A stretch of 44,670 bases of DNA from Candidatus Nanosalinarum sp. J07AB56. Lineage in GTDB: Archaea; Nanohalarchaeota; Nanosalinia; Nanosalinales; Nanosalinaceae. The notes beneath the pieces were generated by a model. It was not told the DNA's origin. It searched no databases and worked only from the letters and a program-made list of their open reading frames with translations. Numbering within the stretch: position 1 is the first letter of the stretch; each line of letters begins with the position of its first letter. A program made the translations under genes and the position numbers. Positions 1 to 44,670 of this stretch are shown piece by piece. The DNA is taken from assembly GCA_000220355.1 (NCBI GenBank), contig GL982569.1, positions 895,568 through 940,237 of the forward strand, given 5' to 3'.

Positions 1-173
1 CTATCCTTGCCCGCTCCGCGTACGAGGAAACCAAGAAACACCTTTCACAGGCCTCGCTGCACGGCGAGGTGGATGACTTGGAGGGCGTGGTTGAGAACAT
101 AGTACTCGGCCAGTCCGTCCCGGTCGGAACCGGAAAGGTTGACCTGAAGCCAAACTTTGGTGCAGACGAATGA
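1..173 (+). CDS. rpoA2: RNA polymerase subunit A'' (Rpo1C), C-terminal fragment
   Basis: The window opens inside this gene; the frame starts at base 3 and ends with TGA at 171-173, giving the last 56 residues. The peptide has the pattern of the A'' C-terminus: an ARSAYEET segment, a helix with GEVDDLEGVVEN, then the GQSVPVGTG motif and a short acidic tail. Rpo1C is the C-terminal half of the largest RNA polymerase subunit and carries the trigger-loop and jaw-side elements of the catalytic core; only its extreme end is seen here. The NusA-like gene 48 bases downstream fits the usual archaeal rpo operon order. The L30e-family gene often found between them is absent. Confidence 0.9.
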   Translation, partial: ILARSAYEETKKHLSQASLHGEVDDLEGVVENIVLGQSVPVGTGKVDLKPNFGADE

Positions 174-205
174 AACACCCGAAACAACCAGAACTGCTGC
201 AGACC

Positions 206-212
206 AGGAGGT
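206..212 (+). promoter_or_regulatory. Shine-Dalgarno site deciding a TTG start
   Basis: AGGAGGT lies 9 bases before the TTG at 222. It is a near-complete anti-16S match and supports the TTG as the start of the NusA-like protein. It contrasts with the leaderless starts used by most first genes of transcription units in this window. Confidence 0.75.
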
Positions 213-221
213 AGACAGCGC

Positions 222-638
222 TTGTCCACAGTAACATACAGCGCCGACAACCTGAGATCAATAAACACGTTCGAGTCCATCACTGGTGTTGATGTCAGAG
301 CAGCCATAATACACAATGACGAGGCGTTCTTCGTGGTTCCGGAGGACAAGGCAGGTATGGCGATAGGCAAGGGCGGACAGACTGTGTCGAAGGTGAAGCG
401 GAAGCTCGACAGAGACATCAAGATCTACGAGTACAGCGACAACCTTGGCAAGTTCATAAACTCGGTTGTACCCACGGAGATAAGAGGTGTTGACCTCGAA
501 AAGGGCGGTGAGGAGGTTAAGATTCACGTGTCCGAACGCAACAAGGGACAGGTCGTGGGCAGGGATGGAGAGAGAATAGACACCATCCGCGAGATACTCT
601 CAAGAACCCACGGCGTGGATTCAGTGGAGATAGATTAG
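222..638 (+). CDS. nusA: NusA-like KH-domain transcription factor
   Basis: 138 residues, the length typical of archaeal NusA-like proteins, which consist of two KH RNA-binding domains and lack the bacterial N-terminal polymerase-binding domain. Two KH GxxG-type loops are visible: IGKGGQTV near residues 47-54 and VGRDGERI near residues 112-119. In the family the protein binds RNA and is thought to act in transcription elongation or termination. The start is a TTG with a strong Shine-Dalgarno site. The position just after rpoA2 and before uS12 is the classical archaeal arrangement, here interrupted by the ABC1 kinase-like gene that follows. Confidence 0.9.
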   Translation: MSTVTYSADNLRSINTFESITGVDVRAAIIHNDEAFFVVPEDKAGMAIGKGGQTVSKVKRKLDRDIKIYEYSDNLGKFINSVVPTEIRGVDLEKGGEEVKIHVSERNKGQVVGRDGERIDTIREILSRTHGVDSVEID

Positions 639-639
639 A

Positions 640-646
640 TTTAAGC
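640..646 (+). promoter_or_regulatory. TATA box of the ABC1 kinase-like gene
   Basis: TTTAAGC is centred about 27 bases before the GTG at 670, the spacing expected if transcription starts at or next to the start codon (leaderless mRNA). Confidence 0.55.
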
Positions 647-669
647 AGACCAGCACATAGTATACTCCT

Positions 670-2232
670 GTGCTCAGCCCAAGTCAAAAATTACAGGACC
701 TGCAGAGATTCAGGCAGGTTCTGCGCATTGTCTACGAGGAGGGGAGTGCCGCGCTCCTGAACGAGATTGGTCAACTACAACACCTCCCATTCCACAGGAG
801 GATCAGAGCTTCCAGACAGGAGATGCCAGGACCGGAACGTGCCAGGGAGACCCTCGAGCGCCTCGGAACCACGTACATCAAGCTTGGTCAGGTGCTCAGC
901 GAGAGGCCGGACATCGTTCCGGAGAGATACGCCAAGGAGTTCAAGAAACTGCAGGACTCCGCTCCGGAGCTGGAGACCGACGCGGTTACGGACATAGTGA
1001 CGGAGGAGGTTGGAATGGACAGCTTCGCGGATTTCAGCGAGGAGCCGCTAGCCAGTGCATCCGTCGCACAGGTCCACCCTGCACAGCTCAAAAGCGGCGA
1101 GGAGGTAGTAGTGAAGGTTAGAAGACCCGGTATAGAGACCGAGGTCGAGAAGGATCTCAGGATACTGGAGTTCTTCGCCGAGGAAGCTGAGAGGCATTCC
1201 GTTAAGGCTGAGAGAATGCGGGTCCACAGCCTGATTGAGGAGTTCGGTCGGTGGACGAGAAACGAGCTAGACCTTACTCGGGAGGCGCGGAACGCCGCCG
1301 AGTTCAGGGAGAATAATCAGCAGCGAGATGGAGTGTACGTTCCGAAGGTGTACGAAGATCTGACTACCGAAAGGGTTCTGGTCATGGAGCGGATACACGG
1401 CTTCAAGATCACCGACCGCGACAGAGCCGAAAATGCTGGCGTGGACACCGAACTGCTGGTAGAGAACATCGTAGAACAGTCACTGAGACAGTACATAGTG
1501 GACGGTCTGTTCCACGCTGACCCGCACGCGTCCAACTTCCTAGTGACAGAGGACGGCACGTTCACCTACTTGGACTTCGGGATGATGGGTCGCGAAACCC
1601 GTGGCAGAAGAAATCAGATGGCAGCGATGCTCATCTCGATGCTGAACGAAGACTTAGAGGGCTATGTTTCCTCCCTGGAGAGGATCTGCTACACGGACGA
1701 AGGATACGACCGCCAGGCCGTGAAGCGCGTGGCGCGTAGAAACATGCTGGAGGCCAGAGACGCTCGACCTAGGAACGGCGGCTTGGTGTCGGTAATGTTC
1801 CAGATGTTCGCTGAGGCCTCAGAGCACGGTCTGCACGTACCGAACTCCACTGCTCTTGTGGCGAGAGTCCTCGCTACTACTGAGGGTATTGGAATGGACG
1901 TTGCACCGGACTTCGAGCTGGATTCAAGACTCAAGCCCGTCCTTGAGGATTGCCTGAGCGAGAACAATGACTTGGAGACATCCGTGGAGACCCTCGCCTC
2001 TGATGTCATCAGGAACAAGGATATATTCGAAAAGGCGCCGACGCAGCTTCAACAGGGTCTCTCGGAGGATCGCGAAATCGATGTGTCGGTAGAGGGCCAG
2101 AGTAGAGATAACCTACTCCCCGCGGCCGCCGTTCTAACATCTGGAGTCCTCGCATACAGGTTTCTTCCACGTGAACCAGCACTCTTGATATCGCTGTTGT
2201 TAGGTCTTGGCGCCCTTACTTGGATTTTCTGA
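670..2232 (+). CDS. ABC1/UbiB/AarF-family atypical kinase, C-terminally membrane anchored
   Basis: 520 residues. ABC1/UbiB signatures appear in order: the KxGQ motif (YIKLGQVLSERPD, about residues 69-81), the Ala-rich nucleotide loop (SASVAQVH, about 127-135), the VVVKVRRPG strand with invariant Lys near 149, HADPHASNF near 282, and the YLDFG metal-binding motif near 300. Two hydrophobic helices close the protein, as in membrane-bound UbiB proteins. Family members are ATP-binding atypical kinases or ATPases linked to isoprenoid-lipid and quinone metabolism; the substrate here is unknown. The start is GTG 670, 27 bases after a TATA box, so the gene seems to have its own promoter. Its place between the NusA-like gene and uS12 is unusual. 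Confidence 0.88.
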   Translation: MLSPSQKLQDLQRFRQVLRIVYEEGSAALLNEIGQLQHLPFHRRIRASRQEMPGPERARETLERLGTTYIKLGQVLSERPDIVPERYAKEFKKLQDSAPELETDAVTDIVTEEVGMDSFADFSEEPLASASVAQVHPAQLKSGEEVVVKVRRPGIETEVEKDLRILEFFAEEAERHSVKAERMRVHSLIEEFGRWTRNELDLTREARNAAEFRENNQQRDGVYVPKVYEDLTTERVLVMERIHGFKITDRDRAENAGVDTELLVENIVEQSLRQYIVDGLFHADPHASNFLVTEDGTFTYLDFGMMGRETRGRRNQMAAMLISMLNEDLEGYVSSLERICYTDEGYDRQAVKRVARRNMLEARDARPRNGGLVSVMFQMFAEASEHGLHVPNSTALVARVLATTEGIGMDVAPDFELDSRLKPVLEDCLSENNDLETSVETLASDVIRNKDIFEKAPTQLQQGLSEDREIDVSVEGQSRDNLLPAAAVLTSGVLAYRFLPREPALLISLLLGLGALTWIF

Positions 2233-2250
2233 CGGACCGGCGCGGTCCTT

Positions 2251-2260
2251 ACATAAAAAT
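2251..2260 (+). promoter_or_regulatory. TATA box of the str operon (uS12)
   Basis: ACATAAAAAT is centred 26 bases before the GTG start of uS12 at 2281, consistent with a leaderless transcript covering uS12 and uS7. Confidence 0.65.
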
Positions 2261-2280
2261 CTTAGAACTAATTACTAACT

Positions 2281-2703
2281 GTGGGATTACACAACGCACG
2301 CAGCATCAAGGACAGGAGACAGAGCTACAGGTGGAGCGACATAGACTACAAGCGCAGGATGCTCGACCTCAAGGAAAAGGCCGACCCGCTCGAGGGCAGC
2401 CCACAAGGCCGCGGCATCGTGCTCGAGAAAAGAGCCATAGAGGCCAAACAGCCGAACTCCGCACTCCGGAAGTGCGTGCGCGTGCAGGTCATCAAAAACG
2501 GGAAGCAACTAACCGCGTTCGTGCCGGGCGACAAGGCCATAGACCACATCGACGAGCACGACGAGGTCCTTATCGAGGGTATCGGAGGAGCCGACGCCGG
2601 ACCAAAGGGAGACATACCAACGGTCCGATACAAGGTAATCAAAGTGAACGATGTGTCCCTCAAGGAGCTGGTTCGCGGCAACCAGCAGAAGCCAACCAGA
2701 TGA
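2281..2703 (+). CDS. rps12: Small ribosomal subunit protein uS12
   Basis: 140 residues, normal for archaeal uS12. It contains the highly conserved [20 protein letters not shown] block (about residues 56-75) that lines the decoding centre, and the IEGIGG and DIPTVRYKV segments near the end. uS12 sits at the A-site interface and monitors codon-anticodon pairing. The GTG start at 2281 is set by the TATA box 26 bases upstream and by alignment of the conserved GLHNAR start. The stop overlaps the uS7 start (ATGA), so the two are probably translationally coupled. Confidence 0.96.
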
Positions 2704-3326
2704 GTCAGGCCGCCAAGCTCGAGCTGGAGGACGAAATCCTTACAATGGGTATCTGGGACGCCACAGAGGTCGAAGTAGAGGACGAGGGCCTCAGGCGTTA
2801 CATCAACCTCGACAACGTGTTGGAGCCCCGCAGCAAGGGCCGCCACCAAGACAAGCAGTTCTACAAGTCAGACGTCGCGATAACGGAGAGAGTTCTCAAC
2901 AGGATGTACACAGCAGGTCACAGAGGAGACAAACACCTCGTAACCTCGGGCCACAACGTCGGGAACTCCGAACGTCTCTGGAACACTCTCGAAGAAACAT
3001 TCCACATAGTCGAGGAAGAGAGAAATCGGAACCCGATACAGGTACTTACCGATGCCATAGGAAACTCCGCGCCACGCGAAGAGGTCGTCACATACCAGCG
3101 CGGCGGCACACGCGCCCGGAAAGCGGTCATAGTCTCACCACAGAGAAGAGTTGACCTCGCGCTCCGACTCCTCGTACAGGGAGCCTACGAGAAGCGCCTC
3201 GAATCCGACGACTCGGCCGCCCAAGTCCTCGCAGACGAGATCATGCTCGCTGCAGATGAGGACGACGACGCCCGGGCAGTAAGGGAAGCGCAGCGCAAGG
3301 AAAGAGAGGCAGAAGGCGCCCGCTGA
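2700..3326 (+). CDS. rps7: Small ribosomal subunit protein uS7
   Basis: 208 residues. The family pattern is clear: [16 protein letters not shown], the ERVLNRMY helix, the [10 protein letters not shown] segment with GNSAPREEV after it, and [10 protein letters not shown] with the following helix. uS7 nucleates assembly of the 30S head and contacts E-site tRNA and mRNA. The ATG at 2700 overlaps the uS12 stop by four bases, as expected within the str operon, and removes an unrelated upstream in-frame extension. The C-terminus is a short acidic and charged tail rich in Asp, Glu and Arg, consistent with a halophilic proteome. Confidence 0.96.
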
Positions 3327-3340
3327 CGGTCGCCGGAAGA

Positions 3341-3348
3341 CTTAATTG
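3341..3348 (+). promoter_or_regulatory. Possible TATA box of the coiled-coil protein gene
   Basis: CTTAATTG is centred about 21 bases before the GTG at 3365. The spacing is slightly short, so this is only a likely promoter. Confidence 0.4.
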
Positions 3349-3364
3349 CACATAGATCTACCGG

Positions 3365-4531
3365 GTGAAGTGTGGCACAGATATCGAACAGGACGAGAAA
3401 GCATCCGAGGCTGCGGAGCAAGCTAAGCGAGAAGCTGAGACTGCGGGAGGAGATGCAGAAAACGAACAACAAGATATACAACAGGTTGCGGAGGAGGAAG
3501 AAGCAGATCAGACAGGGGCCGCCACGCAAGACGAACAGGGAGTCCTAGAAGAGAATGAGGGAGCGATAGAGGAGGAAGGCAAGGCGGAACGGGACGAGCA
3601 GCAGGGAATCGAGGCAGAGCAAGACAAGTTGTCCAGACTTGAGCAGAGAAATCAGAGAGTAAGAAGTGAGATGAACCAATTGGAGAGCGAGCTCCAAGAT
3701 TTCTATGAGCGACTCCGGGAGGCTGGAAACCCTAACACGGACGTCAAATTGGACCCAAATCGCACCGCTAACCAAGTAGAACAGCTCGCAGAGGAGGTAG
3801 AGAGACTGGGTGAGGAAGTAAACTCTCTAGGCTACAACCTCGCGAACGCCTCGAACTCGCTGCTTGAGCTATCAGTGGCAGCAGCCAGCATAGCGAAGTC
3901 GACAAGTCTATTGAGAAGGAATACGGAAGAGATAGAACAGGAGGCAGCTGAGCTTGAAAGAGAAGCTGAGCGAGACCGCTCCCAATCCGAGATTCAGGCC
4001 GCACAAAAAGAGGAATCGGAAGTGGTGCAAGAGGAAAAAGAAGTTCAACAGGAACAAAATCAGGCTGCGGAAGAAGACGAAGAGCTGGAACAGGAGGAAA
4101 AGGAGGCTGAACAGGAGGAAGAGGAGGCCGAACGCACTATCAAAGAGCTTAGGAGCTCCGTTCTCGCTCTCCTTGACAATATCATAGAAGAAGGACAGAT
4201 ACAGAATCCGAGGAGACTCAACGTTAGCCTGATGGGGCTCGCTAGGTCAGACTACGAGGGAAGAGGTCAGGGATTCCGGGAGATGGCGGAGACGCTAGAG
4301 CAAGCTAGAGAGGATATGGCCGGCCGCATAGAAAAGGCCCAGGACAACGTACGGAAAGCTGTGGCGGACACTGAGGAGGCCGAACGCACTACCTCTCAGG
4401 CTGAATCTGTCCTAGGGGGGGACGGCTCGACAACTTCGGGATGGCTAAAATATCCTGTGGTGCTGTTGCTAGTGGCTCTAATTGCCGCAGCGTTAATTGT
4501 TTTCACTGGCACGGCATCTGTACTAGTATAG
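3365..4531 (+). CDS. Acidic coiled-coil protein with C-terminal membrane anchor
   Basis: 388 residues with no recognised enzymatic domain. Nearly the whole chain is Glu/Gln/Ala/Arg-rich and predicts long coiled coils, including Glu-rich runs around residues 210-260. A less charged region (about 160-185) may be a helical break. Residues 360-384 form a single hydrophobic helix close to the C-terminus, so the bulk should be cytoplasmic and tail-anchored, or anchored with the coiled coil outside; orientation is not clear. There is no N-terminal signal peptide. The gene lies between uS7 and EF-2, normally adjacent genes. Function unknown. The start is GTG 3365, the only in-frame start near the promoter. 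Confidence 0.7.
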   Translation: MKCGTDIEQDEKASEAAEQAKREAETAGGDAENEQQDIQQVAEEEEADQTGAATQDEQGVLEENEGAIEEEGKAERDEQQGIEAEQDKLSRLEQRNQRVRSEMNQLESELQDFYERLREAGNPNTDVKLDPNRTANQVEQLAEEVERLGEEVNSLGYNLANASNSLLELSVAAASIAKSTSLLRRNTEEIEQEAAELEREAERDRSQSEIQAAQKEESEVVQEEKEVQQEQNQAAEEDEELEQEEKEAEQEEEEAERTIKELRSSVLALLDNIIEEGQIQNPRRLNVSLMGLARSDYEGRGQGFREMAETLEQAREDMAGRIEKAQDNVRKAVADTEEAERTTSQAESVLGGDGSTTSGWLKYPVVLLLVALIAAALIVFTGTASVLV

Positions 4532-4545
4532 AGTCTGTCTTCGTC

Positions 4546-4553
4546 TTTTAAGT
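4546..4553 (+). promoter_or_regulatory. TATA box of EF-2
   Basis: TTTTAAGT is centred 26 bases before the EF-2 ATG at 4575, giving a leaderless transcript. Confidence 0.65.
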
Positions 4554-4574
4554 CTTCGAATTTGGCTTTTAGAC

Positions 4575-7500
4575 ATGGCTGACGAGGAACTTGAAGCAAT
4601 CAAGGGCGTTATTGAGAACGCCGAACAGATACGAAACATCGCTATCGCTGCTCACATCGACCACGGCAAGTGTGTGGCTCCAGATCAAAGGGTGTCGATA
4701 GCGGACGGGAGCCAGGTCGAGGCCGAAGAGGTATTTGAGAGGTACCGAACCGAGGGCGAACCTGTAGAACAGGAAGAGGGAGAGCTGAGAGTTAGCCTTC
4801 CAGAGAACACGCTTCAGGTTACCTCGTTCAACAGATCCAGCGGCACAACAGAGACCAAGGAAGTGACGGACATGTGGAGGATGGAGAAGGACGAGGACCT
4901 TGTCGAGGTTTGCCTAGAGAACGGCCGAGAGGTCACTGTCACTCCAGAGCATGAGTTCACCGTACTCAGCCAGAATGGAACGTTCGACATGGTCGAGGCC
5001 CACGACCTAGAACCCGACCAAGTAGTTGTGGCATCGAGACAGCTCGAAGCCACCAACGAAAGCTCCACTGAGGCACGCATCCTGGAGGAGATCTCCGATA
5101 ATGAGAGGTTTTACGCCAGGCTCGGCGAAATGTTTGCAGATGAGCTGAGGACAGAAATCAAGTCCGAAGGAATGGAGGATTTGTATGATTCCATTCAGCC
5201 GGTTCTGGAGCTGGAGTCGTTCAAGAACTGCGTCTGGAGGGGGGAATACAGAGTGCAGACCTTGGTTCAGGTGGCCAAAAGGCTGGATATGGGGCTAGAT
5301 GATATTTACTCTGAAATCGAATCACTGAACGTCAGGGGAACCGAGTCGAAGGGAGAGCACTCATCTCTAGAAATGAGTCCTGCAGACGATACGGAGAGCC
5401 TTTTCTACATAGCCGGAATGTTCTTCGGCGACGGAGATACTGAAGGCAATATAACTAACGGAAACCGTCATATCCAGCAGACTGTCGTTGAGAAGTCCGC
5501 AGCGCTCGGTCTCGAGCCACACGTTAGGGAGTTCGATGACAGAACAACGAGGATAGAGCTAGGCGGCAAAACTCTGAACACATTCCTGAGAGAGTTTTTC
5601 GGTTACCCAGAGTCAGCCAAGTCCGGCAGCATATCAGTACCACAGACGGTTTTCGAGGCTAGTAGAACCGAGGTCTCCGCCTTCATCAGAGGATACATGG
5701 ATGCCGACGGCACAGTCGAGGAGGCGAGGAGCGCCGTATCAGTGGGCTCGAAGAGCACGCAGATGCTTGATGACCTACAGCTTCTCCTCCAAAGGTTCGA
5801 CATCGCATCGAAACTTAACCGGCGGAATGGTACGCTCTATGTCTCTGGTGAGCTGTCAGTCGATCGCTTCAGGGAGGAAATAGGCTTCGAACACCCCGAG
5901 AAATCAGAGAAGCTACTGGGCCTCAGCAACAGGGCAGAGAGTTCAAAGCTAGACGCCGTGCCGATCGATGGCAAGGTCCTGCAGGAGGCGAGGAGCACCA
6001 GCAGCGCGTCACAGACCGATCTCGTCCCGTCCTACTCCAGCTACGAAAACAACCATGTTGGTCTGTCGAAGAGGTCACTGAGCCGCATAATTGAGGGTCT
6101 GGAGCAACACGGAGCTAACAAGTACAGACTCAACAAGCTCCAAAGACTTGCGGTTGCTGACACAGTGTTCTCGCGTGTGGAGTCCAAGCACACAATCTCT
6201 GCCCCAGAACACGTCTATGACTTCACGGTGGAGGACCACCACAACTTTGTCTGCGAAGGCGTTGTAGTGGAGAACACCACCCTCACAGACAACCTTCTGG
6301 CCCGGGCCGGCATGATATCCGACAAGCTGGCGGGCGACCAGCGCTTCATGGACTTCGACGACCAGGAGGCAGAGCGAGGTATCACGATCTACTCAGCGAA
6401 CATCTCTATGGTCCACGAGTTCGACGATGATGACTACCTGATTAATCTCATCGACACGCCAGGCCACGTCGACTTCGGTGGCGACGTCACCCGCGCTATG
6501 AGGGCGGTGGACGGGGTGCTCGTGCTTGTTGATGCGGTGGACGGTGTTATGCCGCAGACGGAGACCGTTATGAAGCAGGCGCTCCAGGAGGGTGTGCGTC
6601 CGATTCTGTTCATCAACAAGGTTGACAGGCTGATTGAAGAGATGCAGCTGACCCCGGAGGAGATGCAGGAACGGTTCCAGAAGATCATCCGCGAGGTCAA
6701 CACCGCACTCCGGAAGTATGCGGACGAGGAGACCGCTGATGCGTGGGAGATGGGTGTGCAGGACGGAACGGTTGCGTTCGGTTCGGCGCTCAAGAACTGG
6801 GCTATAAGCTTCCCCTACATGCAGGAGACCGGTATTGACTTCGGAAAGATGATAGACCGGTGCCAGGACGGTGACCACGACGGCCTCAGCGAGGACGCAC
6901 CCATAGAGGAGGTAGTGCTCGACATGGTGGTGAAACACCTCGATGACCCGCAGACCTCCGCCGACTACAGAGTGCCAAAGGTCTGGCCAGGCGACCCCGA
7001 CAACGAGGCAGGAGAGAGCATGGCGGAACAGGACGCGGACGGACCGCTTATCGGCGTTGTCACGAACGTCGAGGACGACGAGCACGCTGGTACCATCGCT
7101 ACCGCCCGCCTTTTCTCAGGAACCATAGAGGAGGGGGACGAGCTCTACGGGATCGGGAGCCAGAAGACTGAGAGAGCCCAGCAGGTGGGCATCTACTCCG
7201 GCCCGCGGAAACTGATGACGGACTCCGTTCCCGCAGGCAACATCGTCGCGATCACCGGTCCCGACTTCTCCACGGGCGAGACGTTCATCAAGGAGGGCGG
7301 AACTGAGATACAGCCGTTCGAACAGATAGAGCACGTGTTCGAGCCTGTTGTCACGAAGTCCATCGAGCCGAAGAGGACGTCCGACCTACCGAAACTGATC
7401 GAATCGCTTAGAAAACGCTCGAAAGAGGACAACACAATCGAGGTAGATATCGACGAGGAGACAGGTGAAACCCTGGTCTCTGGCCTCGGAGAGCTCCACA

Positions 7501-8367
7501 TAGAGGCGAAGGTGGAGCGCCACCTCGAGGAGCAGGGTATCGACATAGATGTCTCGGAGCCGATTGTTGTGTTCCGGGAGGGAATTGAGGAGGAGTCCGC
7601 GGTCGAGTCCGGCAAGTCCCCCAACCGCCACAACGAACTGGAGATAAGCGTCGAGCCGCTAGCCGATGAGACGCGCAGGTTCTTCAAGGAAGATTACGAA
7701 GAGCTTGAGTCCCAGGCAGATGACCAGACGGAGGTACGGGACGCTATGGTGGACGCAGGCTTGACGCAGGACGAGGCCGACAGCGTTGTCACCGTCCACG
7801 AGGAGAACGTCTTCATCAACGCTTCTCGCGGGATCAAGAACCTCAGAGAAATCCAAGAGTACCTGGTGGACGCGTTCCAGGAGTTCACGGACGAGGGACC
7901 GCTGGCAAGCGAGCCGGTTATCGGTCTCAAGGTCAAGCTCCACGACGCTTCGCTGCACGAGGACGCTATACACAGGGGGCCGGCACAGATGATACCGGCG
8001 ACGAAGGACGCGATGAGCAACGGCTTCTTGACGTCCAAACCAAGAGTCATCGAGCCAAAGCAGATTCTCCGTATCGACACACCGTCCGACACGATGGGTG
8101 ACGCGATGACCGAGGTCAACAACCGTAGAGGGGACATCGTTGACATGGAGGAGGAAGGAGACTCGGCTGTCATCCGCTCGAAGCTCCCGGTAGAGGAGCT
8201 GTTCGGGTTTCGAGGCCGCCCTCAAGTCCGCCACCAACGGCAAGGGCTTCTACAACCTCATGGATCTTGTCTTCGAGCCGCTGCCGATGAACCTCCAAGA
8301 GGAGAAGATTATGGAGATTCGGGAGCGAAAGGGCATGAAGCAGGAGATGCCACGCCCTGGGGAGTAA
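4575..8367 (+). CDS. fusA: Elongation factor 2, intein-containing, with a single-base frameshift near the 3' end
   Basis: EF-2 is the GTPase that drives translocation on the ribosome. G-domain motifs are the P-loop AHIDHGK-TT (split by the intein), EAERGIT, DTPGH, NKVD and GSAL. Domain IV holds the IHRGPAQ loop with the diphthamide His. Reading straight through from 4575 gives an aberrant tail that stops at 8402. Dropping one T from the TTT at 8208-8210 restores domain V (FEAALKSATNGKG, then EPLPMNLQE and EIRERKGMK) and a stop at 8365-8367. With this correction and the 535-residue intein removed, EF-2 is 728 residues, the normal archaeal length. EF-2 is essential, so the indel is probably a consensus error. 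The gene has its own leaderless promoter rather than following uS7 directly. Confidence 0.93.
4671..6275 (+). mobile_element. Intein with LAGLIDADG homing endonuclease in the EF-2 P-loop
   Basis: 535 codons inserted in frame between the Lys and first Thr of the GTP-binding P-loop (DHGK^TTL). It starts with Cys (CVAPDQRVSIADG, block A). A TPEHEF block B with its T-x-x-H motif lies near intein residue 90. Two LAGLIDADG-type motifs follow: AGMFFGDGDTEG (about 248-259) and IRGYMDADGTVE (about 338-349), both with acidic catalytic residues kept. The C-terminal blocks VYDFTVEDHHNFV and CEGVVVEN end in Asn, and the +1 extein residue is Thr. The penultimate residue is Glu instead of the usual His. All core splicing residues except that one are present, so it is probably a full splicing and homing element; activity is not proven by sequence. 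Confidence 0.92.
8208..8210 (+). other. Frameshift point in EF-2 (one extra T)
   Basis: The codons GGG TTT CGA break the EF-2 frame; GGG TTC GAG restores it. The downstream frame encodes a canonical domain V C-terminus for 52 codons to a TAA at 8365-8367. Confidence 0.85.
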
Positions 8368-8385
8368 CCCCGGTTTCCACCTGGT

Positions 8386-9549
8386 ATGCTGTTCGATATT
8401 GAAAGAGATAGAAACGTGCAGGTAGACACCGGTGCAGATGTCGCGGTCTACCACCCGGTATTGAAGGAGCGCGGCGGTGCTGAGAAGGTGGTGCTGGAGT
8501 ATGCCAGGAACTCTCGGCACGACGTAACTGTGTTCTGCCTTTCGTATGTACCAGAGAAGACGTTCGATGGTTTCGACGACGTGGAGGTACGCGAGCTCGG
8601 CGCTGGTGGAAGGCCGAGGAACATGGTTGATTTCGGGCTCCGGTTCGGGCTCGGATCGGTGTTCTTTTCGTTGCCGGACGAGTTCGACGCTCTGCTGGTG
8701 TCGGAGACAGGGCTTGGCTCGGCGGCGGTGCTCCGCGACCAAGATGTGCCTACGGTGTGCTACTGCCACACACCTCTGCGCTTGAATCTCCCCGAGTTCC
8801 GCGACACCTACCTAGAGGAGGCGGGGTTTCCGAAGTCACTCCTGCTCCGGGTCGGGATGCGCTTCCATTCTCTGATAGAGCGCGTTGGCTGGTCTCGTTT
8901 CGAACACGTGTTCGCAAACAGCGAGAACACGGAGCGTCGAGTGCTGGAAAAAGGGCTCTGTAACCAGGAGGACATCGAGGTCCTTAATCCAGGGGTGGAG
9001 ATACCCGAACCTTCCAGCGGCCACGACTCGTACTTCCTGTACCCCTCTCGATTCCGCAGGTACAAGCGCCACGAGCTCGCGATAGACGCGTTCGAGGAGG
9101 CCGACCTGCCCGGGGACTTCGACCTAGTGCTGGCGGGCAGCGCGCAGGAACAGGACTATATCGAAGAGCTAAGGAATCGGGCGGGTGAGGGCGTGAGTAT
9201 GGAGCTCGACGTGGAGGAGGACAGGTGGCAGGAGCTCTACTCGAACGCACACACTGTGCTCTTCTGCGCGGAAAACGAGGACTGGGGAATGATTCCCATG
9301 GAGGCTGCGGCACACGGCAAACCCGTTGTGGCGGTTGACGAGGGAGGTCCGCAGGAATCGGTTCGGCACGGGGAGACGGGGTTTCTTGTCGAACCTGAGC
9401 CTGAAGCTATGGCCCGGAGGAAGGAGGAGCTCGCTGTCAACAGCGAGGTCAGGGATAGGATGTCGCGGAAGGCAAGGGAGCACGCAGAGGACAACTCGTG
9501 GGAGGAGTTTGCCGCGAGGATAGACAAACAGTTTGAATACCTAACGTGA
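8386..9549 (+). CDS. Glycosyltransferase family 4 (group 1)
   Basis: 387 residues with a GT-B fold pattern. The N-terminal Rossmann domain starts VAVYHPVLKERGGAEKVV, with the Gly-rich loop that binds the donor phosphate. The C-terminal domain has FLYPSRFRRYKRHELAIDAF and the donor-binding EDWGMIPME motif (E-x7-E, residues 298 and 306) followed by GKPVVAVDEGG. Such retaining enzymes move a sugar from a nucleotide-sugar to a glycan or lipid; the substrate is not predictable, but surface glycan or N-glycan assembly is likely. No N-terminal membrane segment is seen. The start could be ATG 8386 or GTG 8416; the conserved fold begins near residue 17, so either works. It begins 18 bases after the corrected EF-2 stop. 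Confidence 0.88.
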   Translation: MLFDIERDRNVQVDTGADVAVYHPVLKERGGAEKVVLEYARNSRHDVTVFCLSYVPEKTFDGFDDVEVRELGAGGRPRNMVDFGLRFGLGSVFFSLPDEFDALLVSETGLGSAAVLRDQDVPTVCYCHTPLRLNLPEFRDTYLEEAGFPKSLLLRVGMRFHSLIERVGWSRFEHVFANSENTERRVLEKGLCNQEDIEVLNPGVEIPEPSSGHDSYFLYPSRFRRYKRHELAIDAFEEADLPGDFDLVLAGSAQEQDYIEELRNRAGEGVSMELDVEEDRWQELYSNAHTVLFCAENEDWGMIPMEAAAHGKPVVAVDEGGPQESVRHGETGFLVEPEPEAMARRKEELAVNSEVRDRMSRKAREHAEDNSWEEFAARIDKQFEYLT

Positions 9550-9562
9550 CAGTGGAAGCGGT

Positions 9563-9964
9563 GTGAGGAGGCTACACTTGGTCGCGGCGACGGCTGTGGC
9601 CGGCTGTATACTGACATTCTCACTGATTCCATCTGATGTGGGTATCGGTGCTGGCGGGTTTGCGGGTCTGACCCTGGTTCTACACGCTGCCGCCTATTTT
9701 GGTTTCGCTGGTGTGCTATCGCTGTATTTCCATGAGACGGAGGCTGGAATAGCCGAGGCTGCGACGATATCATTTCTGTTCGGTCTCGCCGTGGAGCTGG
9801 CGCAGATACCGGTACAGGGCAGATTTGCTACGTTTCCTGACGTGGTTGCCAACGCCGCTGGTGCCTCGACAGTTATGCTTGACAACAGAGCGGGTCTTGT
9901 TTCCGATGTGATAGACCTGGAGAGAGCGGTTGTAGACGTGCTTGAAAACCTTGTAAGCCCCTGA
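9563..9964 (+). CDS. VanZ-like small membrane protein
   Basis: 133 residues with about four hydrophobic helices: residues 4-22, 30-56, 62-85 and a weaker one around 93-105. The signature is the third-helix [24 protein letters not shown] stretch (split here as [10 protein letters not shown] and [11 protein letters not shown]), resembling the E-x-x-Q ... R ... D-x-x-x-N-x-x-G pattern of VanZ-family proteins. VanZ proteins are poorly understood envelope proteins, some affecting antibiotic tolerance in bacteria. The GTG start at 9563 is 14 bases after the glycosyltransferase stop, so the two are probably cotranscribed. The assignment is by pattern only. Confidence 0.6.
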
Positions 9965-9967
9965 ACC

Positions 9968-9975
9968 CTTTTTAA
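9968..9975 (+). promoter_or_regulatory. TATA box of EF-1A
   Basis: CTTTTTAAG is centred about 40 bases before the ATG at 10011. A start about 26 bases downstream of the box would leave a leader of roughly 14 bases with no Shine-Dalgarno match. Confidence 0.6.
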
Positions 9976-10010
9976 GAGTTGTAACCGTCTCTCAGTGTGT
10001 AGAACAAACA

Positions 10011-11297
10011 ATGGCAGACAAACCACACATCAACCTAGTATTCATCGGACACGTAGACCACGGCAAATCCACGACCATCGGACGCCTGCTGTGGGAGACC
10101 GAGAACCTCCCAGAAGAGGAGATGCGCAAGCTCGAGGAGGCAGCAGAGGAAGCCGGCAAGGAAAGCTTCAATTTCGCGTTCGCGATGGACAACCTTGAGG
10201 AAGAAAGAGAAAGAGGAGTCACCATCGACCTGGCGCACCAGCGCTTCGACAGCGACAACTACATGTTCACGATCATCGACGCCCCGGGACACCGGGACTT
10301 CATCAAAAACATGATCACAGGAGCCTCCCAAGCGGACGCAGGAGTCTTGGTCGTGGCGGCTGACGACGGCATCCAGCCACAGACCAAGGAACACGCCTAC
10401 CTCGCGAAGACGCTGGGAATCGACCAGCTGACCGTAGCGGTCAACAAGATGGACTTGGAGGACTACGAGGAGTCCGCCTACGAGGACATCAAGGGAGATG
10501 TCTCCGACCTAATTCAGGGAGTTGGATACGATCCGAGCGATATCAACTTCGTTCCGATCTCCAGTTTCGACGGAGAGGGCGTCGCGAACGAGAGCGACCA
10601 CATGGACTGGTACGACGGCCCGACCCTTCTCGACGCGCTCGACAGCCTCGATGAGCCCGAGAAGGCAGCGGACCTGACCACGAGGATTCCCATACAGGAT
10701 GTCTACAACATCTCCGGGATCGGAGCTGTCGCCGTTGGCAGAGTCGAAACAGGAGGTCTCCATCCCGGCGACGACGTCACCTTCGAGCCTGCCTCCACAC
10801 GGCTCAACAGGAACGTTGGTGGAGAGGTCAAGACTATCGAAATGCACCACGAGGAGGTCGACGAGGCAGAGCCCGGCGACAACATCGGATGGAACACCAG
10901 AGGCGTTGGAACTGACGACGTCAAGAAGGGAGATGTCGCCGGCCCAGCGGACAACCCACCGACAGTCGTCGACAGCTTTGAGGCACAGGTCATAGTCCTC
11001 AACCACCCGAACGTGGTCTCCGAGGGCTACACGCCGGTGTTCCACGTTAACACCGCGCAGGTCAGCTGCACTTTTACTGATCTCAAGAAGACGATGGACG
11101 CCTCCACGGGAGAGACACTGGAGGAAGACCCGGACTACATAGAGGAGGGTCAGTCCGCGATCGTTGAGATTACGCCGCAGCAGCCACTTGTCATCGAGGA
11201 CAACGACGACATCCCGCAGATGTCCCGCTTCGCAATCCGCGACATGGGACAGACCGTCGGAGCCGGAATGGCTCTCAGTGTGAACGAGAAGGAGTAA
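10011..11297 (+). CDS. tuf: Elongation factor 1-alpha
   Basis: 428 residues, normal for archaeal EF-1A. The G-domain motifs are all present: GHVDHGKST (residues 13-21), the [10 protein letters not shown] switch region, [12 protein letters not shown] and the ISSFDGEGV region. Domains II and III follow ([19 protein letters not shown]; the C-terminal [14 protein letters not shown]). It delivers aminoacyl-tRNA to the ribosomal A site as a GTP complex. It has a strong promoter of its own. No intein is present at its P-loop, in contrast to EF-2. The gene lies between the VanZ-like gene and uS10, matching the ancestral EF-2/EF-1A/uS10 order apart from the two inserted genes. Confidence 0.97.
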
Positions 11298-11396
11298 GTA
11301 CACTCCCTCTCCACGTTTCCTAATTTAGGCATCTTCACTGTCAAATCCGCATAGCCCACACATAGCTAAAGCTCGAACCTATCGTGTTCGCCTTCA

Positions 11397-11403
11397 TTAT
11401 AAG
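11397..11403 (+). promoter_or_regulatory. TATA box deciding the uS10 start
   Basis: TTATAAG is centred 26 bases before the GTG at 11426. This argues that translation starts there and not at the upstream in-frame GTG 11384, which would lie before the promoter. The 128-base gap before uS10 also holds the short perfect hairpin sequence CCTAATTTAGG; nothing else stands out. Confidence 0.65.
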
Positions 11404-11425
11404 AATTGGAGCGCGATTTCAGTCC

Positions 11426-11734
11426 GTGAGGAAAGCCAGAGTAAAGGTATCAAGCAATCAAGAGGATAAAGTGGACGAACTCGTACACGACATAGTAGAA
11501 ATAGGTGAGGAATATGAGGCTGATGTTTCTGGACCTGTGCCGCTGCCCACGCAGAGCCTGACTGTGCCAACACGCAAGGCCCCGGACGGCGAGGGTTCCA
11601 GCACAATCGAGAGATGGGAGATGCACGTCCACAGAAGACTGGTCGACCTGAGAGACTCAGAGAGAGCCCTGCGACAGGTCATGAGAGTACATGTGCCTGA
11701 AGGAGTGGATATTGAGGTAGAGGTCAGCGAATAG
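11426..11734 (+). CDS. rps10: Small ribosomal subunit protein uS10
   Basis: 102 residues from GTG 11426, the standard archaeal length. Conserved segments are ARVKVSSNQEDKVDEL, SGPVPLPTQ, VPTRKAPDGEGS, WEMHVHRRLVDL and ALRQVMRVHVPEGV. uS10 is a 30S head protein; in bacteria it also works with NusB in antitermination. An open frame extends 14 codons further upstream, but that region contains the TATA box and has no uS10 similarity. The tRNA-Ser gene 55 bases downstream matches the synteny seen in many euryarchaea. Confidence 0.95.
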   Translation: MRKARVKVSSNQEDKVDELVHDIVEIGEEYEADVSGPVPLPTQSLTVPTRKAPDGEGSSTIERWEMHVHRRLVDLRDSERALRQVMRVHVPEGVDIEVEVSE

Positions 11735-11789
11735 CTGCTACGTGTTCGAAGAAGCCTTCTTTTGAAATGTAGATTCAATCAGTTTGTGT

Positions 11790-11878
11790 GCCGGGATGAC
11801 TGAGTCTGGCCTAAGGTGCCAGCCTGGAAAGCTGGTGGGGCATTGCGCCCCTCCTGGGTTCAAATCCCAGTCCCGGCG
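11790..11878 (+). tRNA. tRNA-Ser (anticodon GGA)
   Basis: 89 bases. The acceptor stem GCCGGGA pairs with TCCCGGC, discriminator G at 11878; the CCA is not encoded. Anticodon stem CCAGC/GCTGG encloses the loop CTGGAAA, so the anticodon is GGA, reading UCC and UCU. A long variable arm (GGGGC...GCCCC) marks a class II tRNA, and the T arm has CTGGG TTCAAAT CCCAG. No intron. The 3' end is only three bases before the GTG start of the Nudix gene. Confidence 0.95.
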
Positions 11879-11881
11879 TCA

Positions 11882-12398
11882 GTGAACCCCCAAAGCAGGA
11901 ACTTCTGTCCCAGATGCGGCTCCGAAACTGATGTCGTACAGAGGGAAGCCAAGCCACAGGACTTCTGTCCGAGCTGCAGCGAAGTAATATGGCGCAACAG
12001 CATTCCGTGGGGTGGAGTATCCTTGGTGTCCGATCCGGGCGAGATAGTGATGATAAAGCGGGGCAACGAACCCGACAGAGGTAAATGGAGTATTCCGGCT
12101 GGATTCCTGGAGCTGGGCGAGCACCCGAGGAAAGCGGCTGCACGAGAACTGGAGGAGGAATCAGGCCTCACCGTCCAACCTGAACACCTTTCGATCGCCG
12201 AATGCGTCGCGCACAGCCACCCTGACGGAACAGAGACGTTCGGAGTGGTCTACGCTGGAAGACTCAAGGAGTGTAGACGGCAAGATGTCTGCGTCCGACG
12301 ATGCTGACGATATCAGACTGGCCGAACCTTCAGAGCTCGAGCTGAGTACCTCGGCCCACCACATGGACTTCGAAAAGCACCGTAGGCTCGTCGCATGA
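11882..12398 (+). CDS. Zinc-ribbon Nudix hydrolase, broken by one base
   Basis: The GTG start at 11882 opens with a zinc ribbon (CPRCG near residue 9, CPSC near residue 30). The Nudix box follows: G-x5-E-x7-REL-x-EE-x-G-L, read from GFLELGE to RELEEESGL. Nudix enzymes cleave nucleoside diphosphates linked to another moiety; zinc-ribbon forms include NADH and ADP-ribose pyrophosphatases. The uninterrupted frame ends early at 12307. Removing one base near 12268-12271 continues the domain (SVDGKMSASDDADDIRLAEP) to a TGA at 12396-12398, giving 171 residues. The start lies three bases after the tRNA-Ser 3' end, so the mRNA probably comes from the tRNA precursor. Confidence 0.82.
12268..12272 (+). 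other. Frameshift point in the Nudix gene
   Basis: AAG GAG TGT leads to an early stop at 12305-12307; losing one G restores the conserved downstream frame. Confidence 0.75.
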
Positions 12399-12405
12399 AA
12401 TAAAG
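12398..12405 (+). promoter_or_regulatory. TATA box of the cytidylate kinase/archease unit
   Basis: AAATAAAG is centred 27 bases before the ATG at 12429 and overlaps the corrected stop of the Nudix gene. A leaderless transcript is expected. Confidence 0.6.
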
Positions 12406-12428
12406 TTCTCTTCGAGATACCTTCACGT

Positions 12429-12998
12429 ATGGAGAGCTTTGTGGACGAGTTCAATGAACAAGCGAGAAGCAAATCCGGTGCGCCGGTGATAGCCGTGGAC
12501 GGCCTGTCGGGCGCGGGAAAGGACACGGTTGCGTCTTTTGTATCGGAGAGGTTTGGTGTTCGGCACATATCGGCGAGCGATGCGTTCTACGAGATAGCGG
12601 AGGAGAGAGACCTGTCCGAGACGGAGCTCTCTGCACAGGCAGGCAAGGAAGTCGACCTAGAGATTGATCGCCGCACTCTCCAGAAGGCTCTCTCCGGCCC
12701 CTGCGTCATCGACTCCCGGATAGCTGCACACGTCCTCGGAACTTATGCGGACCTCAGGATAAGGGTCAAGGCCGACCTGGAGGAGCGCGCGCGGAGGCTT
12801 GGTGAGCGTGACGGCATCGGCTCCCCTGTTCCGCACGTCAGGACACGTGACCGGGAGGACTCCCGGCGCTACCAAGAGTATTACGGCATCGACACCTCCG
12901 ACCTCTCCGTATACCACCTGGTGTTGGACAACACCGACGTGGGAGTCAAGCCGCAGAACAGAATCATCGAGTCGGTGGTGGAGAACACGGTAATGTGA
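12429..12998 (+). CDS. cmk: Cytidylate kinase, archaeal type
   Basis: 189 residues. Walker A GLSGAGKDT (residues 25-33) is followed by the archaeal Cmk pattern: RFGVRHISASDAFYEIAEER, the EVDLEIDRR segment, VIDSRIAAHVLG, the LEERARRLGERDG lid and RRYQEYYGIDTSDLSVY. The enzyme phosphorylates CMP and dCMP with ATP. A GVRHISA segment after the P-loop and the YGID motif separate it from adenylate kinase. The gene normally sits near SecY and Cbf5 in archaea; here it is displaced into the str region and joined to archease, whose GTG start overlaps its stop. Confidence 0.88.
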   Translation: MESFVDEFNEQARSKSGAPVIAVDGLSGAGKDTVASFVSERFGVRHISASDAFYEIAEERDLSETELSAQAGKEVDLEIDRRTLQKALSGPCVIDSRIAAHVLGTYADLRIRVKADLEERARRLGERDGIGSPVPHVRTRDREDSRRYQEYYGIDTSDLSVYHLVLDNTDVGVKPQNRIIESVVENTVM

Positions 12999-13411
12999 AC
13001 TATGAACTGCAGGAGCACGTGGGTGACGCAAAGATACACTCCTCCGGGGACAACCTCGCGGAAGCGTTCACTGGTGTGGCACGGGCCTTCGCGGAGGTCT
13101 GTGGAACCGAGACATCCACCGGAGACCACACGCACACCATTGAGGTGGAGTCAGAGGGTCTGAACCCGTTGCTCTACGACTTCCTCGACAGACTCATCTA
13201 CCTGCAGGATGTCGACCTCGTCGCCGTGACGGATCTACACGAGGTGGACGTCGAGGACCTGGAAGCCGGGTGGAGGCTGGACGCGGATGTGGAGGTGAAG
13301 AGCCTGGATCGGGCGATGAACCTTCGGGATGTCAAGGCCCCTACGTATAGCGAGATGCAGACAGAGTTCGAGGACGGGAAGTGGCAGCTCTCCGCGGTCC
13401 TTGACCTGTAG
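12995..13411 (+). CDS. Archease, RtcB activator
   Basis: 138 residues, the family length. It opens with the hallmark YELQEHVGDAKIHSSG and contains SEGLNPLLYDFLDRLIYL and the C-terminal VKAPTYSEMQ segment; the conserved metal-binding acidic residues near the N-terminus (D and E of the HVGDA and related positions) appear kept. Archease speeds guanylylation and turnover of the RNA ligase RtcB and widens its nucleotide use. The RtcB gene follows 31 bases later with its own TATA box, so the two are neighbours but may form separate transcripts. The GTG start overlaps the cmk stop by four bases. Confidence 0.93.
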   Translation: MNYELQEHVGDAKIHSSGDNLAEAFTGVARAFAEVCGTETSTGDHTHTIEVESEGLNPLLYDFLDRLIYLQDVDLVAVTDLHEVDVEDLEAGWRLDADVEVKSLDRAMNLRDVKAPTYSEMQTEFEDGKWQLSAVLDL

Positions 13412-13413
13412 AG

Positions 13414-13420
13414 AATAAAG
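13414..13420 (+). promoter_or_regulatory. TATA box of rtcB
   Basis: AATAAAG is centred about 26 bases before the ATG at 13443, matching leaderless spacing. Confidence 0.6.
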
Positions 13421-13442
13421 ACCTGGTGCGAAACTCTACACT

Positions 13443-14843
13443 ATGAATAGAGAATCAGACCTTAGGCGAACTATTGACTCCGGAAAGGCTCCCGTCAGTA
13501 TCTATGCCTCCGATGACCTGGTGGACGGAATGAAAGAGGACGGAACCCTTGAACAGGCCCGGAACATGGCGGATCTACCGGGCGCTGTCGACAAGGTGTG
13601 CGTGATGCCGGACGGCCACAGAGGATACGGGTTTCCGATTGGAGGCGTAGCTGCATTTGACGCACAGGATGGACTCATCTCACCCGGAGCGATCGGGTTC
13701 GACATTAACTGTGGCGTCCGTCTGCTTAAGACAGATCTGTCATTTGAGGACATCCGGGGCAGCGAGCAACGGCTCGCCAACATCCTCTACAGCAAGATTC
13801 CTGCTGGACTGGGGGGTGGAGGCATTGTAGACACTTCCCGTGAAGAGCTCCATCGGGTGCTGGACGAGGGTGTTGAGTGGATGGTGGAGAACGGTTATGG
13901 TCGGGAGGGGGACCTCCGCAACTGTGAGGAGAATGGCAGGCTCCCGGGAGACCACAGGAAGGTTCCCGACAAGGCGAAGGAGCGCGGGAACGGCCAGATA
14001 GGTAGCTTGGGATCCGGCAACCACTTCCTCGAGGTCCAGGTCGTGGACGAGACCTTTGATGCCGACACCGCGGCGGCCTACGGTCTTGAGGAGGGACAGG
14101 TCGTCGTGATGATTCATTCCGGGAGTCGAGGTCTCGGCCACCAGACCTGCACGGAGTACGTCCGGCGCTTCGAGAAGGAGTACCCTGACGTGGCTGACGG
14201 CCTGGAAGATGTCGACCTCATATATGCTCCGTTGCAGGAGCAGCCAGCGCAGGACTACCGGGACGCTATGTATGCCGCTGCGAACTACGCCTGGGCGAAC
14301 CGCCAGGGCATAACCTACGGCGTCCGGGAATCCCTGCAGGAGCTGTTCAACGCAGACGCGGAGCTCGTATACGATGTCTGCCACAACATAGCGAAGCAAG
14401 AAACCCACCATGTGGACGGTAACCAGCGGGAACTGATGGTTCATAGGAAGGGCGCCACGAGAGCCTTTCCAGCCGGGAGAGAGGAGGTTCCCAAGACATA
14501 TAGGCAGGTGGGTCAACCGGTCCTGATACCGGGCAGCATGGGTGCGCGGAGCTACGTTCTCTCCGGCGGAGAGAGGTCTTTGGAGATGTCCTTTGGTTCT
14601 GCGGCGCACGGGGCCGGACGTCTCAAGTCACGGACACAGGCAAAGGAGGAGCACTCCGGAAAGAGGCTTCAGAAACAGCTGGAGCGCGACGGTGTCACGG
14701 TAGAAGCCAGGAGCGTCGAGACCATTGAGGAGGAGGCGCCGGACGCCTACAAGGACATAGACGAGGTGGTGCGTGTTTCCCACGAGCTCGGCATCGGACG
14801 TCGAGTCGCAGCTATGGAACCGGTGGTGAACATTAAGGGCTGA
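13443..14843 (+). CDS. rtcB: RNA-splicing ligase RtcB
   Basis: 466 residues. Metal and GMP-binding motifs are intact: VMPDGHRGYGFPIGG, FDINCGVR with its conserved Cys, GSLGSGNHFLEVQ, MIHSGSRGLGH, and CHNIAKQETH carrying the His-rich site. The nucleotidyl-acceptor region before the C-terminus reads LKSRTQAKEEH and the protein ends AAMEPVVNIKG. RtcB joins 2',3'-cyclic phosphate and 5'-OH ends with GTP and Mn2+, sealing tRNA halves after intron removal and repairing RNA. No intein is present. It lies next to archease; an intron-containing tRNA-Ser about 18 kb away is a likely substrate. Confidence 0.96.
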   Translation: MNRESDLRRTIDSGKAPVSIYASDDLVDGMKEDGTLEQARNMADLPGAVDKVCVMPDGHRGYGFPIGGVAAFDAQDGLISPGAIGFDINCGVRLLKTDLSFEDIRGSEQRLANILYSKIPAGLGGGGIVDTSREELHRVLDEGVEWMVENGYGREGDLRNCEENGRLPGDHRKVPDKAKERGNGQIGSLGSGNHFLEVQVVDETFDADTAAAYGLEEGQVVVMIHSGSRGLGHQTCTEYVRRFEKEYPDVADGLEDVDLIYAPLQEQPAQDYRDAMYAAANYAWANRQGITYGVRESLQELFNADAELVYDVCHNIAKQETHHVDGNQRELMVHRKGATRAFPAGREEVPKTYRQVGQPVLIPGSMGARSYVLSGGERSLEMSFGSAAHGAGRLKSRTQAKEEHSGKRLQKQLERDGVTVEARSVETIEEEAPDAYKDIDEVVRVSHELGIGRRVAAMEPVVNIKG

Positions 14844-15066
14844 TAAACAGTCACAGGAGTAGAACGCCGAGATTAGAAAGAGCGCTCTCTGTACCGGAGC
14901 ACAGCCATCCGGGTTGCCCATCGATGCCCTGAGTCACTTGCCATGCGCTGCGCACAGGTATAGAGAGCGAGTACGAGCTACCTTGAACGATCCCGAACAG
15001 CACTCCAGCGCACCTGCCTCGTCTTACTTATAAGATTCCAGCAAGCTTGTGATGTTGTAACAACAC
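14844..15066 (+). other. 223-base intergenic region with short hairpins, upstream of the S10 operon
   Basis: No coding frame is convincing. It holds the perfect palindrome AGAGCGCTCT (14879-14888), a hairpin CCGGA/TCCGG (14894-14912) and the near-palindrome TGCGCTGCGCA (14944-14954), then the promoter of uL3. It could be only a spacer and terminator region or could encode a small structured RNA. No tRNA, 5S, SRP or RNase P signature was seen. Confidence 0.4.
15027..15034 (+). promoter_or_regulatory. TATA box of the S10 operon
   Basis: CTTATAAG, a symmetric TATA core, is centred about 37 bases before the uL3 ATG. It predicts a short leader of roughly ten bases. Confidence 0.6.
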
Positions 15067-16038
15067 ATGGCAGACGTAAACGTACCACGCAGCGGCTCTC
15101 TGGGATACAAGCCCAAGGTCAGAGCCGACAGAGTATATCCAGACATAGACAACTGGCCTGAAGCCGGCGAACCCACCCCCCTCGACTTCCCGGCATACAA
15201 GGCTGGCATGACACGCGTTCTACACGTCGATGATACGGAAGGCGCCACTCAGGGACAAGAGGTCGCTACACCTGTAACGGTGCTGGAGGCTCCGCCGGCG
15301 CGTGTGTACGGGGCACGTTTCTATACCTACGACCCCAACCACGGTAAACAGGTGATGACGGAGGCCTGGACGGAGTCGCCGTCGCCGGAGCTCCAGCGTG
15401 CTACCGACATACCGAAGAACGGCAACCTCGACAATATTGAAGAGGCCAAGGAAGAAACTGGCGAAATCGATGAGGTAAGGCTTCTGGTCCACACCCAGCC
15501 GCAGATGACGGGACACGGACATCCGGTTCCCGCGAACTTCGAAACCGGGCTTGGCGGAGACACAGAACAGCAGCTGGAGGCAGCAGAGAATCTCATAGGC
15601 ACACAGATCTCACCGCAGGACGTCCTCGACGAGGGACAGTACACGGACGCCGTGGCGGTAACGAAGGGCAAGGGTATGGAGGGGCCCGTGAAGCGCCACG
15701 GGGTCACAAAGCTCGGTCACAAGACGCAGAAGAAGCGCCGGAAAGCCGGCAACGTCGGTCCGTGGCACCCCGATACCCTGTCCTGGAAGATTCCGTTGCC
15801 CGGACAGGAGGGCTTCCACAACAGAACCGAGATAAACAAGCGAATCTTCGACATCGGCGACAACCCGGAACGTGCACAGAGGGATGGCGGCTACAAGCAC
15901 TACGGCGAACTCGAGAGCGGATACATACTTGTCAAGGGTAGTGTGCCCGGTACAACCAAACGTCTCGTAAGGCTGAGACAACCCATCAGGAAGGACGAAA
16001 ACCCAGGAGAGGTAGAGGTAACCCACATCGACACATGA
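15067..16038 (+). CDS. rpl3: Large ribosomal subunit protein uL3
   Basis: 323 residues, normal for archaeal and eukaryotic-type uL3. Conserved signs: the PRSGSLGYKPK start, the AYKAGMTRV core strand, VTKGKGMEGPVKRHG, and the central-loop region KAGNVGPWHP near the peptidyl transferase centre. uL3 is an early assembly protein of the 50S subunit. It is the first gene of the S10-spc operon here and has its own TATA box. The next gene, uL4, overlaps its stop by four bases. Confidence 0.96.
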   Translation: MADVNVPRSGSLGYKPKVRADRVYPDIDNWPEAGEPTPLDFPAYKAGMTRVLHVDDTEGATQGQEVATPVTVLEAPPARVYGARFYTYDPNHGKQVMTEAWTESPSPELQRATDIPKNGNLDNIEEAKEETGEIDEVRLLVHTQPQMTGHGHPVPANFETGLGGDTEQQLEAAENLIGTQISPQDVLDEGQYTDAVAVTKGKGMEGPVKRHGVTKLGHKTQKKRRKAGNVGPWHPDTLSWKIPLPGQEGFHNRTEINKRIFDIGDNPERAQRDGGYKHYGELESGYILVKGSVPGTTKRLVRLRQPIRKDENPGEVEVTHIDT

Positions 16039-16790
16039 ATCTGCCCCCACAGTTCTCGGAGCGAATCAGGCCCGACATAGTCAAGAGAGCGTTCCTGTCA
16101 ACCATGTCGAAGAGGAGAGAAAACTATGGTGCAGACCCTGAGGCAGGCAGCCGGCACGTCACCTACTTCAAGAAAAGAAGCGACACATACAGGAGCCAGA
16201 AAGGAAAAGGCATGAGCCGCACTCCACGCAAGATTATGCTCGGGCGTGGAATGCAGCTCGTCGGTGAGGGCGCCGAGGCCCCGAACGCTCGCGGAGGCCG
16301 CAGGGCGCACCAACCGAAGTCGGATCGGAAGTTTGACGAGCAGATAAACGACAAGGAGCGCAGGAAGGCCATACGTTCAGCGATTGCGGCCACCGCCTCC
16401 GACAAGGTGTATGAGCGCCACCGGTACGACGGCGAACTACCCATAGTGGTAGAAGACATACAGAAAATCGAAAGAACCCAGGCCCTAATCGAAACACTGG
16501 AACAGAACGGTCTAGGGGACGAGCTGGACAGGTGCCGTGAGAGAACCGTGCGCGGCGGCAAAGGCAGAAACAGGGGTAGAAAGTACGAGACGAAGGTAGG
16601 TCCGCTCGTGGTCGTGGACAGAGACGACGGCGTGCTCTCAGCCGCATCCAACATTCCCGGTATCGACGCCACCGAGGTAGACCAGCTCAGCGCAGAGGAT
16701 CTGGCGCCCGGAGCAAAACCCGGACGCCTCACCGTTTACTCCGAGAACGCCCTCAAAAAGCTGGAGGCAGAAGAGCTGTTCTATGGATAG
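16035..16790 (+). CDS. rpl4: Large ribosomal subunit protein uL4
   Basis: 251 residues. Archaeal uL4 features: an N-terminal segment LPPQFSERIRPDIVKRAF, the extended tunnel loop rich in Gly and Arg (GRGMQLVGEGAEAPNARGGRRAH), AIRSAIAATA, and a C-terminal NIPGIDATEVDQLSAEDLAPG segment. The loop reaches the polypeptide exit tunnel. The ATG at 16035 overlaps the uL3 stop (ATGA), and uL23 starts eight bases before its stop. Confidence 0.96.
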   Translation: MNLPPQFSERIRPDIVKRAFLSTMSKRRENYGADPEAGSRHVTYFKKRSDTYRSQKGKGMSRTPRKIMLGRGMQLVGEGAEAPNARGGRRAHQPKSDRKFDEQINDKERRKAIRSAIAATASDKVYERHRYDGELPIVVEDIQKIERTQALIETLEQNGLGDELDRCRERTVRGGKGRNRGRKYETKVGPLVVVDRDDGVLSAASNIPGIDATEVDQLSAEDLAPGAKPGRLTVYSENALKKLEAEELFYG

Positions 16791-17052
16791 GACAAAAGCG
16801 CTTGATGTCATCGAGAACCCCCACATGACCGAACAGGCGATGGACGCCGTCGACAGGGAGAACAAGCTTGTTCTCATGGTCGACCTCGAGGCCGACAAGA
16901 ACCAGGTCGGGGACGCAGTCGAGCAACTGTTCGATGTCACTGTAGAGAACGTGAACACAAGCATAACCCCACAGGCACAGAAAAAGGCATTCATAAACCT
17001 AAGTGAACGCGACGACGCTATGGACGTCGCCACGCAGCTGGGGATGATGTAG
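16783..17052 (+). CDS. rpl23: Large ribosomal subunit protein uL23
   Basis: 89 residues, typical length. It opens with the family pattern ALDVIENPHMTEQAM and carries NKLVLMVDLEADKNQV plus the C-terminal KAFINLSERDDAMDVATQLG. uL23 sits at the tunnel exit and docks SRP and other nascent-chain factors. The ATG at 16783 overlaps the end of uL4 by eight bases. Confidence 0.95.
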   Translation: MDRTKALDVIENPHMTEQAMDAVDRENKLVLMVDLEADKNQVGDAVEQLFDVTVENVNTSITPQAQKKAFINLSERDDAMDVATQLGMM

Positions 17053-17060
17053 AAAACATA

Positions 17061-17768
17061 ATGGGAACACCAACGAAAAGTCAAAGCAGAGGTAAGGCGT
17101 CCGGTAACTACCAGGCGTCCGGACACAAGTCAAAGGGAAAGGTAGAGACCTCGACACGCGAGCAGTCGGGCAAAGTGGTCGACATTGTACACGATCCGGG
17201 TAGAACCGCTCCTGTGGCCGTCGTCGAGTACGAGAACGGCTCCACAAGAAACATACTGGCGCCGGAAAACATGTCTGTCGGACAACAGGTCGAGATCGGC
17301 GTGGAGGCCGAGATAAAGGAAGGAAACACGCTGCCCATCCGCGAAATACCGGAGGGAGTACCCATACACAACATAGAGCTGGCGCCGAACGACGGTGGGA
17401 AGATGGTGAGGTCTTCCGGTACCTACGCCTTCGTCGTTACGCATGAACGGGGCGAGTCCGTGGTGGAGCTCCCCTCTGGCGAGTTCAAGGACATGAATCC
17501 GGACTGCCGTGCCACTGTAGGCAAGGTGGCTGGAAGCGGTAGAAAGGACAGACCACTGATGAAGGCCGGCAACGCACATCACAAGGCCAAGGGCCGCGGC
17601 CACACCTATCCGAGTGTCAAGGGCGTTTCGATGAACGCAGTCGACCACCCGTTCGGAGGCTCCGCCAGACCCGGGCAACCGAAGACGGTCTCGCGCCACA
17701 GCTCGCCGGGTTCCAAGTCCGGCAGCGTCGCAGCTAAGAGAAGCGGAACGGGTGACAGCGACGAATGA
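17061..17768 (+). CDS. rpl2: Large ribosomal subunit protein uL2
   Basis: 235 residues, the archaeal length. Recognisable parts are VVDIVHDPGRTAPVAVV in the RNA-binding barrel, the SSGTYAFVVTHERG segment, and the C-terminal catalytic-side block VSMNAVDHPFGG with the conserved His of the peptidyl transferase region. uL2 is required for subunit association and peptide-bond formation. It begins eight bases after the uL23 stop and overlaps uS19 by four bases. Confidence 0.96.
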   Translation: MGTPTKSQSRGKASGNYQASGHKSKGKVETSTREQSGKVVDIVHDPGRTAPVAVVEYENGSTRNILAPENMSVGQQVEIGVEAEIKEGNTLPIREIPEGVPIHNIELAPNDGGKMVRSSGTYAFVVTHERGESVVELPSGEFKDMNPDCRATVGKVAGSGRKDRPLMKAGNAHHKAKGRGHTYPSVKGVSMNAVDHPFGGSARPGQPKTVSRHSSPGSKSGSVAAKRSGTGDSDE

Positions 17769-18145
17769 GCGACGAAGAGTTCAGATTCCGCGGGAAGAAA
17801 CTGGACGAAATCCAGAGCATGAACTTGAATCAGTTCGCAGACCTGTGCAACGCGGAGGCCAGAAGGAAGATACAGAGAGGCCTGCGACACATAGAGAAGG
17901 AACTGCTCGAGGACGTCCGCGAATCCGACCACGCCCGTACCCACGCAAGAAGCATGGTGGTGACGCCGGACATGGTGGGTGCGACAATAGAAGTGTACAA
18001 TGGTAAAGACTTCGTGCCCGTAGAGGTCGAGGAGGAGATGCTTGGCCACAGACTAGGAGAGTTCGCGAAAACCAGGAGAGAGGTGGAGCACAGCGCACCA
18101 GGACTTGGTGCAACACGCTCGAGCCAGCACGTGCCCCTCAAGTAA
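17765..18145 (+). CDS. rps19: Small ribosomal subunit protein uS19
   Basis: 126 residues with archaeal-type N-terminus FRFRGKKLDEIQSMNLNQF. The conserved RSMVVTPDMVGATIEVYNGK, GHRLGEFAKTR and the C-terminal VPLK end are all present. uS19 binds 16S RNA in the 30S head with uS13. The ATG at 17765 overlaps the uL2 stop; its own TAA shares the A with the uL22 ATG. Confidence 0.96.
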   Translation: MSDEEFRFRGKKLDEIQSMNLNQFADLCNAEARRKIQRGLRHIEKELLEDVRESDHARTHARSMVVTPDMVGATIEVYNGKDFVPVEVEEEMLGHRLGEFAKTRREVEHSAPGLGATRSSQHVPLK

Positions 18146-18555
18146 TGGAACTGGGTGACTATCAGGCGCAGGCGCTGGGGAAGAATCTCCGTGTGTCTTG
18201 GAAGGACTGCACGGAGATAGGACGCTTCATATCCGGGGACGACCTAGAAAAGGCCGAAACAAGGCTTCAAGAGGTAATAGACAAGTCCACCCCCGTGCCC
18301 TACACGAAGTTCGACTCGGACGTCGGCCACAGGCCCGGTCAAGGAAGCGGCCGCTACCCAGTGAAGGCGGCAGAGGCAGTACTGGATATCGTGCACGAAG
18401 CGGCAGCTAACGGCGAGCACCAAGGACTCAACCCTGACAACCTCTACGTACAGAACGTGGTGACGAACCAGGGACAGGAGTTCGCCACCCCGAAGCGCCA
18501 CAGAGGCAGAAGCTTCAAGTCCGCACACGTCCGCGTTGTGGTGGAGGAAAAATGA
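18145..18555 (+). CDS. rpl22: Large ribosomal subunit protein uL22
   Basis: 136 residues. Archaeal uL22 features are the QAQALGKNLRVSWKDCTEI start, a KAAEAVLDIVHEAAANGEHQGL helix region (split by Gly and Asn turns), and the tunnel-loop end RHRGRSFKSAHVRVVV. It lines the exit tunnel opposite uL4. Its start overlaps the uS19 stop by one base. Confidence 0.95.
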   Translation: MELGDYQAQALGKNLRVSWKDCTEIGRFISGDDLEKAETRLQEVIDKSTPVPYTKFDSDVGHRPGQGSGRYPVKAAEAVLDIVHEAAANGEHQGLNPDNLYVQNVVTNQGQEFATPKRHRGRSFKSAHVRVVVEEK

Positions 18556-18589
18556 ACATGAAAAGGATGAGACGGGAGATGAACAGATA

Positions 18590-19636
18590 GTGCAGGAGAA
18601 ACAGTTCGTACAACAGGGAATACGCCGCGTCAACCTCGATGACTTCCTAGCGAAGGAGCTCGAGGGATCCGGCTACGCCGGAAGCACAATCGAGCGAACC
18701 CCGACATCAACAAAGATAGTGATCACAGCGGAGAAACCCGGCCTGATCATCGGACGCGGGGGATCGCGTATCAGAGAGCTTACCTCCGACGTGGAGGACG
18801 AGTTCGGTTTCGAAGACCCGCAGATAGAGGTCAACGAGATAGAGGAACCGGACTCGAACGCCCAGGTCGTCGCCAACAACATGGCGGAGTGGCTTGAGAA
18901 GGGAGGAAGTGCCAAGCGCGTGGGCTACACGTACCTGCGCAGGGTCCGCGAAACCGGTGTCATAGGAGCACAGATAGAAGTATCGGGCAAACTGTCAGGC
19001 AACCGGGGTCGCACCGAGAAGTTCTCCTTTGGCTACGTGAAGAGATGCGGCGACACCGCCGACGAGCAGGTGGACCGGGGTTACCGCCTCGCGAGAACCA
19101 AGCCCGGTGCGATCGGAGTAAAGGTACGCATTATGGACTCGATGCCCGAGTTCATGCACCAAGACACCGACCTCGCGGAGAGAATCAGACACGAGTCCGA
19201 AGAAGGTACGGAGGACGAACAGGCAGATAAGATCAACCGTATCATAGAAGAGGCAGAGAACATGACAGGTGCCGAGATAGGCCGCGCCATAGAACAGCTT
19301 GAGGACGTGCAGGAAGCGGAGATAGAGGTCGACGAGGTAAGGGATGTCTACGAGAACCGCGACACGGACGAGGGAGGCGATGATACCGCAGAGGACAGTG
19401 AGGAGCAGAAGAACTCTGAGTCGGATGCGACCGAGGACGAGTCCGGAGGCGAGCAGCCCGACCAGACCGAAAGCGACAACACTGACTACGCTTCCATAGT
19501 ATCGGGCACGATAGCGGACGCGAAGGATGAACTGGACGCACTCGAAACCCCGGACTACGGAGCCGCATTGGAAGCAGAAAGCTCCGGCAAAGACAGGGTC
19601 ACGTTCGTGGAGTGGCTAGAGGAGAGGTCTGAATGA
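18590..19636 (+). CDS. rps3: Small ribosomal subunit protein uS3 with acidic linker and extra C-terminal domain
   Basis: 348 residues from GTG 18590, much longer than the roughly 210-240 of ordinary archaeal uS3. The start gives QEKQFVQQGIRRVNLDDFL, matching family N-termini; an in-frame TTG at 18536 lies inside uL22 and is rejected. The KH motif IGRGGSRI is near residue 62, and the mRNA-entry KH/C-terminal domain runs to about residue 215. Then comes an Asp/Glu/Ser-rich linker of about 45 residues and a final 50-residue segment (19484-19633) that is 27/50 identical, without gaps, to the end of uL24. uS3 shapes the mRNA entry channel; the role of the tail is unknown. Confidence 0.93.
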   Translation: MQEKQFVQQGIRRVNLDDFLAKELEGSGYAGSTIERTPTSTKIVITAEKPGLIIGRGGSRIRELTSDVEDEFGFEDPQIEVNEIEEPDSNAQVVANNMAEWLEKGGSAKRVGYTYLRRVRETGVIGAQIEVSGKLSGNRGRTEKFSFGYVKRCGDTADEQVDRGYRLARTKPGAIGVKVRIMDSMPEFMHQDTDLAERIRHESEEGTEDEQADKINRIIEEAENMTGAEIGRAIEQLEDVQEAEIEVDEVRDVYENRDTDEGGDDTAEDSEEQKNSESDATEDESGGEQPDQTESDNTDYASIVSGTIADAKDELDALETPDYGAALEAESSGKDRVTFVEWLEERSE

Positions 19637-19830
19637 GTATTCTCTCGTCCGATGAGGCCCGTGACATGGACAGCGACGAGCTGAAGAGACAGATGAACGA
19701 CCTCAAGAAGGAGCTCGTCGAGGAGCGCGGTCAGATAGAGGTCGGCGGGTTCGCGGAGAACCCAGGTAGAATCGGAGAAATCAAGAAGACTGTAGCCCGT
19801 ATAAAGACAGAGCTCAACGACCGCGAATAG
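19633..19830 (+). CDS. rpl29: Large ribosomal subunit protein uL29
   Basis: 65 residues, a two-helix protein. It shows MDSDELKRQMNDLKKELVEER and ENPGRIGEIKKTVARIKTEL, the canonical coiled pair. uL29 lies beside uL23 at the tunnel exit. Its ATG overlaps the uS3 stop by four bases. Confidence 0.93.
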   Translation: MSILSSDEARDMDSDELKRQMNDLKKELVEERGQIEVGGFAENPGRIGEIKKTVARIKTELNDRE

Positions 19831-19836
19831 ATACGA

Positions 19837-20142
19837 ATGTCGATAGACCCCAACGACGACCTTCCCGAAGAATTCTCAGCACAGGATCAAATCGCGCGAT
19901 CCGAACAGAACATAGAGGTGAAACTGGACTCCAGAACCTACGACAAGGAGATGACCGTTGTCGACAACCTAGGCGACGAAATCGACCTCGACGACCTCTC
20001 CTCCACACTCAAATCCAACCTGGCGTGTGGAGGAACCGTCAAGGAAGGTCACATCGAGCTGCAGGGAAACCACACACGCCGCATAGAGGATGTGCTGGTG
20101 GACGAAGGCTTCGAACGTGGCAACATACAGGTTCACCGTTAG
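19837..20142 (+). CDS. Translation initiation factor eIF1 / SUI1 family
   Basis: 101 residues. The SUI1 fold pattern is visible: KEMTVVDNL, then LSSTLKSNLACGGTVKEGHIELQGNH, ending VLVDEGFERGNIQVH. Archaeal aIF1 binds the 30S P-site region and enforces start-codon fidelity. Between uL29 and uS17 most archaea carry eIF1 followed by the RNase P protein Rpp29; here eIF1 is present and Rpp29 is missing. After this gene the operon is broken by a reverse-strand protease gene. Confidence 0.93.
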   Translation: MSIDPNDDLPEEFSAQDQIARSEQNIEVKLDSRTYDKEMTVVDNLGDEIDLDDLSSTLKSNLACGGTVKEGHIELQGNHTRRIEDVLVDEGFERGNIQVHR

Positions 20143-20170
20143 AGCCGCAAACCTCGGCCTCCGACCAACG

Positions 20171-20920
20171 TCAACCGTACATATCCTTCACGGTCGACTC
20201 GCACACTTCCCGCCACCGTTCATTTGGAAGCGTCGGTAGATCGCCGATACCTATTTCTCCCGACTGTGTCACGCACCTCACAACTTGGTACGCGATTCTG
20301 TAGCCTTCCGCCCAACGGTATCGGTCGCCTCCTGTCAGGAACAGCTGTTTACTGAGATTGACGCCCTCGGAGTCCTTCCAGCACCTCCTCTGTTCGAGGT
20401 CTATCAGTAGCTGTTCCGTGTCAACCTGTGGTCGCTCGCTGGTTCTCTCTGGTGTCGACCACGAGTAGCTCTTCTTGTTGTTGACGCGTTCAGCGAAGTT
20501 CATCGCGTGGCCCTCGAACCGGAGGTTGAAGTACTGCGATCTGGTGGGGTCGAAACCCGTCTGGCACCAGGCTTGGTGGCCGATCTCATGGTTCACCATA
20601 TCCTTCAGTGCAGCTCTCCAGTAGTCCACCTCTGTTGTCGCCCTGATGAAAATCTGATCCTCCTCGCTGCCGCGCATTCCCTCAACGGCCGAGAAACCCA
20701 TGAATGAGTTGCCGGGATGTGCCTCTTGGGGGTCGAATCCGGAGGTATCGGTCTCCGCGAGGTTCACGGCGAAGTCAGTCTCTATTCCGAAGACTTCTTG
20801 ACAGTGCGCGATAGCCTTCTCTGCCTCGCTCTCCAGTTCGCTGTAGTTCTCCGGTTCCCTGTACATGCCGTCCGGAACTATGCTGGACATCTCCGCACGG
20901 TATGGACGTATCTCTACCAT
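20171..20920 (-). CDS. Putative Zn-dependent protease, DUF2268-like
   Basis: 249 residues with an HEIGH zinc motif at 111-115 within MVNHEIGHQAWCQTGF and a downstream RFEGHAMNFAERV helix (E136) that can supply the third metal ligand. The layout resembles DUF2268 predicted metalloproteases, known also from haloarchaea. There is no signal peptide or membrane helix, so it should be cytoplasmic. The ATG is at 20918-20920, about 25 bases from a reverse-strand TATA-like box. It sits alone on the minus strand inside the otherwise all-forward ribosomal operon, at the place where Rpp29 is normally found. Substrate unknown. Confidence 0.75.
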   Translation of the reverse strand: MVEIRPYRAEMSSIVPDGMYREPENYSELESEAEKAIAHCQEVFGIETDFAVNLAETDTSGFDPQEAHPGNSFMGFSAVEGMRGSEEDQIFIRATTEVDYWRAALKDMVNHEIGHQAWCQTGFDPTRSQYFNLRFEGHAMNFAERVNNKKSYSWSTPERTSERPQVDTEQLLIDLEQRRCWKDSEGVNLSKQLFLTGGDRYRWAEGYRIAYQVVRCVTQSGEIGIGDLPTLPNERWREVCESTVKDMYG

Positions 20921-20940
20921 GTTCCGAACAATGTAGTTTG

Positions 20941-20950
20941 ATCTTATGAC
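20941..20950 (-). promoter_or_regulatory. TATA box of the inserted protease gene
   Basis: On the minus strand GTCATAAGAT is centred about 25 bases upstream of the ATG ending at 20920, giving a leaderless transcript. Confidence 0.5.
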
Positions 20951-20985
20951 TGCACGTGGTTTTGGCGTTGTGACTGCCGAGCACC

Positions 20986-20994
20986 ATTATAAAG
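20986..20994 (+). promoter_or_regulatory. TATA box restarting the ribosomal operon at uS17
   Basis: ATTATAAAG is a strong forward TATA core 74-82 bases before the uS17 ATG at 21068. It implies a leader of roughly 50 bases and shows that the downstream spc genes have their own promoter after the protease insertion. Confidence 0.6.
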
Positions 20995-21067
20995 TTTGGA
21001 AGACCCCTTAACCAATACGCATCTACGTAGAGGTCTCGAAACACCTCTCAAGGTGCAGAACAGACAA

Positions 21068-21346
21068 ATGAAAGACATCAGAAATCAAGTGGATGGTGAG
21101 TATCCCCTAAGAGGGAAAGAGTTCGAAGGAACAGTTGTGTCCACGGCGATGGACAAGTCGTGTACCGTGAGATGGGAGCACACGGAACCAGCTCCAAAGT
21201 ACGAGAGATACGAAAGAAGAAATACCAAGGTATCAGCACATGTACCTGAGAGCGCCGAACTGGAAGAAGGCGACAGGGTCGTGGTATCGGAAACAAGACC
21301 CATATCCAAGACGAAGAGCCACATCGTCGTTGAGGTGGAGAACTAG
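21068..21346 (+). CDS. rps17: Small ribosomal subunit protein uS17
   Basis: 92 residues from ATG 21068. Family segments are PLRGKEFEGTVVSTAMDKS, KYERYERRNTKVSAHVP and the C-terminal TRPISKTKSHIVVEV. An upstream in-frame TTG at 20996 would add 24 residues with no uS17 similarity and lies too close to the TATA box. uS17 stabilises the 5' and central domains of 16S RNA. Its TAG shares a base with the uL14 GTG start. Confidence 0.94.
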   Translation: MKDIRNQVDGEYPLRGKEFEGTVVSTAMDKSCTVRWEHTEPAPKYERYERRNTKVSAHVPESAELEEGDRVVVSETRPISKTKSHIVVEVEN

Positions 21347-21744
21347 TGAAACCTGTAGGCGGAAGCATCACGAAAACGCTGGATCGCGGGGCGCAGCTCA
21401 CCTGTGCCGACAACTCCGGTGCAAAACAGCTGGAAATAATATCGGTCGACTCCACGAACTCACGCAGGGGAAGACGAGCCACCGCAGGCGTCGGCGACAA
21501 GGTGAGAGTCAAGGTACTGAGAGGCGATCAGGAGGTGAAGGGACAGGTACACCAGGCGGTTGTAGTACGCCAAGCCAAAGAATACAGACGCCCGACAGGT
21601 CTCAGAGTCGAGTTCGAGGACAACGCCGCGGTTCTCATCGAAGAGAACGGTCTTCCGAAGGGCAACGTCACTCGCGGACCAATAGCAAAAGAAGTAGTAG
21701 AGAGGTTCTCGGCTATCGGAAAGATAGCCTCCAAAGTCGTATGA
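21346..21744 (+). CDS. rpl14: Large ribosomal subunit protein uL14
   Basis: 132 residues, normal length. Core motifs: LTCADNSGAKQLEIISV, GVGDKVRVKVLRG, VVVRQAKEYRRPTG, and the C-terminal RGPIAKEVVERFSAIGKIAS. uL14 forms an intersubunit bridge. The GTG start at 21346 overlaps the uS17 stop by one base and uL24 starts in the last four bases. Confidence 0.96.
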   Translation: MKPVGGSITKTLDRGAQLTCADNSGAKQLEIISVDSTNSRRGRRATAGVGDKVRVKVLRGDQEVKGQVHQAVVVRQAKEYRRPTGLRVEFEDNAAVLIEENGLPKGNVTRGPIAKEVVERFSAIGKIASKVV

Positions 21745-22460
21745 AGTGGTCGAAGAGCTTCCAGTCAAGTTCCGACCCACAGAAACAGAGGCTCTACAGA
21801 CAGAACGCGCCGAACCACATCAAAGACCAATTTATCTCGTGCAACCTGTCACACACCCTCCGCTCGGAGCTCGACTCCCGCAACTTCAACTTGAGAACCG
21901 GTGACCGCGTGGAAGTAATGCGAGGGGACAGAACCGGCGCAGCTGGCATAGTGAACCGCATAGACAGAGACGAGGAGAAGGTCTACATAGATGGCATTGA
22001 AATCCAGAAGGTCAACGGCACCTCTGTCCAGAAGCCGTTCCGACCCTCAAACCTCCAGATAGTGGCCCTCAACCTCGACGATCCATCGAGAATTGAAGAA
22101 TACGGCGTAGATGAGCTGGACGACGTGAGGGTCTCCGAAGAAGAGGTCGAAGAGGCACTGGAAGAGGAGGAAGAAGGCGACATGATGCAGCAGATGCAGA
22201 CCGGTGAATCCAGCATAGCCCCGGACACCTCTGCGGAAGACGAGATGGAAGGCGAGGATGAACCCGACGAAACCGAGTCGGAAGAAGAAAACCAAAGAAA
22301 GACTACCGACTACGAGGCCGTTGTAGACGGCACGATAGCAGATGCGAAGGAACAGCTTGGTGAGATGGAAGACGTGGACTACGATGAACTACTTGAGGCA
22401 GAGAAAGAAGGTAAAGACCGCAAAACATTCAAACAGTGGATAGAGAGCCAGACTGAATGA
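21741..22460 (+). CDS. rpl24: Large ribosomal subunit protein uL24 with acidic linker and extra C-terminal domain
   Basis: 239 residues, about twice the usual archaeal uL24 length. The KOW core is clear: NLRTGDRVEVMRGDRTGAAG, then KVYIDGIEIQKVNGT and PFRPSNLQIVALNLDD. After residue about 125 comes an extremely Glu/Asp-rich linker and a final 50-residue segment (22308-22457) nearly the same as the one ending uS3. uL24 starts 50S assembly and lies by the tunnel exit. The ATG at 21741 overlaps the uL14 stop; the gene in turn overlaps eS4. Confidence 0.93.
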   Translation: MKWSKSFQSSSDPQKQRLYRQNAPNHIKDQFISCNLSHTLRSELDSRNFNLRTGDRVEVMRGDRTGAAGIVNRIDRDEEKVYIDGIEIQKVNGTSVQKPFRPSNLQIVALNLDDPSRIEEYGVDELDDVRVSEEEVEEALEEEEEGDMMQQMQTGESSIAPDTSAEDEMEGEDEPDETESEEENQRKTTDYEAVVDGTIADAKEQLGEMEDVDYDELLEAEKEGKDRKTFKQWIESQTE

Positions 22461-23112
22461 CTCACCGCGGCAGGCTTGCGGCACCGCGACACTATCCGAT
22501 CTCGAGGAAGGAAACCAGCTACGTACACAATATGGAGGGATCACGCTCACCAGAGCAGGCGGTGCCTGTGTCGATAGTCCTGCGTGACATGCTGGGGTAC
22601 GCCGACAGTGAATCAGAGGCAAAAGAAATCGTACAGAACAACGGAGTGCTTCGCAATGGACAGCCGCTTTCGAGCATCAAACAGGGCGTTGCAGTTCTTG
22701 ACGTTGTTACGCTCTCTGAAGGAGACACCGGTTTCAGGGCCTTGCGCCGCAGCGACAGATTCGAGCTGGTGGAAACCGAGGACACTCGTAGATTGCGAAG
22801 ATAACAGATAAGCGTGATACCGGCAAGGGCTACGCTTACGCCCTCCACACCGGAGAAAACTATTATTCGAAGGATGACTTCGAAACCGGTTCGACACTTA
22901 TCTTCGATCAGGACTCCCTCGACCAGTCGGTAGAAATGAGGCAGAACGAGCGAGTCGTCGCTATAGACGGGGGGCACGCAGGAAAAGTGGGTGAGCTCCA
23001 AGACGTACAGTTCAACGGTAGGAGGCCGGATGAGGCGCGTTTCTCTGCGGGCGACAAAGAGTTCACTACCCGTCTCGAGAACCTGGTTGCGACAGGAGGT
23101 GTCGACCTGTGA
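22457..23112 (+). CDS. rps4e: Small ribosomal subunit protein eS4, broken by one missing base
   Basis: The first frame (to a TAA at 22802-22804) encodes the S4-like N-terminal half: RLAAPRHYPISRKET, VSIVLRDMLGYADSE and the GQPLSSIKQGVAVLDVV strand. The second half is in another frame from about 22798 to the TGA at 23110-23112: KGYAYALHTGENYYSKDDF, then a KOW-like IDGGHAGKVGEL, as in archaeal eS4. Adding one A in the CGAAGATA stretch joins the halves into a 218-residue protein of ordinary length. It is archaeal and eukaryotic specific and binds near the 16S 5' domain. The order uL24-eS4-uL5 is canonical. Confidence 0.88.
22794..22801 (+). other. Frameshift point in eS4 (one base missing)
   Basis: The codons CGA AGA TAA stop the first half; CGA AAG ATA ACA would continue into the conserved second half. 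A missing A is the simplest correction. Confidence 0.8.
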
Positions 23113-23609
23113 ACGAGATGAGGAAGATAGAGGTCGGGAAGGTTGTCGTGAACATCTCCGCTGGCGAGGTCGGTCAGGAGGTTGACAAGGCGGAAGAACT
23201 CGTGGAGAAGCTGACAGGTAAGACAGCGGTCAGAACGGAGTCCGGTCCGGACATGAAAACCTTTGGAGGCCGCGCAGGACTTAGTATCGGTGCCTCCACC
23301 ACGCTCCGCGGCGAAGAAGCCCGCGAATTTCTTGAAAAGGTGCTGCCAGCGGCCGACATATCACAGTCCAGCTTTGACGGCAATGGAAACCTGTCTTTCG
23401 GGATAGATGAGTACATCGACGTGCCTGGGGTCGAGTACGACGGTGACATCGGGATGATGGGCTTCGAAGTCGCTGTCAGCCTGGAGAGACCTGGTTACAG
23501 GGTCAAGCGCCGCGAGCACCAGGCCTCTAGCGTCGGGAAAGACCACTTGGTCTCGGATGCAGAGGCAAAAGAGTTTGTGGACAACAGCTTCGAGGTGAGT
23601 GTGCAGTGA
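23109..23609 (+). CDS. rpl5: Large ribosomal subunit protein uL5
   Basis: 166 residues, archaeal size. Signs are [18 protein letters not shown], the LTGKTAVRT strand, [19 protein letters not shown], and the C-terminal [13 protein letters not shown]. uL5 binds 5S rRNA and contacts P-site tRNA. The GTG start at 23109 overlaps the eS4 stop by four bases, as does the uS14 start with its own stop. Confidence 0.95.
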
Positions 23610-23830
23610 GCTATGAGAAAGTCCTGGAACAGATAGAGCACAAGCGCGGGAAGCGCGAGAAGTTCAAGAAGAACAACTCCCCCAAGGAGCGAACAAACGG
23701 CAAAAGCCAGAAAGAGTGCCGCAGATGCGGAAGAACAGGCAGAGGCATAATCTCGAAGTACGATCTCAACTACTGCCGTCAGTGCTTCCGAGAGGTAGCA
23801 GAAGAACTGGGGTTCGAACAGCTAAGATGA
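23606..23830 (+). CDS. rps14: Small ribosomal subunit protein uS14, zinc-binding form
   Basis: 74 residues. Its C-terminal half is classical uS14: [20 protein letters not shown] ending with [14 protein letters not shown]; the CxxC pairs bind zinc. The N-terminal 35 residues form a charged extension ([18 protein letters not shown]) longer than in the common 55-residue archaeal protein. uS14 sits in the 30S head. GTG start at 23606 overlapping uL5 by four bases. Confidence 0.93.
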
Positions 23831-24219
23831 CAAACGATACCACAGCCTCGGCGCTAAACGCCATAGACAACGCCCTGAAGGCAGGGAAGCAAGAAGCGCA
23901 CCTGTCTCCTACCTCGACCACGGTGCGTGACACACTGCTGAAACTGCAGGAACATACCTACATCAAGGTGTTCGAGGAGGTGGAGGACGGGCGCGGCGAC
24001 CAGTTCAGAGTTCACCTAGAGGACGCCTCGATAAATCGCATCAAACCGGTGAAGCCGAACTTCTTCGTCGGGAGCGACGAATACCAGAAGTGGGAGAAAC
24101 GCCATCTCCCGGCACGCGGGTTCGGGGACCTGATAGTCACGACCCCACAGGGCATCATGACCCACGAAGAGGCCCGTGAACAAAATCTCGGAGGCCGACT
24201 TCTGGGGTACGTGTACTGA
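23827..24219 (+). CDS. rps8: Small ribosomal subunit protein uS8
   Basis: 130 residues. Recognised by [21 protein letters not shown], the [14 protein letters not shown] linker and the C-terminal [20 protein letters not shown], where the Gly-rich turn is conserved. uS8 binds helix 21 of 16S RNA. The ATG at 23827 overlaps the uS14 stop (ATGA). Confidence 0.95.
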
Positions 24220-24220
24220 C

Positions 24221-24742
24221 ATGCATCAACAGAGCGTTGAACTTCCGGAGAAGATCGATTCCACGTACGAAGATGGAGTCCTTCGACTGGAGAAGAACGG
24301 TAGCTCCGTGTCAAAGAGACTGGAACACGCCCAGGTGGACGTGGAGCCGTCCAGCGGAGAAGTCGTGCTGTCCACAGAGTCCGATAGACAGGACATCAGA
24401 TCGATATCGAACGCCTTCAAGGGCCACATACGCAACATGGTGGATGGTCTGCAGTCCGAGCACGAGTACAGGATGAAGACGGTGTACGCACACTTCCCTA
24501 TGGATGTATCCGTTCAGGGAGACGAGGTCGTGATAGACAACTTCATGGGTGAAAGAAATCCGCGGACGGCGCAGATACTTGACGGAGTCTCCGTGGAGAT
24601 CAACGGAGAGGAGGTCGTGGTTCGCGGTCCGAGCAAACAGAAGTCGGGTCAGACCGCGGCCAACATCGAACAGGCGTGCAAGAAAGGAGACAGGGACCCG
24701 AGAAACTTCCAAGACGGGGTGTACATCACGGAGTCGCCATGA
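24221..24742 (+). CDS. rpl6: Large ribosomal subunit protein uL6
   Basis: 173 residues from ATG 24221, one base after the uS8 stop. Two repeated domains are visible; the second carries NFMGERNPRTAQIL and the C-terminal QTAANIEQACKKGDRDPRNF with GVYI, the uL6 signature. It lies near the factor-binding site of the 50S. An in-frame upstream start inside uS8 is rejected because uS8 covers it. Confidence 0.95.
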   Translation: MHQQSVELPEKIDSTYEDGVLRLEKNGSSVSKRLEHAQVDVEPSSGEVVLSTESDRQDIRSISNAFKGHIRNMVDGLQSEHEYRMKTVYAHFPMDVSVQGDEVVIDNFMGERNPRTAQILDGVSVEINGEEVVVRGPSKQKSGQTAANIEQACKKGDRDPRNFQDGVYITESP

Positions 24743-25107
24743 GAGAGGACAGCCACAAGAAACCGTCCGTTCCGGATTCGTACAGAAGACCGAGAGGCCA
24801 TCACAGCCGCAGCCGCCAGAAACGCAAGGGTGCTGTGCCACTGGCCAAGGCGGGGCGCAGAGGCAAGAAGGAAACCCGCGGTCTACATCCGTCCGGCAAC
24901 AAAGAGGTTCTGGTTCACAGGCCCGAAGAGCTACAGCAAGTCGATGAAAATGAGGCAGCGAGAATAGCATCTAAGGTAGGTGGCAGAAAGAGGGAGAACA
25001 TCCTCCGGACAGCGCACCGCGAGGGCGTGAAGGTGCTGAACGGCGACACTGACCAGTTCGAGACTAATGAGTCTTCCAGTCAAGACGAAGAGGTGGAGGG
25101 AGAATGA
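24739..25107 (+). CDS. rpl32e: Large ribosomal subunit protein eL32
   Basis: 122 residues. The archaeal eL32 patterns are SYRRPRGHHSRSRQKRKG, GRRGKKETRGLHPSG and NKEVLVHRPEEL. The protein ends in a short acidic Ser/Glu tail. It binds 23S domain II and is archaea and eukaryote specific. The ATG at 24739 overlaps the uL6 stop; the usual eL32-eL19-uL18 order follows. Confidence 0.93.
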   Translation: MREDSHKKPSVPDSYRRPRGHHSRSRQKRKGAVPLAKAGRRGKKETRGLHPSGNKEVLVHRPEELQQVDENEAARIASKVGGRKRENILRTAHREGVKVLNGDTDQFETNESSSQDEEVEGE

Positions 25108-25547
25108 CTGACTTGAAACCGCAGAAGAGGATGGCTGCAGAGATAATGGACGTGGGTGAGAACAGGGTGTGGATGGATTCTGAGCAGATGGAGAAAATCT
25201 CCGAGGCCATCACCCGTCAGGACATCCGCAACTTGGTCGAGGACGGAACCATCAGGAAACGCGATAAGAAGGGTAACTCGAAGGGCAGAAGCCGCGAAGT
25301 CAAGAGACAGAAACAGAAGGGACGCAGAAAAGGACACGGATCAAGGAAGGGAGAGAAGTCCGCGCGGAGCAACAGAGACGAGTGGGTTGAAGGAATCCGC
25401 GCGATTCGGAGCGAACTGAAAGATATGAAACAAGAAGACGACATAAACAACGACACATACTGGGAACTGTACGAAAAGGCAAGCGGAGGCTTCTTCCGCA
25501 ACGTCCGCCACCTCAAGAACCACGTGTCCAAGGAGGTCGAACAGTGA
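25104..25547 (+). CDS. rpl19e: Large ribosomal subunit protein eL19
   Basis: 147 residues, normal length. Family segments: KRMAAEIMDVGENRVWMD, the LVEDGTIRKRDKKGNSKGR stretch, KGRRKGHGSRKGEKSAR, and a final helix with YEKASGGFFRNVRHLKNHV. It forms an intersubunit bridge. The start overlaps eL32 by four bases and the stop overlaps uL18. Confidence 0.95.
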   Translation: MTDLKPQKRMAAEIMDVGENRVWMDSEQMEKISEAITRQDIRNLVEDGTIRKRDKKGNSKGRSREVKRQKQKGRRKGHGSRKGEKSARSNRDEWVEGIRAIRSELKDMKQEDDINNDTYWELYEKASGGFFRNVRHLKNHVSKEVEQ

Positions 25548-26047
25548 GCGACGGACCCAACTACGAGGTGCCAGAGAGACGGCGCCGGGAACAGGCAACT
25601 GATTACGAACAGCGACTCAAACTACTGAAATCCGGAAAACCGAGGGCTGTGACCCGAACGAGCAACCGGCACACGCGCGTCCACCTGTCGGCTTTCAACC
25701 GGGAGGGAGACGAGAACGCAGCCCAAACCGTATCGAAGGAGCTCCGGGAATACGGCTGGGAACACTCCACCTCCAGCATACCGGCCGCGTACCTCACCGG
25801 CCTACTCGCAGGCCACAGAACCGACGTCGAGGAAGCCGTCCTAGACACGGGAACACGCGAGGTCAAGCACGGCTCGCGCCATTTCGCGGCCGCTCAAGGA
25901 CTCAGAGATGCCGGGGTAGATGTACCTGTCGGCGAGTCCGCCGTTCCCGACCGTTCCCGAATCCGCGGCGAACACATAGAGGAAGTAACAGGCGAGGATG
26001 TGGTTGATAACCTTGAGGAGACAAAGGAGGAGATAGAGGATGCCTGA
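25544..26047 (+). CDS. rpl18: Large ribosomal subunit protein uL18
   Basis: 167 residues. Typical archaeal uL18: YEVPERRRREQATDYEQRL, RAVTRTSNRHTRVHLSAF, YLTGLLAGHRT and the IRGEHIEEVTGE C-terminus. It binds 5S rRNA with uL5. GTG start at 25544, overlapped with the end of eL19; uS5 starts eight bases before its stop. Confidence 0.95.
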   Translation: MSDGPNYEVPERRRREQATDYEQRLKLLKSGKPRAVTRTSNRHTRVHLSAFNREGDENAAQTVSKELREYGWEHSTSSIPAAYLTGLLAGHRTDVEEAVLDTGTREVKHGSRHFAAAQGLRDAGVDVPVGESAVPDRSRIRGEHIEEVTGEDVVDNLEETKEEIEDA

Positions 26048-26687
26048 ACAGGACACCGTCTGGAACCCGCAGACCGAGCTCGGCAGGAAGGTCGCTCGGG
26101 GCGAGACGACATCGATAGAATCGGCTCTAAAACAGGACAGACCGATAATGGAGCCTGAGATAGTTGACCAGTTAGTCGACCTCAGCGAAGAGGTCATACT
26201 GATAGGTGGCACGCCTGGGAAGGGCGGCGGCAAACGCAGAACCGTCACCAAGAGGACGTGCAGGATGCACAAGTCCGGCGGCAGATACAGCTCAAAGTCG
26301 ATGGTCGCGCTGGGCAACTACCGCAACATAGTCGGCATAGGTGAAGGAACCGCGGGCGGGACACGCGCCGCTATAGAGGCAGCCACTAGAGAAGCCAAAC
26401 TCAATCTCATGGAAGTCGAGAAAGGCAACGGATCCTGGGAGGACACCGGTGAGGACAACTCATCGATACCTTTCCAAGTTTCTGGCAAGGCAGGCGGAGT
26501 CGAGGTTGAGCTCAAGCCGGCGCCCCGTGGAACAGGACTGGCAGCGGGCGACGGTGTCTCGAAACTGCTGGAACTCGCGGGAATAGAGAACATCTGGGTG
26601 CAGAGCCGGGGACAAACCCGCACCCGTGGAAACCAGGTAAAGGCAGCGTTCAACGCGCTGAAGAAGATTGACGAGATGAAGAGATGA
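26040..26687 (+). CDS. rps5: Small ribosomal subunit protein uS5
   Basis: 215 residues. The dsRNA-binding-like domain shows GKGGGKRRTVTKRTCRMHKS (residues 60-79) and GNYRNIVGIGEGTAGGTRAA; the C-terminal domain has KPAPRGTGLAAGDGVSKLL and IENIWVQSRGQTRTRGN. uS5 works in translational accuracy and mRNA unwinding at the entry site. The ATG at 26040 overlaps uL18 by eight bases. Confidence 0.95.
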   Translation: MPEQDTVWNPQTELGRKVARGETTSIESALKQDRPIMEPEIVDQLVDLSEEVILIGGTPGKGGGKRRTVTKRTCRMHKSGGRYSSKSMVALGNYRNIVGIGEGTAGGTRAAIEAATREAKLNLMEVEKGNGSWEDTGEDNSSIPFQVSGKAGGVEVELKPAPRGTGLAAGDGVSKLLELAGIENIWVQSRGQTRTRGNQVKAAFNALKKIDEMKR

Positions 26688-27013
26688 TAGCCGCAGTCAG
26701 AGTCCGCGGACCGCTTGACAACCACCCCGACATAGAGAACACCCTGCAGAGCCTCGGACTTGAAAAACAGAACCAGTTCGTTCTCCTTGAAGACGGAGCG
26801 TCAACCCGGGGCATGCTCAAAAAAGCAAAGGACTTCATTGCGTACGGCGAAATAGACGAGAACGCCGCGGAACAGATGGATCTAGAGACAGGCAACACAT
26901 ACTCACCGGGACCGCCAACCGGGGGCTACGGCGATACTCGCTCCAGCTACGGACAGGGCGGAATACTCGGAAACAACCCTGAGACGAAGAACATACTGGA
27001 GGCGATGATATAG
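26684..27013 (+). CDS. rpl30: Large ribosomal subunit protein uL30
   Basis: 109 residues, shorter than most archaeal uL30 (about 150). The start IAAVRVRGPLDNHPDIENTL and RGMLKKAKDFIAYGEID are canonical, and the end has PGPPTGGYGDTRSSYGQGG as in archaeal tails. The missing part is the internal region between the two, so this appears to be a compact form and not a fragment. It overlaps the uS5 stop by four bases. Confidence 0.88.
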   Translation: MIAAVRVRGPLDNHPDIENTLQSLGLEKQNQFVLLEDGASTRGMLKKAKDFIAYGEIDENAAEQMDLETGNTYSPGPPTGGYGDTRSSYGQGGILGNNPETKNILEAMI

Positions 27014-27014
27014 A

Positions 27015-27443
27015 ATGACGAAGAGACGCTCCAAGAAAAAGAAGTCCGGCAGCAACGGATACGGATCCGGTAAGAACAACCGAGGCGCTGGCAACCGCGG
27101 TGGCCGCGGCAACGCCGGCAGGGGCAAAAAGGCCAAGCACCAGAAGATCACTCAAGACGGGGTCCATGAGCTTGGTGAACACGGCTTCAACTCCCGGAAC
27201 GACCCGCAGAGCGGAATCAATCTTAGGGACATAGACGAAAGCATACAGAGGTTCGTGGAGTCCGGTGCTGCCGAGGAGACCGACGATGGTTACGTCTTCC
27301 ACGCTGACCGGGCCGGATACGACAAGGTTCTCGGGGGCGGGGAACTGAGAACGGATATCGAGATTCACGCGGAGCGGTTTTCGAGCTCCGCGGAGAGGAA
27401 ACTCGAGGAAGGACCCGGTGAGACTGTAAGGCTGGATGGCTGA
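27015..27443 (+). CDS. rpl15: Large ribosomal subunit protein uL15
   Basis: 142 residues. The Arg/Lys/Gly-rich N-terminal extension (NNRGAGNRGGRGNAGRGKKA) reaches into 23S RNA; the globular C-terminal part includes YDKVLGGGEL and IEIHAERFSSSAERKLE. uL15 is a late assembly protein. It begins one base after the uL30 stop and overlaps SecY by eight bases, tying ribosome and translocon expression. Confidence 0.93.
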   Translation: MTKRRSKKKKSGSNGYGSGKNNRGAGNRGGRGNAGRGKKAKHQKITQDGVHELGEHGFNSRNDPQSGINLRDIDESIQRFVESGAAEETDDGYVFHADRAGYDKVLGGGELRTDIEIHAERFSSSAERKLEEGPGETVRLDG

Positions 27444-28840
27444 CTGGACGGCGAGGATAGCCGGCTACCTGCCGAGCGTCGCCGAACCGGAGCGCGAACA
27501 GTCACTCAAGGAGATGCTCACCTGGACCGGGGTTATTCTGGTTCTCTACTTCACTCTCTCCAGTATCAACATTACTCCGGCGCCGTTCGGCTCCGGTCAG
27601 GTCTCGGTGGTGAACCAAGCCCTTCAACAGCTGGAGACGTTCCAGACCCTGCTCGGCGCCTCCATAGGAAGCATAATCACACTTGGAATCGGTCCGATTG
27701 TCACTGCGTCCATCGTCCTGCAGATGATGGTCGGATCGGATCTGCTGGACTGGGACACGAACACCCAGTCCGGCAAACAGAAGTTCCAGAATTCGAAGAA
27801 AATACTTGCTTACGCCATCTCGATAGTGCAGGCACTGGGATATGTTCTGTCCGGTACGTTCGGGAGCATCACCGACCCGGTTCTGATATTCTGGGTTACA
27901 GCGCAGATCGCTCTCGGTGGAGTAATCATAATACTGATGGACGAGGTGGTTCAGAAGTGGGGCTTCGGCAGCGGTGTCGGGCTGTTCATCGCCGCCGGCG
28001 TCTCGCAGGCGATCTACATACGGTCGGCGTCGTTCCTCAACGGGGCGGGCGAGTTCGTTGGTGTATCGAGCGACGCAGTTGGCGCTCTACCTAGTTTCGC
28101 CGCAACTCTCGACCTGACCGCCCTGATTCCTGTGTTCTCTACCATCGCGGTTTTCGCGGCCGTCGTCTACATGCAGTCGATGCGCGTGGAGATACCTTTG
28201 ACGTTTGGAAACGTCCGGGGCTTCGGCCAGAAGTGGCCTCTCAAGTTCCTCTACACCTCCAACATGCCGGTGATACTGATAGCTGCGCTGGTGTCGAACG
28301 TTCAGATTGTGGGCTCCACCTTGTCTGGGGCCAACGGCTCTTCGATACTGGGTACCTTTTCGGGCGGCCAGGCTCAGAGCGGGCTTGTGTACTCTGCTCC
28401 AAGCTCCCAGCCAGGTCTTCACTTCTTTCCTAGCATCGGGCATCTCGGCCGTCAATCCGTTCGACATCTTCCACGTACTGTTCTACACCTCGGTCTACGC
28501 GTTCGGTTCTGTTCTGTTTTCTCTGTTCTGGGTTCAGACCTCGGGGCAGGATTCGAAGTCTGTCGCGGAGCAGATCAAACAGACGGGAATGAAGGTTCCA
28601 GGTTTCCGGAAGGACACGCGCGTTATCCAGAAGGTTCTCGACCGTTACATACCTGGTTTGACGGTTCTCTCCGGTTTCTCGGTCGGTCTGCTGGCGGCGC
28701 TCGCCAACATCACGAACGCGGCTGGTGGTGGAACCGGCATCTTGCTTACTGTGATGATTCTGTACCGTCTGTATGAGCAGCTGGCGCAGAAGCACATGGA
28801 GGAGCTTCACCCTGCTATGAAGGACTTCCTGCAGGGCTGA
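27436..28840 (+). CDS. secY: Preprotein translocase subunit SecY, broken by one extra base
   Basis: SecY forms the protein-conducting channel. The first frame (from ATG 27436) gives TM1-TM7 with the plug-region TFQTLLGASIGSIITLGIGP, the YAISIVQALGYVLSG segment and RVEIPLTFGNVRGFGQKWPLK cut at the cytosolic ribosome-binding loop. Past about 28405 this frame is meaningless to 28776. One base dropped within 28401-28412 switches to ASGISAVNPFDIFHVLFYTS, the second cytosolic loop (KQTGMKVPGFRKDTRVIQ) and TM9-TM10, ending at 28840. The joined protein is 467 residues, normal for archaeal SecY. The channel is essential, so the indel is likely a consensus error. Confidence 0.9.
28401..28412 (+). other. 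Frameshift point in SecY (one extra base)
   Basis: Around AAGCTCCCAGCC the reading must move forward by one base; removal of one C joins the two conserved halves. Confidence 0.78.
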
Positions 28841-28868
28841 GCCTCTTGTTTAAAATGCTGGAAGAGGC
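28841..28868 (+). promoter_or_regulatory. Promoter of the DUF106 gene inside a 7-bp inverted repeat
   Basis: TTTAAAAT (28849-28856) is centred 28 bases before the GTG at 28881. It is bracketed by GCCTCTT (28841-28847) and AAGAGGC (28862-28868), a perfect inverted repeat beginning directly after the SecY stop. It may be an operator, or the stem of a SecY transcript end. Confidence 0.5.
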
Positions 28869-28880
28869 CTGTTTGTAACA

Positions 28881-29624
28881 GTGGCAGGCATAGACTCGAT
28901 TCTCCAGGTGATGTACGGATTCTACGATGGTCTGTTTCAGCCCCTGCTGGCTGCAGGGCCGTACGTGTCTCTGGGTGCTTTTTCTGCGGTTCTGGCGCTG
29001 ATATTCTCGGTGATATACTGGTGGCTTCTGGACGTGGAGAGGCAGCAGGAGCTGAAGGACAAGGTGCAGGAGAAGCAGGAGGAGAGGAAGGAGCTGCAGG
29101 AGGAGGGCAGGGACGATGAGTTGAAGGAGGTTATGGGCGACATGATGGAGCTTAACCAGAGCATGATGATGCTCAACATCAAGCCGATGCTTGCGACCTT
29201 CGTCTTTGTGGGTCTGTTCTTTCCGTGGCTCGGAGCTACCTATGCTCCTGCAGCGGAGCTCTCGGAGACCGGGAACCAGACCTACTCCGGTAACCTGAGC
29301 TATGCAGGAGAGACTGCTCCTGTCACAGTCACGAACAGCTCAGGTATCGCTGTCGAGGTCGACGGGTCGTCTGCGGAGCCTGGAGGATTCGTCTCAGCTC
29401 TCGGTGTGGACTGGCAGGTTGCGAAGTTCAGCGAGTCGGGCAGCGGCGGCTTCCTCTTCTTTGGAGGCGGGGACGATGGCCCGAGAGTGAAGTTCAACGC
29501 CGAGTTCGTGCCTCTGCCGGTGTCCCTTCCCTTCGTAGGTGGCGTTCTCAACTGGCTTGGGTTCTATATATTGATTACCATGCCCCTCAGCATAGCTTTC
29601 CGGAAGATGCTGGGAGTGGCGTGA
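28881..29624 (+). CDS. DUF106 / EMC3-TMCO1-like membrane insertase (Oxa1 superfamily)
   Basis: 247 residues. The Oxa1-superfamily layout is visible: an N-terminal TM, TM near residues 28-50, a cytosolic coiled coil (ERQQELKDKVQEKQEERKEL, then MGDMMELNQSMMMLNIKP), TM near 110-125, a long extracellular insertion (about 130-215) with N-glycosylation sequons, and a last TM near 220-240. Such archaeal DUF106 proteins are homologues of eukaryotic EMC3, TMCO1 and Get1 and of bacterial YidC, and help insert membrane proteins alongside SecY. Its place next to SecY is the common archaeal arrangement. Start is GTG 28881. The extracellular insertion, about 85 residues, looks larger than needed for the core fold. 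Confidence 0.85.
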   Translation: MAGIDSILQVMYGFYDGLFQPLLAAGPYVSLGAFSAVLALIFSVIYWWLLDVERQQELKDKVQEKQEERKELQEEGRDDELKEVMGDMMELNQSMMMLNIKPMLATFVFVGLFFPWLGATYAPAAELSETGNQTYSGNLSYAGETAPVTVTNSSGIAVEVDGSSAEPGGFVSALGVDWQVAKFSESGSGGFLFFGGGDDGPRVKFNAEFVPLPVSLPFVGGVLNWLGFYILITMPLSIAFRKMLGVA

Positions 29625-29625
29625 A

Positions 29626-30639
29626 CTACATCAATGTTTCAACATGGTCCATCTCGTTGTCCAAGGTGCGTCTAAGGTGCTTCTCTACTGCCACAGCGTT
29701 ATCTAGATTGTCGGACCATCCGCTGAATGTCCACATCGCCTCCACGGTCTTCAGTAGAAGGTAGAACTCTCTCCTAGTTTTCCATCCTGTCTGTAGGTCT
29801 CTTTCGTCGAAATAGCCCCTGTACATGTAGGGGCGATATTTCCTCGCCGCGCTGTCGGTCAGCCTGCTGAATAGCCGACTGTCCGTGGTGAAGAGATCTA
29901 GCTCTGGGTGGCCGGATATGGCTCTTTCCCAGTCCACGATAGAATTCACGTCTCGGTCGCCGACTATCATGTTGTCTGGTTTCAGGTCTTGGTGTACTAT
30001 GCACGGCGAGCACCGTGTATCCAAAAAGGAGATGTGGTTCTCTAACCACGTCTCCAGCGTCGGGACCAGGTCTTGGAACGGCTTCGACATCTGTGCTAGT
30101 TGCTCTTCCTTCAGGATCTCTAGGTAAAGCTCTGCCCAGCTGTCCCGGGAATCCACTGCTGCCTCTCCATCGTTGTATGTGAGCCGTCCGAAGCTCTCCA
30201 TCTTGTTCTCGCGGTGGAGAACTCCCAGCTTGCGTCCGACATCTTTGGAGAGCGATTTCCTCCTGTGTTCCGGTATGTAGCGGAAGTCCGGGGTTCCATG
30301 CATTTCCAGGACCTGTCCTTCCTCGTAGGACGTTATCATAAACTGTTCCGGCACCACTGACTTGGTGCCATCAAACCGTATGAGGTCTGGCGTCGGAACC
30401 GAACTGACTAAACTCAACGCCGCTGGGGCGGATCTGAATCTTTCCTCGTTCTTCCCCTTGTGACAGAACCTCACCACTACGTCCCCGCCAGTAGTTGAGA
30501 CCGTAAAGGTTCTGTGCGCCTGCTCGTAACTGTCCTTCACGCTCTTTACTTCCTCGCCGAGCGCTGACTCGACGACCGCCCCTATGCGCTCGCTGTAATC
30601 TGGTGCACCGATGTAGATGACCACAAAAGAAATACTCAT
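29626..30639 (-). CDS. Aminoglycoside phosphotransferase (APH) / choline-kinase-fold protein
   Basis: 337 residues from ATG 30639; a GTG at 30624 is an alternative start and fits a nearby TATA box better. The kinase-like fold shows VVVRFCHKGKNEERF with an ATP-side basic residue, the Brenner-type catalytic loop VHQDLKPDN (D218, N223) and the metal Asp in VDWERAISGHPELDL (D236). The family phosphorylates small molecules such as antibiotics, choline or sugars; the natural substrate here is unknown. It is on the minus strand between the DUF106 gene and a divergent DUF4013-like gene. Its stop is one base from that of DUF106. Confidence 0.8.
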   Translation of the reverse strand: MSISFVVIYIGAPDYSERIGAVVESALGEEVKSVKDSYEQAHRTFTVSTTGGDVVVRFCHKGKNEERFRSAPAALSLVSSVPTPDLIRFDGTKSVVPEQFMITSYEEGQVLEMHGTPDFRYIPEHRRKSLSKDVGRKLGVLHRENKMESFGRLTYNDGEAAVDSRDSWAELYLEILKEEQLAQMSKPFQDLVPTLETWLENHISFLDTRCSPCIVHQDLKPDNMIVGDRDVNSIVDWERAISGHPELDLFTTDSRLFSRLTDSAARKYRPYMYRGYFDERDLQTGWKTRREFYLLLKTVEAMWTFSGWSDNLDNAVAVEKHLRRTLDNEMDHVETLM

Positions 30640-30650
30640 TAAGTTTACGT
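30637..30650. promoter_or_regulatory. Shared AT-rich promoter element between divergent genes
   Basis: The segment ATTAAGTTTACG contains TTAAGTTT forward (about 23 bases before GTG 30664) and AAACTTAA reversed (about 20 bases before the GTG at 30624). Both starts could be leaderless from one AT-rich core. Confidence 0.4.
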
Positions 30651-30663
30651 CTCTCTTCCAGGT

Positions 30664-31230
30664 GTGTTCAGTGAGACACTGGATGAGCTTGTCTCTGGTG
30701 ACGTGGCGCGGAGAACGGTGGCTGGGTGGATACTTGCTTTCTCGGCTTTCTTTGTGTTGCCGGCGCCTTTCGCGGCGGGCTATCTCTACCGGTCGATGAG
30801 AACTGATGGGCTGCCGGGATTTGGTGACCTGTTCGGTATGTATGTAGATGGGTTGAGGCTGCTGCTGGTGTCAGTATCGGTCTTCCTCCCGGGTTTCGGC
30901 GTCATAGCTGCGGCGGAGACTCTGGGTAGTGGGGTGCTCTCCGTTGTAGGTTTTCTTCTGGTTCCCGCGGGCTTCTACGTGATGTATGCCGCGATATACT
31001 TGGCGAGCAATGGAGGCTTGCTATCTGTTCTCTCGCGTCGACTTTTGGACATCTCCCTCGACACCAGCTACGCTGTCGCTGTGTTCGGCGGCCTCCTGCT
31101 TGCGTCCGCGGCCAGCGTGGTTTACGCTCTCTCGTTCATTCTGCTTGTACCGGTGCTCCTGCTACCTGCGTTTAATTTCTATCAGCAGTTGTTTGTTCAC
31201 AGACTGGTCAAGAACGCGATAGAAGAGTAG
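30664..31230 (+). CDS. DUF4013-like integral membrane protein
   Basis: 188 residues with about five hydrophobic helices (residues 20-42, 62-83, 88-112, 131-158, 160-178). The GYLYRSMRTDGLPGF segment and the following GDLFGMYVDGLR resemble DUF4013, a membrane family common in halophilic archaea with no known function. Start is GTG 30664 with an AT-rich promoter shared with the divergent kinase gene. It may be cotranscribed with cbf5, whose start is 42 bases downstream, though cbf5 has its own TATA-like box. Confidence 0.62.
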   Translation: MFSETLDELVSGDVARRTVAGWILAFSAFFVLPAPFAAGYLYRSMRTDGLPGFGDLFGMYVDGLRLLLVSVSVFLPGFGVIAAAETLGSGVLSVVGFLLVPAGFYVMYAAIYLASNGGLLSVLSRRLLDISLDTSYAVAVFGGLLLASAASVVYALSFILLVPVLLLPAFNFYQQLFVHRLVKNAIEE

Positions 31231-31244
31231 AGAGGTTTCGTAGA

Positions 31245-31250
31245 CTTAAG
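31245..31250 (+). promoter_or_regulatory. TATA-like box of cbf5
   Basis: CTTAAG is centred about 25 bases before the GTG at 31272. Confidence 0.45.
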
Positions 31251-31271
31251 GATGGAGAACGGCTTCTGGAT

Positions 31272-32231
31272 GTGACGCGAGAGTGGTTTGTCCGTGAGGA
31301 GGCAGACACCGACCCCGATTTCGGTTGCGTGCCGTCGAGCCGGTCGGCGGAGGAGCTGTTGGAGAGAGGTTTGGTCGTGCTCGACAAGCCCTACGGCCCT
31401 CCCAGTAACCAGGTAAGTTCGTGGCTGAGGAAGAGCCTGGATCTTGGCAAGACTGGTCACTTCGGTACACTGGATCCGCACGCAACGGGTGTGCTGCCCG
31501 TTGGCCTTAACAGGGGAACCCGGCTTTCTCCGGCGCTGTCAGAGACCCGAAAAGAATATGTCTTCGAGGTTTCCCTATCCGAGCCGATCTCCGAGGCCGA
31601 AGCTCGGAAGGCGCTGAAGGACTTTGTGGGCGAGAACAGGCAGGTTCCGCCGGAGAAGAGCGCTGTCGAAAGAAAGGAGAGGTCGCGAGAGCTCTATGAG
31701 GCCGAGCTACTGGAGTGTTTGGGTTGCACCCTTCTGGCACGAATCCGGTGTGAGTCGGGCTTCTATGTCAGGGTTCTAGTCGACCAGCTGGGTGACCAGC
31801 TGGGTGTGGATGCAGAGATGCCCGATCTCAGGCGGACATCGCAGGGAGAGATCTCGGAGGATGAGAGTGTAACGCTTCAGGAAGCTGTCGAGGCGTATCA
31901 CGAGTACTCCGACACAGGGGATGTTTCCGCACTCAGAGGGGTCGTGAAGCCGCCGGAGACCGCTGTTGGACACCTCCCGAAGCTTGCGATCAAGGATACC
32001 GCTGTCAACGCCGTGGCTAACGGCGCTGACCTGGGGGCGGGAGGCATATCGAGGCTGCAGGAGGACATATCCGAGGGTGATAGGGTGGCAATCATGACGC
32101 TGAAAGGCGAGCTGGTTGCCCTCGCCACGGCAGAGATGACCTCGGAGCAGATGTATGAGGAGCGCGGCGCCGCCGCCGACCTCGAGTCCGTCCACATGGA
32201 ACCTGAGAGGTATCCACGGAGATGGAACTAG
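31272..32231 (+). CDS. cbf5: tRNA/rRNA pseudouridine synthase Cbf5
   Basis: 319 residues. TruB/Cbf5 catalytic domain: LDKPYGPPSNQV, then GKTGHFGTLDPHATG with the catalytic Asp68, TRKEYVFEVSL and the SGFYVRVLVDQLG segment. The C-terminal PUA domain covers about residues 230-305 (VANGADLGAGGI, EGDRVAIMTLKGELVALATA). Cbf5 works with Nop10, Gar1 and L7Ae in H/ACA RNPs and alone on tRNA U55. The GTG start at 31272 fits a TATA box 25 bases upstream. Its TAG overlaps the stop of the convergent HD gene in the palindrome CTAG. Confidence 0.95.
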   Translation: MTREWFVREEADTDPDFGCVPSSRSAEELLERGLVVLDKPYGPPSNQVSSWLRKSLDLGKTGHFGTLDPHATGVLPVGLNRGTRLSPALSETRKEYVFEVSLSEPISEAEARKALKDFVGENRQVPPEKSAVERKERSRELYEAELLECLGCTLLARIRCESGFYVRVLVDQLGDQLGVDAEMPDLRRTSQGEISEDESVTLQEAVEAYHEYSDTGDVSALRGVVKPPETAVGHLPKLAIKDTAVNAVANGADLGAGGISRLQEDISEGDRVAIMTLKGELVALATAEMTSEQMYEERGAAADLESVHMEPERYPRRWN

Positions 32232-32782
32232 ATGCTGGAGTCCGAACGCGATTCTAACTGTTTCCACATCTTCGAGCCGCTGTCGGAGTCAAAATCGTTC
32301 TTGTAGAACTCGAGGAACTCGCTGGCGTAGTCCTCTCCGTCCTTGCGTGAGTAGGAAAGCGCTTGTAGAATGGTGTCGAGCTTGTCGCATTCCCTACAGA
32401 ACCTGGCGAACTCGGTGTCCTCCGACTGAAACTCATTAAATAGATCCTTGAACTCTCCTCTCATCGGCTCAGGGATGTTCTGGATGAGGTCTTCCGCCTT
32501 AGCTTCCTCCATCTCCTTTTTTGAGTTGTATCCTTCTTCGTGCGGAGTCACATCGTCGATGTGTGCCATTATCAGGTCGTGTATCAGCAGTGTCTTGACT
32601 GCTTTGTCCGAGTCGAAGCCGAGTTCTTCGGCTCTCGCCCACGCCAGAAGTGCGGTACCGAAGCTGTGCGACGCTATGGTATCACGTGGCCTGTCTATGC
32701 GTCTGTCTTTCCAACCTTGTCTCTCGGAATGCTTGAGGGATTCTATGTCCTCAAACAGGTTCTCAAGCGCCTCGAGACCCAT
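32228..32782 (-). CDS. HD-domain phosphohydrolase (YfbR/HDDC2-like)
   Basis: 184 residues. HD-superfamily residues are visible: SHSFG (H39), LIHDLIMAHIDDVTPHE (H68-D69 and following acidic residues), and a later Asp in the RECDKLDTILQAL helix. The arrangement resembles 5'-deoxynucleotidases and HDDC2 proteins, which remove phosphate from nucleoside monophosphates. Substrate not established. The ATG overlaps the end of the PH-domain gene by 20 bases on the same strand, so the two are probably cotranscribed; its stop is shared with the convergent cbf5 gene. Confidence 0.78.
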   Translation of the reverse strand: MGLEALENLFEDIESLKHSERQGWKDRRIDRPRDTIASHSFGTALLAWARAEELGFDSDKAVKTLLIHDLIMAHIDDVTPHEEGYNSKKEMEEAKAEDLIQNIPEPMRGEFKDLFNEFQSEDTEFARFCRECDKLDTILQALSYSRKDGEDYASEFLEFYKNDFDSDSGSKMWKQLESRSDSSI

Positions 32783-33215
32783 CGTTCTCTATGTTCTCCA
32801 CAAGCCTCCGTATCTTCTGCAGTTCTTCGAGCATCTGTTCTTGGATGTTGTCATCAGGGCTGCTGGTTCTTTGGCGGCTGGATTTGGCGTTCTTGTTGAT
32901 CTGTGTCTGGACTGTGTCGGGGTCGGAGACGCCTCTGAACCTCATCTCTATGCCGCTTCCTCCCGCGGTCGATATGTCGACGTTGCCGTAGCCGAACATT
33001 CTGCCTAGGAGTCCCTGTGAGAACGAGGTGTTCTGTATCTTGTCGAACCCGATTTTCTGGACGTCACGCGACAGTATGCCTGTCTTCCTGTACACGCCGT
33101 CGCTCGTCACCACGTAGTCGGTGAAAACGAACCCTATCAGTCTCTGTAGCTTCGGGTTTCCGTTCCACAGGACTTCTTCGTCTCCATCAAGCGACAGCCA
33201 CTCAAACTCTACCAT
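32763..33215 (-). CDS. PH-domain protein, DUF304/YdbT-like
   Basis: 150 residues. A bacterial-type pleckstrin domain (bPH2) covers about residues 10-100: DEEVLWNGNP, YVVTSDGVYRKTGILSRD, KIGFDKIQNTSFSQGLLGRMFGYG, and a final GIEMRFRGV strand. The protein then has a charged helix, about residues 120-145. Many relatives carry membrane helices before the PH domain; this one has none obvious, so it is probably soluble or peripherally bound. Function is unknown. The ATG at 33213-33215 is about 29 bases from the TATA box shared with tRNA-Ser(UGA). The HD gene follows with a 20-base overlap. Confidence 0.78.
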   Translation of the reverse strand: MVEFEWLSLDGDEEVLWNGNPKLQRLIGFVFTDYVVTSDGVYRKTGILSRDVQKIGFDKIQNTSFSQGLLGRMFGYGNVDISTAGGSGIEMRFRGVSDPDTVQTQINKNAKSSRQRTSSPDDNIQEQMLEELQKIRRLVENIENDGSRGA

Positions 33216-33240
33216 ACTTTGACTATGCCGGCCAGCAGGT

Positions 33241-33247
33241 CATAAAT
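33241..33247. promoter_or_regulatory. TATA box shared by tRNA-Ser(UGA) and the divergent PH gene
   Basis: CATAAAT (ATTTATG on the minus strand) is 27 bases before the tRNA 5' end at 33271 and 29 bases before the minus-strand ATG at 33215. Confidence 0.5.
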
Positions 33248-33270
33248 CCCTTGGCTGCGAATGCACAGTT

Positions 33271-33407
33271 GCCGGGATGGCAGAGTCTGGTTGATTGCGC
33301 CGGCCTTGAGACAGGACACCGTCTCTCTAGAGCGGATGACGATGTTCTACGGTCGACAGCCGGTGGGGCCTGACAGCCCTTCCTGGGTTCAAATCCCAGT
33401 CCCGGCG
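33271..33407 (+). tRNA. tRNA-Ser (anticodon UGA) with a 47-base intron
   Basis: The acceptor stem GCCGGGA (33271-33277) pairs with TCCCGGC (33400-33406); discriminator G at 33407. After removing bases 33311-33357 (or 33312-33358, which gives the same product) the anticodon stem CCGGC/GCCGG and loop CTTGAGA form, so the anticodon is UGA. The intron is at 37/38 next to the anticodon. Its inner ACCGT/ACGGT pair and a UUGA/UCGA helix can make a bulge-helix-bulge-like splicing substrate. A long variable arm and the same T arm as the other tRNA-Ser confirm serine identity. RtcB and archease, encoded in this window, can ligate the exons. Confidence 0.9.
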
Positions 33408-33444
33408 CACCACGCCCGCCGCACAGAGCCGAACCATCGATTTG

Positions 33445-33450
33445 TTTATA
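33445..33450 (+). promoter_or_regulatory. TATA box of the CBS-domain gene
   Basis: TTTATA is centred 26 bases before the ATG at 33474 and is preceded by a T-rich run after the tRNA. Confidence 0.6.
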
Positions 33451-33473
33451 CATCCCCAACTTGAACCTCGCAT

Positions 33474-33896
33474 ATGACCAAGGTGGAGAAGGTGATGTCG
33501 GAGCCGGACTTCATCGATGTCGATGCCTCAGTTGAGGAGGCGGCGGACGAGCTGGCGTCCGCGGAGAACACTTTGATAGTGATGGAGGACGGCGAGTTCA
33601 TCGGTGAAGTCCACGAACACACCGTCACGCGCGCTCTGATACCGGAGGAGAGGCTGGACGAGGAGAAGGTGATAGGTATCATAGGTTTCTCTTTCGACAC
33701 GTCGTACGAGCCCCAGACGGTTGAGGACGTGGTCGACAGGCACGAGGTCTCCGTCCCTCCGGGTGAGAGCCTTGACGAGGTCGCCTTCCTGCTGGACAAG
33801 GAGGATCTGAGGTCTCTTCCCGTGATCGATGGCGGGGATGTCGTGGGTGTGGTGCACGAGAATGATCTGATGGGTGAGATCGCGGGTGGCGGCTAG
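33474..33896 (+). CDS. Paired CBS-domain protein
   Basis: 140 residues forming one Bateman module: CBS1 (about residues 8-70, with LIVMEDGEFIGEVHEH) and CBS2 (about 75-138, with SLPVIDGGDVVGVVHENDL). CBS pairs bind adenine nucleotides and regulate partner enzymes or channels. The following antiporter gene begins inside its 3' end, so this may be a regulator of that transporter; that is inference. The ATG at 33474 is supported by a TATA box 26 bases upstream. Confidence 0.85.
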   Translation: MTKVEKVMSEPDFIDVDASVEEAADELASAENTLIVMEDGEFIGEVHEHTVTRALIPEERLDEEKVIGIIGFSFDTSYEPQTVEDVVDRHEVSVPPGESLDEVAFLLDKEDLRSLPVIDGGDVVGVVHENDLMGEIAGGG

Positions 33897-35064
33897 CCTT
33901 TCCGGTCAGGTTCTCCTGGAGACAGCGGTTCTGCTGTTTGCATCTTTCGTGGTTGGAGAGCTCTTTGAGCGGGTTGGCCTCGAGTCGATTCTCGGTTATA
34001 TCGTCACCGGCCTGGTTCTCGGCCCGTCGTTCCTGGGTTTCTCGGATTCCAGTAGTATCCTCGGGTTCGCGACGATAGGCGCCACCCTCATACTGTTCCA
34101 GGCAGGTCTGCGGGAACAGAACGTCAAGGAGATTTTCGGTAACCGCGATGCCCTCGAGCTCGGGACTGCCTCGTGGGCCGTGGGTTCGGTAGCTGTGTTT
34201 GCCGCGGTGTTCCTCGTCTCCGAGCGCCTGTTCCCTGATTATGGATTGAGACAGTTCCTGTTCCTGGCTCTGGCATACGGCATGGTGGATATCGGCGTGC
34301 CCTCGAAGCTCATGCTGGAGAGGGGTATGCTCCGCGACAGGCTTGGAAGGTACTCGATACAGTCGTCCGTGGTGAACGTTTCCCTGGGCTTCTTGGCCGT
34401 TACAGCCGCGGTTATCGTGTTCTCCACGGGTTCAGGGAGATTCGAGAGAATAGCCGGTATAGTCGGCTTCCTCGCCGTGTTCTACCTGCTCCACGAGTTT
34501 ATAGAGAGACTGGACGACTACATACTGATGTTCGAGGAGACCGAGTCTCAGTTCGCCGTGACCTTCTCTCTCCTGTTGATGATGGCCTACCTGACGCAGG
34601 AGGTCGGGCTCTCCTCCGTCCTAGGTGCTTTCTTTGCCGGGGTTATCGTTTCTCGTTCGGACTTTACGGACAGCCGTGCATTCCAGGAGAAGATATCTGC
34701 CATCGGTGAGGGGCTGTTCGTCCCGCTGTTTTTCGCTTGGTTCGGCCTTTCTCTGCAGGTCTTTGGCTCGGGCGGCATACTGGCCAACATCGTCCCGGCC
34801 ACAGTCCTGTTTGCCGCCTCCACGGTGCCGAAGCTCGGTGTAGGTTACTTGGTGTCCTCGAGGCGTGGAATCAATAGTCCGCTGAAAGCAGCTGGAAGCC
34901 TCCTGTCGCTTGATATAGAGACCTTGGTGGCTCTCCTGATAGCGATCGATCTCGGCATCCTGGGGGAGGAGATACTCCAGATATTTGCCCCTTCGGTTCT
35001 CTTTACGACCCTGACCATAGTACTGATCTTCTCGCTGACCGACCGTCTAGAGGGTTCCGCTTAA
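33886..35064 (+). CDS. CPA2-type cation/proton antiporter, Kef/NapA-like
   Basis: About 392 residues and roughly 12 TM helices. Features: LFASFVVGELFERVGLESILGYIVTGLVLGP near the start, typical of the family's first helices (split here at VGLESILG), TLILFQAGL, a TM segment with MVDIGVPSKLM that carries an Asp, and ALGAF-type helices around LSSVLGAFFAGVIVSRSDF. CPA2 proteins exchange Na+ or K+ for H+. No RCK or TrkA domain is fused; the neighbouring CBS protein may take that role. The GTG at 33886 is preferred over GTG 33874 because it leaves a smaller overlap with the CBS gene; either is possible. Confidence 0.85.
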   Translation: MAASLSGQVLLETAVLLFASFVVGELFERVGLESILGYIVTGLVLGPSFLGFSDSSSILGFATIGATLILFQAGLREQNVKEIFGNRDALELGTASWAVGSVAVFAAVFLVSERLFPDYGLRQFLFLALAYGMVDIGVPSKLMLERGMLRDRLGRYSIQSSVVNVSLGFLAVTAAVIVFSTGSGRFERIAGIVGFLAVFYLLHEFIERLDDYILMFEETESQFAVTFSLLLMMAYLTQEVGLSSVLGAFFAGVIVSRSDFTDSRAFQEKISAIGEGLFVPLFFAWFGLSLQVFGSGGILANIVPATVLFAASTVPKLGVGYLVSSRRGINSPLKAAGSLLSLDIETLVALLIAIDLGILGEEILQIFAPSVLFTTLTIVLIFSLTDRLEGSA

Positions 35065-35070
35065 GAAAAT
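35061..35070 (+). promoter_or_regulatory. Promoter of the tRNA-Gln/parvulin unit
   Basis: TTAAGAAAAT lies about 25 bases before the tRNA 5' end. A second AT-rich tract, TCTATATCC, follows and could also serve. No separate promoter is possible for parvulin, which starts two bases after the tRNA. Confidence 0.5.
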
Positions 35071-35089
35071 CGCCTCTATATCCATATCT

Positions 35090-35162
35090 AGCCCCCTGGT
35101 GTAGTGGCCAATCATGAGAGGCCCTGGCCCTCTAGACCTAGGTTCGAATCCTGGGGGGGCTA
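35090..35162 (+). tRNA. tRNA-Gln (anticodon CUG) with an unusual C33
   Basis: 73 bases. Acceptor AGCCCCC pairs with GGGGGCT, discriminator A at 35162, CCA not encoded; starting with A and ending CTA is usual for archaeal tRNA-Gln. The T arm has CTAGG TTCGAAT CCTGG. The anticodon stem AGAGG/CCTCT encloses CCCTGGC, giving anticodon CUG. Position 33 is C rather than the nearly universal U, and position 38 is C. The mRNA start of parvulin is two bases beyond its 3' end. Confidence 0.82.
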
Positions 35163-35163
35163 T

Positions 35164-35445
35164 GTGACTGAAGTACACGCCAAGCACATACTGGTCGAAC
35201 ACGAAGAGCACGCTACGCAGCTTAAGCGAAAGCTAGAGAAGGATGAGGGCGAGTTCGAGGAGCTTGCGAGGGAGCATAGTGATGGACCGTCCGGCGAAAA
35301 AGGCGGCGATCTCGGCTGGTTTGGGCGTGGTGACATGGTGAAGCCGTTCGAAAGGACTGCTTTCGAGCTAAGCGACGGCGAGGTATCGGAGCCTGTAGAG
35401 ACCCAGTTCGGCTGGCACTTAATAAAGAAGGAAGGGGAGAGGTAG
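35164..35445 (+). CDS. Parvulin-type peptidyl-prolyl isomerase
   Basis: 93 residues, a single parvulin (PpiC) domain: VHAKHILVEHEEHA, EFEELAREHSDGPSGEKGGDL, GWFGRGDMVKPFERTAF and the C-terminal VETQFGWHLIKKE. Catalytic His pairs and the GDLGWF motif are kept. There is no signal peptide or anchor, so it is a cytosolic isomerase. The GTG at 35164 begins two bases after the tRNA-Gln 3' end, so tRNA 3' processing would leave it as an essentially leaderless mRNA. Confidence 0.93.
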   Translation: MTEVHAKHILVEHEEHATQLKRKLEKDEGEFEELAREHSDGPSGEKGGDLGWFGRGDMVKPFERTAFELSDGEVSEPVETQFGWHLIKKEGER

Positions 35446-35490
35446 TGTTGTCACCAAAGGGTTGAAAAAACGTCTCTGTACAATTGTTGT

Positions 35491-35841
35491 ATGTTAATGA
35501 CAGCTAAACAAATAATAGCAGTAAACCACAAACTCAGTATGTCTCAAGGCAAGATGGCTGCGCAGGTCGCACACGCCAGTCTCTCGGCATACAGAAAGGC
35601 CTCTAAGAAACAAACAACAGAGTGGCGAGAAGTCGGTGAGAAGAAGGTTGTTCTGCGCTCACCAGAAAATGGACTCGAGCCTTTGAGGCGAGAGGCGGAG
35701 CGAGCAGACCTGCCACACCATCTCGTAAAGGATGCGGGCATGACAGAGCTGGAACCCGGTACCGAGACAGCGCTCGGGATCGGACCTGCCAAAGCTGCGG
35801 AGATAGACACGGTAACAGGCGAGTTGAACACGCTACAATGA
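35491..35841 (+). CDS. pth2: Peptidyl-tRNA hydrolase 2
   Basis: 116 residues, family length. Motifs: KQIIAVNHKLSMSQGKMAAQVAHAS with the conserved Lys and Gln-Gly, then KKVVLRSPENGL, LPHHLVKDAGMTELEPGT and GIGPAKAAEID. Pth2 frees peptides from tRNAs that fall off the ribosome. An ATG at 35497 is an alternative start; the one at 35491 fits a weak TGAAAAAA box about 25 bases upstream. Its TGA overlaps the TruD ATG by four bases. Confidence 0.95.
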   Translation: MLMTAKQIIAVNHKLSMSQGKMAAQVAHASLSAYRKASKKQTTEWREVGEKKVVLRSPENGLEPLRREAERADLPHHLVKDAGMTELEPGTETALGIGPAKAAEIDTVTGELNTLQ

Positions 35842-37081
35842 CAGAAGACGAACAAGACGGAATGGAAGAGCAAGAAGATATGTATGACCCAGAGGAAAAC
35901 CAAATCCAGCAGGACCTGAAGGAACTGGACATCGAGTCGATTCCGGAGTGGAGCTACATGACCGATGTTCCCGGAGTCAGAGGTGTATTGAAGGAGCAGG
36001 TCAACGACTTCGTGGTGGAGGAGATGGCCCGTCACGACACCAGCGACGAGGGAGACCACCTTATTGCGAAACTAAGGAAGCAGAACATGACGACGATGGA
36101 GGCTATTAACAAGCTCTCCAACATGCTTCACATATCGAAGAGCCGGATAGGTTACGCCGGCAACAAGGACAAGCGCGCGACCACCGAGCAGCACATATCT
36201 GTGGAGGGTGTGTCACAGGAGGAAATCAGGCAGATATTCACCGACGAGTTCGAGATAGAGGTGCTCGGCAGGAACGGGCACATCGGGATTGGAAACCTGC
36301 TGGCGAACAAGTTCGAGATAACGGTGCGGAAGCTGGAGCTGCCGGTCGACGACATAGCAGACAAGGTGGAGAAGACCAACGAGGAGCTCTCCGGCAAGTT
36401 CCCCAACTATTTCGGGGAACAGAGGTTCGGCTCGCCGAGACCTATCACCCACCAGGTCGGGAGACATCTGCTGAGAGGCGAGTACGAGGAGGCAGTGTGG
36501 ACCTATATTGCGAAGCCGTACGACCAGGAGTACGACTCGATAGGAAGATAAGGCAGGAGCTCTGGGACACCCGCGTTGTTGAGGACGCAGCGGAGAAGTT
36601 CCCGGAGCGCAACCGGTATGAGAAGACGCTGCTCTACCATCTCACCAAGAACGAGGACGACTACAAGGGCGCTATCAAACGGCTGCCAGAAGGCCTTCAA
36701 ACGCTCTTCATCCACAGCTACCAGTCTTGGATATTCAACCGCGTGCTCTCCCGCCTCGTGGAGGACGGATGGTACGACGAGGAGCGCGAGATCCCGCTAG
36801 TGGGATTCAAGACGGATCTCAAGGACGCCCGTCCCGAGAACATGATACAGGAGATCCTCGACGAGGAGGGTGTAAGCCAGGAGGACTTCCGGATGCAGGA
36901 GATGTCGGACCTGCGGAGTGAGGGGAGCTACAGGCGGGCGTTCGCCGACTACAGGAACTTCGAGCTCCACGCTGTGGCGGACGACGACCTGAACATGTCG
37001 GCTAACAAGATGACGGTCGGGTTTGACCTACCTAAGGGTGCCTACGCCACGGTCTTCCTACGGGAGTTTATGAAGAATTAA
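35838..37081 (+). CDS. truD: tRNA pseudouridine synthase D (TruD), broken by one missing base
   Basis: The first part includes VNDFVVEEMARHDTS, GYAGNKDKRATTEQ with catalytic Asp111, and FPNYFGEQRFGSPRPITHQVG, then stops at 36549-36551. The remainder continues in another frame from about 36550: IRQELWDTRVVEDAAEKF, LPEGLQTLFIHSYQSWIFNRVLS and VGFDLPKGAYATVFLREF, ending at 37081. Adding one base near 36545-36550 gives 414 residues, typical of archaeal TruD, which modifies U13 of tRNAs. The N-terminus has an acidic lead of about 40 residues. Start overlaps the pth2 stop. Confidence 0.9.
36543..36552 (+). other. Frameshift point in TruD (one base missing)
   Basis: GGA AGA TAA GGC stops the first part; adding a base so that ATA AGG CAG GAG is read rejoins the conserved frame. 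Confidence 0.78.
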
Positions 37082-37103
37082 ACCTGTGTCCGTCAAAATC
37101 TAA

Positions 37104-38315
37104 GTGTCGATGCAGCCAATCGAGTGGGTCTACGTACTGATATTTACGGCCATGATATTCTCGTCCACCCTGTGGCTGATACTGTACATGTCGCGCCGGG
37201 ACGAGGTGCACAGCGATCCCGACCCCTCCGCTCTCCCATCAGTCACTTTCCTCGTACCCGCATACAACGAAGAAGGATACGTCCAAGACTGCATAGACTC
37301 TATCCTATCGGTCGACTACCCAAAAGACAGGCTCGAGGTGGTGGCGGTGGACGACGGCTCCACTGACTCCACGCTGGAGAAGCTCAGGTCCTACGGTGAC
37401 GACATACAGGTCATTGTGAAGGAGAACACCGGAAAGGCAAGCTCCATCAACACCGCTCTCGAAAGGGTCGACACCGATATAGTCGGGTGCCTAGACGCCG
37501 ACTCCACCGTCAGCAACGACTTCCTGAAGAGCATGGTTGGATACTTCGAGCGGGAGGACGTGAAGGGTGTTACGCCCGCCATGCGAATCGAGGAGCCGGA
37601 GTCACTGGCGGAGATGGCTGTCTGGGTTGAGTACGTGTACAACCTGTTCCTGAGGAAGCTGTTCTCGCTGTTCGACTCGCAGTTCGTGATGCCGGGCCCC
37701 GGGTCGCTCTACGACACCGACTTCCTCAAGGAGATAGGTGGCTGGGACGAGGACACTCTTACGGAGGACATGGAGATAGTGTTCAGGATGGTGGAGAACG
37801 GAGCCCTGATAAAGAACAGCACCAACGCAGAAGCGGTGACGCACTCCCCCTCCACCTTCTCGGGTCTGCTGCGCCAGAGGTCACGATGGTACCGCGGCAA
37901 CTTCTGGACTATGTCACGCTATAGGAACGCCATAATGAACCCGAAGTACGGTAACTTCGGAGCTTTCATACTTCCGTGGAACCTGTTCTACGCCGGAATG
38001 ACAGTTTTCATAACAGGTCATCTTATCTACAGGATGGGTGACTTCGTGGTGTCGTCACTCACCGGGCCGGTGTTGCTCAACCTCAGTCTGCCGGGTCTTC
38101 AGGCCCTCTCTATGTTCCACATGTTCCAGCTCGCTATAGTGCTTCTCGGCGGAACCATGCTGGCGATAACCGTGAAGACGGCTCCCGACGGCATGAGCTT
38201 TCGGGACAAGACCGCGGAGATAGGTATTTTTATGGCTGCCTACGCCTTTATTTACTCGATGTTCTGGATTAAAGCCGGGAAAGACCTCATTGCGGGAAGC
38301 GAGGTAGGATGGTAG
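37104..38315 (+). CDS. Membrane glycosyltransferase family 2
   Basis: 403 residues. An N-terminal TM (residues 8-29) is followed by a GT-A domain: SVTFLVPAYNEEGYVQDC, VVAVDDGSTDST (Asp83/84), CLDADSTVSND (DAD near 131-133), GPGSLYDTDFL, TLTEDMEIVF (TED) and QRSRWYRGN (Q-x-x-R-W). Four C-terminal hydrophobic segments follow (about 285-400). This architecture is that of processive or polyprenyl-linked sugar transferases such as those making polysaccharide or attaching sugars to lipid carriers; the product is unknown. GTG 37104 fits a TATA-like ATTAAAC about 24 bases upstream; ATG 37110 is an alternative. The thioredoxin-like gene overlaps its stop by seven bases. Confidence 0.88.
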   Translation: MSMQPIEWVYVLIFTAMIFSSTLWLILYMSRRDEVHSDPDPSALPSVTFLVPAYNEEGYVQDCIDSILSVDYPKDRLEVVAVDDGSTDSTLEKLRSYGDDIQVIVKENTGKASSINTALERVDTDIVGCLDADSTVSNDFLKSMVGYFEREDVKGVTPAMRIEEPESLAEMAVWVEYVYNLFLRKLFSLFDSQFVMPGPGSLYDTDFLKEIGGWDEDTLTEDMEIVFRMVENGALIKNSTNAEAVTHSPSTFSGLLRQRSRWYRGNFWTMSRYRNAIMNPKYGNFGAFILPWNLFYAGMTVFITGHLIYRMGDFVVSSLTGPVLLNLSLPGLQALSMFHMFQLAIVLLGGTMLAITVKTAPDGMSFRDKTAEIGIFMAAYAFIYSMFWIKAGKDLIAGSEVGW

Positions 38316-38959
38316 ACCGCAGCATATCGTGGAAGTACCTGGTTGCGGGACTGGGCATCACATTCCTGGTGGTCGGGAGTATCTTCGTCGCTGGGAGGGA
38401 ACTGACCGAGGTCAAGGTGGACTCCTTAGAGGGAGAAATCTCGGAGCTCGAGATGAATCAGCAGTCCCGCTTCCTCACGTACCGGATGGCGGGAGACTTG
38501 GAGGATGGACGCTGCCGATCCTACAGAACGCTCAGGACAGACTCCCTAGAGAGCCTGTACGAGGTGAGGCGCAAGCTCACCACGCACGAGAACGCCGGCA
38601 AGATATCCAGTCCGAACTACAAGGATCTCAAGAAGAAGTACAACCTCCTCCTGATAGAGGACTACCTGCAGAAACGCCGCGCGGCACAGGAATGCGGCCG
38701 GAACTCCACCAGAATACTCTACTTCTACGAGGAGGGATGCGACAAGTGTGACACACAGTCGAAGATACTAACGTCGCTGCGGAGAGATGCCAGGAACGTG
38801 TTCGTGTACCCTATTGACACGGGAATAGACCTATCGGCAGTGGACTACCTCTCCTCATACCAAAACGTTTCTGTGTATCCGACTGTGGTCGTCAACGGCA
38901 ACAGGTCTGAGGGAATAGTGTACCAGAACCAGCTGAGGAACATGTCCCATGCGGAGTAG
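38309..38959 (+). CDS. Membrane-anchored thioredoxin-fold protein with CxxC
   Basis: 216 residues: an N-terminal TM (about residues 10-30), a helical segment to about 130, and a C-terminal thioredoxin-like domain with RILYFYEEGCDKCDTQSKIL (Cys-Asp-Lys-Cys) and SVYPTVVVNG providing the cis-Pro loop. Topology puts the domain outside the membrane. It is probably an oxidoreductase, or a chaperone for disulfides of surface proteins; two Cys also occur before the domain. Start ATG 38309 overlaps the GT2 gene by seven bases; its stop overlaps the next small gene by 11 bases. Confidence 0.75.
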   Translation: MVDRSISWKYLVAGLGITFLVVGSIFVAGRELTEVKVDSLEGEISELEMNQQSRFLTYRMAGDLEDGRCRSYRTLRTDSLESLYEVRRKLTTHENAGKISSPNYKDLKKKYNLLLIEDYLQKRRAAQECGRNSTRILYFYEEGCDKCDTQSKILTSLRRDARNVFVYPIDTGIDLSAVDYLSSYQNVSVYPTVVVNGNRSEGIVYQNQLRNMSHAE

Positions 38960-39245
38960 CGCTGTCGCACTGCTCGGCGTGGTGTGCGCAGGCGTGGCTA
39001 TCGGCATATTGCTGTCGGCTCAGTCTACTCCTGCGGACAGCATGTCAGGTGAGTGCGAGGCTTTGGAACAGGAGATCAGAGCTAACCAGTCATTCAACGG
39101 GTCGCTGCAGTGCTACCCTCCGGGCGTGATAGATGTCAACCTATCCGAAGAGATTGACGAGAGGACGGAGCTTCAATGCGTGTGCAGAAACGTCTACCGT
39201 GGAGAGGAGAGGGTCTTCCCGGTCACTCGATCTCAAGAGCCCTGA
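38949..39245 (+). CDS. Small secreted or membrane-anchored Cys-containing protein
   Basis: 98 residues, unrecognised. A hydrophobic N-terminal segment (about residues 5-24) is a signal anchor or signal peptide. The outside part has four Cys (SGECEALEQ, GSLQCYPPG, ELQCVCRNV) and a sequon, so it may form disulfides. Overlapping the thioredoxin-like gene, it is likely cotranscribed and perhaps a partner or substrate. The 3' end overlaps the convergent winged-helix gene by 23 bases. Confidence 0.6.
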   Translation: MRSSAVALLGVVCAGVAIGILLSAQSTPADSMSGECEALEQEIRANQSFNGSLQCYPPGVIDVNLSEEIDERTELQCVCRNVYRGEERVFPVTRSQEP

Positions 39246-40137
39246 GGTTGCGGTTCAGCTCCAGCATGTTGCTGCGCCCCTGCTTCTTCTTGGTTACCGC
39301 CCCCTTCTCCTCCAGTCCGCCGACTATGTTCGACACCTTGGCTTTGGAGTACTCGGTCTCATCCACCACGTCCTTCTGCAACATAGATCCGTCTCTAGTG
39401 CTTATCATCCTCACCACCTCCTGTTGATCCTCCGTAAGGGTTTCGAACTCGTCCTTGGCTCTGCTGCCTCTGTGAAGGCGGTAGTAAAGGTAGGCCCCGA
39501 GAATAACGAGGGTGGCAAGGGCAGCACCTGTTACTATCCATAGGGTTCTGTCGGGCCCCTCAGAAAGTGGCTCGTAGACGGCCGAGAAGCGTTTCTCCTC
39601 CCCGAATCCGGGTTGCTGCGACCAGACGACCTTGAACCTCCTGCCGTCTACACTTCTTCTCTTTCCGTCTTCTGGCCTGACCGGGGAGAAAGACGAGTTC
39701 GACGGCACGAGGCCCTCCCCGCGAGGCAGAACCACGTCCAGTTGGAAGCGCTCCGTTATCCTCACGAACGATTTGGAATAGTTGAACACCGATTTACTGC
39801 CAGATCGACCGACGAGCCCGTCCGTCCCGAGCTCCATGTTCGCAGAGAAGTTCTCGGCCACCACGGGACAGGCCACCTCCGACCCCTCGTCAAGCTGTCT
39901 GGCGGTGCATGCGTCCTCCAAAGCACCCACCTGCGAGCCTATCACTTCGTCAACGGTGTAGGACGTGGTGTAGGTGAACTCGTCGCCGGCGAAATCACTG
40001 ACCGACATCTCAACGTTCACGGTCTCGTTCTGTAGGTCGGCGGTGACGTTTTCGGAGTGCACGGTCACTGCCGCGGATGCGCTGGAGAGCAGGACCGCGG
40101 CCAGGCCGAGGTGTATGGCTGCGCGGGATGTTTTCAC
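39223..40137 (-). CDS. Membrane-anchored winged-helix protein with an extracellular domain
   Basis: 304 residues, GTG start. An N-terminal signal peptide (residues 1-22) precedes an outside domain (about 23-195) with several sequons and two Cys (DACTARQLD, EVACPVV). One TM (about 198-218) is followed by a short basic segment and a C-terminal MarR/winged-helix domain (about 230-300: LTEDQQEVVRMISTRDG, DVVDETEYSKAKVSNIVGGLEEKGAV). It resembles haloarchaeal one-component membrane receptors with cytoplasmic wHTH domains. It could sense the envelope and act on DNA directly; this is inference. It lies two bases downstream of the preceding minus-strand gene and shares its promoter. Confidence 0.78.
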   Translation of the reverse strand: MKTSRAAIHLGLAAVLLSSASAAVTVHSENVTADLQNETVNVEMSVSDFAGDEFTYTTSYTVDEVIGSQVGALEDACTARQLDEGSEVACPVVAENFSANMELGTDGLVGRSGSKSVFNYSKSFVRITERFQLDVVLPRGEGLVPSNSSFSPVRPEDGKRRSVDGRRFKVVWSQQPGFGEEKRFSAVYEPLSEGPDRTLWIVTGAALATLVILGAYLYYRLHRGSRAKDEFETLTEDQQEVVRMISTRDGSMLQKDVVDETEYSKAKVSNIVGGLEEKGAVTKKKQGRSNMLELNRNLRALEIE

Positions 40138-40139
40138 GG

Positions 40140-40544
40140 TCAGGTTTCCTCTGTGTTTGATACCAGGACTCCTCCTGCACCCATCTGTGCGTACTGGTGC
40201 ATGGTGGATGCTACTTTCTGCATCGCTTCCTGTGCTTCTCCAAGCCCTATGTTGTACTGGTCGGGACCCTGTATCTGGACGTAGGTCGGCCCGTAGTTCA
40301 ACACGGTCTGTATTGCTGTGTCGAAGCCGTCGAATCCGGCCGTGACCTCCACGACAGTCGAGTATCCCTCTTCTAGGCCCGGATGAGGATCCTCCATCTG
40401 TTTGACATCGTCGCGGTCGACCTCCTTCACCTCTATGCCGTCTTCAACCTTCAGGGTCTCGACGTGTTCGTCCATAGATTCCTCCACGGCGTCTTCCTCT
40501 TCGCCAACCGCCTCAAACACCATCCAGACCACGGGTCCGTCCAC
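40140..40544 (-). CDS. Hypothetical acidic protein, cotranscribed with the winged-helix gene
   Basis: 134 residues from GTG at 40542-40544, chosen because a TATA box lies about 26 bases upstream; a TTG at 40550 also reads in frame. Not recognised. It is soluble and strongly acidic in the first half (EAVGEEEDAVEESMDEHV) with a more conserved-looking second half (YGPTYVQIQGPDQYNIGLGEAQEAM). No TM or signal. It sits upstream of the membrane winged-helix gene with two bases between them, so the two may act together. Confidence 0.6.
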   Translation of the reverse strand: MDGPVVWMVFEAVGEEEDAVEESMDEHVETLKVEDGIEVKEVDRDDVKQMEDPHPGLEEGYSTVVEVTAGFDGFDTAIQTVLNYGPTYVQIQGPDQYNIGLGEAQEAMQKVASTMHQYAQMGAGGVLVSNTEET

Positions 40545-40565
40545 GCCCAATTGTTTGCTGTCGAG

Positions 40566-40573
40566 TTTTTATA
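40566..40573. promoter_or_regulatory. Bidirectional TATA box
   Basis: TTTTTATA, read TATAAAAA on the other strand, is centred about 28 bases before the forward GTG 40598 and about 26 bases before the reverse GTG 40544. One TATA element seems to serve two leaderless divergent genes. Confidence 0.6.
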
Positions 40574-40597
40574 CGCCAGTCCCTCCGTGAGGTAGTT

Positions 40598-41020
40598 GTG
40601 AGTCTGGCGGACGTGGGGCAGCTGGATCTAACTGAATACACGTTGGATCGGGCTGAGATGGGAAAGGTGCTTATCGTGGCGTCGGCGACTCTGCTCGTCG
40701 TTTCGGCACACGCAGTATTACAGTTCTCGGCCACCGAATCCAGGCTTTCCGACGCATACGCGGACTCCCAGAGGGCATCGAGCGTTGTCGAGTCACAGAG
40801 CTTCAACAGGAGCCTGAGAACCCTGGCGTCGTTTCAGGCCGGGACCCAGATCAGCAGACAGGTCCGGACTCTCGTTGACACAGCCTCCGCGATGGAGACA
40901 GCATCGCAGGACATACAGGAGGCCCGCCAAAATCTTGGAGACAAAAGGGAGATGTACCAGTGGTTGGTTGTGATCTCGGTCGCGGGTCTTGCAACAGGCC
41001 TGGCTGAGAGGTATATCTGA
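40598..41020 (+). CDS. Small two-TM protein with an extracytoplasmic helical loop
   Basis: 140 residues, unrecognised. Two hydrophobic helices (about residues 22-44 and 118-135) bracket a polar helical loop of about 75 residues with Ser, Gln and Arg and little Cys. GTG start, leaderless, from the bidirectional TATA box. Its TGA shares a base with the ATG of the large secreted protein gene, so it is the first gene of a surface-protein operon and may be a membrane partner of those proteins. Confidence 0.62.
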   Translation: MSLADVGQLDLTEYTLDRAEMGKVLIVASATLLVVSAHAVLQFSATESRLSDAYADSQRASSVVESQSFNRSLRTLASFQAGTQISRQVRTLVDTASAMETASQDIQEARQNLGDKREMYQWLVVISVAGLATGLAERYI

Positions 41021-43078
41021 TGGTTGGAGTGGTGCGCCGGACAGGGGCTCTCTTGGTAGTAGCATGTCTATGGTTGTCGATGGCGCCGTCCTCCGCCGCA
41101 CAGACCCCCGTTCAGCCCAACGCCACGGGGTTCTTCTATCCAGAGCTGACATATAGAGAGGACCAAAACAGTGATATCGCTCATTTCCCCTTAGGTGGAT
41201 CGGAAGACGTCAAAGGATCGGTCGGCGGCGTGGCCTCTGTGTTCGCTGACTACGACAACGACTTCAGGGTTGAACTGGTTGTGCGCGACACCAGCTCTGC
41301 GTACTTGAAGGCATTTTTCAGAAGAAATAGCACGTTTGAGCCTATTACAGGACAGTTCGACAAGCCGAAGAGCTCAAGTCCTCTGACGGTTGGGGAACTG
41401 GAAGGCGATGGCAACAACAAATCCGACATCCTATTTCGCAATCAAAACAGTAACCTCGGTGTCATAGATTCCGAGCGCTCCACAGAGTTCTCTCCCTGAC
41501 GGGTTCATAAATCCCGTGGACGTCGGCGACTTCGATGTGGATGGGTATGAGGAGATTCTCTACGTTGACGGAAACAACAGATTGAGAAAGTTTAACTACA
41601 TACCACAAGACACGGATACTTCCAGCTCTTCCCCGGTATCGTCGACTGACATCACAAGCAGCCGGTTTGGCACCATGGTTTCCGACGCTGACTCCGATGG
41701 TCTTCCGGAGGTCGTGTTTCCAAACGCCAGCGGCTTGTTTGGAATAGACAACAGAGGTGATACAACCACTATCTCAACCAAGGTGAAGTCGTTCGCGGGT
41801 AGCAGTGGACGTGTGGTTGCGCCATCGGACCTCGACCGCGATGGTTTCATAGAGTATGCGGTAGCTCGGCAAGACCAAGAGATCGTGAGCCTGGATCCCA
41901 AGGACTCATCCGAAACCCTACTAGGAACTAAAAGCGGGGGCAACGACGTGGACCTGTTCAGCTACCTCCCAGCAAATATCACAGAGGCAAGCATCAACGG
42001 CAGTATATTCGGCGGTGGTGACACGGCGAAGGTGTCGTTCAACGTATCGGACGGAGACGGCTACACCGACATAGTCGATGGCTTAGCTAAGGTCAAGTTC
42101 ACCGCGCCAGACGGCACTAACTACACGGTCAATGCAGTGAGGACGGACTCCGGAGTGCCCGCAGACGACCAGAAGAGCTTCGAGGCAGGGTTCTCCGTAC
42201 CCAGCGCTGGACCCGAGGGCACTTGGGAATACAGAGCCTTCTCGCGCGACGAGAAGGGTACTGGAACCTTACGCAACGGGGAGTTCTCGGTCTCGCTCAA
42301 CAGCGGAGACATCAACGCCACACTGCTGGAGCCTTTAAATAACACGATCGTCAAGAAGGACTCTAATTTCGTTGTCAACACCTCGATAGGCTGTGTCAAC
42401 GGAGACTGCGGAATGGTCAACGCCACACCTAGGTACAATGCCTCTTCGGGTCCTCCGACCCAAGTGGTGCCGAACGGCTCGGGCACTCCTTTGCACACAC
42501 AGGTTGCCTCAGAGAAGACATGTGGAACTCTGAACCAAGGCGACCAGTGCTACATCAACTGGAGCGTCAACGCCACAGGACAGGAGGACACGTCCAGGCT
42601 CCTGGATGTCAACGCCACCTCTACAAGCCCGTCTGTAACTTCTAACGACACGGAGAACAGGCTTCTGAACATCGACCTAGCGGTTGTCATCGACCTGCGC
42701 TACGACGTAGTGGACTTCGGCGCACTCGACCCAGGCGAGGAAAACAAATCGGCGCAGGGAAACTCACAGCTGCTCTACAACATGACGGTGTTCGAGAACA
42801 GCATCCCGGTCGATAAGGTCGAGGTGAACGCCTCGAACCTGCAGTCCACATCGTACGACTACACCATTCCCGATGCCAACCTATCGGCCTCTCCTGACAA
42901 CGATCCGAACAACCAGACAGGCCACAAGACGAGTCTCGAGGGAGGCTTCAGCGACCTGCTCGGCGTGTCCCCAATCCAGCCGGGAACCAACTTCACCCAC
43001 TTCTTCTTCATGGATGTGCCCACAGGCATAGCAAAAGGCCAGTATACAGGGGAGATCGAGTTCCGAGCCACGACGTGA
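41020..43078 (+). CDS. Secreted FG-GAP/VCBS beta-propeller protein, broken by one extra base
   Basis: After a signal peptide (about residues 1-27, ending SSAAQ) comes a propeller-like part with Ca2+-binding D-x-D-x-D-G-type loops: ADYDNDFRVELV, GELEGDGNNKSDIL, GDFDVDGYEEIL, SDADSDGLPEVV and SDLDRDGFIEYA. The first frame stops at 41497-41499; dropping one C from the CCC at 41495-41497 gives SPDGFINPVDVGDFD and a stop at 43078, 685 residues in total. The second half has Ig-like repeats rich in N-glycosylation sequons (NATLLEP, NVSDGDG, NWSVNATG) and Cys pairs (GCVNGDCG, CGTLNQGDQC). No C-terminal anchor is seen. It is probably a surface or adhesion protein. Confidence 0.78.
41493..41499 (+). 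other. Frameshift point in the secreted propeller gene
   Basis: TCT CCC TGA stops the frame; TCT CCT GAC GGG would continue into the next repeat. One extra C explains it. Confidence 0.75.
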
Positions 43079-43743
43079 ACGCGGAGAACCTCCTCAGCTT
43101 CACATTGCTTCTGAGCCTCACCGCGCCCTCCGCGGCCGCACAGGGTTTGGGCCTGGTCCAGCCGGAGAGCACGTACTCAACGTCGAGTGCGTGGTTGAAC
43201 ACGAGCGTCAGGGTCTTTGACCCCTCTTCGCGCTCTCCGCAGATATCACTGCGATCAGCTAACACCACCTCGTACAACGTCTCGGCATCCTCTCTAGACA
43301 CGGGCTCGATGTCGCCGGAGTCAAGATACTACGTGTCGGGCTCTTATGCACGGGTCTACAGCCTACCGGTTCACATCAGGATCGACAGGCAGAAGACGCA
43401 GTACAGCATAGACCTGGAACTGAAGAGCCGTCCAACAGCCTCCGCTGAGGGGCCCATACCCGTAGTAACCAGGCCTCTGGATTTCGAACTCCAATATAAT
43501 GGACCTCTGCAGTCACAGGATGCACCAAGTACAGGCCTCCAGTTTGAGCCTCAAAGCAACAGAACCCTGGACCCCTCCCCAGCAAATGACAGCAACACCA
43601 CCGACAGGGAGAGATACCAAACCTCGGAGCAACCCCGTGAGAACGCGTCGACCGACGTTGAAACGCGCACAGACGGCCCTCCAAGCCCCATCCTCCTGTT
43701 ATTTATCGCGGCGACCGCATGCTACATACTGTGGAAAATCTGA
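43075..43743 (+). CDS. Secreted, C-terminally anchored surface protein
   Basis: 222 residues, unrecognised. A signal peptide (about residues 1-22, SAAAQ) precedes a beta-rich, Ser/Thr-rich outside region with sequons; from about residue 150 the chain is a low-complexity Ser/Thr/Pro/Glu stalk (LDPSPANDSNTTDRERYQ), then a C-terminal TM near 206-220 (SPILLLFIAATACYIL). It is likely an anchored surface protein and possibly the membrane partner of the flanking secreted proteins. The GTG start overlaps the previous stop by four bases. Confidence 0.68.
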   Translation: MNAENLLSFTLLLSLTAPSAAAQGLGLVQPESTYSTSSAWLNTSVRVFDPSSRSPQISLRSANTTSYNVSASSLDTGSMSPESRYYVSGSYARVYSLPVHIRIDRQKTQYSIDLELKSRPTASAEGPIPVVTRPLDFELQYNGPLQSQDAPSTGLQFEPQSNRTLDPSPANDSNTTDRERYQTSEQPRENASTDVETRTDGPPSPILLLFIAATACYILWKI

Positions 43744-44670
43744 GCTCTGCTACCGGAATACTCCTTCTCCTTGCCGTAGTCGCGGCATCTCACCAGGCGG
43801 CCGCGCAGGGCGACTCCTCGTCCGTGCAGGTCGAAATATCTGGTGTCTGCCGCACACCCGCGCAGATAAGTCCTCCCAACCTGCAGACAGGTATTGACAG
43901 TAGAGTGGGCTTTGTATCATTTGCACAGAACTCGACAGGCAACTTCTCGGCAGCCTTATCCAATGAGGGAAACATCAATGCGAACATAACGCAGTTCAAC
44001 TTCACAAATATAACCGAGGAGAATGGCACCTACAGAGAAGAATCCGGTTATGACAACGTAGTTACCACGGCCGGCGACAAGATCGTGCCCGAAATATCCG
44101 TTCCAGGTACAGACACAGACGGCGACGAGTTCTTCGAAGGAGTTCTAAATGCTACAGTCATACGGAAGGGACCTATACTCGGCCACTTCAGCAGAGAGGT
44201 GGATTTTGGGGGCGAGAGACTTAATGTCTCCAGCTCTCTGAGAGGTCCGCTGGAGGCCAGTATCAATGTGTCTTCGGCCAATGGTTTTGAACGAAACCAG
44301 TTCTACGCTGCACATCTCAAGGTTGAGGCAGAGTGCCGAGGTCCTGTCAACTCTACTACTGTAGAAACTGGCAACTTCTCAGATGTAGAACACACTTCTT
44401 TTCTGGTGGTTGGTGATCCTGCGAATGAGGGCGGAGCCAATCAGACTGGTGAACTTGAGACAAATCAGACGATACCAGAGGATGTTAATAGAAGCGGTAA
44501 TCAGTCCACCAACCAGACGGTACCGGAGGACGTCAACAGAACAGGGAACCAGTCCACAAACCAGACAGCGCCGGCTAATGTGACTCAGCCTGGGAACCTC
44601 ACAAGCAATCAGACGGTGCCACAGAACTTCTCAGAGGACGGCGGCGAGGACGTAAACGACAGTGTGCCTC
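43731..44670 (+). CDS. Secreted sequon-repeat protein, cut off by the window end
   Basis: Open to the last base with no stop, at least 313 codons from GTG 43731, which overlaps the previous gene by 13 bases. A signal peptide (about residues 1-27, AAAAQ-type end) precedes an outside domain with two Cys (SGVCRTPAQ, EAECRGPVN) and many N-x-S/T sequons. From 44463 the protein runs into a 16-residue repeat around NQT. It resembles the ends of archaeal surface proteins with glycosylated stalks. The C-terminus and any anchor are outside the window. Confidence 0.72.
   Translation, partial: MENLSSATGILLLLAVVAASHQAAAQGDSSSVQVEISGVCRTPAQISPPNLQTGIDSRVGFVSFAQNSTGNFSAALSNEGNINANITQFNFTNITEENGTYREESGYDNVVTTAGDKIVPEISVPGTDTDGDEFFEGVLNATVIRKGPILGHFSREVDFGGERLNVSSSLRGPLEASINVSSANGFERNQFYAAHLKVEAECRGPVNSTTVETGNFSDVEHTSFLVVGDPANEGGANQTGELETNQTIPEDVNRSGNQSTNQTVPEDVNRTGNQSTNQTAPANVTQPGNLTSNQTVPQNFSEDGGEDVNDSVP
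44463..44654 (+). repeat. Four 48-base tandem repeats coding NQT-sequon units
   Basis: Four in-frame units of 48 bases begin at 44463, 44511, 44559 and 44607. Units 1 and 2 are nearly identical (NQTIPEDVNRSGNQST and NQTVPEDVNRTGNQST); units 3 and 4 are diverged (NQTAPANVTQPGNLTS, NQTVPQNFSEDGGEDV). Each starts with an N-Q-T glycosylation sequon, and the first three contain one or more additional sequons. Confidence 0.85.

Follow-up and report, generated by a model that had tools for sequence, protein, structure and literature searches.

Ribosomal proteins often carry lineage-specific tails. We know of no case in which one folded domain is carried by ribosomal proteins of both subunits, by RNA polymerase and by membrane proteins. 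Since no known system with that combination of hosts can be named, the module family described here was rated a new kind, and a stricter reader could place it among the lineage-specific ribosomal extensions. In Mycoplasma pneumoniae, flexible extensions such as the C-terminal extension of NusA, which contacts the ribosome, have been described (PMC8116511). Like the module, the NusA extension is a flexible tail that is specific to a lineage and sits on a component of the gene-expression machinery, but it belongs to one protein, whereas the nanohaloarchaeal module is one folded domain shared by many. According to a survey that includes one nanohaloarchaeon and whose subject is net charge, extreme halophiles generally have acidic S10-spc proteins (PMC8672879).

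Exploring the window, i.e. the whole 44,670-nucleotide stretch of Candidatus Nanosalinarum sp. J07AB56 analysed here, we found that the genes of uS3 and uL24 both end in the same type of domain behind an acidic linker:

18590-19636, plus strand: uS3 gene, 348 aa from a GTG start (NF003219 1.9e-71, PF00189, PF07650)
19199-19483, plus strand: uS3 linker, a part with a conserved helical stretch and then a strongly acidic segment before the module
19226-19270: the conserved helical stretch DKINRIIEEAENMTG within the uS3 linker
19484-19633, plus strand: uS3 C-terminal module, 50 aa, 27 of 50 residues identical to the uL24 tail
21741-22460, plus strand: uL24 gene, 239 aa (TIGR01080 3.3e-28, PF16906)
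22104-22307, plus strand: uL24 acidic linker, 46% Asp/Glu over 65 residues
22176-22211: a second conserved motif, GDMMQQMQTGES, in the uL24 linker, present in uL24 of related genomes
22308-22457, plus strand: uL24 C-terminal module, 50 aa, matching the module profile at 7.5e-29

The GTG start of uS3 was set by comparison with orthologues, which begin at the homologous MQEKQF. Judged by their profile matches, both cores are of the ordinary archaeal type: uS3 scored 240 bits against the archaeal equivalog NF003219 (cut-off 147; TIGR01008 5.3e-63) and uL24 scored 98.4 bits against TIGR01080 (cut-off 47.65). In Pfam and NCBIfam scans both core profiles stopped short of the tails, in agreement with an earlier, sequence-only reading of this DNA, which had held that the segment is foreign to both standard cores and that two unrelated proteins of different subunits carry one module. 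Its count of 27 identities over 50 residues without gaps was reproduced exactly from the translations of 19484-19633 and 22308-22457, and the Asp/Glu-rich linkers that it described precede both modules (44% Asp/Glu and 6% hydrophobic residues in the final ~36 residues of the uS3 linker). As the linkers are compositionally biased, chance or low-complexity convergence of the tails had to be considered. However, the BLOSUM62 local score of the two tails was 148 while the maximum of 20,000 shuffles was 59, the acidic linker does not include the module, the module profile reached E-values down to 1e-26 in other genomes and it is predicted to fold with high confidence (see below). Convergence of this kind was thus refuted, and its probability is practically nil.

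To characterize the module, we aligned its copies and predicted its structure with 93 of them as input. It spans ~48 residues and sits at the protein terminus behind a variable linker of 0-140 residues, with 0-5 residues following it in nearly all C-terminal hosts. AlphaFold predicted helices at positions 5-9, 13-22, 28-37 and 42-52 with a mean pLDDT of 95.3. Two residues, E35 and R41, are invariant across the aligned copies, K17 and K39 are conserved in 88% and T43 in 84% of them; on average the modules hold 28% D/E and 15% K/R. The linker is acidic in most Nanohaloarchaeota and of mixed Lys/Glu charge in genomes G005-G007; in uS3 of G218 and G286 it is rich in Lys. Given that these residues are conserved while the charge of the linker varies with lineage, we concluded that the conserved element is the module and not the acidic linker. 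Both tails of the window match the module profile, carry E35 and R41 and lie at the protein terminus. A tandem pair, in a prediction that drew on four sequences, too few for more than a weak test, folded as two separate modules (pTM 0.41) with no packing between them. We read the tails as copies of an autonomous four-helix domain of ~48 residues appended via flexible linkers.

With the uS3 tail as query, six clear module copies were found across the genome: besides uS3 and uL24, at the C terminus of eS24 (assigned by PF01282; 73% identity to the uS3 tail), at the N terminus of a membrane protein (45%), and at the C termini of a coiled-coil protein (44%) and of a protein with two transmembrane (TM) helices (36%). 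A profile built from these copies (A1) matched 27 of the 28 Nanohaloarchaeota genomes searched, each with up to 11 modules; the 28th, G001, gave only a marginal match in the uS3 tail (E 0.005). About 150 copies were fetched and read; as these did not include all matches, the host counts are minimum values. Among the 27 genomes the module is carried by uS3 in at least 21, eS24 in at least 20, uL24 in at least 17, eL31 in at least 10, uL10 in at least 2 and RNA polymerase A'' in at least 6, the eL31, eL32 (see below), uL10 and A'' hosts being assigned by recognition of the core sequence and cross-matching to seeds rather than by a curated profile. Hence the pair singled out by the sequence-only reading does carry the module, but the scope of that reading was too narrow, as at least seven ribosomal and RNA polymerase hosts exist. 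A single-TM protein with an N-terminal module was found in at least 19 of the 27 genomes and a two-TM protein with a C-terminal module in at least 11. Several genomes encode a soluble protein of ~500 aa with two N-terminal modules; in L044 of genome G000, a sequence with two modules, a run of seven X residues stems from N bases, and the scaffold may be chimeric. In G008, uS3 and A'' each carry two tandem modules. Rarer hosts include a winged-helix coiled-coil protein, a bacterial-PH/zinc-ribbon protein, a chemoreceptor-signalling-domain protein (PF00015 8e-46), a lipoyl acyltransferase (PF00198 6e-91), a membrane carrier with a DsbA-like thiol oxidoreductase domain (L121; PF13462 2.2e-21) and an integrase. 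By our reading, one further host is a KaiC-like ATPase and some coiled-coil hosts are archaellum FlaD/E-like, the latter without a convincing Pfam match. The hosts are unrelated to one another; most are membrane proteins or large assemblies that are surface-exposed.

Among 297 archaeal genomes, including nearly all 28 Nanohaloarchaeota, matches were limited to 34 (profile A2) or 40 (A3), several of the extra ones at chance level, indicating that such tails are not a general trait of archaeal uS3 and uL24. Outside the Nanohaloarchaeota, where some of the copies follow lysine-rich linkers, the hosts in the solid cases were, by family, uS3, eS24 and eL31 in f9 (in one genome also an archaellum-like protein), uS3, eL31 and eL32 in f131, uS3 in f122 and f81, uS3 and an archaellum-like protein in one genome of f39, and A'', eL32 and one uS3 in f17. 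No host recurs more often in these lineages than uS3, which may therefore have been the first to acquire the module. Weak matches in G098, G107, G117, G158, G165, G192 and G263 (E 0.0006-0.008) and in G259 and G419 were taken as chance.

The earlier statement that no function has been described for the module held up: we found no description of it in open-access papers, and in scans of the hosts, the tails and the 93 modules against Pfam and NCBIfam the module had no match that scored up to a cut-off. Foldseek against the PDB gave no match below E 0.001 (best E 2.9, TM score at most 0.44), so that no domain of fixed function was matched, and the best hit of a PDB sequence search (E 0.16) was considered chance. 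The C-terminal part of NF033649 (LipDrop_Rv1109c), a lipid-droplet-associated family, matched the eS24 tail region at 5.6e-5, but its 23.3 bits are far below the cut-off of 110 and much of the match may be acidic linker; 10 of the 93 modules matched this family at 0.1 or better, which we regard as a weak lead only. Putative relatives turned up solely among uncharacterised proteins encoded by tailed viruses (PHROG 32688, 29632, 1983 and 22690). When 1109 viral ORFs were searched with the module profile, matches were obtained in HCTV-1 (1.5e-6), HSTV-2 (4e-5) and Arthrobacter phage Mimi (2.5e-4). PHROG 29632 and 32688 matched the module in hmmscan at E 3e-6 to 1e-4, and HCTV-1 was matched by tblastn at 3e-3. 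The HCTV-1 protein (gp106; gp113 in HVTV-1) has ~1046 residues and its gene follows the portal gene, HSTV-2 gp66 is a 140-residue protein that shares the acidic linker before a C-terminal module, and Mimi gp85 is a 90-residue protein. These proteins differ from the archaeal copies in having viral hosts, and their sequence similarity to the module is 20-49%. The profile searches lend fair support to homology of the HCTV-1 protein and are suggestive for HSTV-2 and Mimi. In a Foldseek search of a viral model library the better matches had TM scores of 0.64-0.73, but their E-values were not significant (at least 0.78). A tblastn search of phages with the modules returned haloviruses, one Arthrobacter phage group and otherwise chance matches; the same search of a plasmid collection gave no match, nor did a synthetic consensus made from a putative actinobacterial pattern, searched by tblastn in phages and plasmids.

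What could such a module do? That one small folded domain recurs at the end of flexible tethers, both on unrelated large assemblies and on membrane proteins, is the pattern of a docking tag, and the previously raised option that it tethers a factor to ribosomes would, we infer, suit its terminal position and host range. We tentatively propose, as the likeliest of the readings considered, quite possible and not yet probable, that the module docks its hosts to protein partners, one end of the link being at the membrane. It would act as a protein-protein tag on the tails of uS3, eS24, uL24, eL31 and uL10, and in some lineages of A'', bringing ribosomes, and in these lineages RNA polymerase, to shared partners. 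At the membrane end of the link, the best candidates are the two-TM protein, which is little beyond an anchor and a module, and the single-TM protein, whose module would be cytoplasmic and whose other domain would lie outside. In the class with an N-terminal module, the domains beyond the TM helix contain 42 N-x-S/T sites where 13.5 are expected, an excess suggesting that these domains are outside and the module of the single-TM carrier is in the cytoplasm. Contact could be made between modules or via a common adaptor, for which the ~500-aa two-module protein is a candidate. In the ribosome, the exit tunnel has uL24 and eL31 at its rim and uS3 is on the mRNA entry side, positions from which the tails could extend to RNA polymerase or to a membrane carrier. 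Docking is further favoured by the invariance of E35 and R41 under changing linker charge, by the DsbA-like membrane carrier, and by the likeness and copying of ribosomal tails within genomes (see below). Several observations speak against docking. The tandem prediction is a weak negative for self-association, the lipoyl acyltransferase, KaiC-like ATPase and integrase hosts have no obvious link with ribosome-membrane docking, and among the few copies examined from other archaeal lineages with ribosomal modules no membrane carriers were found. A further step, that the same tag on the ribosome (mRNA entry side, small-subunit body, exit-tunnel rim and stalk), on RNA polymerase of some lineages, on membrane proteins and on two-module adaptors makes up a single ribosome-membrane or transcription-translation tethering assembly, is conceivable and doubtful. 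If true, this would be a tethering system unlike any known to us in cells.

Other roles were weighed against docking. Instead of a membrane receptor, one soluble regulator (a hibernation, quality-control, chaperone or modification factor) could recognise the module on both ribosomes and RNA polymerase, with the membrane carriers as targets. The diversity of hosts fits a recognition tag, the ribosomal tails coevolve or are homogenised and multiple copies per ribosome would increase avidity, but no candidate reader was identified, and we consider this explanation fairly unlikely. That the module is a nucleic-acid-binding helical domain of the SAP or helix-extended-loop-helix type, gripping mRNA or rRNA near uS3, the exit site or RNA polymerase, appears distinctly unlikely. 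With that type it shares its small helical make-up of a helix, a basic loop and a helix, its conserved K/R residues surround K39-R41, and uS3 and RNA polymerase are among its hosts. However, it has four predicted helices, more acidic than basic residues, many membrane hosts and no PDB fold match, and Pfam SAP (PF02037) matched a single one of the 93 modules, marginally (E 0.0021), and neither window tail; identity as a SAP domain was rejected, there being no match at family level.

A role in high-salt adaptation, in which the tails serve the solubility or assembly of ribosomal proteins and the module is a folding cap, would suit the acidic linkers of the window genome and the acidity of S10-spc proteins in extreme halophiles. 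The sequence-only reading had offered halophilic assembly as an option, which was weakened by the finding of the module behind lysine-rich or mixed linkers and on non-ribosomal hosts, i.e. RNA polymerase, the chemoreceptor-like protein, the lipoyl acyltransferase and membrane proteins. Moreover, few ribosomal proteins carry the module, most archaea lack it and E35 and R41 never vary, making such a role very unlikely. The putative relatives in tailed viruses and the clear intragenomic copying in G015 (see below) would also be explained if the module were a mobile virus-derived segment, spread by recombination and near-neutral in its hosts. This is highly improbable: the invariant residues, the persistence of the module on orthologous uS3, eS24 and uL24 proteins of different genera and the strong clustering of the tree by host (31 label changes versus 76.7 when shuffled) indicate selection on the module. 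Returning to docking, if the module does bring ribosomes to membranes or RNA polymerase, the spatial organisation of archaeal gene expression becomes testable, and the 50-residue peptide provides a direct handle for a partner search. The domain family, for which Pfam and NCBIfam have no model scoring above cut-off, hints at a principle that organises translation in very small archaeal cells.

The tails also bear traces of exchange between genes. Tails of uS3 and eS24 from the same genome are more alike than those compared across genera (0.611 vs 0.572, permutation p 0.001), and the same holds for uS3-uL24 (p 0.005) and eS24-uL24 (p 0.005). The modules of single-TM proteins showed no such within-genome likeness to ribosomal tails, except to eL31 (n=5, p 0.016, uncorrected for the number of pairs). 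The membrane modules thus do not covary with the ribosomal tails save for this pair, which argues against docking. In G015, the uS3 and eS24 copies are unlinked, yet 40 of the 42 residues that are identical between them have the same codon, where 18 are expected, and the DNA is 86% identical over 200 bases, which indicates a probable recent copying of one onto the other. In a tree built from few columns, the uS3 and eS24 tails of the window genome's family group together. Those of the window genome itself are sisters (SH-aLRT 96) and share RVTFVEWLEER, while their codon matches (16 of 35, 14.4 expected) are not above expectation, a combination that points to older copying or to coevolution at the protein level. 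On these sequence comparisons, the module appears to be copied within genomes between ribosomal protein genes, a visible homogenisation of one domain across unrelated genes. After the invariant Arg, the uL24, eL31 and uL10 tails of the window genome's family read R-K-T, whereas most of its uS3 and eS24 tails read R-T/A/V-T (exceptions include uS3 of G010, G011, G017, G026 and G027), a difference that may reflect subunit-specific partners.

In two of the genomes searched, G026 and G027, the module forms the end of uL10 (fetched loci L083 and L158), and the factor-binding tail that is typical of the archaeal stalk base was not seen in these uL10 proteins. Core and module are separated by C2H2-type zinc fingers in hosts from other lineages (L124, L163, L169, L175, L170 and L171): eL31 of the archaeal family f9 has two such fingers at this position, and uS3 of family f122 has one. 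The interval between core and module of uL24 carries, in the family of the window organism, a second conserved motif, MMQQMQ[TS]GES, within the acidic linker (22176-22211).

A protein of ~500 aa was found to harbor two modules at its N terminus followed by a conserved C-terminal domain that had no match in Pfam (L050, L059, L068, L080, L115, L119 and L123), and it is possibly a soluble adaptor. Probable relatives of the module also occur within tailed haloviruses, in a protein whose gene comes after the portal gene:

L137, 2479-5619: HCTV-1 gp106, ~1046 residues, including the module relative
L139, 2682-5828: HVTV-1 gp113, ~1046 residues, including the module relative

Within the S10-spc operon of the window we found an antisense ORF, and eS4 (22457-23112) is seemingly broken into two ORFs:

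20171-20920, minus strand: 249-aa ORF, located between uS17 and the gene that apparently encodes RNase P protein 1
22457-22804: 5' ORF of eS4, ending prematurely
22936-23112: stretch into which the remainder of eS4 runs, in a different frame from the 5' ORF

The antisense ORF carries a HEIGHQxW motif, by which its predicted product resembles a zinc metalloprotease. The apparent split of eS4 suggests a frameshift or an assembly error. Elsewhere in this genome, a winged-helix coiled-coil carrier of the module (L005, 1492-2399, minus strand) is apparently frameshifted, with two overlapping ORFs in different frames.
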